Source of the DNA: a virus
Virus record (IMG/VR): IMGVR_UViG_3300045452_000081
Span: 1-39,120 of that record
Direction: 5' to 3' (one strand)
DNA: 39,120 nt
Made by a program: the position numbers and the translations under genes. The notes beneath the pieces were generated by a model, which was not told where the DNA came from, ran no database searches, and saw nothing but the letters and a program-made list of their open reading frames with translations. Of the stretch, positions 1 to 39,120 are shown one piece after another (positions within the stretch are counted from its first letter, which is position 1; every line of letters begins with the position of its first letter).

Positions 1-213
1 ATGAACGATCAAGACATCCAGGCCGTGCAGCGAGCGCTGGGCGCGATAGCCCTTATCCGCGAATACTACGCTTCGTCGACACCGGGGTATCAGCACGCCC
101 AGGAGACGCTTAAGGCGCTCCGTGGCGACGGAAAGAGCTTCTTTCGCGTGAACATGGCGGACGCGCTTGCGGCGACGCTCCAAAACCAAGCCATCAAGGG
201 TGTGCCGAGGTAG
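1..213 (+). CDS. Small hypothetical protein at the window edge
   Basis: A 70-residue ORF begins with ATG at the first base and converges on the leftward head gene, with an 11-base gap between their stop codons. It is acidic to neutral and mostly helical by eye, without cysteine motifs, signal peptide or membrane segment. I do not recognise a family. It may be the outermost phage gene or a flanking host gene. Because the window starts at its ATG, no ribosome binding site can be judged. Confidence 0.5.
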   Translation: MNDQDIQAVQRALGAIALIREYYASSTPGYQHAQETLKALRGDGKSFFRVNMADALAATLQNQAIKGVPR

Positions 214-224
214 AGCCGCGCGCA

Positions 225-992
225 TCATTCGGCATCTTCGAGCATCGGTGGCAGCTCGCCTGGGCGATAGGCGAAGCCGGGATCGATGCCTTCCGGGACG
301 CGGACGGTGCGCACGACGCCGTCGACGCGGATTGCGCGTTCGACCATCCGCACGGGCGGCGCTTCTTCGGAGACGCTGAGACCGTAGCGGTCCAGGTCGC
401 GCTCGTTGAGCGATTGGACGGTGCAGCGGCAGCCCCAGCCGTTCGGCGGATAGTGCGTCTGCCACCACGGATCGTCGACCGGCAGCACGGTGTCGTGCCA
501 TGCTGCGTGCTCGGCGCGGGTGTTCTTCTGCGTGACGTTCGGATCGACGCTGACATAGCGCAGATACGGGCGCGACCGCTTCACCCGCTGGATTTGCTCC
601 CATCGGCCGGCCGCGTAGGCAGTCGACATGTTGGTCTCGAAGATGACGCGCGTGCGCCAGTTGCGCGAGCCGTTGTAGCTCCAGCCGTGCTCATCGACGA
701 TGCGGTCGAAATCCTTCCGGAACTCCTCAAGCGTGGTGCCCTGACTGATCGCCTTGTCGACCGCCTGCCGAAAATCTTTCACCAGCGCCTTCGTGTTCGC
801 GCCCGCGACCATGAAGCCGACCGAATGCTCCTGCTGCCAGAGGTCCGTCCAGGCGCGCGTCGGGACGTTCACCTTGCGGCGCAGGAAGTTGATGGCTTCG
901 ACGGGCTGCGCCGCAAAGGGACGAATCTCCGCATGCAGGGACGGCACGCCGCAGCGGCAGAAACCAAGCGGCACGCCAAAGCTCTTAAGCAT
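225..992 (-). CDS. Minor head / phage head morphogenesis protein (Mu gpF-like, PhageMin_Head)
   Basis: A 255-residue protein of the Mu gp30 (gpF) / SPP1 gp7 type, a minor head protein that acts with the portal during procapsid assembly. The central part has the family pattern: a helical repeat (AGANTKALVKDFRQAV), then WRTRVIFETNMSTAYAAGRW, and near the C-terminus the cysteine-containing YPPNGWGCRCTVQ signature. It is shorter than Mu gpF (over 400 residues), so it is mainly the core domain. I chose the ATG at 992, which overlaps the portal stop codon by eight bases; a longer in-frame start at 1025 would overlap the portal far more. It is the last gene of the leftward late arm. Confidence 0.88.
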   Translation of the reverse strand: MLKSFGVPLGFCRCGVPSLHAEIRPFAAQPVEAINFLRRKVNVPTRAWTDLWQQEHSVGFMVAGANTKALVKDFRQAVDKAISQGTTLEEFRKDFDRIVDEHGWSYNGSRNWRTRVIFETNMSTAYAAGRWEQIQRVKRSRPYLRYVSVDPNVTQKNTRAEHAAWHDTVLPVDDPWWQTHYPPNGWGCRCTVQSLNERDLDRYGLSVSEEAPPVRMVERAIRVDGVVRTVRVPEGIDPGFAYRPGELPPMLEDAE

Positions 993-2577
993 CGAGGATG
1001 TCCGCACGACCTGAGAGATCGGCAACGACGCGGGCCATGCGAACCAGCCCCGCGAGATTCTTCTCGGCCATCGACGGCTTCAGCTTGGCCAGCCTTTCCT
1101 TCACCTCCTCAAAGCTCTCGCTGCTCGCGATGACGTCGCGCACTTCGTCGATCAGCGCGTCCAGACCCGGCGCGCAAAGCTGTTCGGCCTGATCGACGAG
1201 CGTTGCGATCGCATCGTGGGCCTGCCGCGCCGGCGACGTCGCCGCGTGCAAGGTCGGCTGCGATGCCGGTGGCAGGTCGCCGCCGCCGAATAGCGGTGTC
1301 GCCGGCGCGGCAGTGAGTAGTTCCTCGCCGTCCTTCGGCACCGGCACGCCGAGCAGATCGTTCATGAAGGTCTTGCCCACCTTCATGCCCATCGGCACGC
1401 CGCGGACGATTCCGTCGATGGTCTGCTTCACGTCGCGCTGGTCGGGCCGGCCGATCTTCAGTCGCGGATACTTTGCCTGCGGCCCGTATTCGAGCTGTAT
1501 CCACGGCTGCACGAGATCGCGGTTGAGGATGGCCGCGAGCGCCTTCGCGTCGGCGCGCTCGATGTCCTCCTGCACCTGCCGGTGCTCTTGCCCAACCGCG
1601 TGGCCGCCGGCAATCGCGTCGGTGGTCGCCGTCTGCCCGAGCACGGCCTTCGACACCTGCTGATCAAGCCAGTCTGCGCGCTCCTTGTAGAGCTGGTGGC
1701 CCTGGCCGACGTTCTTGCTCTCGATGAATTCGATCAGCATCGAGGCCGGGACGATCGCCGCGCAGTCGCCCGCAATGTTGGCGACGGCGTTGAACAGCGT
1801 GTCCTTGTCCGCATTGGTGGCACCGGCCGGATACTTGCCGATGCGCACCGGCTGGCCGAACGTCTGCGTGAAGATCGCCCAGTCGCGCAGCGTGAAGGCC
1901 TTGAACATCCACGACCAGGTCGCAAGGCGCGCGATGCCTGATCGGATCGGCAGACCCGACTTCGCTCGGATCACGGCATACACGAACTTGCCGAACGGCA
2001 GCCGGCTGTCACCGCCATAAGCCGTTTCTGTGTTGCCCTCATAGCCGCCGCGCAGGAGCGGAGTCGTGCCGTCCTTCGTTTCGTAGCGGAACCAGCGTGG
2101 GTCTCGCCACTCGAGCCGCGCCGGCTGCCACTGGCCCTCGGACGTATCCCAGATGATCTCGGTCCAGCTCACTCCCTTGCCGATGGCGTCGAGCATGTCG
2201 AAGATTTCAGCCTGCAGCTCGTCGCGCTTGAGCCACGCGGCGATCATGTCCGCGTGCTTCTTTCCGTCCGGTGTGTCGTCGGCTGCTTCGACCGTGATCT
2301 CCAGCTGCGCCACGCTGCGCTTGCGGGTGCCGAGCACGCCGGCATAGTGCAGGTCGCGCTCCTCGATCTGCTCGGCCAGTTCGAAATAACGCAACGGATC
2401 GCCCTGGTCGGACTCGCGCAGGATGTTCGCGAGGCGCCGCGGATTGAGACCGTCGCCCGGATAGCCCGAGAGCGGTGAACGTACGCCGGTGATGGTGGGG
2501 CCAGCGATCTCCGCCGTGAGTACCTCGCGGCGGATCGGTTGGCCGTCAGGACCCCAGATGATCGGTTTGTCAGCCAT
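985..2577 (-). CDS. Portal protein (Mu gp29-like, DUF935)
   Basis: A 530-residue protein matching the DUF935 portal family of Mu-like phages. The portal is the dodecameric ring at the capsid vertex through which the terminase pumps DNA. Recognisable parts are the early [17 protein letters not shown] segment, the [12 protein letters not shown] strand region, and [29 protein letters not shown] in the middle. The long helical C-terminal tail is also typical. I start it at the ATG whose product begins [10 protein letters not shown], which overlaps the preceding zinc-finger gene by eight bases. Terminase upstream and gpF-like gene downstream give the classical packaging order. Confidence 0.92.
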
Positions 2578-2800
2578 GGCGCAGCTCCACAGGCGCAGGC
2601 GCACAGCAGGCACAGCGCACGGCCTCGCGATTGAGTTTCTCCTGCTCGCGCCTGTCCGTGAGGATGCGCTCAACCTGGACGGCCGCGTCGGCGACGCAGG
2701 TTTTGCAGATGAACGCCATCACCGGACCGGCGAGCATCACCTCTACTTCGTGCTGGCTCTTGCCGCAGAACGAGCAATAGGCCGTGATCGGCTCTGACAT
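2570..2800 (-). CDS. Small ClpX-type C4 zinc-finger protein
   Basis: A 76-residue protein whose first half closely resembles the N-terminal zinc-binding domain of ClpX. The sequence [18 protein letters not shown] leads to a second pair, CKTC, giving Cys9, Cys12, Cys32 and Cys35 in the CxxC-x19-CxxC arrangement. No AAA+ ATPase domain follows; instead there is a charged helix and a further C-x-C-C cluster. In ClpX this domain dimerises and recruits substrates and adaptors. Mu itself depends on host ClpX to remodel the MuA transpososome, so an adaptor, decoy or inhibitor role is possible but unproven. It starts one base inside the terminase stop codon and overlaps the portal start. Confidence 0.72.
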
Positions 2801-4434
2801 CAGATGCTCCCTCGCAAGCCCGCGCCCAGCGGCGAGCGCCACCAGTCGCGGCGCGCGCCGTCGTCTGCATCGTCAGGCCCACCGCCGCGAGCACCCGTCG
2901 CCGGCGAGCGGTAGCCGGCCTCCCAGTAGTCCGCGCGCGAAGCCGCGTAGGCGAGCATGCCGGCGATGGCGGAATCGCCGTGACGTGCGAATCCGTCCGA
3001 ACCCTTGAAGCGATGATCGTCGGGCACCTTGATGACACCGCCGACATAGGCGAGCGCCTGGTGGTCGCGCAGCACGTCGTCGTGTCTTGCCAGCACGACG
3101 GTGCGATCGGCGAACGCTTCGACGTACGGTGGCGCGTTGAGCCTGTACCACTCCTGGCTGAGCTTCACCTCGATGACGCACGCCCCGTAGCGCAGCGCTG
3201 CCGCTTCCGCGATGTAGGCGCCATTGCCGCTCGCGTCGAGCATGCCGCCGCCCATGCGCGGCAGACGATCGACGAGATAGAACAGCACGTCGCGCTGCTG
3301 ATCGAACGGCACGTTCCGCAACTCCAGCTGCAGGACGCACGTGCGAGTCAGGCCATGGCCAATCTCAAATACCAGATCCACGGTCGCATCGCCCTTGCGC
3401 GCAAAGTCGCTGCCAAACACGTGGCGCAGCTTCGGATTGAACCCGTCGAGCACGGGCTTCAGCTCGCGTTCGCAGAAGTCGAGCGCCGCCGCCTTCCGTT
3501 GGTCCTCCGGCAGGTTCTTGAAGCTGTCCGGAACTCCCCAGCGGACGATCGGGATGCCATCCTGCATGCAGCTCTCGATCTGTACGCGAGTGAGTGCGGC
3601 GCCTTCCGCTTCGGCCGGCACGCAGTCCAGTTCCTGCGCCATCGCCGCCGTGCGCACACCGTAAGCGGCGCGGATTTTCCGCTCCCACGCCGCTTCGCCT
3701 TCGGCGGTCCACTCCTTGCCGGAGATCAGGCAGACGCGCCGGTAAAGGCCGTTTTCAATGGCCTTTGAAAACGGGATGAAGTGCAGCCTGTACGGGACCT
3801 TGCCGGCCTTCGCTTCCAGGATCAGCTCGTTGAACGGGTTAAGCACCCCGTTGTGGGTGGAGATGACGACGATCTTGCCGCCCCAGATCAGCAACGCGTT
3901 CACCGCGTCGATCACTTCGCGAACGTCCCGGTGAAAAGCCGCCTCGTCGATCACGACCTTGCCCTGCAAGCCGCGAATGTTCTCCGGCCGCGACGACAGC
4001 GCCTCGACGCGAAAGCCCGAGGCGAACACGACGCGATAAGCGGCAATGAAGCTGGACTCGCCGTCCGGCTTCTTGTCCTCGAACGGGAACTCCTCGATCT
4101 CCACCAGCTCCTTCGCAACAATACGAGCGAAGTGCGCGACGTAGCCGATGAACTCGCGCCCCTTATCCCGCGTGTCCCCGATATAGAACACGTTCATGCC
4201 GCCGGCCGAGCGTTTCTTCGCCGCGAGCAATGTGTCGTCAAGCGCCTCGGCATAGGTGATGCCGGTGCGGCGCCCTTTCTCCCCGAGCTTGAGATCGGAA
4301 TCATCGTCCAACCACTCGACCTGGTGGCGCATGAGGATGCCATCGGCCAGCGGATCATGGTCGGGCGGCAGGTCCGCGCCGCGCGGCAGCTCGGCCGGCA
4401 GTTGCCCGGGATCTCTGGGGAGGACCTCGTTCAT
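2800..4434 (-). CDS. Terminase large subunit (Mu gp28-like)
   Basis: A 544-residue packaging motor: an ATPase that translocates DNA into the procapsid plus a nuclease that cuts it. The ATPase half shows a Walker A-like loop [10 protein letters not shown] (about residues 51-60) and a Walker B strand KVVIDEAAF (about 159-167). The C-terminal half has an RNase H-like nuclease beginning [13 protein letters not shown], with Asp343 a likely metal ligand. The start at 4434 forms an ATGA overlap with the upstream gene; a longer in-frame reading would run 81 bases into that gene. Mu-type phages package by headful from integrated DNA, and nothing here suggests a cos site. Confidence 0.93.
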
Positions 4435-5126
4435 GACCAGCACCAGAAGCCTTGCGCGCCGGCCGACGGGATCGGCTCCGGAAACGGCTGCGGATCGCTC
4501 ATCGGCCAGCCGCACATGTGCTCGTCGAGTCGATCGCTGTCGGCGACCTGGTCGCGGAAGATGTCGAGCACGCTGCGCGGCTCGCCGATGACGATGGTGC
4601 CGAGCGCTGCCCCGAGCGGAACGGGGACGGCCGACTTGTGGATCAACGCATCGAGCACATTGCTGACCAGCGGCGTTGCGAGGCGCGCGTCAAGCGCACT
4701 CTCGCCCTCCTCAATCCGATGGAGAAGGTCGCGAAGCTCATTCTGAGTTGGCTTGCGCGCGCCGGCATGCATCACGATCCGCTGCCCCACGAGCTTCGCG
4801 AGGTGCGGCTTGTCGGTGAAATTCCACTTCCGGAATTCCCAGGGTTTTGCGCCGATCATGATCAGCGAAGCCCACGGTTGCCAGACCGTCAGCGCCATCG
4901 TCCCGGCCGGCAGCGCTACCACGGCGCGCCCGCGCTCCGCTCCCTCCACGACGCGGATCGCCTCGCGATGGTTCTGGCTGTTCGAGGCTCTCAGCCCGCT
5001 TCGGTATGCCGCATAGACCGCCTTCTGCAGCGGCCGTGGTACGAGGCGCCAGTGCCGCGCGCACATGAAGATGCCGTCCGGCACGCGGTTGTTGCTGCAG
5101 CCTTCGATTGGGCACGCGTGGCTCAC
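4431..5126 (-). CDS. ASCH (PUA-like) domain protein with N-terminal Cys/His cluster
   Basis: A 231-residue protein in two parts. The first 30 residues hold a Cys/His cluster (CPIEGCSNNRVPDGIFMCARHW) that could bind zinc. From about residue 75 an ASCH domain begins with the hallmark LTVWQPWASLIMIGAKPWEFRKW, followed by GQRIVMHAGARKP. ASCH domains are PUA-like RNA- or nucleotide-binding folds, some with amidohydrolase activity on modified cytidines, and they are frequent phage accessory genes. It sits between the gp27-like gene and terminase, joined to both by ATGA overlaps, so it is co-translated with packaging genes. Its target is unknown. Confidence 0.75.
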   Translation of the reverse strand: MSHACPIEGCSNNRVPDGIFMCARHWRLVPRPLQKAVYAAYRSGLRASNSQNHREAIRVVEGAERGRAVVALPAGTMALTVWQPWASLIMIGAKPWEFRKWNFTDKPHLAKLVGQRIVMHAGARKPTQNELRDLLHRIEEGESALDARLATPLVSNVLDALIHKSAVPVPLGAALGTIVIGEPRSVLDIFRDQVADSDRLDEHMCGWPMSDPQPFPEPIPSAGAQGFWCWS

Positions 5127-5740
5127 GTCTTTGTCTCCGGCTTCTTACGAATGCCGAGCACCTGTTCACGGATCGCGTTGACGGCTTCGGCCGACAGGCC
5201 CTTCTCGCGGGCGACCTGGTCGACGGCCTTCGCCGCCGCGTCCTTCAGCTCGGCCTCGATCTTCCGCCGCGTGTCGGCGCTGATGCGCTTGGCCTGCTCG
5301 GCAGCACTGATGGCGCGCGCGCATTCCCGCAGCATCGTCGCCGTTTCGCCGTCCGCCTTCATCTCGCCGGCATTGGTCAGCAGCTCCAGCGTGAGCGTCT
5401 TGATGGTCTCGGCCACCATCAGCGTCACCGAGTTGTCGCCGGCTTCGTCGAGCTTGGGCGCCAGCACCTGGGCGATGGCGCGCGTCTCCTCCAGCCGGTT
5501 CGACAGCTTTGCGATCTTCAGCGCGGTCCTGTTGAACGCCGAACGCGAGATGACCGGCGGCGTGATCGTCACGTCGTGCGCCAGCGCCGCCGCTTTCAGC
5601 CGGGCGTTGAACTCGTCCAGGATGTCGAGCTGGCTCTTCTTCCGCTTCTTCAGCTGCTCGAACGCCCAGAGCTTCGCCTCGTCGGCCCACTCCGGCAGCA
5701 GATCGATTTCGGAGAGTCGCCCGCGCCGTGCGGCGTCCAT
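5123..5740 (-). CDS. DUF3486 family protein (Mu gp27-like, probable small terminase subunit)
   Basis: A 205-residue, mostly helical, highly charged protein. The opening (RGRLSEIDLLPEWADEAKLWAFEQL) and the following segment with KSQLDILDEFN and SRSAFNR match the DUF3486 / Mu gp27 family. That family occupies the small-terminase position next to terminase large subunit and is thought to recognise DNA for packaging. The second half is a long predicted coiled coil rich in Ala, Glu and Lys. The ATG at 5740 and the ATGA overlap with the ASCH gene fit the operon. Confidence 0.82.
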   Translation of the reverse strand: MDAARRGRLSEIDLLPEWADEAKLWAFEQLKKRKKSQLDILDEFNARLKAAALAHDVTITPPVISRSAFNRTALKIAKLSNRLEETRAIAQVLAPKLDEAGDNSVTLMVAETIKTLTLELLTNAGEMKADGETATMLRECARAISAAEQAKRISADTRRKIEAELKDAAAKAVDQVAREKGLSAEAVNAIREQVLGIRKKPETKT

Positions 5741-5744
5741 CGGC

Positions 5745-6047
5745 TTACCCCTCCGGCGGGCTCATCCGCTTCACGCCCTCGATCGGCTGGCGCCGCTCGA
5801 CGTGCTCGATGCCGCGCTGAACGAGCGTTGCGATGACCGTATTGCCGCCACCCGGCGCAACCAGGCGCACGGCGCCCATGTTCGCCAGCCACGAAAGCTC
5901 CTCGCGGACCCACTCGCGCGACTTGGCGATGCCCCACGTCTCCAGCGTCTGCTGCAGCAGCGAGTCGTTCAGCGCGTAATTGCTCTGCGCGAACAGCTCG
6001 CGCAGAATGATCAGCCGCGCCTCTTTGCGGATGATATCGCCGCTCAT
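5745..6047 (-). CDS. Mu gp26-like winged-helix protein
   Basis: A 100-residue protein starting MSGDIIRKEARLIILRELF, with an ATGA overlap to the upstream gene. The pattern of helix, helix and beta-wing (LLQQTLETWGIAKSREWVREELSWLANMGAVRLV) suggests a winged helix-turn-helix. It corresponds in position and size to Mu gp26, part of the block between lysis and packaging genes. A longer reading in the same frame up to 6512 is only a shadow of neighbouring genes. Function in the phage is unknown; it may contribute to packaging-site recognition. Confidence 0.78.
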   Translation of the reverse strand: MSGDIIRKEARLIILRELFAQSNYALNDSLLQQTLETWGIAKSREWVREELSWLANMGAVRLVAPGGGNTVIATLVQRGIEHVERRQPIEGVKRMSPPEG

Positions 6048-6370
6048 TCCTTCATCACCTTTTCCAGTACCGCGTCCTGAATGCGGGACGCCATCGCCGA
6101 GATCGGTTTCATTCGCTCCGTGAGCTGTGCCATCTCCGCCTTCATCTCCGCCATGTGAAGCTCCAGGCGGTGCGTCACACTCTTGTCCGGCAGGTGGGTC
6201 AGGTCGTTTTCGACCTTCGCCACGCGATCCTTGACGGAGTCCACCTCGCGCCCAAGCGAAGCAAACTTCTTGTCCTGATCCTTCGACCGGTTGCTGAAGA
6301 TCGCGTAGAGCAGCGACGCCGCCGCAATGATGACGGCAGCCCAGGGCGCCAAGGCATTCAACTCGATCAC
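6044..6370 (-). CDS. DUF2730 family membrane-anchored coiled-coil protein (Mu gp25-like)
   Basis: A 108-residue protein with an N-terminal transmembrane segment (PWAAVIIAAASLLYAIF, about residues 9-25). A long heptad-rich coiled coil follows, interrupted by LTHLPDKSVTHRLELHMAEMKAEM. This HLP-x-HRLEL signature is typical of the DUF2730 family found in Mu-like phages between lysis and terminase genes. Its ends overlap both neighbours by ATGA. The fold is spanin- or holin-like, but the proper spanin pair seems to be the two genes just upstream. Confidence 0.82.
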   Translation of the reverse strand: MIELNALAPWAAVIIAAASLLYAIFSNRSKDQDKKFASLGREVDSVKDRVAKVENDLTHLPDKSVTHRLELHMAEMKAEMAQLTERMKPISAMASRIQDAVLEKVMKE

Positions 6371-6588
6371 TTCCCGGCACTCCAGCAGCCCAGGTTCTCA
6401 CCGTGCTCGTTGTGGGCGAGCACGCCTTCGGCGAAGCCGCGGTCGTGTCTGGCGATGTACTGCGCGGTGGCGCGGCCCGGCCGCAGCGAACTCCAGCCGT
6501 CGCAGGCATCACCCTTCACGGTCAGGCCGCACCCAGCGATCAAGACGCTTGTTGAAATCAACAACGTCCAGATTGCGAACTTCATCAT
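6367..6588 (-). CDS. Rz1-like outer-membrane spanin lipoprotein
   Basis: A 73-residue lipoprotein. The signal peptide ends in the lipobox LIAGC (Cys20). The mature part, CGLTVKGDACDGWSSLRP through GVLAHNEHGENLGCW, resembles the short o-spanin (Rz1) proteins of many phages, which often carry a CDGW...HNE.G...GCW pattern. It overlaps the preceding inner-membrane gene by 80 bases in another frame, which is the classical Rz/Rz1 architecture. The pair would fuse inner and outer membranes after the murein is degraded. Confidence 0.75.
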   Translation of the reverse strand: MMKFAIWTLLISTSVLIAGCGLTVKGDACDGWSSLRPGRATAQYIARHDRGFAEGVLAHNEHGENLGCWSAGK

Positions 6589-6778
6589 CGGTCTTTGCCC
6601 TGCTTCTCAGGTTTTCAAGAGACTGTTGATCCTGCCGCGCGCGTTCCGCGGCCTTGCCGGCGCTGAAGACCTTCAGCACGGCGATGCCCACCGCCAGCGC
6701 GATGCCGGCGCCGGCGGCGATCGTGCGGCCGACTTTCGACGTCAGGAACCATGTCACGACCGGCGTGAACGGGATCAT
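6509..6778 (-). CDS. Rz-like inner-membrane spanin (i-spanin)
   Basis: An 89-residue protein with an N-terminal membrane segment (TIAAGAGIALAVGIAVLKVF, about residues 19-38). The periplasmic part that follows is charged and helical (AERARQDQQSLENLRSR) and ends in a polar tail. Topology, length and the 80-base out-of-frame overlap with a lipoprotein gene indicate an i-spanin. It begins with an ATGA overlap to the endolysin gene. A longer reading in this frame up to 7342 is only a shadow of the endolysin. Confidence 0.75.
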   Translation of the reverse strand: MIPFTPVVTWFLTSKVGRTIAAGAGIALAVGIAVLKVFSAGKAAERARQDQQSLENLRSRAKTDDEVRNLDVVDFNKRLDRWVRPDREG

Positions 6779-7659
6779 GCCGGCACTCCCTCGGGCAGTT
6801 CGGCCATCAGTTCGCCGTCGATCGCTGCCTGGGCGCGCTTCTTCTTGCGGCTCGACCAGATGCCGTAGACGACGCTGCCGACCGCGATGACCACGCCGGC
6901 CACAACGAGGGCGAGGTAGATGTTGCGAAGGATGTCGGACGTGCCGATGAACGGCTCCAGGTGCCCCTGCAAGCCCTGCAGCAGGCCGGACAAACCGCCT
7001 GCGCCGGCGGCGGTCTTGGTCGCGTCCTCCGCATCCACCGCAGGCTGCGCGACGCTCGACGCGTAAGCCTTTGCCGCGCCGCCTTCGGTATGAGCGGCGA
7101 CGGGATCGGGACCGACTGAGCCGGTCGCCCAGGCCTGTCCAATGCGCTTGACGTTGCCGAGCCGCGCGGACCAACCCTTGCCGAACGTCGCCCAGGTGTC
7201 GAGATTGCGCAGCATGCCGAGCCGGCGCGAGAGAATCTCGGCGATCAGCGCGTCGTGATCGGGATGTGCGGCGACTGCCGCGAGCGTTGCCTCGCCGATG
7301 TGGCCGTCGACGTCCTTCATGCCGAGCGCGCGTTGCAGCCACTTTGCCGCCTGGAACGGGCCGGAGTTCACGGCGCCGTCGAACATCACGAGATCGATGC
7401 CGGCTGGCAGCGCGTCGCCGCGGATCGCGTTCCAGTACTGCGCGCGATAGATCGCGTTGCGATCCTCGATCCAGCCCACGGTGCCGCGCATCGCGGGGTT
7501 GAGCGTCTGCCGCGGCCTGCCCGCACGGTCGCGGAAGCCGTCGTAGACGCGCTGGATCACGCCCTCCAGCGTGCGCCCGCCCGGATCGCGCGGATGGTTG
7601 GCGAATCCGCCTTCATAGGCGAGAACAACCTTCAGGCTCTTTTCGAAGTTGGCGCGCAA
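6775..7659 (-). CDS. Endolysin, glycoside hydrolase 108 family, with C-terminal membrane segment
   Basis: A 294-residue muramidase. The N-terminal 170 residues match GH108: FEKSLKVVLAYEGGFANHPRDPGGRT, where Glu16 is the expected catalytic acid, then AQYWNAI and IDLVMFDGAVNSGPFQAAKWLQRALG. Unusually, after an Ala/Gly-rich linker it carries a transmembrane helix (IYLALVVAGVVIAVGSVVYGIW, about residues 247-268) followed by SRKKKR, a positive-inside stop signal. The protein may therefore be tethered to the inner membrane, or the C-terminus may take over a holin-like role, since no separate holin is evident in the lysis block. It is the first gene of the leftward late operon, 57 bases from the late control palindrome. 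Confidence 0.88.
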   Translation of the reverse strand: MRANFEKSLKVVLAYEGGFANHPRDPGGRTLEGVIQRVYDGFRDRAGRPRQTLNPAMRGTVGWIEDRNAIYRAQYWNAIRGDALPAGIDLVMFDGAVNSGPFQAAKWLQRALGMKDVDGHIGEATLAAVAAHPDHDALIAEILSRRLGMLRNLDTWATFGKGWSARLGNVKRIGQAWATGSVGPDPVAAHTEGGAAKAYASSVAQPAVDAEDATKTAAGAGGLSGLLQGLQGHLEPFIGTSDILRNIYLALVVAGVVIAVGSVVYGIWSSRKKKRAQAAIDGELMAELPEGVPA

Positions 7660-7705
7660 CGGCTCGATCCCCTTGTGCAGGATCGAGCTATCCCGTTATT
7701 TCCCG

Positions 7706-7733
7706 GAATCGATAACCCTGACAGGTGTCAGGG
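7706..7733 (-). promoter_or_regulatory. Late operator/promoter, copy A: 18-bp palindrome plus GANTC site (Plys-like)
   Basis: Bases 7716-7733 read CCCTGACAGGTGTCAGGG, a palindrome with 8-bp perfect arms around a 2-bp centre. The 21 bases 7713-7733 recur exactly, in inverted orientation, at 20548-20568 in front of the other late operon. On the endolysin side a GANTC site (7706-7710) lies five bases beyond the palindrome. Mu controls the equivalent lys promoter through the Mor-family activator C. By analogy I infer that this is the binding site of the Mor-like protein encoded just upstream. Confidence 0.72.
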
Positions 7734-7779
7734 CGACCGATAGAACTGCTGTGCTCATTCCCAATGCGCGAGGTCCCGA

Positions 7780-8121
7780 ATGTGTTCGAACTGGTGGTCG
7801 GTCGTAGGCCTGACGATGGACGCGATCGGGTTTCTGATCATCGCATGGGAGTGGCGAATTGGCTACCTTGGCCTTCAAGACGACTTAGCGGGGCGAATTG
7901 AGCGTGTGCTCGACCGGCGGATGGCGGCCGCTGAAGGACTCGATCCCGAAGAGCCGGATGATCCCGACTTTCCGTTGAACTGGAATCACGTTCAGCAGGA
8001 GTACTGGAAGGAGCTGACGCGCCGAGGCAGAACGTTCATGGCCGGCATGGTGCTGGTGATTTTTGGTTTCCTGTTTCAGCTGATCGGGAGCTGGCCGAAC
8101 CTGTTCAAGGCGTGCAGCTAG
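7780..8121 (+). CDS. Small membrane protein transcribed against the phage arm
   Basis: A 113-residue protein with two hydrophobic segments, near the N-terminus (LTMDAIGFLIIAW) and near the C-terminus (FMAGMVLVIFGFLFQLIGSWP). A cytoplasmic-looking acidic stretch lies between them. GAGG six bases before the ATG serves as ribosome binding site. It is the only rightward gene inside the leftward late/middle block, and its stop codon overlaps that of the Mor-like gene in a CTAG tetranucleotide. Such isolated, oppositely oriented membrane genes in prophages are often lysogenic-conversion or superinfection-exclusion genes; that role is inference. Confidence 0.72.
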   Translation: MCSNWWSVVGLTMDAIGFLIIAWEWRIGYLGLQDDLAGRIERVLDRRMAAAEGLDPEEPDDPDFPLNWNHVQQEYWKELTRRGRTFMAGMVLVIFGFLFQLIGSWPNLFKACS

Positions 8122-8519
8122 AACAACTTTGCCTGCCGACTGTCCCTCATACCCCGGCGCTTGGCTCGATGGCGATGCACCGTGCGCTGGGCGATCCCGA
8201 GTGCTCGCGCGAGCTGCGCCGAGGATTCCGACCTATCCGCCTTGTCGAGCCGCTCGGCGATCTTGCGGATGAGCTGGCGGTACGTGCCGGCGAACACCGG
8301 AATATCGACGCGCTGCCCGCGCCGGCTGTCCACCGCGAAGTGTCGCATCAGCTTGTCCGCCGCCTCGCGGCCGACGCACCTGACGAGCCAGTGCCGGTCC
8401 GAAGCCTCGGCGGGAATATAGACGCGCGTGCCGCCGGCCACGTCGACGAGCTTGAGCATCGCGGGCAGGCCCGCGACGCTCTCGATCTCGCCGAGGATGC
8501 CGGACAGCGGCTCGGTCAT
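8118..8519 (-). CDS. Mor-family-like transcription activator
   Basis: A 133-residue protein resembling Mu Mor/C activators. The first half contains GGTRVYIPA and WLVRCVGREAADKLMRHFA, the pattern of the Mor dimerisation region. The C-terminal part is a helix-turn-helix (SSAQLARALGIAQRTVHRHRAKRRG, about residues 99-123). In Mu, Mor activates the middle promoter and its relative C the late promoters; here a single such gene lies directly before the lysis genes, as mor/C do in Mu. I infer that it acts at the two palindromes at 7716 and 20548. ATGA overlap with the upstream gene. Confidence 0.72.
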   Translation of the reverse strand: MTEPLSGILGEIESVAGLPAMLKLVDVAGGTRVYIPAEASDRHWLVRCVGREAADKLMRHFAVDSRRGQRVDIPVFAGTYRQLIRKIAERLDKADRSESSAQLARALGIAQRTVHRHRAKRRGMRDSRQAKLF

Positions 8520-8782
8520 GCGCGTTTGCCGTCCCTTGCCGTGGTCGAGCCGGTGATGGAAACGACGACGTTGTCGCGCAGCACGTAGCGCAGGCCGTCC
8601 GCGACGATCACCAGTTCCTTCTGGCCGATCGTATCGGCGGCGTTGACGGCCCGTTTCAATGAGACTTCAAGCGCCGTTCGCAAGGTCTCGACGTCGAGCC
8701 CGCCGGCGCGCTCGATGAAGCGCAGCAGTGCGTGATCGGAGACGCGGACGATGCCAGCGCGGCGGCGGTCAGACCCACGCAT
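8516..8782 (-). CDS. Conserved phage hypothetical protein
   Basis: An 88-residue protein of a type seen in alphaproteobacterial Mu-like phages, with the core VRVSDHALLRFIERAGGLDVETLR and a C-terminal beta-rich half (KELVIVADGLRYVLRDNVVVSI). I recognise the family by pattern but know no function. The start at 8782 overlaps the GcrA-like gene by 14 bases; the longer in-frame reading to 8923 lies wholly within that gene. It is followed by the activator gene through an ATGA overlap. Confidence 0.72.
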   Translation of the reverse strand: MRGSDRRRAGIVRVSDHALLRFIERAGGLDVETLRTALEVSLKRAVNAADTIGQKELVIVADGLRYVLRDNVVVSITGSTTARDGKRA

Positions 8783-9332
8783 CGACGGAAACTCCGTAGG
8801 GCCGGCGTTCGCGGACCGGCTGGCGCGCCGGGCGTGTGCGATCAACGGAGCGGAAGGCGTGTGCCGCGCAGTAAGGACCGTCGCCCTCGGCCACGGCGCC
8901 GCAGAAAAAGAAATCCGGCTCACGCGGATCGCCGACCGGCCAGTGACAGCACAAGCTATCGAGCTGCATCAGCGACCGGCGCTGCTCGAGCGGGATCGCC
9001 AGATCGTCGACCGGCGGAGGCGGCTGGCGTCTCAGCGTCGGCGCCGGTGCCGCCGGTCGATTGAAGGTGTCACGCGGTTTCCGTGCGCGCGGCGTCCGCG
9101 GCATGGCAACTCGGTTGTGAGACCTGGCACCGCCCGCGCCGAGTCCCTTGCGGTTGACGGCGCTGATCACAGCGTTGCGCGTCGTGGTGCCGAGCAGGCA
9201 AGCACACTGCGCTGCGGAGTAACCTGCGAGCCAAAGCTTCTGCAGAATCGCAACGCGGTGTTCGGTCCAACCGGACTGGCGTTGCGCTTCGTGCAGATCA
9301 GCGTCGCTAACGACCTCGGCGCGGGCGAGCAT
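8769..9332 (-). CDS. gcrA: GcrA-family cell-cycle regulator homologue
   Basis: A 187-residue protein with the two conserved ends of alphaproteobacterial GcrA. Near the N-terminus is the DNA-binding signature WTEHRVAILQKLWLAGYS, then TRNAVISAVNRKGL (about residues 22-64). After a basic, proline-rich linker the C-terminal sigma-binding type motif appears: LDSLCCHWPVGDP, DFFFCG, PYCAAH. Host GcrA binds sigma70 holoenzyme and activates promoters carrying CcrM-methylated GANTC. The start has a good AAGGAG eight bases upstream. A phage copy could redirect RNA polymerase to phage promoters; both late control regions here carry a GANTC site. Confidence 0.88.
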   Translation of the reverse strand: MLARAEVVSDADLHEAQRQSGWTEHRVAILQKLWLAGYSAAQCACLLGTTTRNAVISAVNRKGLGAGGARSHNRVAMPRTPRARKPRDTFNRPAAPAPTLRRQPPPPVDDLAIPLEQRRSLMQLDSLCCHWPVGDPREPDFFFCGAVAEGDGPYCAAHAFRSVDRTRPARQPVRERRPYGVSVDAWV

Positions 9333-9343
9333 GGCGGCGCTCC

Positions 9344-9730
9344 TTATTCGAGCGCCCAGGGTGGCAAGGTAACCTCGATCGTGTCCGCGTCGATGATCTC
9401 AGCGGCGCAGAACCGCTTCTCCTGCGGCTCGGTGCCGAGACGCTCGACATGGCCGCAGAAGAACGAGATGCCGCCCTTGGCCATCGCGCGGGCGTCAAGA
9501 ATTCCCGCCCTCACGTTGCGGACGAGGCGAACGACTCCCGCTTCCTCGCCCGTGCCGATCAGCAGGTCGAACTTCTCGCCGCCCGAAATCTTCGCCTGCG
9601 TAGCAAAGGACGCCGACAGAACGATCTTCAGGGCGGGCCTGCCACCGCCATCCCGGCCGGACAGGGTCACGCTTGCCGGCATTCCGCGCCGGCCGGACGC
9701 AACAAGCACTTCCAACTTCTCGAACGACAT
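9344..9730 (-). CDS. Hypothetical protein of the middle operon
   Basis: A 128-residue protein, beta-rich by eye, with GGEKFDLLIGTGEEAGVVRLV in the middle and a C-terminal AAEIIDADTIEVTLPPWALE. It has no membrane segment or cysteine pairs. GGGAGAAG lies a few bases before the ATG at 9730. It lies between gemA and the GcrA-like gene, each separated by short gaps rather than overlaps. Family not recognised. Confidence 0.68.
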   Translation of the reverse strand: MSFEKLEVLVASGRRGMPASVTLSGRDGGGRPALKIVLSASFATQAKISGGEKFDLLIGTGEEAGVVRLVRNVRAGILDARAMAKGGISFFCGHVERLGTEPQEKRFCAAEIIDADTIEVTLPPWALE

Positions 9731-9747
9731 TGCACTTCTCCCTCTGG

Positions 9748-10437
9748 TTAAACCCGGTTGGCGAGCGCCGCGCGCAGCTTGCGGCCCAGCGCCGCCTGGA
9801 CGTCGTCATAGTGGCGCGGCTCGAAGAAACACCAGCCCTGACGGTTTGCGACCTTGAACGCGTACTGATCGAGATCGGCCATCGGCATGTGTGCGACGTA
9901 GGGCTTCACCGCGCCGATCTCGATCAGGCGCACCCATTGCGCGTTGATGACGGCGCGCTTGGCGGCAACCGCACCATCGCCGGCGACGACTTCGGCATCT
10001 GTCGGCCACGCGACCTTGGCCTCGCGTGCGAGCCATGCCTTCATCGCCTCGATCGCCTTCGTCGCAGCGCCGGGGTCGCGCAGGAAGCGGATGTGGCTGA
10101 CGCCGGTCTGCCGCTGCAGGAAGTTCAGCATCGCCTTGTCGTCGCGCACGCGAACGATGCCGAGGTTGTAGCCGGCGATCCACAGCGCCCGCAGCTTCGC
10201 GCCGACCGGCGTCGCGAGCCCGGCAACCGCACCTTTCGCGCCGCCGCTTTGTCCTGCCAGATCGCGCAGCTTGTCGATGACGCGGCCGGCTTCGCTCGCG
10301 GTGCACTGTTTCGACGAGTCGTTGCCGGTCTCGCGTTTGAGGAAGTCTTTGTACGTGTCGCCTTCGAGGCCGGCGCGGCCGGCGAGCGTGTGGATGATGG
10401 CGATCTGGCGGTTCGTTGCCATCGGGACGCAGTTCAT
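9748..10437 (-). CDS. gemA: GemA-like regulatory protein (Mu gp16, DUF1018)
   Basis: A 229-residue protein of the GemA (Mu gp16) family. The opening is typical: NRQIAIIHTLAGRAGLEGDTYKDFLKRETGNDSSKQCTASEA, followed by a GY...V/H/I..LW-type region (LRALWIAGYNLGIVRVRDDKAMLNFLQRQTGVSHIRFL). In Mu, GemA modulates host gene expression and DNA topology. The ATG at 10437 is preceded by AAGGAG at a five-base spacing, which decides the start; a second ATG lies five codons in. Longer readings into the upstream gene are shadows. Confidence 0.85.
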   Translation of the reverse strand: MNCVPMATNRQIAIIHTLAGRAGLEGDTYKDFLKRETGNDSSKQCTASEAGRVIDKLRDLAGQSGGAKGAVAGLATPVGAKLRALWIAGYNLGIVRVRDDKAMLNFLQRQTGVSHIRFLRDPGAATKAIEAMKAWLAREAKVAWPTDAEVVAGDGAVAAKRAVINAQWVRLIEIGAVKPYVAHMPMADLDQYAFKVANRQGWCFFEPRHYDDVQAALGRKLRAALANRV

Positions 10438-10439
10438 GG

Positions 10440-10937
10440 TCACTCCTTCCTGTTGTGCCGTGTTCTTGAAGCGAAGCCGTTGTTGTCGCGCGTGCCTTTC
10501 GGCACGATCGCGAGTTCGAGATCGAGCGCATTGAGAGCGGCGTCGAGATCGTCGACGCGCGGCATGTGCCAGCGACGCCAATTGGTGAACGACTGGACAC
10601 CGATGCCGACGCGGCGCGCCATGTAGGGCCGTTTCGCACGCTGTTCGTTCATCTCGACGAACATGCCGCGCACGCACGGATGCGTATGCTCCGGGATAAC
10701 GAACTTCCGGAAGCCGCCGTTGCGAATGCCCGCGAGCCGGCGCGCCTGGAACGCCGGATCGGCGTTCATGGCGATGGCTCGCGCCGAGCGCGCCGCACGC
10801 TCGGCGTCGGTGAGGTTCAGCGGTCCCTTGTTGCGGCGGGCAACGAACGCAGGATCAGCGTTGCGCGCACGCATCATTGCGGCCTGCGCCGCGCGCCGCG
10901 CCTGCGACCAGCCGCTGTTTTGCTTCGTCGGGCTCAC
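10440..10937 (-). CDS. Putative DNA-binding protein with NADPAF repeats and C-terminal helix-turn-helix
   Basis: A 165-residue basic protein. It probably starts at a GTG that forms a GTGA overlap with the previous gene. Two similar segments, ARNADPAFVARRNKG and AMNADPAFQARRLAGI, look like NUMOD-type short DNA-binding repeats as seen in intron- and phage-encoded nucleases. The C-terminal part (MARRVGIGVQSFTNWRRWHMPRVDDLDAALNALDLELAIVPKG) is a Cro/C1-like helix-turn-helix. No nuclease core is visible, so a regulator is more likely. The start codon is the least certain point. Confidence 0.62.
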   Translation of the reverse strand: MSPTKQNSGWSQARRAAQAAMMRARNADPAFVARRNKGPLNLTDAERAARSARAIAMNADPAFQARRLAGIRNGGFRKFVIPEHTHPCVRGMFVEMNEQRAKRPYMARRVGIGVQSFTNWRRWHMPRVDDLDAALNALDLELAIVPKGTRDNNGFASRTRHNRKE

Positions 10938-11317
10938 GCGGCGTGGTCCCGTTCGGCTTCGTCGAGGAACAGCGCGACTGCATCCGCGACGACGGCAGAG
11001 GGATGGTCGCCACTCGCCGCACAATGCCGGCGCAGCACGGCTTCCACGCTCGCCGGCAGCACGTAGGACGGTGCACCGCCGTCCTCCAGGATCACGATCG
11101 ACCGCGTGCAGCGTTCGCGATAGTTGATCCAGCCGCGGTCGCGCAGCTGCGCGACGAGCGGGACCACGTTGCCGAGCGCCTTGGTCCCCATGATCGCTGC
11201 GATCTCGCGATACGTCGGCGCCTTGCGGTGCTGCGCCATGTACGCCTCGATCGCGTCGAAGCACTTCCGCTGCCGGGCGGTCAGGCCGAGACGCATGCCG
11301 ATGACGGGCGCGGTCAT
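10934..11317 (-). CDS. LexA-type winged-helix DNA-binding protein without protease domain
   Basis: A 127-residue protein whose N-terminal 65 residues resemble the LexA DNA-binding domain: LTARQRKCFDAIEAYMAQHRKAPTYREIAAIMG, then LRDRGWINYRERCTRSIVI. The rest (residues 85-127) is helical and lacks the Ser/Lys protease domain of LexA. The ATG at 11317 has GGAGG seven bases upstream and overlaps the gam stop codon as ATGA. It is probably a phage regulator of early or middle genes; whether it binds SOS boxes is unknown. Confidence 0.75.
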   Translation of the reverse strand: MTAPVIGMRLGLTARQRKCFDAIEAYMAQHRKAPTYREIAAIMGTKALGNVVPLVAQLRDRGWINYRERCTRSIVILEDGGAPSYVLPASVEAVLRRHCAASGDHPSAVVADAVALFLDEAERDHAA

Positions 11318-11880
11318 GGCGTCACCTCCGGCAGCAGCGTCGGTGCGGCGATCTGCGGCGCAACGGTCTCTTGGGCGAACGGTTCGACCGTGAACGTTTC
11401 GCCGCCCGATCCGATCGTCACGCCGGCGAGCGTGCGCGCCAGTTCCTTGTTCTTGAGCATCGCGTCGCGGTCGATCTCGGTCTTTTGGCGCAGGAAGTTG
11501 AGGTAGTCGCCGCCTTTGTCCGCGATCAGCTTGATGAGGTCCTCTTCCCCGCCGCTGATGCGAACCGATGCCGGCTTGAAGCGCCACGCCGCCGTGCCGG
11601 TGAGGAAGTCGATCGTCTTCGTCTTGCCATTGTCGGTGAGCGCGTCGCGGTTCGCCGTGCAGTAGAGAAGCAGCCCCTGCATCAACGCCTTCGCCTTGAT
11701 CTCGTGATCCTTGGCCCGTTCGGCGGCGTCGGCCTTCAGCTTGGCGAGCGCATCGTTCATGGCTGCCTCGATCATCTGGACGGCACGGTCGTGCCGGCCG
11801 AGCTCCGCGATCATCTCGGCCGCTTCGTCGCGGCTCTGCGGCACGCGAATGTCAGCCGCGTTGAGTTTCTTCTTCGCCAT
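11314..11880 (-). CDS. gam: Mu Gam-like host-nuclease inhibitor
   Basis: A 188-residue protein of the Gam family, which binds double-strand DNA ends as a Ku-like dimer and protects them from exonuclease. Family features are the coiled N-terminal helices (DEAAEMIAELGRHDRAVQMIEAAMNDALAKLK), the LMQGLLLYCTANRDALTDNGKTKTIDFLTGTAAWRFKPASVRI core and the later FLRQKTEIDRDAMLKN helix. The start ATG lies 29 bases inside the preceding gene. Its place between transposition genes and gemA is the same as in Mu. Confidence 0.9.
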   Translation of the reverse strand: MAKKKLNAADIRVPQSRDEAAEMIAELGRHDRAVQMIEAAMNDALAKLKADAAERAKDHEIKAKALMQGLLLYCTANRDALTDNGKTKTIDFLTGTAAWRFKPASVRISGGEEDLIKLIADKGGDYLNFLRQKTEIDRDAMLKNKELARTLAGVTIGSGGETFTVEPFAQETVAPQIAAPTLLPEVTP

Positions 11881-12247
11881 TCTTCTTCTCCGTCGTTGTG
11901 ATGATCGTTGGCCTGTCGACGCCGTAGCCCAGCGCTTCGAGCTGGATGGCGACGCCGTCGATCCTTGCGCGCAGCTGGTCGACCCAGGCGCGGCGCTCCG
12001 GGCCGGGCTTTGCGGCCCACGCGACGTCAGCGGTCGCCAGCATCTCGAATGTGAGGTCGGTGATGCGCAGTAGCGCGTCGAGCAGCTGCGCCATCGCGAC
12101 GATCTCGACGGTGGACGTCAGCAGCGCCGCGCGCTTGCCCTGGGCGACGATCTGCGCCGCGACCTTGATCGCGTCGACCGCCGCGACCTGGTCGGCGAAG
12201 GATGGCGGCGCCGGCGCGATGGGAGGTGCGTTCGCGTCGGTGGTCAC
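11852..12247 (-). CDS. Hypothetical early protein
   Basis: A 131-residue, Ala-rich helical protein, probably begun by a GTG in a GTGA overlap. Its last 29 bases overlap gam. The proline-rich start is followed by long amphipathic helices (IKVAAQIVAQGKRAALL; LLDALLRITDLTFEML) and a lysine/glutamate tail. No known motif is visible. Location suggests an accessory to early replication. Confidence 0.68.
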   Translation of the reverse strand: MTTDANAPPIAPAPPSFADQVAAVDAIKVAAQIVAQGKRAALLTSTVEIVAMAQLLDALLRITDLTFEMLATADVAWAAKPGPERRAWVDQLRARIDGVAIQLEALGYGVDRPTIITTTEKKNGEEETQRG

Positions 12248-12507
12248 GAGGCCTCTCCTTCGGTGATCTCGACCTGCCGCGCGGCCGACCTGCGCGGGAA
12301 CAGCACGACGTTGCTGCCGGCCTGTTCGCTGGCGACGACGGCCGAGAAGAGTTTCGGATCGATGCCCAGCTCGAGGAGCCCGGCCTCGGCGACGGTCAGC
12401 CTGAGATCGCGTGCGAACGCGTGCGCGTCCGGCACGGTGAAGACGATGCGGCCGTTGATCCAGGCCTCGAACCGCTCGGACAGACGTTTCAGATCGGTGC
12501 TAAGCAT
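12244..12507 (-). CDS. Hypothetical early protein
   Basis: An 87-residue protein with an acidic helix (SERFEAWINGRIVFTV), a central AGLLELGIDPKLFSAVV and a basic RRSAARQVEITEGEAS tail. It starts eight bases inside the stop region of the upstream gene and ends in a GTGA overlap. No family recognised. Third-base composition and packing agree with a real gene. Confidence 0.65.
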   Translation of the reverse strand: MLSTDLKRLSERFEAWINGRIVFTVPDAHAFARDLRLTVAEAGLLELGIDPKLFSAVVASEQAGSNVVLFPRRSAARQVEITEGEAS

Positions 12508-12901
12508 CGTCGCGCCTCCGGATGAGCGAATGCTCGCACTTGTCCGTGCCGATGCCGTTGCACTTGCGGTAGATGGCCGCGCGCGTCGGCGACGCGCCGG
12601 TATTGCCCAGGCGCTGGTGTTCGAGACATTGGTCGCGGCCGATCTCGCCGACGATCGGGCAAACCACAGTTGCGCCCATCAGCGCGCCGCGAACAGCGGC
12701 CTCAACCTTGACCATGTTGCCGGGATACTTGTTCGCCAGCACTTGGCTGACGACAGATGCGTTGTAGCCGATGCGACGGGCGATAGACTCCTGTCCGACC
12801 TTCTGGCAATCCTCCGCGAGCTTGAGGACGAAGTCGGGAACATCTTTGCCCCAGGCAGCGCGCGCTTTTTCGAGGAAGTCCACCTTTTTGCCGCTGCTCA
12901 T
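12500..12901 (-). CDS. Helix-turn-helix regulator with cysteine-bearing C-terminus
   Basis: A 133-residue protein of a type common in Mu-like phages of Proteobacteria. The first part is a Cro/C1-like fold: FVLKLAEDCQKVGQESIARRIGYNASVVSQVLANKYPGNMVKVEAAVRGALMG. It is followed by TVVCPIVGEIGRDQCLEHQR and a later CNGIGTDKCEHS; the four cysteines may form a metal site. It is probably an early regulator or a factor helping transposition; no function is established for it. ATGA overlap with the preceding gene. Confidence 0.78.
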   Translation of the reverse strand: MSSGKKVDFLEKARAAWGKDVPDFVLKLAEDCQKVGQESIARRIGYNASVVSQVLANKYPGNMVKVEAAVRGALMGATVVCPIVGEIGRDQCLEHQRLGNTGASPTRAAIYRKCNGIGTDKCEHSLIRRRDDA

Positions 12902-13524
12902 GTCAGATCTCCGCTAACGACTGGCGGTTGGCCGATGAACTTCTTCACGTTGGGGTCCCACAGCGCCACGGTGGTGATGCGTCGGCGCTCCGGCGGCTTC
13001 GGTCCGGTGTCCATGCCGGGCTTCAACCGCCACGTCGCAGGCCGGTGTTTGCCGGCCGCCGTCTGCAGCTGCACGAGATACCCCGCGCAGTGCAGCATGG
13101 TCAGATAGCGCCGCGCCCACAGCGTGCGGATCGGCGTCGACGCGGGCAGCAAGAGCTCGGGCAGCGTGAACGTCTTCAGCGTGCGGATCGCGTTCCAGAG
13201 CTGCTGCTGGTCGGACGCCTCGATCAGCTCGCCGTTCGCGCGGAAGCGCGGTGCGTCCGCCTGATCCTTCTGCAGACGATAGATGTGCCGCGGCCGGCCG
13301 GCGGTGCGCCGCTCGACCCGCGCCACGGCGAGAAAGCCGCCACGCTCAAGCGCGCGCACGTAGCGCTTCACGCTGGCGATGTCGGTGTTGCTTTCGTCGT
13401 CGACGTCGGCGACCGTAAACTCGCCTTTCGTTTTTGCGAGTTCGCGGATGATTGCCCAGTAGCCGTCGATCCCGCGCGGCACGCGGACGGCAAGCGCGCC
13501 GCTATCGTGCAGTCGCCCAGCCAT
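12898..13524 (-). CDS. Winged-helix DNA-binding protein of the transposition operon
   Basis: A 208-residue protein with a winged helix near the N-terminus (GYWAIIRELAKTKGEFTVADVDDESNTDIASVKRYVRALERGGFLAV) and a beta-hairpin wing with GRPRHIYRL. A second, similar helical segment (LWNAIRTLKTFTLPELLLPASTPIRTLWARRYLTMLHCAGYLVQL) may be a duplicated winged helix. Related proteins follow MuB in alphaproteobacterial Mu-like phages. Function is inferred only from the fold. The ATG overlaps the MuB stop by one base. Confidence 0.76.
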   Translation of the reverse strand: MAGRLHDSGALAVRVPRGIDGYWAIIRELAKTKGEFTVADVDDESNTDIASVKRYVRALERGGFLAVARVERRTAGRPRHIYRLQKDQADAPRFRANGELIEASDQQQLWNAIRTLKTFTLPELLLPASTPIRTLWARRYLTMLHCAGYLVQLQTAAGKHRPATWRLKPGMDTGPKPPERRRITTVALWDPNVKKFIGQPPVVSGDLT

Positions 13525-14291
13525 CAGGAAGCTCGTGCCTTCGCGGGGCGGGCGAACATCTCGACTTGTCGCGGCTGCGGCGGCGCGCCGGTGAAGAAGC
13601 TGCCGTCGCCCCAGAGCTTCAAGTCGACCGATTGGGTGCCCTTGTTGCGAGCAAAATCATTGACCTGTGAGATATTGACGACGATGCGCCTAGCGCGGCC
13701 ACCAGAATTCTGGCGGATCGCGTCGAGCAGATCGTCGGCGATCTTGACCCGCGTGAGTGCCTTCGCGAGCTCGCGCGTGTCTTCGAGGTCGCAAGGCTGG
13801 GCGGCCATCCAATCCAGCACGCGGTTGTGCATCCGCTCGACCGCGAGCATCTTGGTCGGCAGCTGTTCTTCGCCGATAAGGATGATCGGCGCGCCGGACG
13901 CCTCCTGCAGTTCGCGCACGATCTCGATCCAGCCCTTGTCGAGCATCTTGTCGGCCTCGTCGATGATCAGTGGTTTGCGGGGGTCCTCGCCCATGGCAGC
14001 GATCGCGAGGTCGGCCATTTCGGCGATCGACGCACGTTCCTTCGTGCGGTGGCCGAACTCCTTGAGGACCGCGCGCAAGAACGTGCGGCGGGTCCAGCTG
14101 TCGCCGACCTGGATACGCGCCGCGCGCGTCCTGTTCTGAGCGGCGATTGACGCCCATGTCTTTCCGTAGCCAGACGGCGCGTGGCAGACGCCAAATCCTG
14201 GAAGGTGCGGCTCGCGCCCGATCAGCTTCGTCATCATCACCATGAAGGCGGCGACGTTCTTGATGATGACGGGACCTTGCAGAGTGCTCAT
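13524..14291 (-). CDS. MuB-like transposition target-selection ATPase
   Basis: A 255-residue AAA+ ATPase that forms filaments on target DNA, delivers targets to MuA and confers target immunity. The Walker A motif is APSGYGKT (residues 38-45) and Walker B is LIIDEAD (108-114); a sensor-like ILIGEEQLP follows at about 137-145. The ATG at 14291 has a GAAAGG upstream and gives the usual MSTLQGP-type start. The longer reading to 14360 overlaps the transposase. The N-terminal regulatory domain of Mu MuB is largely missing, as in many relatives. Confidence 0.92.
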   Translation of the reverse strand: MSTLQGPVIIKNVAAFMVMMTKLIGREPHLPGFGVCHAPSGYGKTWASIAAQNRTRAARIQVGDSWTRRTFLRAVLKEFGHRTKERASIAEMADLAIAAMGEDPRKPLIIDEADKMLDKGWIEIVRELQEASGAPIILIGEEQLPTKMLAVERMHNRVLDWMAAQPCDLEDTRELAKALTRVKIADDLLDAIRQNSGGRARRIVVNISQVNDFARNKGTQSVDLKLWGDGSFFTGAPPQPRQVEMFARPAKARAS

Positions 14292-14313
14292 GTTGGACCT
14301 TTCTTCGGTTGAC

Positions 14314-16393
14314 TCAAATGTCCGAGACGGCGGACTCCGACGCAGGAACGACGTCGCCATAGGTGCTGGCGAAGCCGAGGTACTCGTGGCCTTCGCGGTA
14401 GCCGCCGAGCCACATCAGCTCGGCCGGCTCCACGAACTCGTTGCGGGCGAGACGCGCCTCGATCGCGCGCGCACGGTTCCAGCGGTGATGCGCGGTCTCT
14501 TCGCTGCGCAGCCGTGTGACGTTGGCCGCATGCGCGTCCTGTTCGGCGCGCAGCTTTTCGGCAAGCGCTGCGATCTCGTCGGAGTGCGTCGCCACATCGG
14601 CGCGAGCGACATGTGCTGCCGCGTCCAGCGCCGGCGTCGTGTGCGGTTCGGCGGGGCGCGGGAATTCGATCAGCTTGCCGGCGGCGGCCAGCGCCTGACG
14701 ATGGCTTCTGCTCGGCACGCACCGCAGCGATCGTTGCCGCTGGATCGAGGCCGGCAAGATCGGGCGCGATGGCGTCGCCCAGGTACTGCTCGCCCGTCTC
14801 ATCGAACACATAGGCGCGGCCCATGTCGGCTTCGTCCATGCGCACCAGCACAGTCTCGCCGACCGGCAGCCAGCCGGCGATATAATGGGTGTCGTTGATG
14901 CGCAGCCCCGTCTTGGTGACGACGCGCAGGCCGTCCTTGCCGGCGACGGGTGCGAGCAGCATGTCGAGCGCGCGCACATCCTCGATTCGCCGCACACGGG
15001 TGGCACTCATGGCCGCGACCGCGAACGGCGTCTGGCCCTTCAGCCCGGCGTGCGGCGCGTTGCCGTAGACATCGGCGCACCATTCGTCCGCCCGCTGCTG
15101 CAGCTCGGCCGCCGTCAGGCGAACCTCGAACATGTCTTCCGCGGTCTCGCCCAGGCGCTGCGAGAACGCCTTGCGGCCCTCAATCACCTTGCGGTCGGCG
15201 ACGGAGTGGCCGATGAAGCCTTCGAGCGTCCGCATCAGGCCGCGCTGCAGCGTGCCGATCGCACGCTCGACGTGGCCCTTCTGCTCGGGGCGGAACGGCG
15301 CCGATTTCTCGTGCTCAATGGCGAGCGCCGCGAACAGGCGCTGCGTCGCGCGGGCGATGAAGTCGGAGCCGTTGTCGGTCTTGATCCGCTCCGGCACGCC
15401 CCAGGCGAGGATCGCCTTGCGGATGAGCAGGCCGACTGCGGCGGCACGCGGCGTCTTCGTCACCAGCGCGATCATCCGCCGCGAGAAGATGTCGACGCAC
15501 ACATAGATGGTGTAGCGGCCGTCGAGCGTCAGCACGTCGGCGGGCGACGCGTCGATCTGCCAGACCTCGTTGAGGCGGCTCGCCGGATTGGCGACGCGGG
15601 CGGCGAACCGCATCGTCGACTTGAAGCCGTCCGGATTGCGGATCGACTCCAGCTCGACGCGGTGCTGCTTCCGCCAGCCTTTCAAGGCGTGTTGGAACGT
15701 CCGGACCGGCGGCACCGCGGCGGTGGCGCCGCCGACATGGATGTGCGGGAACGCGTCGGCAACGAGGGCGCGGACATGATGGGCGGTGAGCTGCGGCTGC
15801 TTGGCGAGCAGCGCGAGGCAGTAGATGCGGATTTCGCCTTCGTTGGCGCGATCGAGCAGGCCCTTGCCGCGCCGTGCGGCGGCGCGATCGACAGCGAGCT
15901 TCGACTTCTTTCCCGACCGGGCAAACGCCCGCCAGCGCTTCAAGGTGCGCGGGGTGAGTTGCTTGACCTCGGCCTTGATCCACGCAGCAACAGAAACGGC
16001 GCCGGCATTGTACTGATCGCAGAAGTGGAGATCCGCGCGCTTGCGGCCGATGCCGGCGTCGGCAGCGACGCGGTCGGCCAAGGCGAGAATGGCGAGCCGC
16101 GCGTCGCGGGCCTGAGCGGCCGTGCCGGCGACGCCTGCGGCGTCCGGCTCGGCCGCGGCCTCGCGCGCCATGGATGCGGGCACCTCGATCGCGCCGATGC
16201 TGCGGCCGACATAAGCCGCGCGAGCTTCGGCCGGCAGAGACTCCACCGCGTACTCGAAGCCGCCGCCGCGGCCGGACCGCGGACGGCACGACCAGTTGCC
16301 ACGCTGCGCGACGCGCTTCACCGCGCGTTCGGCAGTGGGCAGGCCGGGCAGCTTGAGCGCTGCGATTTCGGCGGCCGAGAGAAACATCTTCAC
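14314..16393 (-). CDS. MuA-like DDE transposase, frameshifted near the C-terminus
   Basis: Transposase that cuts the phage ends and joins them to target DNA. In the first frame, residues 1-65 form the MuA-type winged helix. The catalytic core has Asp281 (WQIDASP), Asp340 (IKTDNGSD) and Glu376 (KGHVERAIG), followed by the beta-barrel domain. Around base 14705 (after about residue 563) this frame becomes an arginine-rich nonsense tail ending at 14288. The proper C-terminus (HRQALAAAGKLIEF through WLGGYREGHEYLGF) continues in another frame to a stop at 14314. A +1 shift restores about 692 residues, near the 663 of Mu. The domain affected is the MuB/ClpX-interacting region. The start is GTG at 16393, or ATG at 16387. 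Confidence 0.88.
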
Positions 16394-16419
16394 GTCTTCC
16401 TGCCCCAGTCCAATTCCAG

Positions 16420-16617
16420 TCAGTCCGTAGCTGCCGTCCGGCTGGCCGCTGCTTCGGCGCGGAGAAATTCGGCGGTCGTCTTCAGTCCGCAGCGCTCGAT
16501 CGTCTCGGCCATGCCCTCCATGGTTCGGGCATTGCGGACCAGTTGCGCGCGGAGACGCGCGATCGTGGTGTTAGGTGTGATGCGCACGGTGCGCGGTGAT
16601 GCCCTGCGCGGTGTCAT
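16420..16617 (-). CDS. Small basic hypothetical protein
   Basis: A 65-residue protein starting MTPRRASPRT at an ATGA overlap with the preceding zinc-ribbon gene and ending 26 bases before the transposase. It is basic at the N-terminus and has one amphipathic helix (TTIARLRAQLVRNARTMEGMAETIERCG). No family recognised. The ATGA spacing supports translation as part of the early operon. Confidence 0.62.
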   Translation of the reverse strand: MTPRRASPRTVRITPNTTIARLRAQLVRNARTMEGMAETIERCGLKTTAEFLRAEAAASRTAATD

Positions 16618-16808
16618 CGGCGCGGTCTCGGAATCTGCGGGCGCTCGCCGAACCAGCGGCACTCGCTGCAGGCGGGGAAGCCGAAGCCGTCATCGACGGC
16701 GCAGAACACGCGCTCGCCGCAGCCTTCACAGGTGAACTCGATGGAGCCGTCCGCGTTGCGCTGGATCGGGTTCGTCGTGTCGCCGGTCGTGAACGTTCGA
16801 ATTGTCAT
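16614..16808 (-). CDS. Small zinc-ribbon protein
   Basis: A 64-residue protein with two cysteine pairs, FTCEGCGE and ACSECRWFG, spaced for a zinc ribbon. The rest is polar (QRNADGSIE) and ends in a basic PRPRR tail. It is linked by ATGA overlaps to both neighbours on the leftward strand. It could bind nucleic acid or protein; nothing more specific can be said. Confidence 0.66.
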   Translation of the reverse strand: MTIRTFTTGDTTNPIQRNADGSIEFTCEGCGERVFCAVDDGFGFPACSECRWFGERPQIPRPRR

Positions 16809-17212
16809 CGGGCGTTCCTCCGCGCTTTCGCTGGCGTCAACCGTGCTGTAGCCTTGCGGATATGAGCGAAGACACGCCCGACGAGGCCGAATTCAACCGC
16901 CAGATCAGCGTCAATTGGGTGACGCTCTTTGTGGTTTTCGAGATGCTGACGCTTGAGCTGATCAAAGCTCGAGGTGGTCCCGGCCCGTGGCTCGACGAGC
17001 TCCGCGCCCGCCTCATCGTCGAGACCAAGAATATCGACCATTGGAGCCTGAGAATCGAAGAGGAGCCCAAGCTCGTTGGCCGCGCGGTGCGCCTGGTAAA
17101 CGGCGTGATCGATGGGGCGATCGAGAAGTTCAAATCGGGGCGGTCCTGACTTCGGCTGCACGAAGCGACCGAAGCGGCAGTAGATGACGTAGTCGATCTC
17201 GTCGGCTCTCAT
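16805..17212 (-). CDS. Candidate early gene, competing with an antisense ORF
   Basis: A 135-residue ORF beginning MRADEIDYVIYCRFGRF. It fits the leftward operon exactly: its ATG overlaps the previous stop as ATGA, and its stop overlaps the next start as ATGA. In favour: every neighbouring junction is ATGA, and the first 60 bases lie outside the opposing ORF. Against: most of it lies in register with a rightward ORF (16862-17149), and its third-base GC (about 64% by hand count) is lower than that of the opposing ORF (about 80%). No family recognised. Confidence 0.48.
   Translation of the reverse strand: MRADEIDYVIYCRFGRFVQPKSGPPRFELLDRPIDHAVYQAHRAANELGLLFDSQAPMVDILGLDDEAGAELVEPRAGTTSSFDQLKRQHLENHKERHPIDADLAVEFGLVGRVFAHIRKATARLTPAKARRNAR
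16862..17149 (+). CDS. Candidate rightward gene, antisense to the early operon
   Basis: A 95-residue ORF starting MSEDTPDEAEFNRQISVNW. It has an amphipathic hydrophobic stretch (VTLFVVFEMLTLELI) and a helical, charged remainder (WLDELRARLIVETKNIDHWSLRIEEE). Third-base GC is about 80% by hand count, as in proven genes of the window, and the amino-acid composition looks natural. It has no clear ribosome binding site, and it stands alone against the leftward early operon. Either this ORF, the opposite one, or both may be real. Confidence 0.45.
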   Translation: MSEDTPDEAEFNRQISVNWVTLFVVFEMLTLELIKARGGPGPWLDELRARLIVETKNIDHWSLRIEEEPKLVGRAVRLVNGVIDGAIEKFKSGRS

Positions 17213-17661
17213 CGTCCCTTCCTCCATTCCTGGTCGGCGGCTTGATGCTCGGCTTCGATCTGCGCGCGGGCTTCGCTCAACATCTCGCGGCGGATGAGCG
17301 CTTCGTACTTCGCATCGACGACGATCGCGCCGGTGCCTTCGAGCACGGTATTGAGCAGCTTCAGATCTCCGGTGGCGACGAACAGCGCGATCAGCCGGTG
17401 CGCGGGAATGTTGTGGGTGTCGTTGGCGGTGGAAGTGTATTGCGCCAGCACACTGGTCTTCACGTCTTCGCCGAGGTACTCGCCCATCACTGCGGCGACA
17501 GCCTCGCGCGAGCGGCCGGAGTTCTTCAGCGCCTCGGCTGCCGCGCGCTTGACCTTGCCGGCGATGTTCGACGCTTTCACCCGTTCCGGATCGTAGCGTT
17601 CGACCACGGGCGGCATGAAGCCGCGCAGCAGGTCCGCAGGTGTCGGCCGGCGCTGGCTCAT
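17209..17661 (-). CDS. CII/CP76-like phage regulatory protein
   Basis: A 150-residue protein. Residues 45-105 (ALKNSGRSREAVAAVMGEYLGEDVKTSVLAQYTSTANDTHNIPAHRLIALFVATGD) resemble the helix-turn-helix region of phage CII/CP76-type regulators, where SREAVA..M is followed by a polar helix and IPA..L.AL..AT. The C-terminal half ends in a coiled segment rich in Glu, Ala and Gln. Such proteins sit between Ner and the transposase in related phages. ATGA junctions at both ends. Confidence 0.72.
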   Translation of the reverse strand: MSQRRPTPADLLRGFMPPVVERYDPERVKASNIAGKVKRAAAEALKNSGRSREAVAAVMGEYLGEDVKTSVLAQYTSTANDTHNIPAHRLIALFVATGDLKLLNTVLEGTGAIVVDAKYEALIRREMLSEARAQIEAEHQAADQEWRKGR

Positions 17662-17909
17662 GACGTCCACGCCTCCGGCAGCTCGGCGACGATCCACGGC
17701 CGGCGCAGCGAATGCGTGCGGACGCCGTAGGCGACGTTGAAGAAGTCGGCCATCAGCTGCGCGACGACGCGATCCTCGTAAACGCGCGCCTTGTCCGGCA
17801 CGGCGCTCGTCTTCGGCCTTGCGAAGCCGCCGGCCGAGCGTGTCCGCGCGTAGCGGCCATTGAAGAAGCGCGGATAGCCCGCAAGGTCGTGGGCGACGGC
17901 CAACCTCAT
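17658..17909 (-). CDS. Hypothetical early protein
   Basis: An 83-residue basic protein with no membrane segment or cysteine pair; the C-terminal half (PDKARVYEDRVVAQLMADFFNVAYGVRTH) is the most protein-like. Both ends form ATGA overlaps. No family recognised; the role is unknown. Confidence 0.62.
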   Translation of the reverse strand: MRLAVAHDLAGYPRFFNGRYARTRSAGGFARPKTSAVPDKARVYEDRVVAQLMADFFNVAYGVRTHSLRRPWIVAELPEAWTS

Positions 17910-18094
17910 GGGCGCCGCCTTTCGTCCGCGAGATCGAGCAGACGCGCGAGCGCAAACAGGACCAGCACGATCAGCGGCGCGCCGAGATCGGCCGGACTCG
18001 CGTCATGAGTGAGCAGCACCAGGCCGAACGTGGCGCTGGCGCCGCACACCGCGCAATCGACGTAGCTGAGCTCGCGGCCGGAGGGCAGAGTCAT
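17906..18094 (-). CDS. Small hydrophobic protein with CxxC
   Basis: A 62-residue protein with CAVCG near the N-terminus and a hydrophobic stretch (GAPLIVLVLFALARLLDLA, about residues 38-56) that could be a membrane helix or a strongly amphipathic one. It starts and ends with ATGA overlaps in the early leftward operon. Function unknown. Confidence 0.55.
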   Translation of the reverse strand: MTLPSGRELSYVDCAVCGASATFGLVLLTHDASPADLGAPLIVLVLFALARLLDLADERRRP

Positions 18095-18465
18095 CGGCGC
18101 CCCCGGACAGAGTCATTTTTCGCACTGCGCTTCTGACTCGACGCAGCGGTCGCGCGCGCAGAGGATGCGCGCGCCAGGGAAGAGTTGTGTTGGAGTCCTT
18201 CATGGCCGCACGCCGCCACGATCACAAACGGCCGCTCGCCGATCCGCATCATGTCGGCGACGTGTTCGCGTCCGGATTCGACCTGCAGGACTTTGAGGAT
18301 TGGGTGCGCGTAGTGTCCTGGGTCGACATTGTCGACAACGCGCACGTCACGCGGCGCAAAGTTGCTTCCATCGTCGTGCCGCGCTCGGCCCTCCATGCGC
18401 TGATGCAAGAGCTGCGCGGCAGCATCGGAGGCTATCGCGACGTGGGGAGACATTGATTGTGTCAT
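18091..18465 (-). CDS. Candidate early gene, competing with an antisense ORF
   Basis: A 124-residue ORF starting MTQSMSPHVAIASD, whose ATG overlaps the Cro/Ner-like stop as ATGA and whose stop overlaps the next start as ATGA. The central part (YAHPILKVLQVESGREHVADMMRIGERPFVIVAACGHEG) looks like a plausible fold. The last 30 residues are Ala/Ser/Arg-rich and poor in hydrophobics. It is in register with a rightward ORF (18187-18456) that has higher third-base GC. Only one of the two need be real. Confidence 0.45.
   Translation of the reverse strand: MTQSMSPHVAIASDAAAQLLHQRMEGRARHDDGSNFAPRDVRVVDNVDPGHYAHPILKVLQVESGREHVADMMRIGERPFVIVAACGHEGLQHNSSLARASSARATAASSQKRSAKNDSVRGRR
18187..18456 (+). CDS. 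Candidate rightward gene, antisense to the early operon
   Basis: An 89-residue ORF (GTG at 18187, or ATG at 18202). Its segment VFASGFDLQDFEDWVRVVSWVDI, and the later RKVASIVVPRSALHALMQEL, have a beta-strand-then-helix look reminiscent of small DUF3467-like proteins; this is a pattern impression only. Third-base GC (about 77%) exceeds that of the opposing leftward ORF. It lies directly under the Cro/Ner-like gene and has no visible promoter of its own. Confidence 0.45.
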   Translation: MLESFMAARRHDHKRPLADPHHVGDVFASGFDLQDFEDWVRVVSWVDIVDNAHVTRRKVASIVVPRSALHALMQELRGSIGGYRDVGRH

Positions 18466-18680
18466 GCCGCCCGCCCTCCGACCGTGAAGAACCAGTCGTC
18501 GTCCCAAGGAAGACTACGCTTCCGAGCCGCGGCACGGATGCGCTTGAGGTGGCGCAGCGACGGCTCATTGCGTCCTGCCTCCCAGCGAGAGACGGTGGCC
18601 TGCTCGACGCCAACGATGGCGGCGAACTGCTGCTGGGTGAGCTTGAATACCTCACAGCGGATATGGCGAATGGCGTTCAT
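18462..18680 (-). CDS. Cro/Ner-like helix-turn-helix regulator
   Basis: A 72-residue XRE-type protein, first gene of the leftward early operon. The helix-turn-helix is clear: LTQQQFAAIVGVEQATVSRWEAGRNEPSLRHLKRI (about residues 14-48). Size and location, divergent from the repressor gene, match Mu Ner or lambda Cro, which shut down the repressor and limit early transcription. Its start codon overlaps the edge of a 28-bp imperfect palindrome, suggesting autoregulation. Confidence 0.82.
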   Translation of the reverse strand: MNAIRHIRCEVFKLTQQQFAAIVGVEQATVSRWEAGRNEPSLRHLKRIRAAARKRSLPWDDDWFFTVGGRAA

Positions 18681-18790
18681 CCATTGAAGGATATCCAGAA
18701 ATGGATAAACAAAGCAACAACAAACTCATATTGTGGATTAGAAGCCGATTATCCGAATATGTATAATCCGGCGATGGAAATTAGCCGGAT
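18679..18790. promoter_or_regulatory. Divergent switch region with clustered GGAT/ATCC half-sites
   Basis: The gap between the Cro/Ner-like gene and the repressor gene is AT-rich compared with the rest. It contains a 28-bp palindrome (18679-18706): outer arms ATCCATT and AATGGAT, and a perfect inner GGATATCC at 18689-18696. Further GGAT or ATCC half-sites occur at 18735, 18751, 18766 and 18787. This is the expected position of the operators and of the divergent early and repressor promoters. Which protein binds which site cannot be told. Confidence 0.65.
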
Positions 18791-19433
18791 CATACAAGGG
18801 GTTCTGCAAGCGAGGGGCTGGACGCAGGAGCAGCTCGCGGACCGCTTGCGTACGAGCCAGAACAATATTTCTCGCTGGGTCGGCGGTGTCGAACCGCGTG
18901 GCGCGATCCGGGAGCAGATCCTCAATTTGGCCCGTGAGTCGGATGTGATTGAACATGAGCGCGCCGCGCGCACGGTAGTCCCGATCATGGGCCGCATTGG
19001 GGCCGGCGCATTGATCGAGCCGGACCATGAGCAGGTGCCGGTCGATGGCTTCGACCAAGTCGAGTTGCCACTGCTGCTGTCCAATGAGCTGATCGGCTTC
19101 AAGGTGGAAGGCAATTCGATGCTGCCGAAATACGACCACGGCGACATCATCGTCGTGCATCGCGAGCAGGTGAGATCAACGGCGAGCCTAGTTGGCGAAC
19201 AAGCGGCCGTGCGGACCTATGACGGCAAGCGTTATCTCAAGGTGCTGATGCCCGGTCCGAAGCCGCATACATACAATCTGGAGAGCTTCAACGCACGGAC
19301 GATCATTGGCGCGCACATCCAATGGGCGAGCGAGATCGTCGCGATCATCCCGTCGAAGCAGGTGCGGCACAAGCGACTGCAAGCGCGCAAGGGACCGCAG
19401 GCAGGTGCGCGGCGCACAGGAAAGCATGCCTAG
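18774..19433 (+). CDS. Phage repressor with helix-turn-helix and S24 (LexA-like) autoprotease domain
   Basis: A 219-residue CI-type repressor that would keep the lytic genes silent. Residues 5-40 are an XRE helix-turn-helix (GWTQEQLADRLRTSQNNISRWVGG). The S24 domain shows a possible Ala77-Gly78 cleavage site (GRIGAGA), catalytic Ser115 in FKVEGNSMLP and Lys156 in YLKVL. This architecture implies RecA-stimulated self-cleavage, hence induction by DNA damage, unlike the c repressor of Mu itself. A second in-frame ATG at 18759 would add five residues; no strong ribosome binding site separates the two. Confidence 0.9.
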   Translation: MEISRIIQGVLQARGWTQEQLADRLRTSQNNISRWVGGVEPRGAIREQILNLARESDVIEHERAARTVVPIMGRIGAGALIEPDHEQVPVDGFDQVELPLLLSNELIGFKVEGNSMLPKYDHGDIIVVHREQVRSTASLVGEQAAVRTYDGKRYLKVLMPGPKPHTYNLESFNARTIIGAHIQWASEIVAIIPSKQVRHKRLQARKGPQAGARRTGKHA

Positions 19434-19520
19434 TTGAATCGGCCGCGGCTGATTGCATTTCCGTTGCGCTCGCGTCAAGCTTGCGGTTGGATAGGTTTCA
19501 CGCGTTAAGGGGGCGACAAA

Positions 19521-19943
19521 ATGCGTATCGTGGTGGGCCTGCTGGTGGCCGGCACATTTTTGGCCGGCTGCGCGCAACAGCCGAAAGTCGTTTGGGTCAG
19601 GGCGGACGGCCAAAGGGCTAGTGTCAATCCTGTTTTGGCGACTCAATTTGAGCTCGACAGCACGGCGTGCCTCGGTGAGCGCAATAAGGCCGCGCTTTCT
19701 GGAGTTACGGTTGCCAGTGGCGGATTCGCTGCGATTGCTGCCGCAGCCGAGCGGGGCGCCGCGGCCGACACAGTGGCACGAGGATGCATGGCTGAGAAAG
19801 GATATCTCCTGGTACCGGAGGATCAGGCCGAAGCGAAGAGCGCCGAGCTTGCTGCTGTCGCGGCGGAGCGCAAGCGGCAGGAAGAAGCTGCACGTGTATC
19901 GGCTCCATCGCAGGCCAAACGGTCTAGCAAGCCGGCGACCTGA
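19521..19943 (+). CDS. Lipoprotein, candidate lysogenic-conversion gene
   Basis: A 140-residue exported lipoprotein: signal peptide MRIVVGLLVAGTFLAGC with lipobox LAGC (Cys17). The mature part contains ACLGERNKAALSGVT, an Ala/Gly-rich hydrophobic stretch, ARGCMAEKGYLLVP and a charged helical tail. AAGGGGG lies seven bases before the ATG. It follows the repressor in the same direction and may be expressed in the lysogen. The C...CMAEKGYLLVP pattern resembles small lipoproteins of Rhizobiales chromosomes, so host origin is possible. Confidence 0.78.
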   Translation: MRIVVGLLVAGTFLAGCAQQPKVVWVRADGQRASVNPVLATQFELDSTACLGERNKAALSGVTVASGGFAAIAAAAERGAAADTVARGCMAEKGYLLVPEDQAEAKSAELAAVAAERKRQEEAARVSAPSQAKRSSKPAT

Positions 19944-20080
19944 TCCCGGCCCGCTGGTGCGTTTGAGGCCTTGGCCGCTACCCGAAGGCGGAAAAATTCT
20001 TAAAGTGAAAATTAAAGCGGTCCCAAGCCCGGCAAACCGCCTTCCGCCCCGGCGGGCTCGACCGCATACCCAGCCCGGAC

Positions 20081-20108
20081 CGTGAAACACCCCGTTTCAC
20101 GGGAAACG
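20081..20108. other. GTTTCAC inverted-repeat cluster: terminator hairpin, parS-like or transposase-end-like site
   Basis: Bases 20081-20101 form CGTGAAAC / GTTTCACG arms around a five-base loop. The right arm also belongs to a second palindrome (20094-20107), GTTTCACGGGAAAC, which differs at one base from the symmetrical GTTTCACGTGAAAC core of ParB-binding parS sites. The same bases also fit the first 16 positions of the Mu end consensus as I remember it (YGTTTCAY...AARYR). The site lies between converging transcripts, so a bidirectional terminator is the plainest reading, although no T-run follows. Confidence 0.45.
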
Positions 20109-20115
20109 ACCCCTC

Positions 20116-20283
20116 TCAGCCGCCCTTTTTCCGCCGTTCCAGGTAGGCGGCCCGGGCCGCCTTGTACCAGTCGCCTTTGGACGCGGCTTTTGGCGGCGGG
20201 CCGGCCGGCTCTGCGTCGTGCAGCGCCCTGATGATCGCCGGCCGGGCGAAGTCGCTCCAGGCCGGCTGATCGTCGCCGCTCAC
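20116..20283 (-). CDS. Very small basic hypothetical protein
   Basis: A 55-residue ORF with GTG start, product SGDDQPAWSDFARPAIIRAL followed by a proline-rich linker and GDWYKAARAAYLERRKKGG. Composition is natural (two Trp, amphipathic helix, lysine-rich end). It lies directly after the zinc-finger remnant in another frame and could be either an independent small gene or that gene's displaced C-terminus after a frameshift. Family unknown. Confidence 0.5.
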   Translation of the reverse strand: MSGDDQPAWSDFARPAIIRALHDAEPAGPPPKAASKGDWYKAARAAYLERRKKGG

Positions 20284-20284
20284 C

Positions 20285-20491
20285 GGTGCGCGACGAAAAA
20301 TCCATCACCTCGCCCCAGTCGACGCGCAGGTTCACGTAGCCGAGGCTGTTGCACTTCGTGCAGCGGCAGCGCGCGCCGATCTCTTCCCACGACATGCGCG
20401 GCAACTCGGCGAGTTTCAGGTCGCGCTGATTGTGGCACCGCTGACCTTCCTCCGGCCCGACGATGGCGGGAATCGCGCCTCGCGTGCAGAA
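20285..20491 (-). pseudogene. Zinc-finger protein remnant without a proper start
   Basis: The conserved part reads IVGPEEGQRCHNQRDLKLAEL, then WEEIGARCRCTKCNSLGYVNLRVDW. It resembles small zinc-ribbon proteins of Rhizobiales (CxxH and CxxC pairs, then a V.PDW-like end). In this frame a stop lies at 20492-20494 and no ATG or GTG follows before the conserved part, only TTG at 20404. An ATG at about 20497 lies in a frame one base off. Downstream the frame runs on into an arginine-rich tail. I read it as frameshifted at one or both ends, or as a short gene starting at TTG. Confidence 0.45.
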
Positions 20492-20547
20492 TCATGATTT
20501 TGCGCTGTTCACGACGCCGTCGCTCCGCTCCGGCTGTTCGAGCGTGT

Positions 20548-20574
20548 CCCTGACACCTGTCAGGGTTACGAATC
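20548..20574 (+). promoter_or_regulatory. Late operator/promoter, copy B: 18-bp palindrome plus GANTC site (PI-like)
   Basis: Bases 20548-20565 read CCCTGACACCTGTCAGGG, the reverse complement of the site at 7716-7733; the exact match extends over 21 bases (20548-20568). A GANTC site follows at 20570-20574, four bases from the palindrome on the side facing the operon, with CCGGA after it as in copy A. The protease/scaffold gene starts 28 bases further. Mu has its PI late promoter at this place. I infer a shared late activator and possibly methylation-dependent control. Confidence 0.72.
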
Positions 20575-20601
20575 CCGGATGAGGCCGCCAATGATGGCCG
20601 C

Positions 20602-21690
20602 ATGTCGGGGCAAACGCAAACAGCTTTGTCGGTGGTGCGCGGCGCTGGAGTGCCGATCGCGCTGAACGCCGATGGCAGCATTCCGGATTGGATCATGCTG
20701 CTGCCGGCGGGCAACGACGGCGTGATCGCAACCGTTGACGGCCGCGGCCCGTATCGCGTCGGAGATCTCGCGCAGCTCGCTTCGGCCAGCCTTGACGCGG
20801 TCGGCGGGCAGCTCCTCATCGACGAGAACCACGCGACCGATATCGCGGCACCCCGCGGCGGCGAGTCGCCGGCGCGCGCCTGGGTGGCCGAGCTGCAGGT
20901 GCGCGGCGACGGCCTCTACGGACGCGCCGAATGGAATGCGGCCGGCAAGGCGCTGATGGCCGATCGCGCGTACCGCTTCATCTCGCCGGTGATCGCTCAC
21001 GACAAGGCCGGCAACGTAAAGCGCCTCCTGCGCGCGTCCCTCACCAACACACCCAACCTGCGCGGGATGGCCGCGCTTCACGCGGAGACAAACATGGACC
21101 TGCTTGCCCAGCTGCGAAAACTCCTCGGCCTCGGCGATGACGCCGACGAGGCTGCGGTGCTCGCGAAGATCAAGTCCTGGACGGACTCGGCCAAGACGGC
21201 GATGCAGGCGGCGCTGGCGCCGATCGCCAAGGCCGCCGGCTGCAAGGACGATGCCGACGCGACCGCGATCGCCACCGCCGTCACGGCGCTGGCCGCTCGC
21301 CCCGCAACCGATCAGTCGACGACGATCACGGCGCTGCAGAGCGAGCTTGCGACCGTCACCACGAAGCTCAACGAGCTGACGGCGCAGACTGCGAAGGACA
21401 AGGCGACGGCTTTCGTCGACGGCGAGATCGCCAAGCAGCGCGTCGGCCTGAAGCCGCTGCGCGATCACTACATCGCCCGCCACGCGGCGAGCGCCGAAGG
21501 CGCCGCCCAGGTCGAGAAGGAGATCAGCGCGATGCCGATCCTCGGCCCGTCCGGGCTGCCGACGACGCCGCCTGAGATCAAGGACGGCAAGATCGCGCTG
21601 AACGCCGAGCAGCTCAATGCAGCAAACATGCTTGGCATCAGCCCGCAGGACTACGAGAAGACACTCGCTGCGGAGCGCGCGGCGAGCTGA
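20602..21690 (+). CDS. Capsid maturation protease with C-terminal scaffold (Mu gpI/gpZ-like)
   Basis: A 362-residue protein of the phage I-like family. The N-terminal 160 residues form the protease: GSIPDWIMLLPAGNDGVIATVDGRGPYRV, LIDENHATDIAA, ARAWVAELQVRGDGLYGRAEW and YRFISPVIAHDKAGNVKRLLRASLTNTPNLRGMAAL. The rest is a helical scaffold. An in-frame ATG at 21094 with its own GGAG probably gives the free scaffold, as gpZ arises within Mu gpI. First gene of the rightward late operon; the protein guides capsid assembly and then processes itself and the scaffold. Confidence 0.9.
   Translation: MSGQTQTALSVVRGAGVPIALNADGSIPDWIMLLPAGNDGVIATVDGRGPYRVGDLAQLASASLDAVGGQLLIDENHATDIAAPRGGESPARAWVAELQVRGDGLYGRAEWNAAGKALMADRAYRFISPVIAHDKAGNVKRLLRASLTNTPNLRGMAALHAETNMDLLAQLRKLLGLGDDADEAAVLAKIKSWTDSAKTAMQAALAPIAKAAGCKDDADATAIATAVTALAARPATDQSTTITALQSELATVTTKLNELTAQTAKDKATAFVDGEIAKQRVGLKPLRDHYIARHAASAEGAAQVEKEISAMPILGPSGLPTTPPEIKDGKIALNAEQLNAANMLGISPQDYEKTLAAERAAS
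21094..21690 (+). CDS. Internal scaffold product (gpZ-like), in-frame within the protease gene
   Basis: The ATG at 21094 starts MDLLAQLRKLLGLGDDADEAAVLAKIKSW, in frame with the protease gene (164 codons downstream). It is preceded by GGAG at a seven-base spacing, better than the ribosome binding site of the full-length gene. The 198-residue product is helical with a coiled-coil stretch (TITALQSELATVTTKLNELTAQTAKDKATAF) and an end typical of scaffolds, where the capsid-binding region lies. This is the known gene-within-gene arrangement of protease and scaffold in Mu and lambda. Confidence 0.65.
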   Translation: MDLLAQLRKLLGLGDDADEAAVLAKIKSWTDSAKTAMQAALAPIAKAAGCKDDADATAIATAVTALAARPATDQSTTITALQSELATVTTKLNELTAQTAKDKATAFVDGEIAKQRVGLKPLRDHYIARHAASAEGAAQVEKEISAMPILGPSGLPTTPPEIKDGKIALNAEQLNAANMLGISPQDYEKTLAAERAAS

Positions 21691-21739
21691 GGAATCAACA
21701 GCTAACACCCGCGGCTGACGCCGCAACCCGGAGAGAACG

Positions 21740-22186
21740 ATGGTAGCACTCACGTCCGACCGCAACACGCCGCGCGCTGAAGGCGACATCAAGTCGCTCG
21801 GCGTCGCCGCCACGCAACTGATCTACGCCGGCGCGATCGTCATGCGCAACGCGGCTGGTTACGCTGTTGAGGGCGCCACGGCGCTCAACCTGATCGGCGT
21901 CGGACGCGCAGAGGAGCGGGTCGACAACGCAACCGGCGCCGCCGGCGACAAGGTCATCCGCGTGCGGCCCGGCATCTACCGCTTCGGCAACGCGTCGGCC
22001 GGCGACGCCATCACGATCGCCGACATCGGCAAGCCCTGTTACGCGGTCGACGATCAGACCGTCGCAAAGACCAACGGCACCAACACCCGCTCGATCGCCG
22101 GTTTCATCCATGACGTCGACGCCAATGGCGTCTGGGTGGAGTTCAACGAGGCCCGAGTCCAGAGCCATCTCGCCGGCACCGCCTGA
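21740..22186 (+). CDS. Head decoration / capsid cement protein (DUF2190-like)
   Basis: A 148-residue, beta-rich protein with no membrane segment: GDIKSLGVAATQLIYAGAIVMRNAAGYAVEGA, then NLIGVGRAEERVDNATGAAGDKVIRVRPGIYRF. The pattern of an early strand pair with YAG..V.....G.....A resembles the DUF2190 / structural-cement family that decorates capsids, and its position between scaffold and major capsid protein agrees. GGAGAG precedes the ATG. Confidence 0.75.
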   Translation: MVALTSDRNTPRAEGDIKSLGVAATQLIYAGAIVMRNAAGYAVEGATALNLIGVGRAEERVDNATGAAGDKVIRVRPGIYRFGNASAGDAITIADIGKPCYAVDDQTVAKTNGTNTRSIAGFIHDVDANGVWVEFNEARVQSHLAGTA

Positions 22187-22231
22187 TCGGCGAGCACCCA
22201 GCAACGCACCAACCCACAAGGATCAGCTTCA

Positions 22232-23125
22232 ATGCTCATCAACTCGGCCAACCTGGACAGCCTGCGCGTCGGCTTCAAGACGTCCTTTCAGAAGGGCCTC
22301 GGCATGGCGATATCGCAGTATCAGCGCATCGCGACCGTCGTGCCGTCCTCTGCAAAGGAGGAGAAGTACGGTTGGCTCGGCAAGGTCCCCCAGGTGCGGG
22401 AATGGATCGGTCCGCGCGCGGTGCAGAACCTGCAGCAGCACGATTACGCGATCAAGAACAAGCCGTTCGAGCTGACGATCGGCGTCGATCGCGACGATAT
22501 CGAGGACGACAACCTCGGCATCTACTCGCCGCTGTTCGAGGAGATGGGCCGATCGGTGGCCGCGCACCCCGATACGCTGAGCTTCGCGCTGCTGAAGGCC
22601 GGCTTCACGACCAACTGCTACGACGGACAGTTCTATTTCGACACCGATCACCCGGTGCTCGATGCGGACGGCAACAAGCAATCGGTGGCGAACACGGACG
22701 GCGGCGCCGGCACGCCCTGGTTCCTGATCGACGCCAGCCGCGCGCTGAAGCCGATCATCTTCCAGAAGCGGAAGGAGTTCCAGTTCACCGCCATGGACAA
22801 CCCGCAAGACGAGCGGGTGTTCACGAACAAGGAGTTTCGCTACGGCTCGGACGGCCGCAACAATGTCGGCTTCGGCTTCTGGCAGTTCGCCTGGGGCTCG
22901 AAGCAGGCGCTCGACGCGGCCCACTATGCCACCGCGCGCGCCGCGCTGTCGGGCATGAAGGGCGATTACGGTCAGCCGCTCGGTCTCACGCCGAACCTGC
23001 TCGTCGTGCCGCCATCGCTGGAAAGTGCCGGCCGTAAAATTCTCAACTCCGAGCTTGCGGCGGGCGGCGAGACCAACGAGTGGAAAGGCACGGCCGAGCT
23101 GCTCGTCGTGCCGTGGCTCGCGTAG
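22232..23125 (+). CDS. Major capsid protein (Mu gpT-like)
   Basis: A 297-residue protein of the Mu-like major head subunit family (HK97-type fold by family knowledge). Signature regions are VGFKTSFQKGLGMA, KYGWLGKVPQVREWIGPR, KPFELTIGVDRDDIEDDNLGIYSPLFEEMGR and FYFDTDHPVLDADG. The C-terminal LTPNLLVVPPSLESAGRKIL is also typical. Length is close to Mu gpT (305). AAGGA precedes the ATG. Capsid subunits assemble around the scaffold encoded upstream. Confidence 0.94.
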   Translation: MLINSANLDSLRVGFKTSFQKGLGMAISQYQRIATVVPSSAKEEKYGWLGKVPQVREWIGPRAVQNLQQHDYAIKNKPFELTIGVDRDDIEDDNLGIYSPLFEEMGRSVAAHPDTLSFALLKAGFTTNCYDGQFYFDTDHPVLDADGNKQSVANTDGGAGTPWFLIDASRALKPIIFQKRKEFQFTAMDNPQDERVFTNKEFRYGSDGRNNVGFGFWQFAWGSKQALDAAHYATARAALSGMKGDYGQPLGLTPNLLVVPPSLESAGRKILNSELAAGGETNEWKGTAELLVVPWLA

Positions 23126-23152
23126 ACCTGCATCGCGCGACGAGAGTGATCC

Positions 23153-23557
23153 ATGGCGAAGAGCAGCAAGCAGCACAGTTCAACGACGCCGCCTGACGGG
23201 GCGGCACCCACGGCCGGGCAAGGCTCGGCCGCGGCGCATGGTTCGCAGGGCGCCACCGATAGCCGCGAGCGAGGAGCCGATGGGAGTGCGGGGGCGCGAG
23301 CCTCCGCGCTCCCGGAGGCCGAGACCGAAACGCTCGACGTGGCGTTCCCGCCGCCGGCTGACGTGCCGGAGGCTATCCTGCAGCTTGCTTCGCTGGTCGT
23401 GAGGGCGAAAGCCGAGCGCGGCCGGCGCCGCGCGGGGCACGCGTTCACGCGCGAGGAGACGGTGATCCCGATGGTCGACCTGTCGGCCGAGCAGGTCGCG
23501 GCGATCGGCGGCGATCAGGAGCTTGTCGTCTTGCTGCGCGTGCCCAGGCGCGCCTGA
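23153..23557 (+). CDS. Mu gp35-like protein (head-associated, Gly/Ala-rich N-terminus)
   Basis: A 134-residue protein. The first half is a low-complexity Ser/Gly/Ala-rich region without hydrophobic core. The second half matches the small gp35 / FluMu-type domain: LVVRAKAERGRRRAGHAFTREETVIPMVDLSAEQVAAIGGDQELVVLL. In Mu the gene follows the major capsid gene, as here. The role is unknown; it is a possible minor structural protein. A tRNA gene begins five bases after its stop codon. Confidence 0.78.
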   Translation: MAKSSKQHSSTTPPDGAAPTAGQGSAAAHGSQGATDSRERGADGSAGARASALPEAETETLDVAFPPPADVPEAILQLASLVVRAKAERGRRRAGHAFTREETVIPMVDLSAEQVAAIGGDQELVVLLRVPRRA

Positions 23558-23562
23558 TCTCT

Positions 23563-23637
23563 TGCGGGGTGGCGCAGTGGCAGCGCGCGAGGCTCATAAC
23601 TTCGAGGTCGGTGGTTCGAGTCCACCTCCCGCAACCA
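23563..23637 (+). tRNA. tRNA-Met (anticodon CAT), with encoded CCA
   Basis: Cloverleaf read by hand: acceptor TGCGGGG / TCCCGCA with discriminator A and encoded CCA; D-stem GCGC/GCGC with G18-G19; anticodon stem CGAGG/CTTCG with loop CTCATAA; T-arm GGTGG TTCGAGT CCACC. The first pair is T-A, so it lacks the C1xA72 mismatch of the initiator. It is therefore an elongator tRNA-Met, or a tRNA-Ile2 if C34 is converted to lysidine. It is in sense orientation inside the head operon, five bases after a stop codon, so it must be processed from the late transcript. Confidence 0.92.
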
Positions 23638-23817
23638 GATTCCTCTTCGCGGCGCCACTCGACAGCGCCGCGCAGATCCGCCTTCGCTCTTCGGAGCCAC
23701 GGCGGACAAGCGAGCGGCGCAAATGCCGCTTCAAACTCGCCGCGGCGGCTTCAGCTGGACCTTGATGCCGCCGCGGCGGGGCTCGTTCTCAACTCCCGGT
23801 CCAAGTGGAGAAGCGCA
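23638..23817 (+). repeat. Non-coding gap with Rhizobiales-type UUCG hairpin (23677-23706)
   Basis: The 180 bases after the tRNA hold no convincing gene. Bases 23677-23706 fold as TCCGCC...GGCGGA arms around an inner perfect GCTC-TTCG-GAGC tetraloop hairpin. I recall this CCTTCGCTCTTCGGAGC type sequence as frequent near tRNA genes in Bradyrhizobium and relatives, so the tRNA and its 3' flank look captured together from a host chromosome. It may also act as a processing or terminator-like hairpin. Confidence 0.6.
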
Positions 23818-24129
23818 ATGGCCGACAAGATCGACGACGCAAAGTACAACGAAGGCCGTGCGGACTTCGACAACGGTCTCTCGCTGCGCACGATCGCCAA
23901 AGGTATCGCTGTTGCCGACACTCCTGCCGAGGAGGACGCGGCGTTCAGCCGGCTGCTCGGCTTCGCCGACGCGGTGCTCGACCGGCTGCGTAGCGTCACC
24001 CACGCGGTGCCACTGGTGATCGAGAACTGCGACGGCACCGTGTCGCTTCTGGCGACCGCGCCGATCGTGGACGGCAGCATTCGCGCCTATCGCAGTGGCG
24101 ACGTCTTCCGCGGGAGCGTGCAGCGGTGA
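23818..24129 (+). CDS. Hypothetical protein of the head-tail connector region
   Basis: A 103-residue protein starting MADKIDDAKYNEG, with GGAG before the ATG. Helical first half (RTIAKGIAVADTPAEEDAAFSRLLGFADAVLDRLR), beta-rich second half (VPLVIENCDGTVSLLATAPIVDGSIRAYRSGDVF). Family not recognised. The reading extends in frame up to 23569, through the tRNA, but that part is not coding. GTGA overlap with the next gene. Confidence 0.68.
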   Translation: MADKIDDAKYNEGRADFDNGLSLRTIAKGIAVADTPAEEDAAFSRLLGFADAVLDRLRSVTHAVPLVIENCDGTVSLLATAPIVDGSIRAYRSGDVFRGSVQR

Positions 24130-24554
24130 GCTACGCAACCCAGGCAGAGCTGGTCGAACGCTACGGCGAGCCGATGCTGATCGTGCTCACCGATCGCGCC
24201 GATCCGCCGGCGAACGCGATCGACAGCGGGGTCGTGGCGCGCGGGCTCGCCGATGCGGACGCGGCGATCGATGGTTATCTCGCCGGCCGCTACGCGCTGC
24301 CGCTCGGCGGCACGCCGCCGCTCGTGCGCGACCTCGCATTGGCGATCACGGTCTACAAGCTGCACCGCGACACCGCCTCGGACAAGGTCCGCAAGGACTA
24401 TGAGGACGCGCTGGCGACCCTGAAGCAGATCTCCACTGGCGTGATCCGTCTGGCCGTCGCCGGCGTCGAGCCGCCGTCGAGTGGTGCATCAGGCGTTCGC
24501 ACCACCGACCGCGAACGGCCATTCACCGAAGACAACCTGAAAGGGTTCGTCTGA
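24126..24554 (+). CDS. Head-tail connector, DUF1320 family (Mu gp36-like)
   Basis: A 142-residue protein of the DUF1320 / gp36 family: YATQAELVERYGEPMLIVLTDR, AIDGYLAGRYALPL and the DLALAITVYKLHRDTASDKVRKDYEDALATLKQISTGVIRL helix region. Members form a ring below the portal that joins the tail. GTG start overlapping the previous stop; the next gene's ATG overlaps its stop by one base. Length agrees with Mu gp36 (about 140). Confidence 0.9.
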   Translation: MSYATQAELVERYGEPMLIVLTDRADPPANAIDSGVVARGLADADAAIDGYLAGRYALPLGGTPPLVRDLALAITVYKLHRDTASDKVRKDYEDALATLKQISTGVIRLAVAGVEPPSSGASGVRTTDRERPFTEDNLKGFV

Positions 24555-25009
24555 TGGCCGGCGTGCGTCTCGAGCTGCAGGGTGATGATGCGGCGCTTGC
24601 CGTACTTGCGGGCTACGTCTCGCGCGCGCGTGACGCGCGTGGCATGTTCGAAGCGATCGGCGCGTCGCTGGTCACATCCACCCAGATGCGGTTCGAGCGC
24701 GGCGCCGGCCCGGACGGCTCGCCGTGGCCGCCGTCGATCCGTGCGCTTGCGACCGGCGGCAAGACGTTGATCGAAAGCGCGCGGCTGCTGCGCTCAATCA
24801 CGTTCGATGCATCCGACGCCGGCGTCGCGGTCGGCACCAACGTCATCTACGGCGCCATCCACCAGCTCGGCGGCGCGATCGTGCAGCCGTCGCGCGGCGC
24901 CACCATCAACATGCCGGCGCGGCCCTACCTCGGGTTGGACGACGACGACGAGGTCGAGATCGTCAAGATCGCCGAGGAGTGGCTCGCCGGCGAAGGAGCT
25001 GCGGCATGA
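24554..25009 (+). CDS. Virion morphogenesis / tail completion protein (Mu gpG / P2 gpS family)
   Basis: A 151-residue protein with the family core MFEAIGASLVTSTQMRFERGAGPDGSPWPP, GKTLIESARLLRSITFDA and the end VIYGAIHQLGGAI followed by PARPYLGLDDDDEVEI. P2 gpS and Mu gpG act in head completion or tail joining. In Mu, gpG is next to gpF; here it lies on the other arm, after gp36, so the head-completion gene has been separated from gpF. ATGA overlap with the next gene. Confidence 0.88.
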   Translation: MAGVRLELQGDDAALAVLAGYVSRARDARGMFEAIGASLVTSTQMRFERGAGPDGSPWPPSIRALATGGKTLIESARLLRSITFDASDAGVAVGTNVIYGAIHQLGGAIVQPSRGATINMPARPYLGLDDDDEVEIVKIAEEWLAGEGAAA

Positions 25010-25443
25010 CGCTGGTCACCGCCATCGCGACGCGCATCGGCAGCGAGGTCGCCGAGCTCGGCAAGGTCGAGTTCGTGGCCGGTCTCGCCGCCCTGGTCGA
25101 GCAGAATGCGCTGCCGCAGCGCGAGGTGTGTGCCTTCGTCGTACCGATCGGCTTCGACGATCGCGGCGGCGACGCCATGACCGGCATGTACACGCAGATG
25201 CTGCAGGAAGCGGTCGGCGTGATCATTTGCGTGAAGTCGCTGGGGGATGCCGGCGCGAAGCGCGCCGTGCCGGCGATCGACGATCTCAAGGACAAGGTGC
25301 TGCAGGCGCTCGCCGGCTGGACGCCCGGCAACACGGTCGGCGTGCTGCGCGCGACGCGCGGCCGTCTCGTCTCGGTGGCGAAGGGTCTTGTCATTTATCA
25401 GATCGATTTTGCCCTGGTCGACGAGCTGAGGATTCCGCGATGA
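25006..25443 (+). CDS. Tail terminator-like protein (Mu gp37-like)
   Basis: A 145-residue protein: helical start (MTLVTAIATRIGSEVAELGKVEFVAGLAALVEQ), then a beta-sheet with REVCAFVVPIGF, QEAVGVIICV and a late KGLVIYQIDFALVDELRIPR. This matches the gp37 family of Mu-like phages and resembles tail terminators such as lambda gpU. It would cap the tail tube for joining to the head. ATGA overlaps on both sides. Confidence 0.8.
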   Translation: MTLVTAIATRIGSEVAELGKVEFVAGLAALVEQNALPQREVCAFVVPIGFDDRGGDAMTGMYTQMLQEAVGVIICVKSLGDAGAKRAVPAIDDLKDKVLQALAGWTPGNTVGVLRATRGRLVSVAKGLVIYQIDFALVDELRIPR

Positions 25444-25586
25444 CCGACGAGAAGCCGAGCGAAGGCGGCAGCTATGAGCTGCAGAAGGACGGCGCACTGA
25501 AGCGCGTCGAGCATACGGCGCCGGCGCCGGGAAAGGCGGCCGCGCCGGCCGCACCGCGCAGGCGCGCGCAGAAAGTTCAGGAGTGA
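25440..25586 (+). CDS. Small Ala/Pro-rich protein before the tail tube gene
   Basis: A 48-residue protein, MTDEKPSEGGSYELQKDGAL then RVEHTAPAPGKAAAPAAPRRRAQ. The N-terminal half resembles the conserved start of short proteins found between gp37 and the tail tube gene in Mu-like phages (GGSYVLDKDG.L..VE-like pattern). Probably unstructured at the end. ATGA overlap with the previous gene; the tail tube gene starts three bases after its stop. Confidence 0.68.
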   Translation: MTDEKPSEGGSYELQKDGALKRVEHTAPAPGKAAAPAAPRRRAQKVQE

Positions 25587-25589
25587 CGC

Positions 25590-26525
25590 ATGGCGCTCGT
25601 TTGGCGAAAGAAGGTGCTGCTCGCAAAGCTGGAGACAGCCTACGGCATCGACCCAACCCTCACCGGAGCCGCAAATGCCATCCTTGCACAGGACGTCACG
25701 ATCCGGCCGATGGAAGGCCAGGATGTCCCGCGCGACCTGATCCAGGCGTACCTCGGTGGCCAGGCGACGATCCCGGCCGAGCTGCGCACGGTGATCGAGT
25801 TCTCGACCGAGCTGGCCGGTTCCGGAACCGCCGGTCTCGCGCCCGGCTGGGGGCCTTTGATGCGCGGCTGCGGCTGCGCCCAGGTGATCGTCGCCGACAC
25901 GTCGGTTGCCTACAACCCGGTCTCCGAGGCGATGGAGAGCCTCTACATCAAGTACTGGCTCGACGGCACACTGCATGCGCTGCGCGGCGTGCGCGGCACA
26001 GCCACGATCGGGCTGGACGCGCAAGGCGTGCCGCGCATCCGCTGGACCTTCACCGGCATCTGGATTCCGCCCGCGGACGTGGTGCCGGTGGCGCCGACGC
26101 TCACCGGGTTCCAGAAGCCGCTGATCGTGACCGACGCCAACACGCCGGACTTCACCGTCAACGCCGTGTCGCTGGTTGGCCGCAGCTTCAACCTCAATCT
26201 CGGCAACCAGGTCGAGCACCGCTTCCTCATCAACAAGCACGAGATCGAGATCGTCGACCGCGCCGAGCAGCTCGACCTCGTGTGCGAAGCGACGCCGCTC
26301 GCGACCTTCAATCCGTTCGCGCTGGCCGAGGCGCAGACGCTCGTGCCGGCGGCGATCGTGCACGGCACGGTGCCGGGCAACATCATCACCATCTCCGCGC
26401 CGACCTGTCAGGTGCGACGTCCGACCGCCTATCAGAACAACCAGGGCAAGGTGGAGTGGCCGCTCAACCTCGCGCCGTTGCCGGCCGGCAACGGCAACAA
26501 CCAGTTCACGCTCACGCTCACCTGA
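25590..26525 (+). CDS. Major tail tube protein (siphovirus type)
   Basis: A 311-residue protein. VTIRPMEGQDVPRDLIQAYLGGQATIPAELRTVIEFSTELAGSG matches the tail tube proteins of Mu-like siphoviruses; the rest is beta-rich with VEHRFLINKHEIEI and KVEWPLNLAPLPAGNGNNQF near the end. There is one tube gene and no sheath protein, so the tail is non-contractile, unlike Mu itself (myovirus). GTGACGC separates it from the preceding gene. Confidence 0.85.
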   Translation: MALVWRKKVLLAKLETAYGIDPTLTGAANAILAQDVTIRPMEGQDVPRDLIQAYLGGQATIPAELRTVIEFSTELAGSGTAGLAPGWGPLMRGCGCAQVIVADTSVAYNPVSEAMESLYIKYWLDGTLHALRGVRGTATIGLDAQGVPRIRWTFTGIWIPPADVVPVAPTLTGFQKPLIVTDANTPDFTVNAVSLVGRSFNLNLGNQVEHRFLINKHEIEIVDRAEQLDLVCEATPLATFNPFALAEAQTLVPAAIVHGTVPGNIITISAPTCQVRRPTAYQNNQGKVEWPLNLAPLPAGNGNNQFTLTLT

Positions 26526-26564
26526 AGCTCATCTTCAACATTGTTTGAAAGAGGTCCGAAACCG

Positions 26565-26894
26565 ATGTTCAAAGTCACCAAGAATCAGACGTTCACCCAC
26601 CCGGTGAAGGTGCGCACGCCCATCGACGGCGGCTACCTCGACGAGACGTTCAAGGCGACGTTCAACCTGATCAGCACCGAGGAGGCCAATGGCTTCGACA
26701 GGACGACGGAGGGAACGACCTTGTTTCTCAGGCGCGTGCTGGTGAGGTGCGACGATCTCGTCGACGAGGCCAAGCAGCCGCTGCCGTGGAGCGACGACCT
26801 GCGCGATCACCTGATCTTCTTGCCTCACGTGCGCATCGCCCTGTGGCGTGCCTACGAGGAAGCCATCGCGAACAACCCGAAAGCGGGAAACTGA
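26565..26894 (+). CDS. Tail assembly chaperone, short form (gpG-like)
   Basis: A 109-residue protein starting MFKVTKNQTFTHPVKVRTPIDGG, an opening typical of tail chaperones located between tail tube and tape measure. The C-terminal part is helical (DDLRDHLIFLPHVRIALWRAYEEAIANNP). GAGG lies about ten bases before the ATG; an in-frame TTG at 26541 would add eight residues. The gene ends directly after a slippery heptamer and so gives two products. Confidence 0.85.
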   Translation: MFKVTKNQTFTHPVKVRTPIDGGYLDETFKATFNLISTEEANGFDRTTEGTTLFLRRVLVRCDDLVDEAKQPLPWSDDLRDHLIFLPHVRIALWRAYEEAIANNPKAGN

Positions 26895-27295
26895 AATGGG
26901 CCGCCCGACAATGGGCGCGCGGCGCGGCCCGGGAGACATCAGGCACGGCCGACGACAGCGTCCTGGACGAGGCGCGTCACTTGGGCCTGGACACGCAGGC
27001 GCTTACCGATCTGGCGGACACGCTTCAGGTCGCGCGCTCTGCCGAAACCGGCGACGGCGTCTGGCCGGAGAACTGGCCGACCGTTCAGGCGTTCCTGTGC
27101 GTCGCCTCGCAGTGGCGCGTCGTGCCGATCGGCGGCGGGCTGGCGCCGGCGCTGCCGGTCTATCTCGGCCTCGATTACACGGCGGCGCGTGCGGGGCTGG
27201 AGCTGGCCGGAATCGCCATCACGCCGGAGATCTGGCGCGGCCTGCAGGTGATGGAAGCCGAAGCGTGCAACGCGCTGAACGAGGCTGACCGATGA
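26565..27295 (+). CDS. Tail assembly chaperone, frameshifted long form (gpGT-like, DUF1799 end)
   Basis: A -1 shift on GGGAAAC (26885-26891) joins the 109-residue short form to a 134-residue extension reading LKWAARQWARG onward, total about 243 residues. The extension contains GDGVWPENWPTVQAFLCVASQWRVV and YLGLDYTAARAGLEL, the DUF1799 pattern found in the T part of such chaperones. The second frame is open from 26747 but has no suitable start of its own. In lambda and relatives, G and GT in a fixed ratio load the tape measure protein, whose gene follows by ATGA overlap. Confidence 0.82.
26885..26891 (+). other. -1 programmed frameshift slippery site GGGAAAC
   Basis: In the zero frame the bases read GCG GGA AAC TGA, so the heptamer is G GGA AAC, an exact X XXY YYZ slippery site. 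The stop codon follows immediately. After a -1 slip translation continues as GGG AAA CTG into the DUF1799 extension. Position between tail tube and tape measure is the standard place for this recoding event. Confidence 0.88.
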
Positions 27296-29292
27296 CGATG
27301 CGCGTCTCGCTGCAGATCGATGGCGATGCCAAGGGAGCCGAACAGGCCGCCGCGGCGGCGTCACGCGCGGTCACGGCCTTGGGCGAGTCGACCGATGCCG
27401 TGCAGAAGCGGATCGCCGAGAACTTCGACAAGGCGACCGGCGCCGCCGGCAAGTTCGGTGACGCGGCAAGGGGTGTAGCTGCGTCCAACGACAACATCGC
27501 CGAAAACGTCGCCCAGCTTGCGGGTAAGTTCGGCGAGCTGGTCACGAAGGTCAGGGGTGCCGAGAGCGCGCTCGGCGCCACCACGGCTGGCGCCGGCAAT
27601 ATCGCGCGCGGCATCGCCGAGATCGCGAAATCCGCCGGAACCATGCCGCTCGTCATCGCCGGCCTCGGTTTCGTCTCGACCGCCGTGCAGACGTTCTACG
27701 ACATCGCCAACCGCGGCAGCCGGGAAGCGGAGAAGCGCGTTGAAGAGCATTCGCGCCTGGTTGGCGTGCTGCGCAAAGCCTACGACGAGGCGGGCGGATC
27801 GGTCGCGGAGTTCGGGCGAAAGGTTGGCGCGGTCGCACTGTTCGAGGCTGAGCAAAATCTCGAAAAGTTGCGAGCCGATCTTGCGCGGCAATCGGGCGCG
27901 TTGGTTGACCGCCTTACGTTCATCCCATCGCAAGGCCTCAGTGACGGATCGCTTCCGCCCGGCACGCCAGCCGCCATTCCGCAGACGCCCGTCGTCCGAC
28001 CGGAGTTTGGCGCGTTTCGCACGCCGATCGAGAACTTTATGGCGACCCGCGACGTCGATGCTCTTGCGACGGACATCGTGGCAATAGGTCGAGCGGCGCG
28101 GGGCGCAAATCCGGAGGTGGTGGCGCTGGCCGAAGAAATCGTCGCACTGTCGAAGAGCGGCCGCGCCACGTCGGAACGCGTGAAGGAAATGACCGACCTG
28201 CTGCAAGGTAAGGTCAAGTCCAGCGCAAGCGGCGCGGCGACTGGCATAGCGGCGATGTCGAATGAGTTCGAGCGGATGATCAAGTCGCTACATCGGCAGA
28301 TCGCGGCGCAGAATGCGGAGGCTGCCGCAGTCGGCAAATCCGTTGGTGAGACGGCGCGCCTGCGCGCCGAGTTTCTACTGCTTGAGGCCGCGCAACAGGC
28401 AAACCTGCCAAAGACGAAGGAGCTGACAGACCGCGTTGCAGAGATGGCCAACCGTTTCGGCGACGCGGCCCAAAAGGCCGCGGAGCTGCGGCTGAAATCC
28501 GACGTCGCCTTCGAGCGCGAGCAGCTCGGCCGCGGTGCGATGGACGCCGAGGTCGCCGACCGTCTGCGCGGCGTGTTCGGTGATCGTGCCGGATCGATGT
28601 TCGACACCGAGATCGCTGGTGCGATCCGCTTCAACGCGCAGATGCGCGAGCTGAAGGGCCTGACGATGGAGTTCTCCTCGGGCCTCTTGCGCGACTTCCG
28701 CGCCGAGCTGGCGCAAGGCGCGTCCGCCTGGGAGGCGTTCGAGGCGGCGGGCTTGAACGCGCTTTCAAGGCTCGCCGATCGCATCCTCGATCAGGCGCTG
28801 CAAAACGGCATCTCGCGCCTGTTCGGCGCGTTCACCGGCGGCGGTCTCAGCGGCCTGTTCGGCGGCTCCGGCGTTGGCCTCGCGCAGGCGACCAGCAGCA
28901 CCGGCTTTTCACTCACCGGCACGGCCGGGCTGTTCGACGCCGGCGGCTACACCGGCAATATCGACCGCCGCGCTATCGCCGGCTACGTGCACGGGCGCGA
29001 GTATGTGTTCGACGCCGAGAGCACGGCCCGCGCCGGCGTGCCGTTCCTCGACGCGATGCGCCGCAGGCTGCGCGGCTACGAAGGCGGCGGCTTCGTCGGC
29101 GACGGGCCGGGACCGGCGGGCATGCTCGGCGGCGGCATGGTGATCGAGGCCAACGACAATCGCACCATCAATTTCCACGGCGGCGGCGACATCGAGGCGA
29201 TCAAGGCCGAGCTGGCGCGTGACCGCGCCCAGCGCAAGGCCGAGATCATCGACGTCGTGCAGCGCGCCTACAAGTCGCGAGAGCTGCGGTAG
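27292..29292 (+). CDS. Tail tape measure protein
   Basis: A 666-residue protein: long helical, Ala-rich coiled-coil regions, a hydrophobic segment at about residues 115-138 (GTMPLVIAGLGFVSTAVQTFYDIA) and a Gly-rich C-terminal part. That part ends with TGLFDAGGYTGNIDRR-like, GYVHGREYVFDAESTARAG and RGYEGGGFVGDGPGP, the usual C-terminal signature of tape measure proteins. By the usual rule of about 0.15 nm per residue the tail would be near 100 nm. It starts with an ATGA overlap to the chaperone extension. Confidence 0.92.
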   Translation: MTMRVSLQIDGDAKGAEQAAAAASRAVTALGESTDAVQKRIAENFDKATGAAGKFGDAARGVAASNDNIAENVAQLAGKFGELVTKVRGAESALGATTAGAGNIARGIAEIAKSAGTMPLVIAGLGFVSTAVQTFYDIANRGSREAEKRVEEHSRLVGVLRKAYDEAGGSVAEFGRKVGAVALFEAEQNLEKLRADLARQSGALVDRLTFIPSQGLSDGSLPPGTPAAIPQTPVVRPEFGAFRTPIENFMATRDVDALATDIVAIGRAARGANPEVVALAEEIVALSKSGRATSERVKEMTDLLQGKVKSSASGAATGIAAMSNEFERMIKSLHRQIAAQNAEAAAVGKSVGETARLRAEFLLLEAAQQANLPKTKELTDRVAEMANRFGDAAQKAAELRLKSDVAFEREQLGRGAMDAEVADRLRGVFGDRAGSMFDTEIAGAIRFNAQMRELKGLTMEFSSGLLRDFRAELAQGASAWEAFEAAGLNALSRLADRILDQALQNGISRLFGAFTGGGLSGLFGGSGVGLAQATSSTGFSLTGTAGLFDAGGYTGNIDRRAIAGYVHGREYVFDAESTARAGVPFLDAMRRRLRGYEGGGFVGDGPGPAGMLGGGMVIEANDNRTINFHGGGDIEAIKAELARDRAQRKAEIIDVVQRAYKSRELR

Positions 29293-29930
29293 TGGCGATC
29301 GTCTTTCCGCGCACCGATGTGATGGGCTTCTGCGGCTACACGCCGGAGGCTACGCCCTTGCGGCTGCTGTCACGTCAGGATTTGAGCTTCGAGGCCAGCG
29401 GTGTCTCGCACGGCAAGGACTACGGCCCCGGCCTGTGGCTCGGCGACTTCGTCACCGAAGGGCTCTCGCACAGGCGAGCTACCGAATTTCAGGCAATCAT
29501 GCATTCGCTCGACGGCGTGATCGGCTCGTTCGAGGCGTGCGACCTGCGCAAGCCGTATCCGGCCGCCTATCCGACCGGCGCCTTCGATGACGCGGCGACG
29601 CTCGCGGCAGTTGCCGGGCGCGCGATGCGGCTCGACGATCTTGCACCCGGCTTCGTGCTTACGACCGGCGACTATCTGTCGTTCGACTACGGCGACGACG
29701 ACGAGCTGCGCGCGCTGCACCAGGTGATGGAGACCGTGACGGCGGACGGCGGCGGCCTGACGCCGCTGTTTGAGGTGCGGCCGGCGATCCGGCCTGGCTA
29801 CACCATCGGCGCCGCGATCACGCTCAAGAACCCGATGGGTATCTTCCGGCTGATGCCGGACTCGGTCGTGCCGCGCATGATGTCGGCGACGCAGACGCAG
29901 ATCGCATTCAAGGCGGTGCAGGATGCGTGA
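29292..29930 (+). CDS. Distal tail protein-like
   Basis: A 212-residue protein with GTG start overlapping the tape measure stop by one base. It is beta-rich, with SRQDLSFEASGVSHGKDYGPGLWLGDF and ATEFQAIMHSLDGVIGSFEACDLRKPYP near the start, and LRALHQVMETVTADGGGLTPLFEVRPAIRPGYTIG later. The immediate position after the tape measure and the fold-like pattern fit a distal tail protein (Dit) or the gene that occupies that place in siphoviruses and RcGTA. The family name is uncertain. Confidence 0.72.
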   Translation: MAIVFPRTDVMGFCGYTPEATPLRLLSRQDLSFEASGVSHGKDYGPGLWLGDFVTEGLSHRRATEFQAIMHSLDGVIGSFEACDLRKPYPAAYPTGAFDDAATLAAVAGRAMRLDDLAPGFVLTTGDYLSFDYGDDDELRALHQVMETVTADGGGLTPLFEVRPAIRPGYTIGAAITLKNPMGIFRLMPDSVVPRMMSATQTQIAFKAVQDA

Positions 29931-30576
29931 ACTTCCCCTCGCAGCCCTGCAGGCGCTGGCCTCCGGCCGCTGCAAACCGCGCGACTTCATCTGGATCGTC
30001 GCGCGCGATCGCGACACCGGGCTTCCCGTGGCGGACGGGCAATGGTCGGGCCTCGGCCGGCTCGACGCGCAGGTGCTCGATCCGGACACCGGCGGCGCGG
30101 TGACGAGGACCTTCCACGGCTCCGGCACGCTTACGCAGGTGTCCGGCATCTCGCTCGTCTCCGTGATCCAGGTGCAGACGGCGACGATCCACATGAGCCA
30201 CGTGCACGACCGCGTCAACGCGCTGATGCGAGGCTACGATGTGAAGCAGGCGCGCGTGGAAATCTTCCGCGGGTTGCTGTCGCTCGACACCGAGCAGCTC
30301 GTCGCGCCGGCCTTCTGCCGCTTCGTCGGCTTCGTCGACGAGGCGCCGATCTTCAAGCCGCCACAGAACGGCGACGGCGGCCACGTCGAGCTGCGTTGCA
30401 AGTCACACACCCAGGAGCTGCTGCGCTCCAGTGCCGAGCTGCGCTCCGACGAGTCGCAACAGCGGCGCTTTCCCGGCGATCGGTTCTTCCAACACGTCCA
30501 CGTCGTCGGCCAGTGGGAACACTTCGTGGGCCGCGCCGCTGGCCGGCTGCCGTCAACCGCGGGGGCGGATCGATGA
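29923..30576 (+). CDS. Tail hub-associated protein (DUF2163-like, compare RcGTA tail genes)
   Basis: A 217-residue protein: CKPRDFIWIVARDRDTGLPVADGQWSGLG, then a hub-like beta region (LTQVSGISLVSVIQVQTATIHMSHVHDRVNALMRGYDVKQARVEIFRGLL) and a C-terminal LRCKSHTQELLRSSAELRSDESQQRRFPGDRFFQHV. The end, with R(S)DE.Q...PGD.FF, is typical of proteins in the baseplate/hub of siphoviruses and gene transfer agents. It ends in an ATGA overlap with the acetyltransferase-like gene. Confidence 0.76.
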   Translation: MRELPLAALQALASGRCKPRDFIWIVARDRDTGLPVADGQWSGLGRLDAQVLDPDTGGAVTRTFHGSGTLTQVSGISLVSVIQVQTATIHMSHVHDRVNALMRGYDVKQARVEIFRGLLSLDTEQLVAPAFCRFVGFVDEAPIFKPPQNGDGGHVELRCKSHTQELLRSSAELRSDESQQRRFPGDRFFQHVHVVGQWEHFVGRAAGRLPSTAGADR

Positions 30577-31046
30577 TGATCATCCGTCACGCGCTGGAGC
30601 AGGATCGGCCGCGGCTGCTGGAGTTGATGCGCGCGGCGCATGCGGCGGCCGAGTTCGACCGGGTCGATGGATTCACTGGCTTTCATTGTCCGTGGGATCT
30701 GGCGCGCGTCGAGCGGTGCCTCTCGCTGCACATGACGGCGCCAGATGCGCTGGCACAAGTGATCGATGTCGACGGTGTCGCCCAGGGCATTCTGCTTGCC
30801 GCCGCATTCGAGCATCCGTTCGGACCAATCCGCATGGCGAAGGATACATGCTGGTGGATCGAACCTGCGCATCGCGCCCTTAAGACGGCGAACCGATCGC
30901 TTGACGAGTATGAGGCCTGGGCCGCGTCGTTGGGCGTGACGTATCCGGGCATCGCCGGCATGGGCGACGATCCCCGCATCGGCAGGCTGCTCGAACGGCG
31001 CGGCTATCGCGTCGCTGACACGGTCTGGATGATGAGGCTCTCGTAA
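30573..31046 (+). CDS. GNAT-like acetyltransferase encoded within the tail module
   Basis: A 157-residue protein that looks like a GNAT fold: MIIRHALEQDRPRLLELMRAAHA at the start, a central strand VIDVDGVAQGILLAA, WWIEPAHRALKTANRSLDEYEAWAASLG and a final GRLLERRGYRVADTVWMMRL. The acetyl-CoA loop (usually Q/RxxGxG/A) is poorly conserved, so activity is uncertain. Phage tail operons often carry such a gene here in place of an NlpC/P60 hydrolase. The Mu Mom enzyme is also a GNAT relative, but I see no specific Mom features. Confidence 0.75.
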   Translation: MMIIRHALEQDRPRLLELMRAAHAAAEFDRVDGFTGFHCPWDLARVERCLSLHMTAPDALAQVIDVDGVAQGILLAAAFEHPFGPIRMAKDTCWWIEPAHRALKTANRSLDEYEAWAASLGVTYPGIAGMGDDPRIGRLLERRGYRVADTVWMMRLS

Positions 31047-34000
31047 ATGCCGATCTTCACGCCGATCGCTACCGCAATCTTTGCCGGCACCGCGCTGGCC
31101 GGCACGTTCATCGTGCCGTTGACGGCGTTTGGCCTATCGGTCGCTGCCGGCGTCGGCCTGTCCTATGCGGCGCAAGCGCTTGCCGGCGAGCGTGCGCCGC
31201 AGGCCCAGGCGGTCGAAAACCGCACCGGCGGCCTGCAGGGGCGTCTGCGCGCCGGCGGCGAGGTGCCGCGCTCGTTTCCACTCGGCGCCACAGCGACGGA
31301 TGGGTCGCTGGTCTACGCCAACTACTGGGGCAATGACGGCGAAACCCCGAACGCCTACTTCACCCAGGTCATCGACGTCTCCGATATGCCGACGTCGCTG
31401 CGCCGCGCCTTCGTCAACGGCGAGCCGGCCGCGCTCGGCGCAAGCGGCCCCGGCGGGCCGACCGGCGAAGCGCTTGCGCAGGCGGCGTTCGCCGCCGCGG
31501 TTGCCGCCGGCATCCCGTTGCTGCCGCTCGGACCGTTCGCGGAATTTGTCGCCAACTATATCGCCGCGCACGGCGGCGGCGGTGGCGGCGAAGCGCTGAC
31601 CGAGCTGGGCTATCCGGTGCTGAAGTATCGGAAGGACGGCAAGGACCATTGCTGGATCAAGTTCTACGACGGCACGCAGCTGACCGCGGACCCGTTCCTC
31701 GTCTCACGCGTTGCGACGCCGGAACGGCCGTGGGGTCCGGACTGCGTCGGCAAGGGCGTGGCCTACGCCATCTGCACCCATCTCACCAACGATACGCTGT
31801 TCGCGAGCTTCCCGACGTATCGCTTCGAGCTGTCGGGCATCCGACTCTACGATCCGTCGCGTGACGACACCGCAGGCGGCAGCGGCGCGCAGCGCTGGTC
31901 CGATCCGTCGACCTGGGGCGGCGACGGCGATAACCTGCCGGCCGTGCAGGCGTACAACGTCATGCGCGGCATCTCCTACGGCGGCCAGTGGCTCTACGGG
32001 CTGCAGAACCTGCCGGCGGCGCGGCTACCGAACGTCGCGTGGATCAACGCGGTCAATGCCTGCCGCAGCGAGCTGCAGGGCGAGTTCGGACTTGAACCCG
32101 CCTATCGCGCCGGACACGAATGCCTCGTCTCCACCGTGTTCGCCGATACGATCGAGCTGCTGATGACCGCGTGTCACGGCAAGATGGCGGAGATCGGCGG
32201 CGTCTACAAGATGCGCGCGGGGCCGCCGGGCGCACCGGTGCTGTCGTTCACCGACGCCGACATCATTGCGACGGAGAGCGGCGAGTTTCATCCGTTCCTC
32301 AGCCTCGACGACACCGTGACCGGCATCGTCGCGACCTATCCCGAACCCGAGGAAGGATGGACCTCGAAGGAGGCACCGGCGCTGTTCCGCGCCGACTTCG
32401 AGGACAACGCGGCGAACCGCAAGCTGCTCGCGACGCCGGCGTTCGATGCCGTGCCTTATGCCGCGCAGGTGCAGAGGCTCATGAAGTCTGCGCTGCTCGA
32501 TGCGCAGCGGGAGCGGCAACACACGCACACGATGCCACCGCACTGGTACCAGGTCGAGCCGCTCGACGTGGTGCAGTGGACGAGCGAGGAGAACGGCTAC
32601 GACGGCAAGCTGTTCGATATCGCCGGCATGGTCGACCGCGCGGAGATCGATCCGCTGGTGAACCTGAAGGAAGTCGATCCGGCCGACTACGGCTGGAATC
32701 ACAACGTCGAGTTCAACCCGGTCACGCGCTCGCCGATCGCATTCCAGCGGCCGGAGCCGCAGGCGATTCTGGCGTGGTTCGCCGAAGGCGACACGGTCTT
32801 CGATCGCGACGGCCTGAGCCGCCGGCCGGCGATCCGCCTCGAATGGGGCGGCAATGTCGTGGACGTCGCTGCGGTCCAGTGGGAGGTGCGGAACAATTTC
32901 GGCGCCAAGGACCCGGTGACGGCAAACCGCACCGACAGCGTGTCGAACGGCGCGATTCTCATCTCGCAGAACCTGCTGCCGCGGACCGACTACGAGGTCC
33001 GCGGGCGCTACATCCCGGCAAACCCGCGCGACACACTGTGGTCGGACTGGATTGCGGTGACGACGCCGGACGTGCGGCTCGGGCTGGAGGATGTCGTCGA
33101 CTACATCCGGTACAACGCGACCAAGCTCGAGGAGGAAGTCCAGGACTTCAGGGAGCGCGTCGACAGCGTGCTCGCGCGCGTGCGCAGCGCTGTGGCGCGC
33201 AGCGTGCTCGACCAGCGCGACATCCGCACGCAGCTCGCGGCGCGCTCCGACAACGCGCTCGCCTCGATCGACGAGGTGCGGACGGTGGCGGTGTCCGCGA
33301 GCGAGGCCGTCGCCTCTCTTGAACTCGACATTGAAGCGCAGTTCAACGACGCCTTCGCGGCCATCAACCAGGTGGCCGAGGCGGTCGCGACGGAGCAAGG
33401 CATCTCGGCCGCGCGCTGGGCCGTGAAGACGGTCGTCGGCGCCGGCGGCCAGCGGCACGTCGCCGGCATCGAGCTGCTCAACCTCGGCCAGAGCCAGTCG
33501 GCGTTCATCGTCGTCGCCGACCTGTTCCAGATCGCGCAGCCCGGAGTCGACGGCGGTGCGCCCGTGCCGATCTGGACGACGGGCTTGGTGAACGGGACGA
33601 TAAAGAACGTGCTGCGGAGCGATCTGCTGGTCGACGCCGGCATCTTCGCGCGGCATATCGCGGCCGGACAGGTCAAGGCCGGGCACATCGAGGCCGGATC
33701 GATCGGCACCCAAGAGCTCGCCGTCGGCGGTGTGAGCATTCAGAACCTGATCGCGGGCGCCGCGACGAACTCGTTCACCTTCGGCGGCGCCACCGTAACC
33801 GTCGGCACCTTCAACCAGTGGCACACGCTGGCAAGCGACAGTCGCGGCTATCCCGGAGGGCGCATCAAGATCACGGCGTGCTTCAGCTTCGTCGACGGCG
33901 TCGTGTCCTACAGTATCGGTGGACAGGTCTGGGTCAGCTCGGTGAGCAACGCGACGCGGTTCCGCATCCGAGTTGATGGCGGCACCGTCAGAGAATTCAC

Positions 34001-34205
34001 CTATCCGAACCTCGGCGTAACCGTGTCCGGGCAAAGCCTGTTCTTCCACAAGGACCAGTCGCCAACGCTGATCGCCGAGACAAGCATCACGGCAGGCGTC
34101 CACAGCATCGACGTGCAGACGCTGCGCGAGGACGCAAATCAAAGCCCCGGCAGCGCCAGCATCTTCTTCGCGCCGACCGTTGTCGTCACCGAACTGAGGC
34201 GCTGA
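31047..34205 (+). CDS. Host-specificity / tail tip protein (lambda gpJ-like with DUF1983)
   Basis: A 1052-residue central tail-tip protein. It starts with hydrophobic segments (AIFAGTALAGTFIVPLTAFGLSVAAGVGLSYAAQALA, residues 10-45), as seen in many siphovirus tip proteins. The middle is a beta-rich hub (residues 200-660), followed by a coiled coil (about 680-800) and a DUF1983-like region: ARWAVKTVVGAGGQRHVAGIELL, FIVVADLFQIAQPG and the AGIFARHIAAGQVKAGHIEAGSIGTQEL repeats. A jelly-roll-like C-terminus of about 130 residues probably binds the receptor. Starts directly after the preceding TAA. Confidence 0.9.
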   Translation: MPIFTPIATAIFAGTALAGTFIVPLTAFGLSVAAGVGLSYAAQALAGERAPQAQAVENRTGGLQGRLRAGGEVPRSFPLGATATDGSLVYANYWGNDGETPNAYFTQVIDVSDMPTSLRRAFVNGEPAALGASGPGGPTGEALAQAAFAAAVAAGIPLLPLGPFAEFVANYIAAHGGGGGGEALTELGYPVLKYRKDGKDHCWIKFYDGTQLTADPFLVSRVATPERPWGPDCVGKGVAYAICTHLTNDTLFASFPTYRFELSGIRLYDPSRDDTAGGSGAQRWSDPSTWGGDGDNLPAVQAYNVMRGISYGGQWLYGLQNLPAARLPNVAWINAVNACRSELQGEFGLEPAYRAGHECLVSTVFADTIELLMTACHGKMAEIGGVYKMRAGPPGAPVLSFTDADIIATESGEFHPFLSLDDTVTGIVATYPEPEEGWTSKEAPALFRADFEDNAANRKLLATPAFDAVPYAAQVQRLMKSALLDAQRERQHTHTMPPHWYQVEPLDVVQWTSEENGYDGKLFDIAGMVDRAEIDPLVNLKEVDPADYGWNHNVEFNPVTRSPIAFQRPEPQAILAWFAEGDTVFDRDGLSRRPAIRLEWGGNVVDVAAVQWEVRNNFGAKDPVTANRTDSVSNGAILISQNLLPRTDYEVRGRYIPANPRDTLWSDWIAVTTPDVRLGLEDVVDYIRYNATKLEEEVQDFRERVDSVLARVRSAVARSVLDQRDIRTQLAARSDNALASIDEVRTVAVSASEAVASLELDIEAQFNDAFAAINQVAEAVATEQGISAARWAVKTVVGAGGQRHVAGIELLNLGQSQSAFIVVADLFQIAQPGVDGGAPVPIWTTGLVNGTIKNVLRSDLLVDAGIFARHIAAGQVKAGHIEAGSIGTQELAVGGVSIQNLIAGAATNSFTFGGATVTVGTFNQWHTLASDSRGYPGGRIKITACFSFVDGVVSYSIGGQVWVSSVSNATRFRIRVDGGTVREFTYPNLGVTVSGQSLFFHKDQSPTLIAETSITAGVHSIDVQTLREDANQSPGSASIFFAPTVVVTELRR

Positions 34206-35179
34206 TGGCAGATTTTCCGACCTACGACATCGGCACGATCTCGATCGCCAACAACGGAACGGTCGCGACCGGCAACGGCACGCACTGGACGCGCTCGCGC
34301 CTGCGCAAGGGCGACGACATTCTGATCGATCCGGATGCCGGGCATCCGATAACGATCGTGCTGGATGTCATCGACGATGGTACGATCAAGCTGCCGAAGT
34401 GGGTGCACGGCACGAAGGTGAACGTGCCCTATATCGCCTTCAAGCGCTCGACGGACCGCTACACCGGCGACGTCGGCTTCGACGACATCGACGGCGTCGT
34501 CACGGCGCTGAACCATTCCGGCTACGTCGTCACCGTGCCCGACAGCGAGACGGAGCCGAGCAAGGCCGAGGGCCGCGAGAACCAGCGCGCGCGCCAGTAC
34601 GCCACCGGCAAGGAGTGGCAGAAGAAGGAAGGCGTCTGGATATTGCAGGGCACCTTTGGGCCGTTCCTGCCGCCGGTGCTGTGGTCGGGCGCGACCAACT
34701 ATCCGATCCGCGCGTTGGTCAAGCGCGCCGGCAAGATCTGGGAGTCGAAGCAGAGCGACAACCTCAACCATCCGCCGGAGAGCTCGCCCGCCTGGTGGGA
34801 TGTGTTCCTGGAGAACGGCGACGTCTACGACCTGCTGCATTTCGATACGGATCGCCCCGCGGACGGCGAGCTGGTGCAGATGGTGCGCGTTGCGCGGCCA
34901 ACCGTCATCCTCGCGGGTATGTCTGACAGCATAGGGTTCGCGCTCGTCGGCGCGACGAACGACGCTGTTTTCTCGTTCCGCCGCTGTGCGGCGGCGTCGC
35001 TCGATACCGAGGTCGAATTTGCAACCGCGACGTTTCCCGCCGGGGGCAGCCGCGAACCGGTGTTCAATTGCCCCGCCGATCGCGCACTGACGCGCGGCGA
35101 TCTTGTGAAGGTCTACGCACCGCAGGTGCGCGATCTCACGCTGCGGACGATCGCACTCACCACCGTCGCCTACCGATGA
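34205..35179 (+). CDS. Tail appendage protein with carbohydrate-binding-like module
   Basis: A 324-residue protein. The start (GTISIANNGTVATGNGTHW) is a common phage fibre motif of the phage-decorating beta type. Residues 155-200 (VLWSGATNYPIRALVKRAGKIWESKQSDNLNHPPESSPAWWD) resemble a chitin-binding type 3 / carbohydrate-binding module, with the usual Tyr, Trp, Pro and WW residues. The C-terminal 100 residues are beta-rich. The ATG overlaps the gpJ stop by one base. Likely part of the receptor-binding apparatus. Confidence 0.78.
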   Translation: MADFPTYDIGTISIANNGTVATGNGTHWTRSRLRKGDDILIDPDAGHPITIVLDVIDDGTIKLPKWVHGTKVNVPYIAFKRSTDRYTGDVGFDDIDGVVTALNHSGYVVTVPDSETEPSKAEGRENQRARQYATGKEWQKKEGVWILQGTFGPFLPPVLWSGATNYPIRALVKRAGKIWESKQSDNLNHPPESSPAWWDVFLENGDVYDLLHFDTDRPADGELVQMVRVARPTVILAGMSDSIGFALVGATNDAVFSFRRCAAASLDTEVEFATATFPAGGSREPVFNCPADRALTRGDLVKVYAPQVRDLTLRTIALTTVAYR

Positions 35180-35189
35180 GGACTCTCCG

Positions 35190-36149
35190 ATGACGTCGCC
35201 AGTCACTGCCCATGGATGGAATGATCTTGCGAGGCAACACAACGCGCAGGAGGTGGTGTTATCTCAGCTGCGGCTGATCAAGCTCGCGGCCGCAACCAGC
35301 AGCAAGCAGGCCGCGGTGACGATTACGATCGCCAATCCCGCCGTCGTCACCTGGAACGCCCATGACTTCGTCAACGACGAGCCGTTCTGGCTGTCGACGG
35401 ATGGCGCGCTGCCGACCGGCCTCTCGCCGAGCACGATCTACTACGTGCGAAACAAGACGGCCAACACCTTCGAGCTGTCGGCCGCCAAGGGCGGCGCATC
35501 GATCGGCACGGCAGGCGCGCAGTCCGGCACGCACACGGGCCACGGGCCGTTCGACCCGACCGACACTGACTATGATCAGGTGACCGGCGGCACGAAATCC
35601 AATGTCACCATTTCAATCGCGTCTCCCGGCAAGGTGATCTGGAACGGACATGGCAGGGCCGCGAACCATCCGATCACATTGCGCACGACCGGTGCGCTGC
35701 CGACCGGGCTCACGATCAACACCGTTTATTACGTCAAGAACCCGACGACGAATGACTTCGAACTGTCGGCGACGCCGGGCGGCGCGTCGATCATCACCTC
35801 CGGTGCGCAGTCCGGTATTCACACGGCCTGGGCGGCGGGCAGCCACGAGGTGCATGGCAACGGGTGGTCTCCCTTCGGCGAGCCGCTCGTGAACGTTGGC
35901 GCTGCGGTGAAGAGCGTCAACGACGCCAAGACGTCGGCCGATCAGACCTCGGTTCTCGCAAGCGGCGGCAGTGTATCGGCGCGCTTCATGGCGATCATCA
36001 ATTTCGCCCTCATGAAGGTGATGATCTTCTACGACCTCGGCCAGGAGGAGACGGCCGGCGAGACGACGGACTTCAAGGCGACATTCAATCTCGGCGGCGG
36101 CGCCGACCTGAATGCGTTCCTGATCACCACCAATCCGCAGAGGTCGTGA
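35190..36149 (+). CDS. Tail fibre protein with two tandem beta modules
   Basis: A 319-residue protein containing two similar modules of about 76 residues (43-118 and 139-214). Both run as VTI.IA.P..V.WN.H......P..L.T.GALPTGL....  YYV.N.T.N.FELSA..GGASI...GAQSG.HT. This repeat type occurs in phage fibres. The N-terminal helix and the C-terminal part (SVSARFMAIINFALMKVMIFYDLGQEE) flank them. GAGGA precedes the ATG. The gene differs from its neighbours only by its duplication. Confidence 0.76.
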   Translation: MTSPVTAHGWNDLARQHNAQEVVLSQLRLIKLAAATSSKQAAVTITIANPAVVTWNAHDFVNDEPFWLSTDGALPTGLSPSTIYYVRNKTANTFELSAAKGGASIGTAGAQSGTHTGHGPFDPTDTDYDQVTGGTKSNVTISIASPGKVIWNGHGRAANHPITLRTTGALPTGLTINTVYYVKNPTTNDFELSATPGGASIITSGAQSGIHTAWAAGSHEVHGNGWSPFGEPLVNVGAAVKSVNDAKTSADQTSVLASGGSVSARFMAIINFALMKVMIFYDLGQEETAGETTDFKATFNLGGGADLNAFLITTNPQRS

Positions 36150-36152
36150 CCG

Positions 36153-36749
36153 ATGTTCGGCTTCGGCGCGCTCGGCGAGCACCCGCTCGGCGATTATGGC
36201 TTCACCGGTCCGCCGGTGAACATTTCGCTGCCGGCGCTCACGCTCGATCTCACTTTGAGCCCGATCGCCGTGCGCGCCGGCAAGCGCGTTGGGCTGCCGC
36301 CGGTCGAGCTGCAACTCGATCCGCTGCCGGTGGCAGTGCGCGTCGGCAAGCGGGTCGGTCTGCCGGCCATCGAGCTTGCGGTCGAGATGCCGCCGATCTT
36401 CGTCGGCATCAGCGCAAACGTGAACCTGCCGGCCTACACGCTGCAGCTCGACATACCGCCGCTCGCGGCCCGCGCGGGGAAACGCATCTCGCTGCACGAC
36501 ACGGTGCGCGCGACCTACGACCTCGGCGCGCTCGGTGAAGACGCGCTTGGCGGCTTCGCGATGGGTGAAGGCGAGCCGTTCACGCTGGACTTCGTCCGGC
36601 CGCTGCAGCTGCGCATTGAAGTGCCGGACCTCGCCGTGCAGGCCGGCAAGCATGTCGCGTTGCCGCCGGTCAATCTCACCATTGAACCCACGACGCTTCA
36701 GGTCGGCGCGCGGCGGCGCCGGCTGAAGACGTCGGGCGTTGCGAGCTAA
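36153..36749 (+). CDS. Repeat-rich tail fibre-associated protein
   Basis: A 198-residue protein beginning FGFGALGEHPLGDYGF, a motif common at the start of phage fibre-associated proteins. The rest is built of short repeats of about 23 residues of the form LP...L.L...P..V.AGKRV.; five or six copies are visible, with a second GALGEDALGGFAMG in between. Such alternating hydrophobic repeats suggest a beta-solenoid or fibrous rod. AGAGG precedes the ATG. Family name not known. Confidence 0.72.
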   Translation: MFGFGALGEHPLGDYGFTGPPVNISLPALTLDLTLSPIAVRAGKRVGLPPVELQLDPLPVAVRVGKRVGLPAIELAVEMPPIFVGISANVNLPAYTLQLDIPPLAARAGKRISLHDTVRATYDLGALGEDALGGFAMGEGEPFTLDFVRPLQLRIEVPDLAVQAGKHVALPPVNLTIEPTTLQVGARRRRLKTSGVAS

Positions 36750-36761
36750 AGGAAAGCGTCG

Positions 36762-37919
36762 ATGCCGGACACTGATCTTTACGCACTGGTCAAGGTCGCG
36801 ATCGCCACGGTCGGTGTGGGCGATCTGACATTCGGCCCACGCGCACAAGGCTTCCTCACGCCGGCGATGGCCGGCGCGATCGACGGCAAGAAGCCCTCGT
36901 ATCTGCTCCGCGATGGCCTCGACACCGAAGAGGGCTGGCTGCTGATCAAGGACGGCGTCACCAAGGGCGAGCGCAACGTCGTCCGCTCTGTGATCGGCGG
37001 TCTGGTCGGCACCGATCCGCTCAATCTCTCGGGCGCCGCGACGCTGGCGTTTCATGCGACCGAGCGCGACATCCTCAACAAGAACAAGAACCTTGCCGAT
37101 CTGCCGGACAGGACAGCGGCGCGTGAAAATCTCTCCTCCGGCATCCGGTCGGTTGGGGCCGCTGCGACGATCACCAAGGCGGACTGGGGCAGGACGATCG
37201 AGTTCAACACACCGAACGACATCAACGTGACACCCGACTCGGCCGCCGCGCTGACGAACGGATTCGAGTGCCACTACCGCAACGTCGGCACGGGCCTTGT
37301 CACACTCGTCGGCGCGATCGACGGCATGACGAATTCGCTCGTTCCGGAGGGAGACTCCGGCCGGCTTACCTCGAACGGTGTGGCATTGCGCACCGATCAG
37401 CGGCCCGCATCGGTCATCCTGGAGAGCAGCGCGGCGTCGAACGTCACGGCCGTCGACATCGATTTCCCGAAGGGCTTTGCGGAAATCGAGATCAAGATTC
37501 CTCGGCTTCGCGCCGTCAATGACGGCGTGGCGCTCTTCGCACGCGTCAGGAGTGGCGGCGTCGTCCAGTCTGGTGCTGCATATAGCTGGGTCTACAGTTA
37601 CGAGGATGCGACCGGCGGCGCTGCCGACAATGCGGCAGCCACTGGGCAGACCGAGCTATTCACCTTTGGCTCCCAGGACAACGGCAGCGCGACCGTCACA
37701 AGCGGGCGCATCGTTATTGCGGAGCCACGCAACCCGAACAGCTACTACAGGCAAAAGGCCGACTGCGAGTTTTTCTTCGGCGACGGGACCTTTGCGCGAA
37801 TGACGACGGGGGGCACGTTCGCCTCGCCCAGTGTCGATGGCGTCCGGCTCTACTTTGGAAGCGGAAACATCAGCGAGATACGCTACACCGTCATCGGCCA
37901 TCGCCGCAACGTCGCCTAG
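36762..37919 (+). CDS. Distal tail fibre / appendage protein
   Basis: A 385-residue protein. The region ADLPDRTAARENLSSGIRSVGA carries the LADL.D...AR.NL signature frequent in phage tail fibres, and the segment ITKADWGRTIEFNTPNDINVTPDSAA is also fibre-like. The C-terminal half is beta-rich with aromatic residues, suiting a receptor-binding domain. AAAGGAAAG lies before the ATG. Its stop codon shares the tetranucleotide CTAG with the stop of a small leftward gene. Confidence 0.78.
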   Translation: MPDTDLYALVKVAIATVGVGDLTFGPRAQGFLTPAMAGAIDGKKPSYLLRDGLDTEEGWLLIKDGVTKGERNVVRSVIGGLVGTDPLNLSGAATLAFHATERDILNKNKNLADLPDRTAARENLSSGIRSVGAAATITKADWGRTIEFNTPNDINVTPDSAAALTNGFECHYRNVGTGLVTLVGAIDGMTNSLVPEGDSGRLTSNGVALRTDQRPASVILESSAASNVTAVDIDFPKGFAEIEIKIPRLRAVNDGVALFARVRSGGVVQSGAAYSWVYSYEDATGGAADNAAATGQTELFTFGSQDNGSATVTSGRIVIAEPRNPNSYYRQKADCEFFFGDGTFARMTTGGTFASPSVDGVRLYFGSGNISEIRYTVIGHRRNVA

Positions 37920-38026
37920 TCGCGGTCGCTCCACCAGACGATCAGCGCCGCGATAATGAATTTGATCAGGCGATACGCGATCCATCCGACCACGAGCAGC
38001 AGGATCAAGGCGAGAACTGCGTCCAT
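37916..38026 (-). CDS. Tiny single-membrane-span protein
   Basis: A 36-residue protein read from sequence: MDAVLALILLLVVGWIAYRL followed by IKFIIAALIVWWSDRD. It is almost entirely hydrophobic, one long or two short membrane helices, with a WW-SDRD end. GAAGGGA lies about eight bases before the ATG. It converges with the fibre gene, stop codons overlapping in CTAG. Size and topology would fit a small holin or membrane regulator, but it lies far from the lysis block. Function unknown. Confidence 0.6.
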   Translation of the reverse strand: MDAVLALILLLVVGWIAYRLIKFIIAALIVWWSDRD

Positions 38027-38289
38027 GCGAAGGTCCCTTCGTCCGAGTGATGGCTCGAACGTGGCCTGCGCCACCGCCGCAGTGAATGTCATTAATGAAG
38101 CCGAAATCTGACTCGGCGATCAGGATCGTCCCCGCCGGTGGCGGGGGAGCAGCGTTGGCGCGCTGCTGCCACGGGCCAGCTTCGACAGCAACCCGTACGA
38201 CGCACCAAACGCGACACGCCGTCCCGCCGCCGCTGCACATGCAACTGCACAGCGCGACGAGAGGGCCATGGATCGGTGCAAGAGTCACG
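38027..38289. other. Gap between fibre genes and methyltransferase, with GC hairpin
   Basis: No convincing gene is seen in these 263 bases; the frames open on either strand give low-complexity Pro, Cys or Arg-rich products. Bases 38130-38146 form a perfect CCCCGCC-GGT-GGCGGGG hairpin with a three-base loop, without a T-run, so a strong stem but not a classical terminator. The gap probably contains the promoter of the methyltransferase gene. Confidence 0.5.
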
Positions 38290-39120
38290 ATGGCACGAGG
38301 AGTTACCTACAGGCGCGTTGAGCCCGTGAAGCCCGCCGCTGCGTATATCGGCGGCAAGAAGCAGCTGGCGGCGGCCGTGATCGAGCGCATCGACCGCGTG
38401 CCGCACGAGACCTATGCAGAGCCGTTCGTCGGCATGGGTGGCGTCTTCTTTCGCCGGCGCAATGTCCCAAAGGCGGAGGTCATCAACGATCGCTCCGGCG
38501 ACGTGGCGACGTTCTTCCGCGTGTTGCAACGTCACTACGTCGCCTTCGTCGAAATGCTGCGCTGGCAGGTGACGTCGCGCCGCGAGTTCGAGCGGCTTAT
38601 GCGAACCGATCCGTCGACGCTGACCGACCTGGAGCGAGCCGCGCGCTTCCTCTACCTGCAGCGCACGGCCTTCGGCGGAAAGGTCGCCGGCCGAAACTTC
38701 GGGGTGTCTGTGAACCTGCCGGCTCGGCTGGACGTCACCAAACTCGTGCCCATGCTGGAGGAGCTGCACGAGCGCCTCGCCGGCGTCGTCATCGAATGCC
38801 TGGACTGGACCGACTTCATCGCCCGCTACGACCAGCCGGGCACGCTGTTTTATCTGGACCCGCCATACTGGGGCTCCGAGCGGGACTACGGCCCCGGCTT
38901 CGAGCGTGCCGACTACGATCGCTTGGCCGCCGTTTTAAGCGGCCTTAAAGGCCACTTCCTGATGTCCATCAACGACGTCCCCGCCATCCGGAGAGCCTTC
39001 GCCGGCTTCAACCTTCGGTCTGTCCCGGTGACCTACACGGTGGCCGCCGGCAACAACGCTCGTCGGATGCGCGAGCTGATCGTCTCGCAGCCTGTTAATA
39101 AGTCGAAAAGCGCTGATTGA
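38290..39120 (+). CDS. DNA adenine N6-methyltransferase, Dam (D12) class
   Basis: A 276-residue methyltransferase. The order is that of the D12/Dam class: a start with AAYIGGKKQLA (residues 17-27), the S-adenosylmethionine motif EPFVGMGGVFF (44-54), INDRSGDVATFFRVLQ, a long helical target-recognition region, and the catalytic DPPYWG (190-195), ending with SINDVPAIRRAF. No restriction enzyme is adjacent, so it is an orphan enzyme that probably protects phage DNA or tunes gene expression. Mu has its mom modification gene at the same end. Target sequence (GATC or other) cannot be read from sequence. It stops at the last base of the window. Confidence 0.92.
   Translation: MARGVTYRRVEPVKPAAAYIGGKKQLAAAVIERIDRVPHETYAEPFVGMGGVFFRRRNVPKAEVINDRSGDVATFFRVLQRHYVAFVEMLRWQVTSRREFERLMRTDPSTLTDLERAARFLYLQRTAFGGKVAGRNFGVSVNLPARLDVTKLVPMLEELHERLAGVVIECLDWTDFIARYDQPGTLFYLDPPYWGSERDYGPGFERADYDRLAAVLSGLKGHFLMSINDVPAIRRAFAGFNLRSVPVTYTVAAGNNARRMRELIVSQPVNKSKSAD

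Follow-up and report, generated by a model that had tools for sequence, protein, structure and literature searches.

In phage Mu, the Mor dimer binds a dyad at −51 to −36 of a promoter that has a −10 element and no −35 element, and the C protein binds a related dyad at the late promoters Plys and PI (PMC4287176). A different type of control is described in Caulobacter, where GANTC sites located between −35 and −10 mark a distinct timing class (PMC4287350); in Brevundimonas, a prophage operon depends on GcrA (PMC7987155). The 39,120-nt stretch of viral DNA analyzed here (hereafter, the window) carries two identical palindromes, each with a GANTC site nearby. The original prediction placed them at the Mu-like Plys and PI positions and combined both types of control, a Mor-like activator and GcrA/CcrM, in a single late switch.

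A Palindrome Pair Upstream of Two Late Operons

The sequence CCCTGACA-NN-TGTCAGGG is present in the window in two exact copies, at 7716–7733 and 20548–20565. Each consists of two 8-bp arms separated by a 2-bp center (CCCTGACA-GG/CC-TGTCAGGG) and is enclosed in an exact 21-bp repeat (7713–7733/20548–20568). The restriction of this repeat to two sites, as predicted, was confirmed by a mismatch scan: no further copy of the palindrome was found elsewhere in the window at up to three mismatches, for which shuffled sequences give 0.03 copies. One palindrome is located upstream of the endolysin gene (glycosyl hydrolase 108, GH108; 6775–7659, minus strand), the first gene of the leftward late operon. 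The other lies upstream of a Mu I-type protease/scaffold gene (20602–21690, plus strand), which is the first gene of the rightward late operon and probably leaderless.

The Plys operator (minus strand), which reads CCCTGACA-CC-TGTCAGGG in the leftward direction, spans roughly −53 to −36 with respect to the predicted start, and the PI operator (plus strand) lies at −54 to −37, counted from the protease ATG. Judged from their sequence and position, the window palindromes very probably mark a pair of divergent Mor/C-type late promoters, with each palindrome being bound by the late-gene activator that the phage itself encodes.

Probable Operators in Related Phages

About 170 related loci were collected by protease-anchored scans of viral contigs and genomes. 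The counts given here derive from these scans and from pattern scans that did not include the GANTC region; an exact palindrome scan of viral contigs, partly biased by its fixed arms, is not the basis of any count. Across these loci, a dyad of varying sequence is situated 5′ of the protease at −53/−54 from the ATG, where the histogram of palindrome offsets has its peak (37 and 32, versus a typical handful elsewhere). Dyads with at least seven of eight positions complementary occur at −53/−54 in 63 of 173 loci or distinct promoters, in comparison with 0.31% of all ATGs, and in 58 of the 173, no 8+2+8 palindrome precedes the protease at that position. The operator arms among the relatives include CCCTGACA, CCCGGACA, GGGTGACA, CCCCGAAA, TGCCCGCC, CCTACAAG and CCCTATCG. 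Pattern scans in which the operator, two T and the ATG were the sole fixed elements recovered proteases and other ORFs of ~390 aa, together with unrelated matches.

The same operator is also found just 3′ of mor in the relatives, where the Plys copy has the same arms as at PI and in most cases begins no more than about 60 bp beyond the mor stop codon. In each of 28 phages, the endolysin and protease sites have their arms in common, while these arms differ from one phage to another. Within one phage, 14.36 of the 16 arm positions match between PI and Plys, versus 9.44 when the pairing is permuted, and none of 20,000 permutations reached the true pairing (p < 5e-5). When one phage per operator class was retained, the true pairing was the best of 40,320. 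This co-variation is the mark left when a regulator encoded by the phage co-evolves with its two sites, and at the level of sequence both the identity of the operators and their co-variation are established. The assignment of the palindromes to Mu-like Plys and PI positions is borne out by the recurrence of the pair in the 28 phages, and control of both late promoters by the Mor-like activator gains support from the co-variation of the two sites. In the TTGA clade, the Plys operators are atypical and the PI operator is canonical; two further lineages (L158 and L164) showed no Plys operator over a search range of 1.3 kb.

The PI Promoter and a Probably Leaderless Protease Message

Alignment of 84 PI promoters at the protease ATG revealed an A/T-rich −10 hexamer at −12 to −7 and no conserved −35 hexamer. 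In the window, the −10 hexamer predicted from this column conservation is AATGAT (20590–20595, plus strand). The position −1 is occupied by C in 71 of the 84 promoters, and the start codon is ATG in 83. None of the 84 has a Shine-Dalgarno-like word before the protease, compared with 252 of 375 downstream genes (67%) and 67 of 415 random positions. The fixed spacing, the conservation of the −10 hexamer and the absence of a Shine-Dalgarno sequence are direct properties of the aligned promoters. Together, the −10 at −12 to −7 and the missing Shine-Dalgarno sequence imply that transcription from PI should begin on the A of the ATG or beside it, so that the protease mRNA, unlike that of Mu, is probably leaderless. 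The window’s PI has both marks of such a promoter, namely a −10 that puts the predicted start at the ATG and no Shine-Dalgarno sequence; it is from this arrangement that we infer the start points and leaderless translation. With the A of the ATG as +1, the PI dyad is centered at −44.5/−45.5, a center near −43.5 being taken as the mark of a Mor/C-type promoter.

The isolated phages POA1180 and RC1 have the same 36-nt spacing between palindrome and protease ATG. The literature searched yielded no report of leaderless mRNAs for transposable phages. In POA1180 (locus L297, 5452–5463), the protease probably does not begin at the annotated TTG; it is the ATG at 5461 that stands 36 nt after the operator, as in all the others. 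Mu-like protease genes of Treponema and other spirochaetes (L221–L224, L228 and L230) seem to carry a −10-like TAGRCTGT immediately 5′ of the ATG, together with weak dyads between −52 and −55. These loci suggest that the leaderless layout may be older than the alphaproteobacterial phages.

Surroundings of Plys

The predicted −10 hexamer of Plys, GATAGC (7687–7692, minus strand), is located at the position homologous to that of the relatives’ hexamer, 23–24 nt after the palindrome. Between operator and −10, the Plys spacer contains a direct repeat, CGGGA-N5-CGGGA (7691–7705, minus strand), which is unique in the window and has no counterpart at the window’s PI. Most of the 16 Plys compared have a pair of CGGGA-like words exactly or nearly 10 bp apart, the position of which slides from one to another. 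A hydrophobic-rich ORF of 113 aa (7780–8121, plus strand) is situated between mor and Plys and is directed away from the endolysin. It is possibly an extra gene, which the symmetric operator could also serve.

The Putative Mor/C-Like Late Activator

The putative activator, a Mor/C-like protein of 133 aa (8118–8519, minus strand), is encoded next to the lysis genes and just upstream of them. It matches PHROG 836, “late transcriptional activator”, at E = 1.3e-26. The Pfam Mor family (PF08765) is matched at E ≤ 0.1 by 18 of the 20 members of its alignment, and the window protein searched singly stays below the threshold of this family. A phmmer search yielded no relative of solved structure, and a profile search yielded weak ones only. 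The structure model (pLDDT 81.6) resembles Mu C and Mor (9l0x and 9l0y) weakly, with Z of 3.5 and 3.3 and in the HTH region only; a Foldseek search gave no significant match. One position of the recognition helix is Arg in all four phages with a CGGACA operator and in 2 of 20 with CTGACA (Fisher p = 0.001, uncorrected for kinship). From the co-variation of its two sites, the Mor-like protein would be expected to bind the palindrome.

GANTC Sites and the GcrA Homologue

On the gene side of each palindrome, a GANTC site is indeed found at the predicted distance, 5 bp away at Plys (7706–7710) and 4 bp away at PI (20570–20574). The motif is rarer than the one per ~300 bp first estimated: the window has 72 sites, one per 543 bp, which is about three times fewer than the 200 of dinucleotide shuffles and 0.59 of the single-base expectation. 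Because of this rarity, the double placement is unlikely to be due to chance, as had been supposed, with p about 5e-5 for a distance of 3–6 bp and a motif chosen after the fact. For GANTC anywhere in both spacers, p is about 0.003 before allowing for the choice of motif. At both window promoters, the site falls within −40 to +40, the interval used to recognize GcrA/CcrM promoters (PMC7987155).

This placement suggested that late transcription needs the Mor-like activator together with GcrA, of phage or host origin, at CcrM-methylated GANTC, which would tie lysis to the host cell cycle. Several observations speak for such a switch, although we consider it improbable. The PI site lies at −32 to −28, between −35 and −10, which is the position of the Caulobacter timing class (PMC4287350). 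Next to mor, the phage encodes the GcrA homologue that had been predicted (187 aa; 8769–9332, minus strand), which matches PF07750 at E = 3.6e-32 and aligns to the structures of both the DNA-binding and the sigma-interacting domains of Caulobacter GcrA. GANTC is found at PI in 12 of 20 close lineages (11 at offset 4 and one at offset 5), with all four bases represented at N, and the hosts of the close relatives are Bradyrhizobium, Rhodopseudomonas and Xanthobacteraceae. As a separate observation, a DNA methyltransferase (PHROG 56; 38086–39120, plus strand) is encoded at the right end of the window and could modify late-promoter sites.

The conservation pattern speaks against the switch. The GAATC of PI is contained in a clade-specific conserved block of 12 bp, TTACGAATCCCG (20566–20577, plus strand), which adjoins the operator and each of whose columns (0–11) is conserved in 13–20 of the 20 close lineages. 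Within TTACGAATCCCG, the GANTC columns are conserved no better than the rest, N (15/20) behaving like G (15) and A (14). At offset 4, GANTC is observed 11 times versus about 7.6 expected from the product of the column frequencies, and the neighboring word TCNCG 12 times versus about 7.5, GANTC being no more unusual. The variation of N, at which A, C, G and T are all seen, was considered as a sign of selection for a methylation site and rejected, since the N column is as conserved as its neighbors. Late promoters of phages with gcrA show an apparent excess of GANTC, but kinship and the shared block confound this comparison.

The Plys site is peculiar to the window: none of the relatives has GANTC at that position, the nearest having CAATTTC or GAATTTC. 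The PI site does not follow gcrA, as it is present in 4 of 10 gcrA-encoding lineages (W, L097, L239 and the TTGA clade) and missing from 6 (L006, L231, L158, L164, L103 and L162/L091), and one phage (L102) has GANTC with no gcrA beside mor. Mapped onto the protease tree, the presence of GANTC changes at least five times, and the more distant phages of the same architecture have no GANTC at PI. The search of relatives for the palindrome-plus-GANTC arrangement thus upheld the palindrome and, in 12 of 20 lineages, the PI site, but not the Plys site, and GANTC is not conserved at both promoters in the gcrA-bearing relatives. With the Plys site confined to the window and six gcrA lineages lacking the PI site, the composite GcrA/CcrM switch was not supported, and from these sequences a methylation switch at the late promoters is unlikely. 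There may be a slim chance that PI, not Plys, is co-activated in this alphaproteobacterial Mu-like clade by the Mor-like protein and GcrA at CcrM-methylated GANTC (−32 to −28); capsid production would then follow the methylation state of the replicating phage DNA. The methylation-gated late switch loses most of its support, and PI is the one promoter where the idea still merits attention.

Proposed Mechanism and Its Meaning

It is highly likely, given the sequence evidence, that the palindromes are the operators of divergent Plys (leftward) and PI (rightward) promoters activated by a Mor/C-type protein, with PI being leaderless. A Mor/C-type dimer, encoded just upstream of the lysis genes, would bind the 8+2+8 bp dyad centered near −45 and bring the sigma-70 RNA polymerase of the host to a −10 hexamer that is weak and has no accompanying −35 element. 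Transcription from PI would start at the A of the protease ATG or 1–2 nt from it, resulting in a leaderless mRNA, and the Plys transcript is predicted to carry a ribosome-binding site on a short leader. The PI GANTC, as part of the clade’s 12-bp block, would most simply represent an extended contact of activator or polymerase. It is very improbable that the palindrome is the operator of a repressor or host regulator, or an RNA hairpin or terminator, for although perfect dyads are common in repressor operators and palindromes can fold as RNA hairpins, this one lies upstream of the predicted start at the fixed −53/−54, the distance of the Mu Mor/C dyads, is found at Plys and PI only and not in the repressor region, varies jointly at its two sites in any given phage, is followed by no U-run and has a 2-bp center too small for an RNA loop.

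Two features are new relative to known Mor/C-type promoters: the protease mRNA, which is probably leaderless, and the operator, which is long and specific to the phage. Sequence alone was enough to define how the late promoters of transposable phages far beyond Mu are built: each phage has an operator of its own, set at a constant distance from a protease start that is probably leaderless. As this distance is fixed, the operators of any such genome can be located directly from its sequence, and start codons can be corrected. The natural series of operators is also a ready test set for the choice of DNA by Mor/C proteins.

Comparison with Known Systems

The Caulobacter GcrA/CcrM promoters resemble the late promoters of the window in the GANTC between −35 and −10 and in the GcrA homologue encoded here; they differ in that GANTC here does not track gcrA in the relatives and is unconserved at Plys. 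The likeness to Mu Plys/PI (C) and Pm (Mor) is in the dyad, upstream of and overlapping the −35 region, and in a −10 without −35. As in Mu, the activator gene is located just before lys, and the same two genes, lys and gene I, are served. In contrast to the short inverted repeats of Mu, the operator here is a long, GC-rich 8+2+8 dyad, and gene I of Mu has a leader with an annotated ribosome-binding site, whereas no leader is predicted at PI here. Across the window (1–39120), the two late operons point away from each other and from an early region in the middle, unlike the single direction of Mu. Among the isolated transposable phages, Rhodobacter phage RC1 has an operator-like palindrome 36 nt before the protease ATG, which is imperfect and has other arms. 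Ochrobactrum phage POA1180, with a 1-bp palindrome center and no gcrA annotated in the stretches examined, has its operator-like palindrome 36 nt before the protease ATG and also right after mor.
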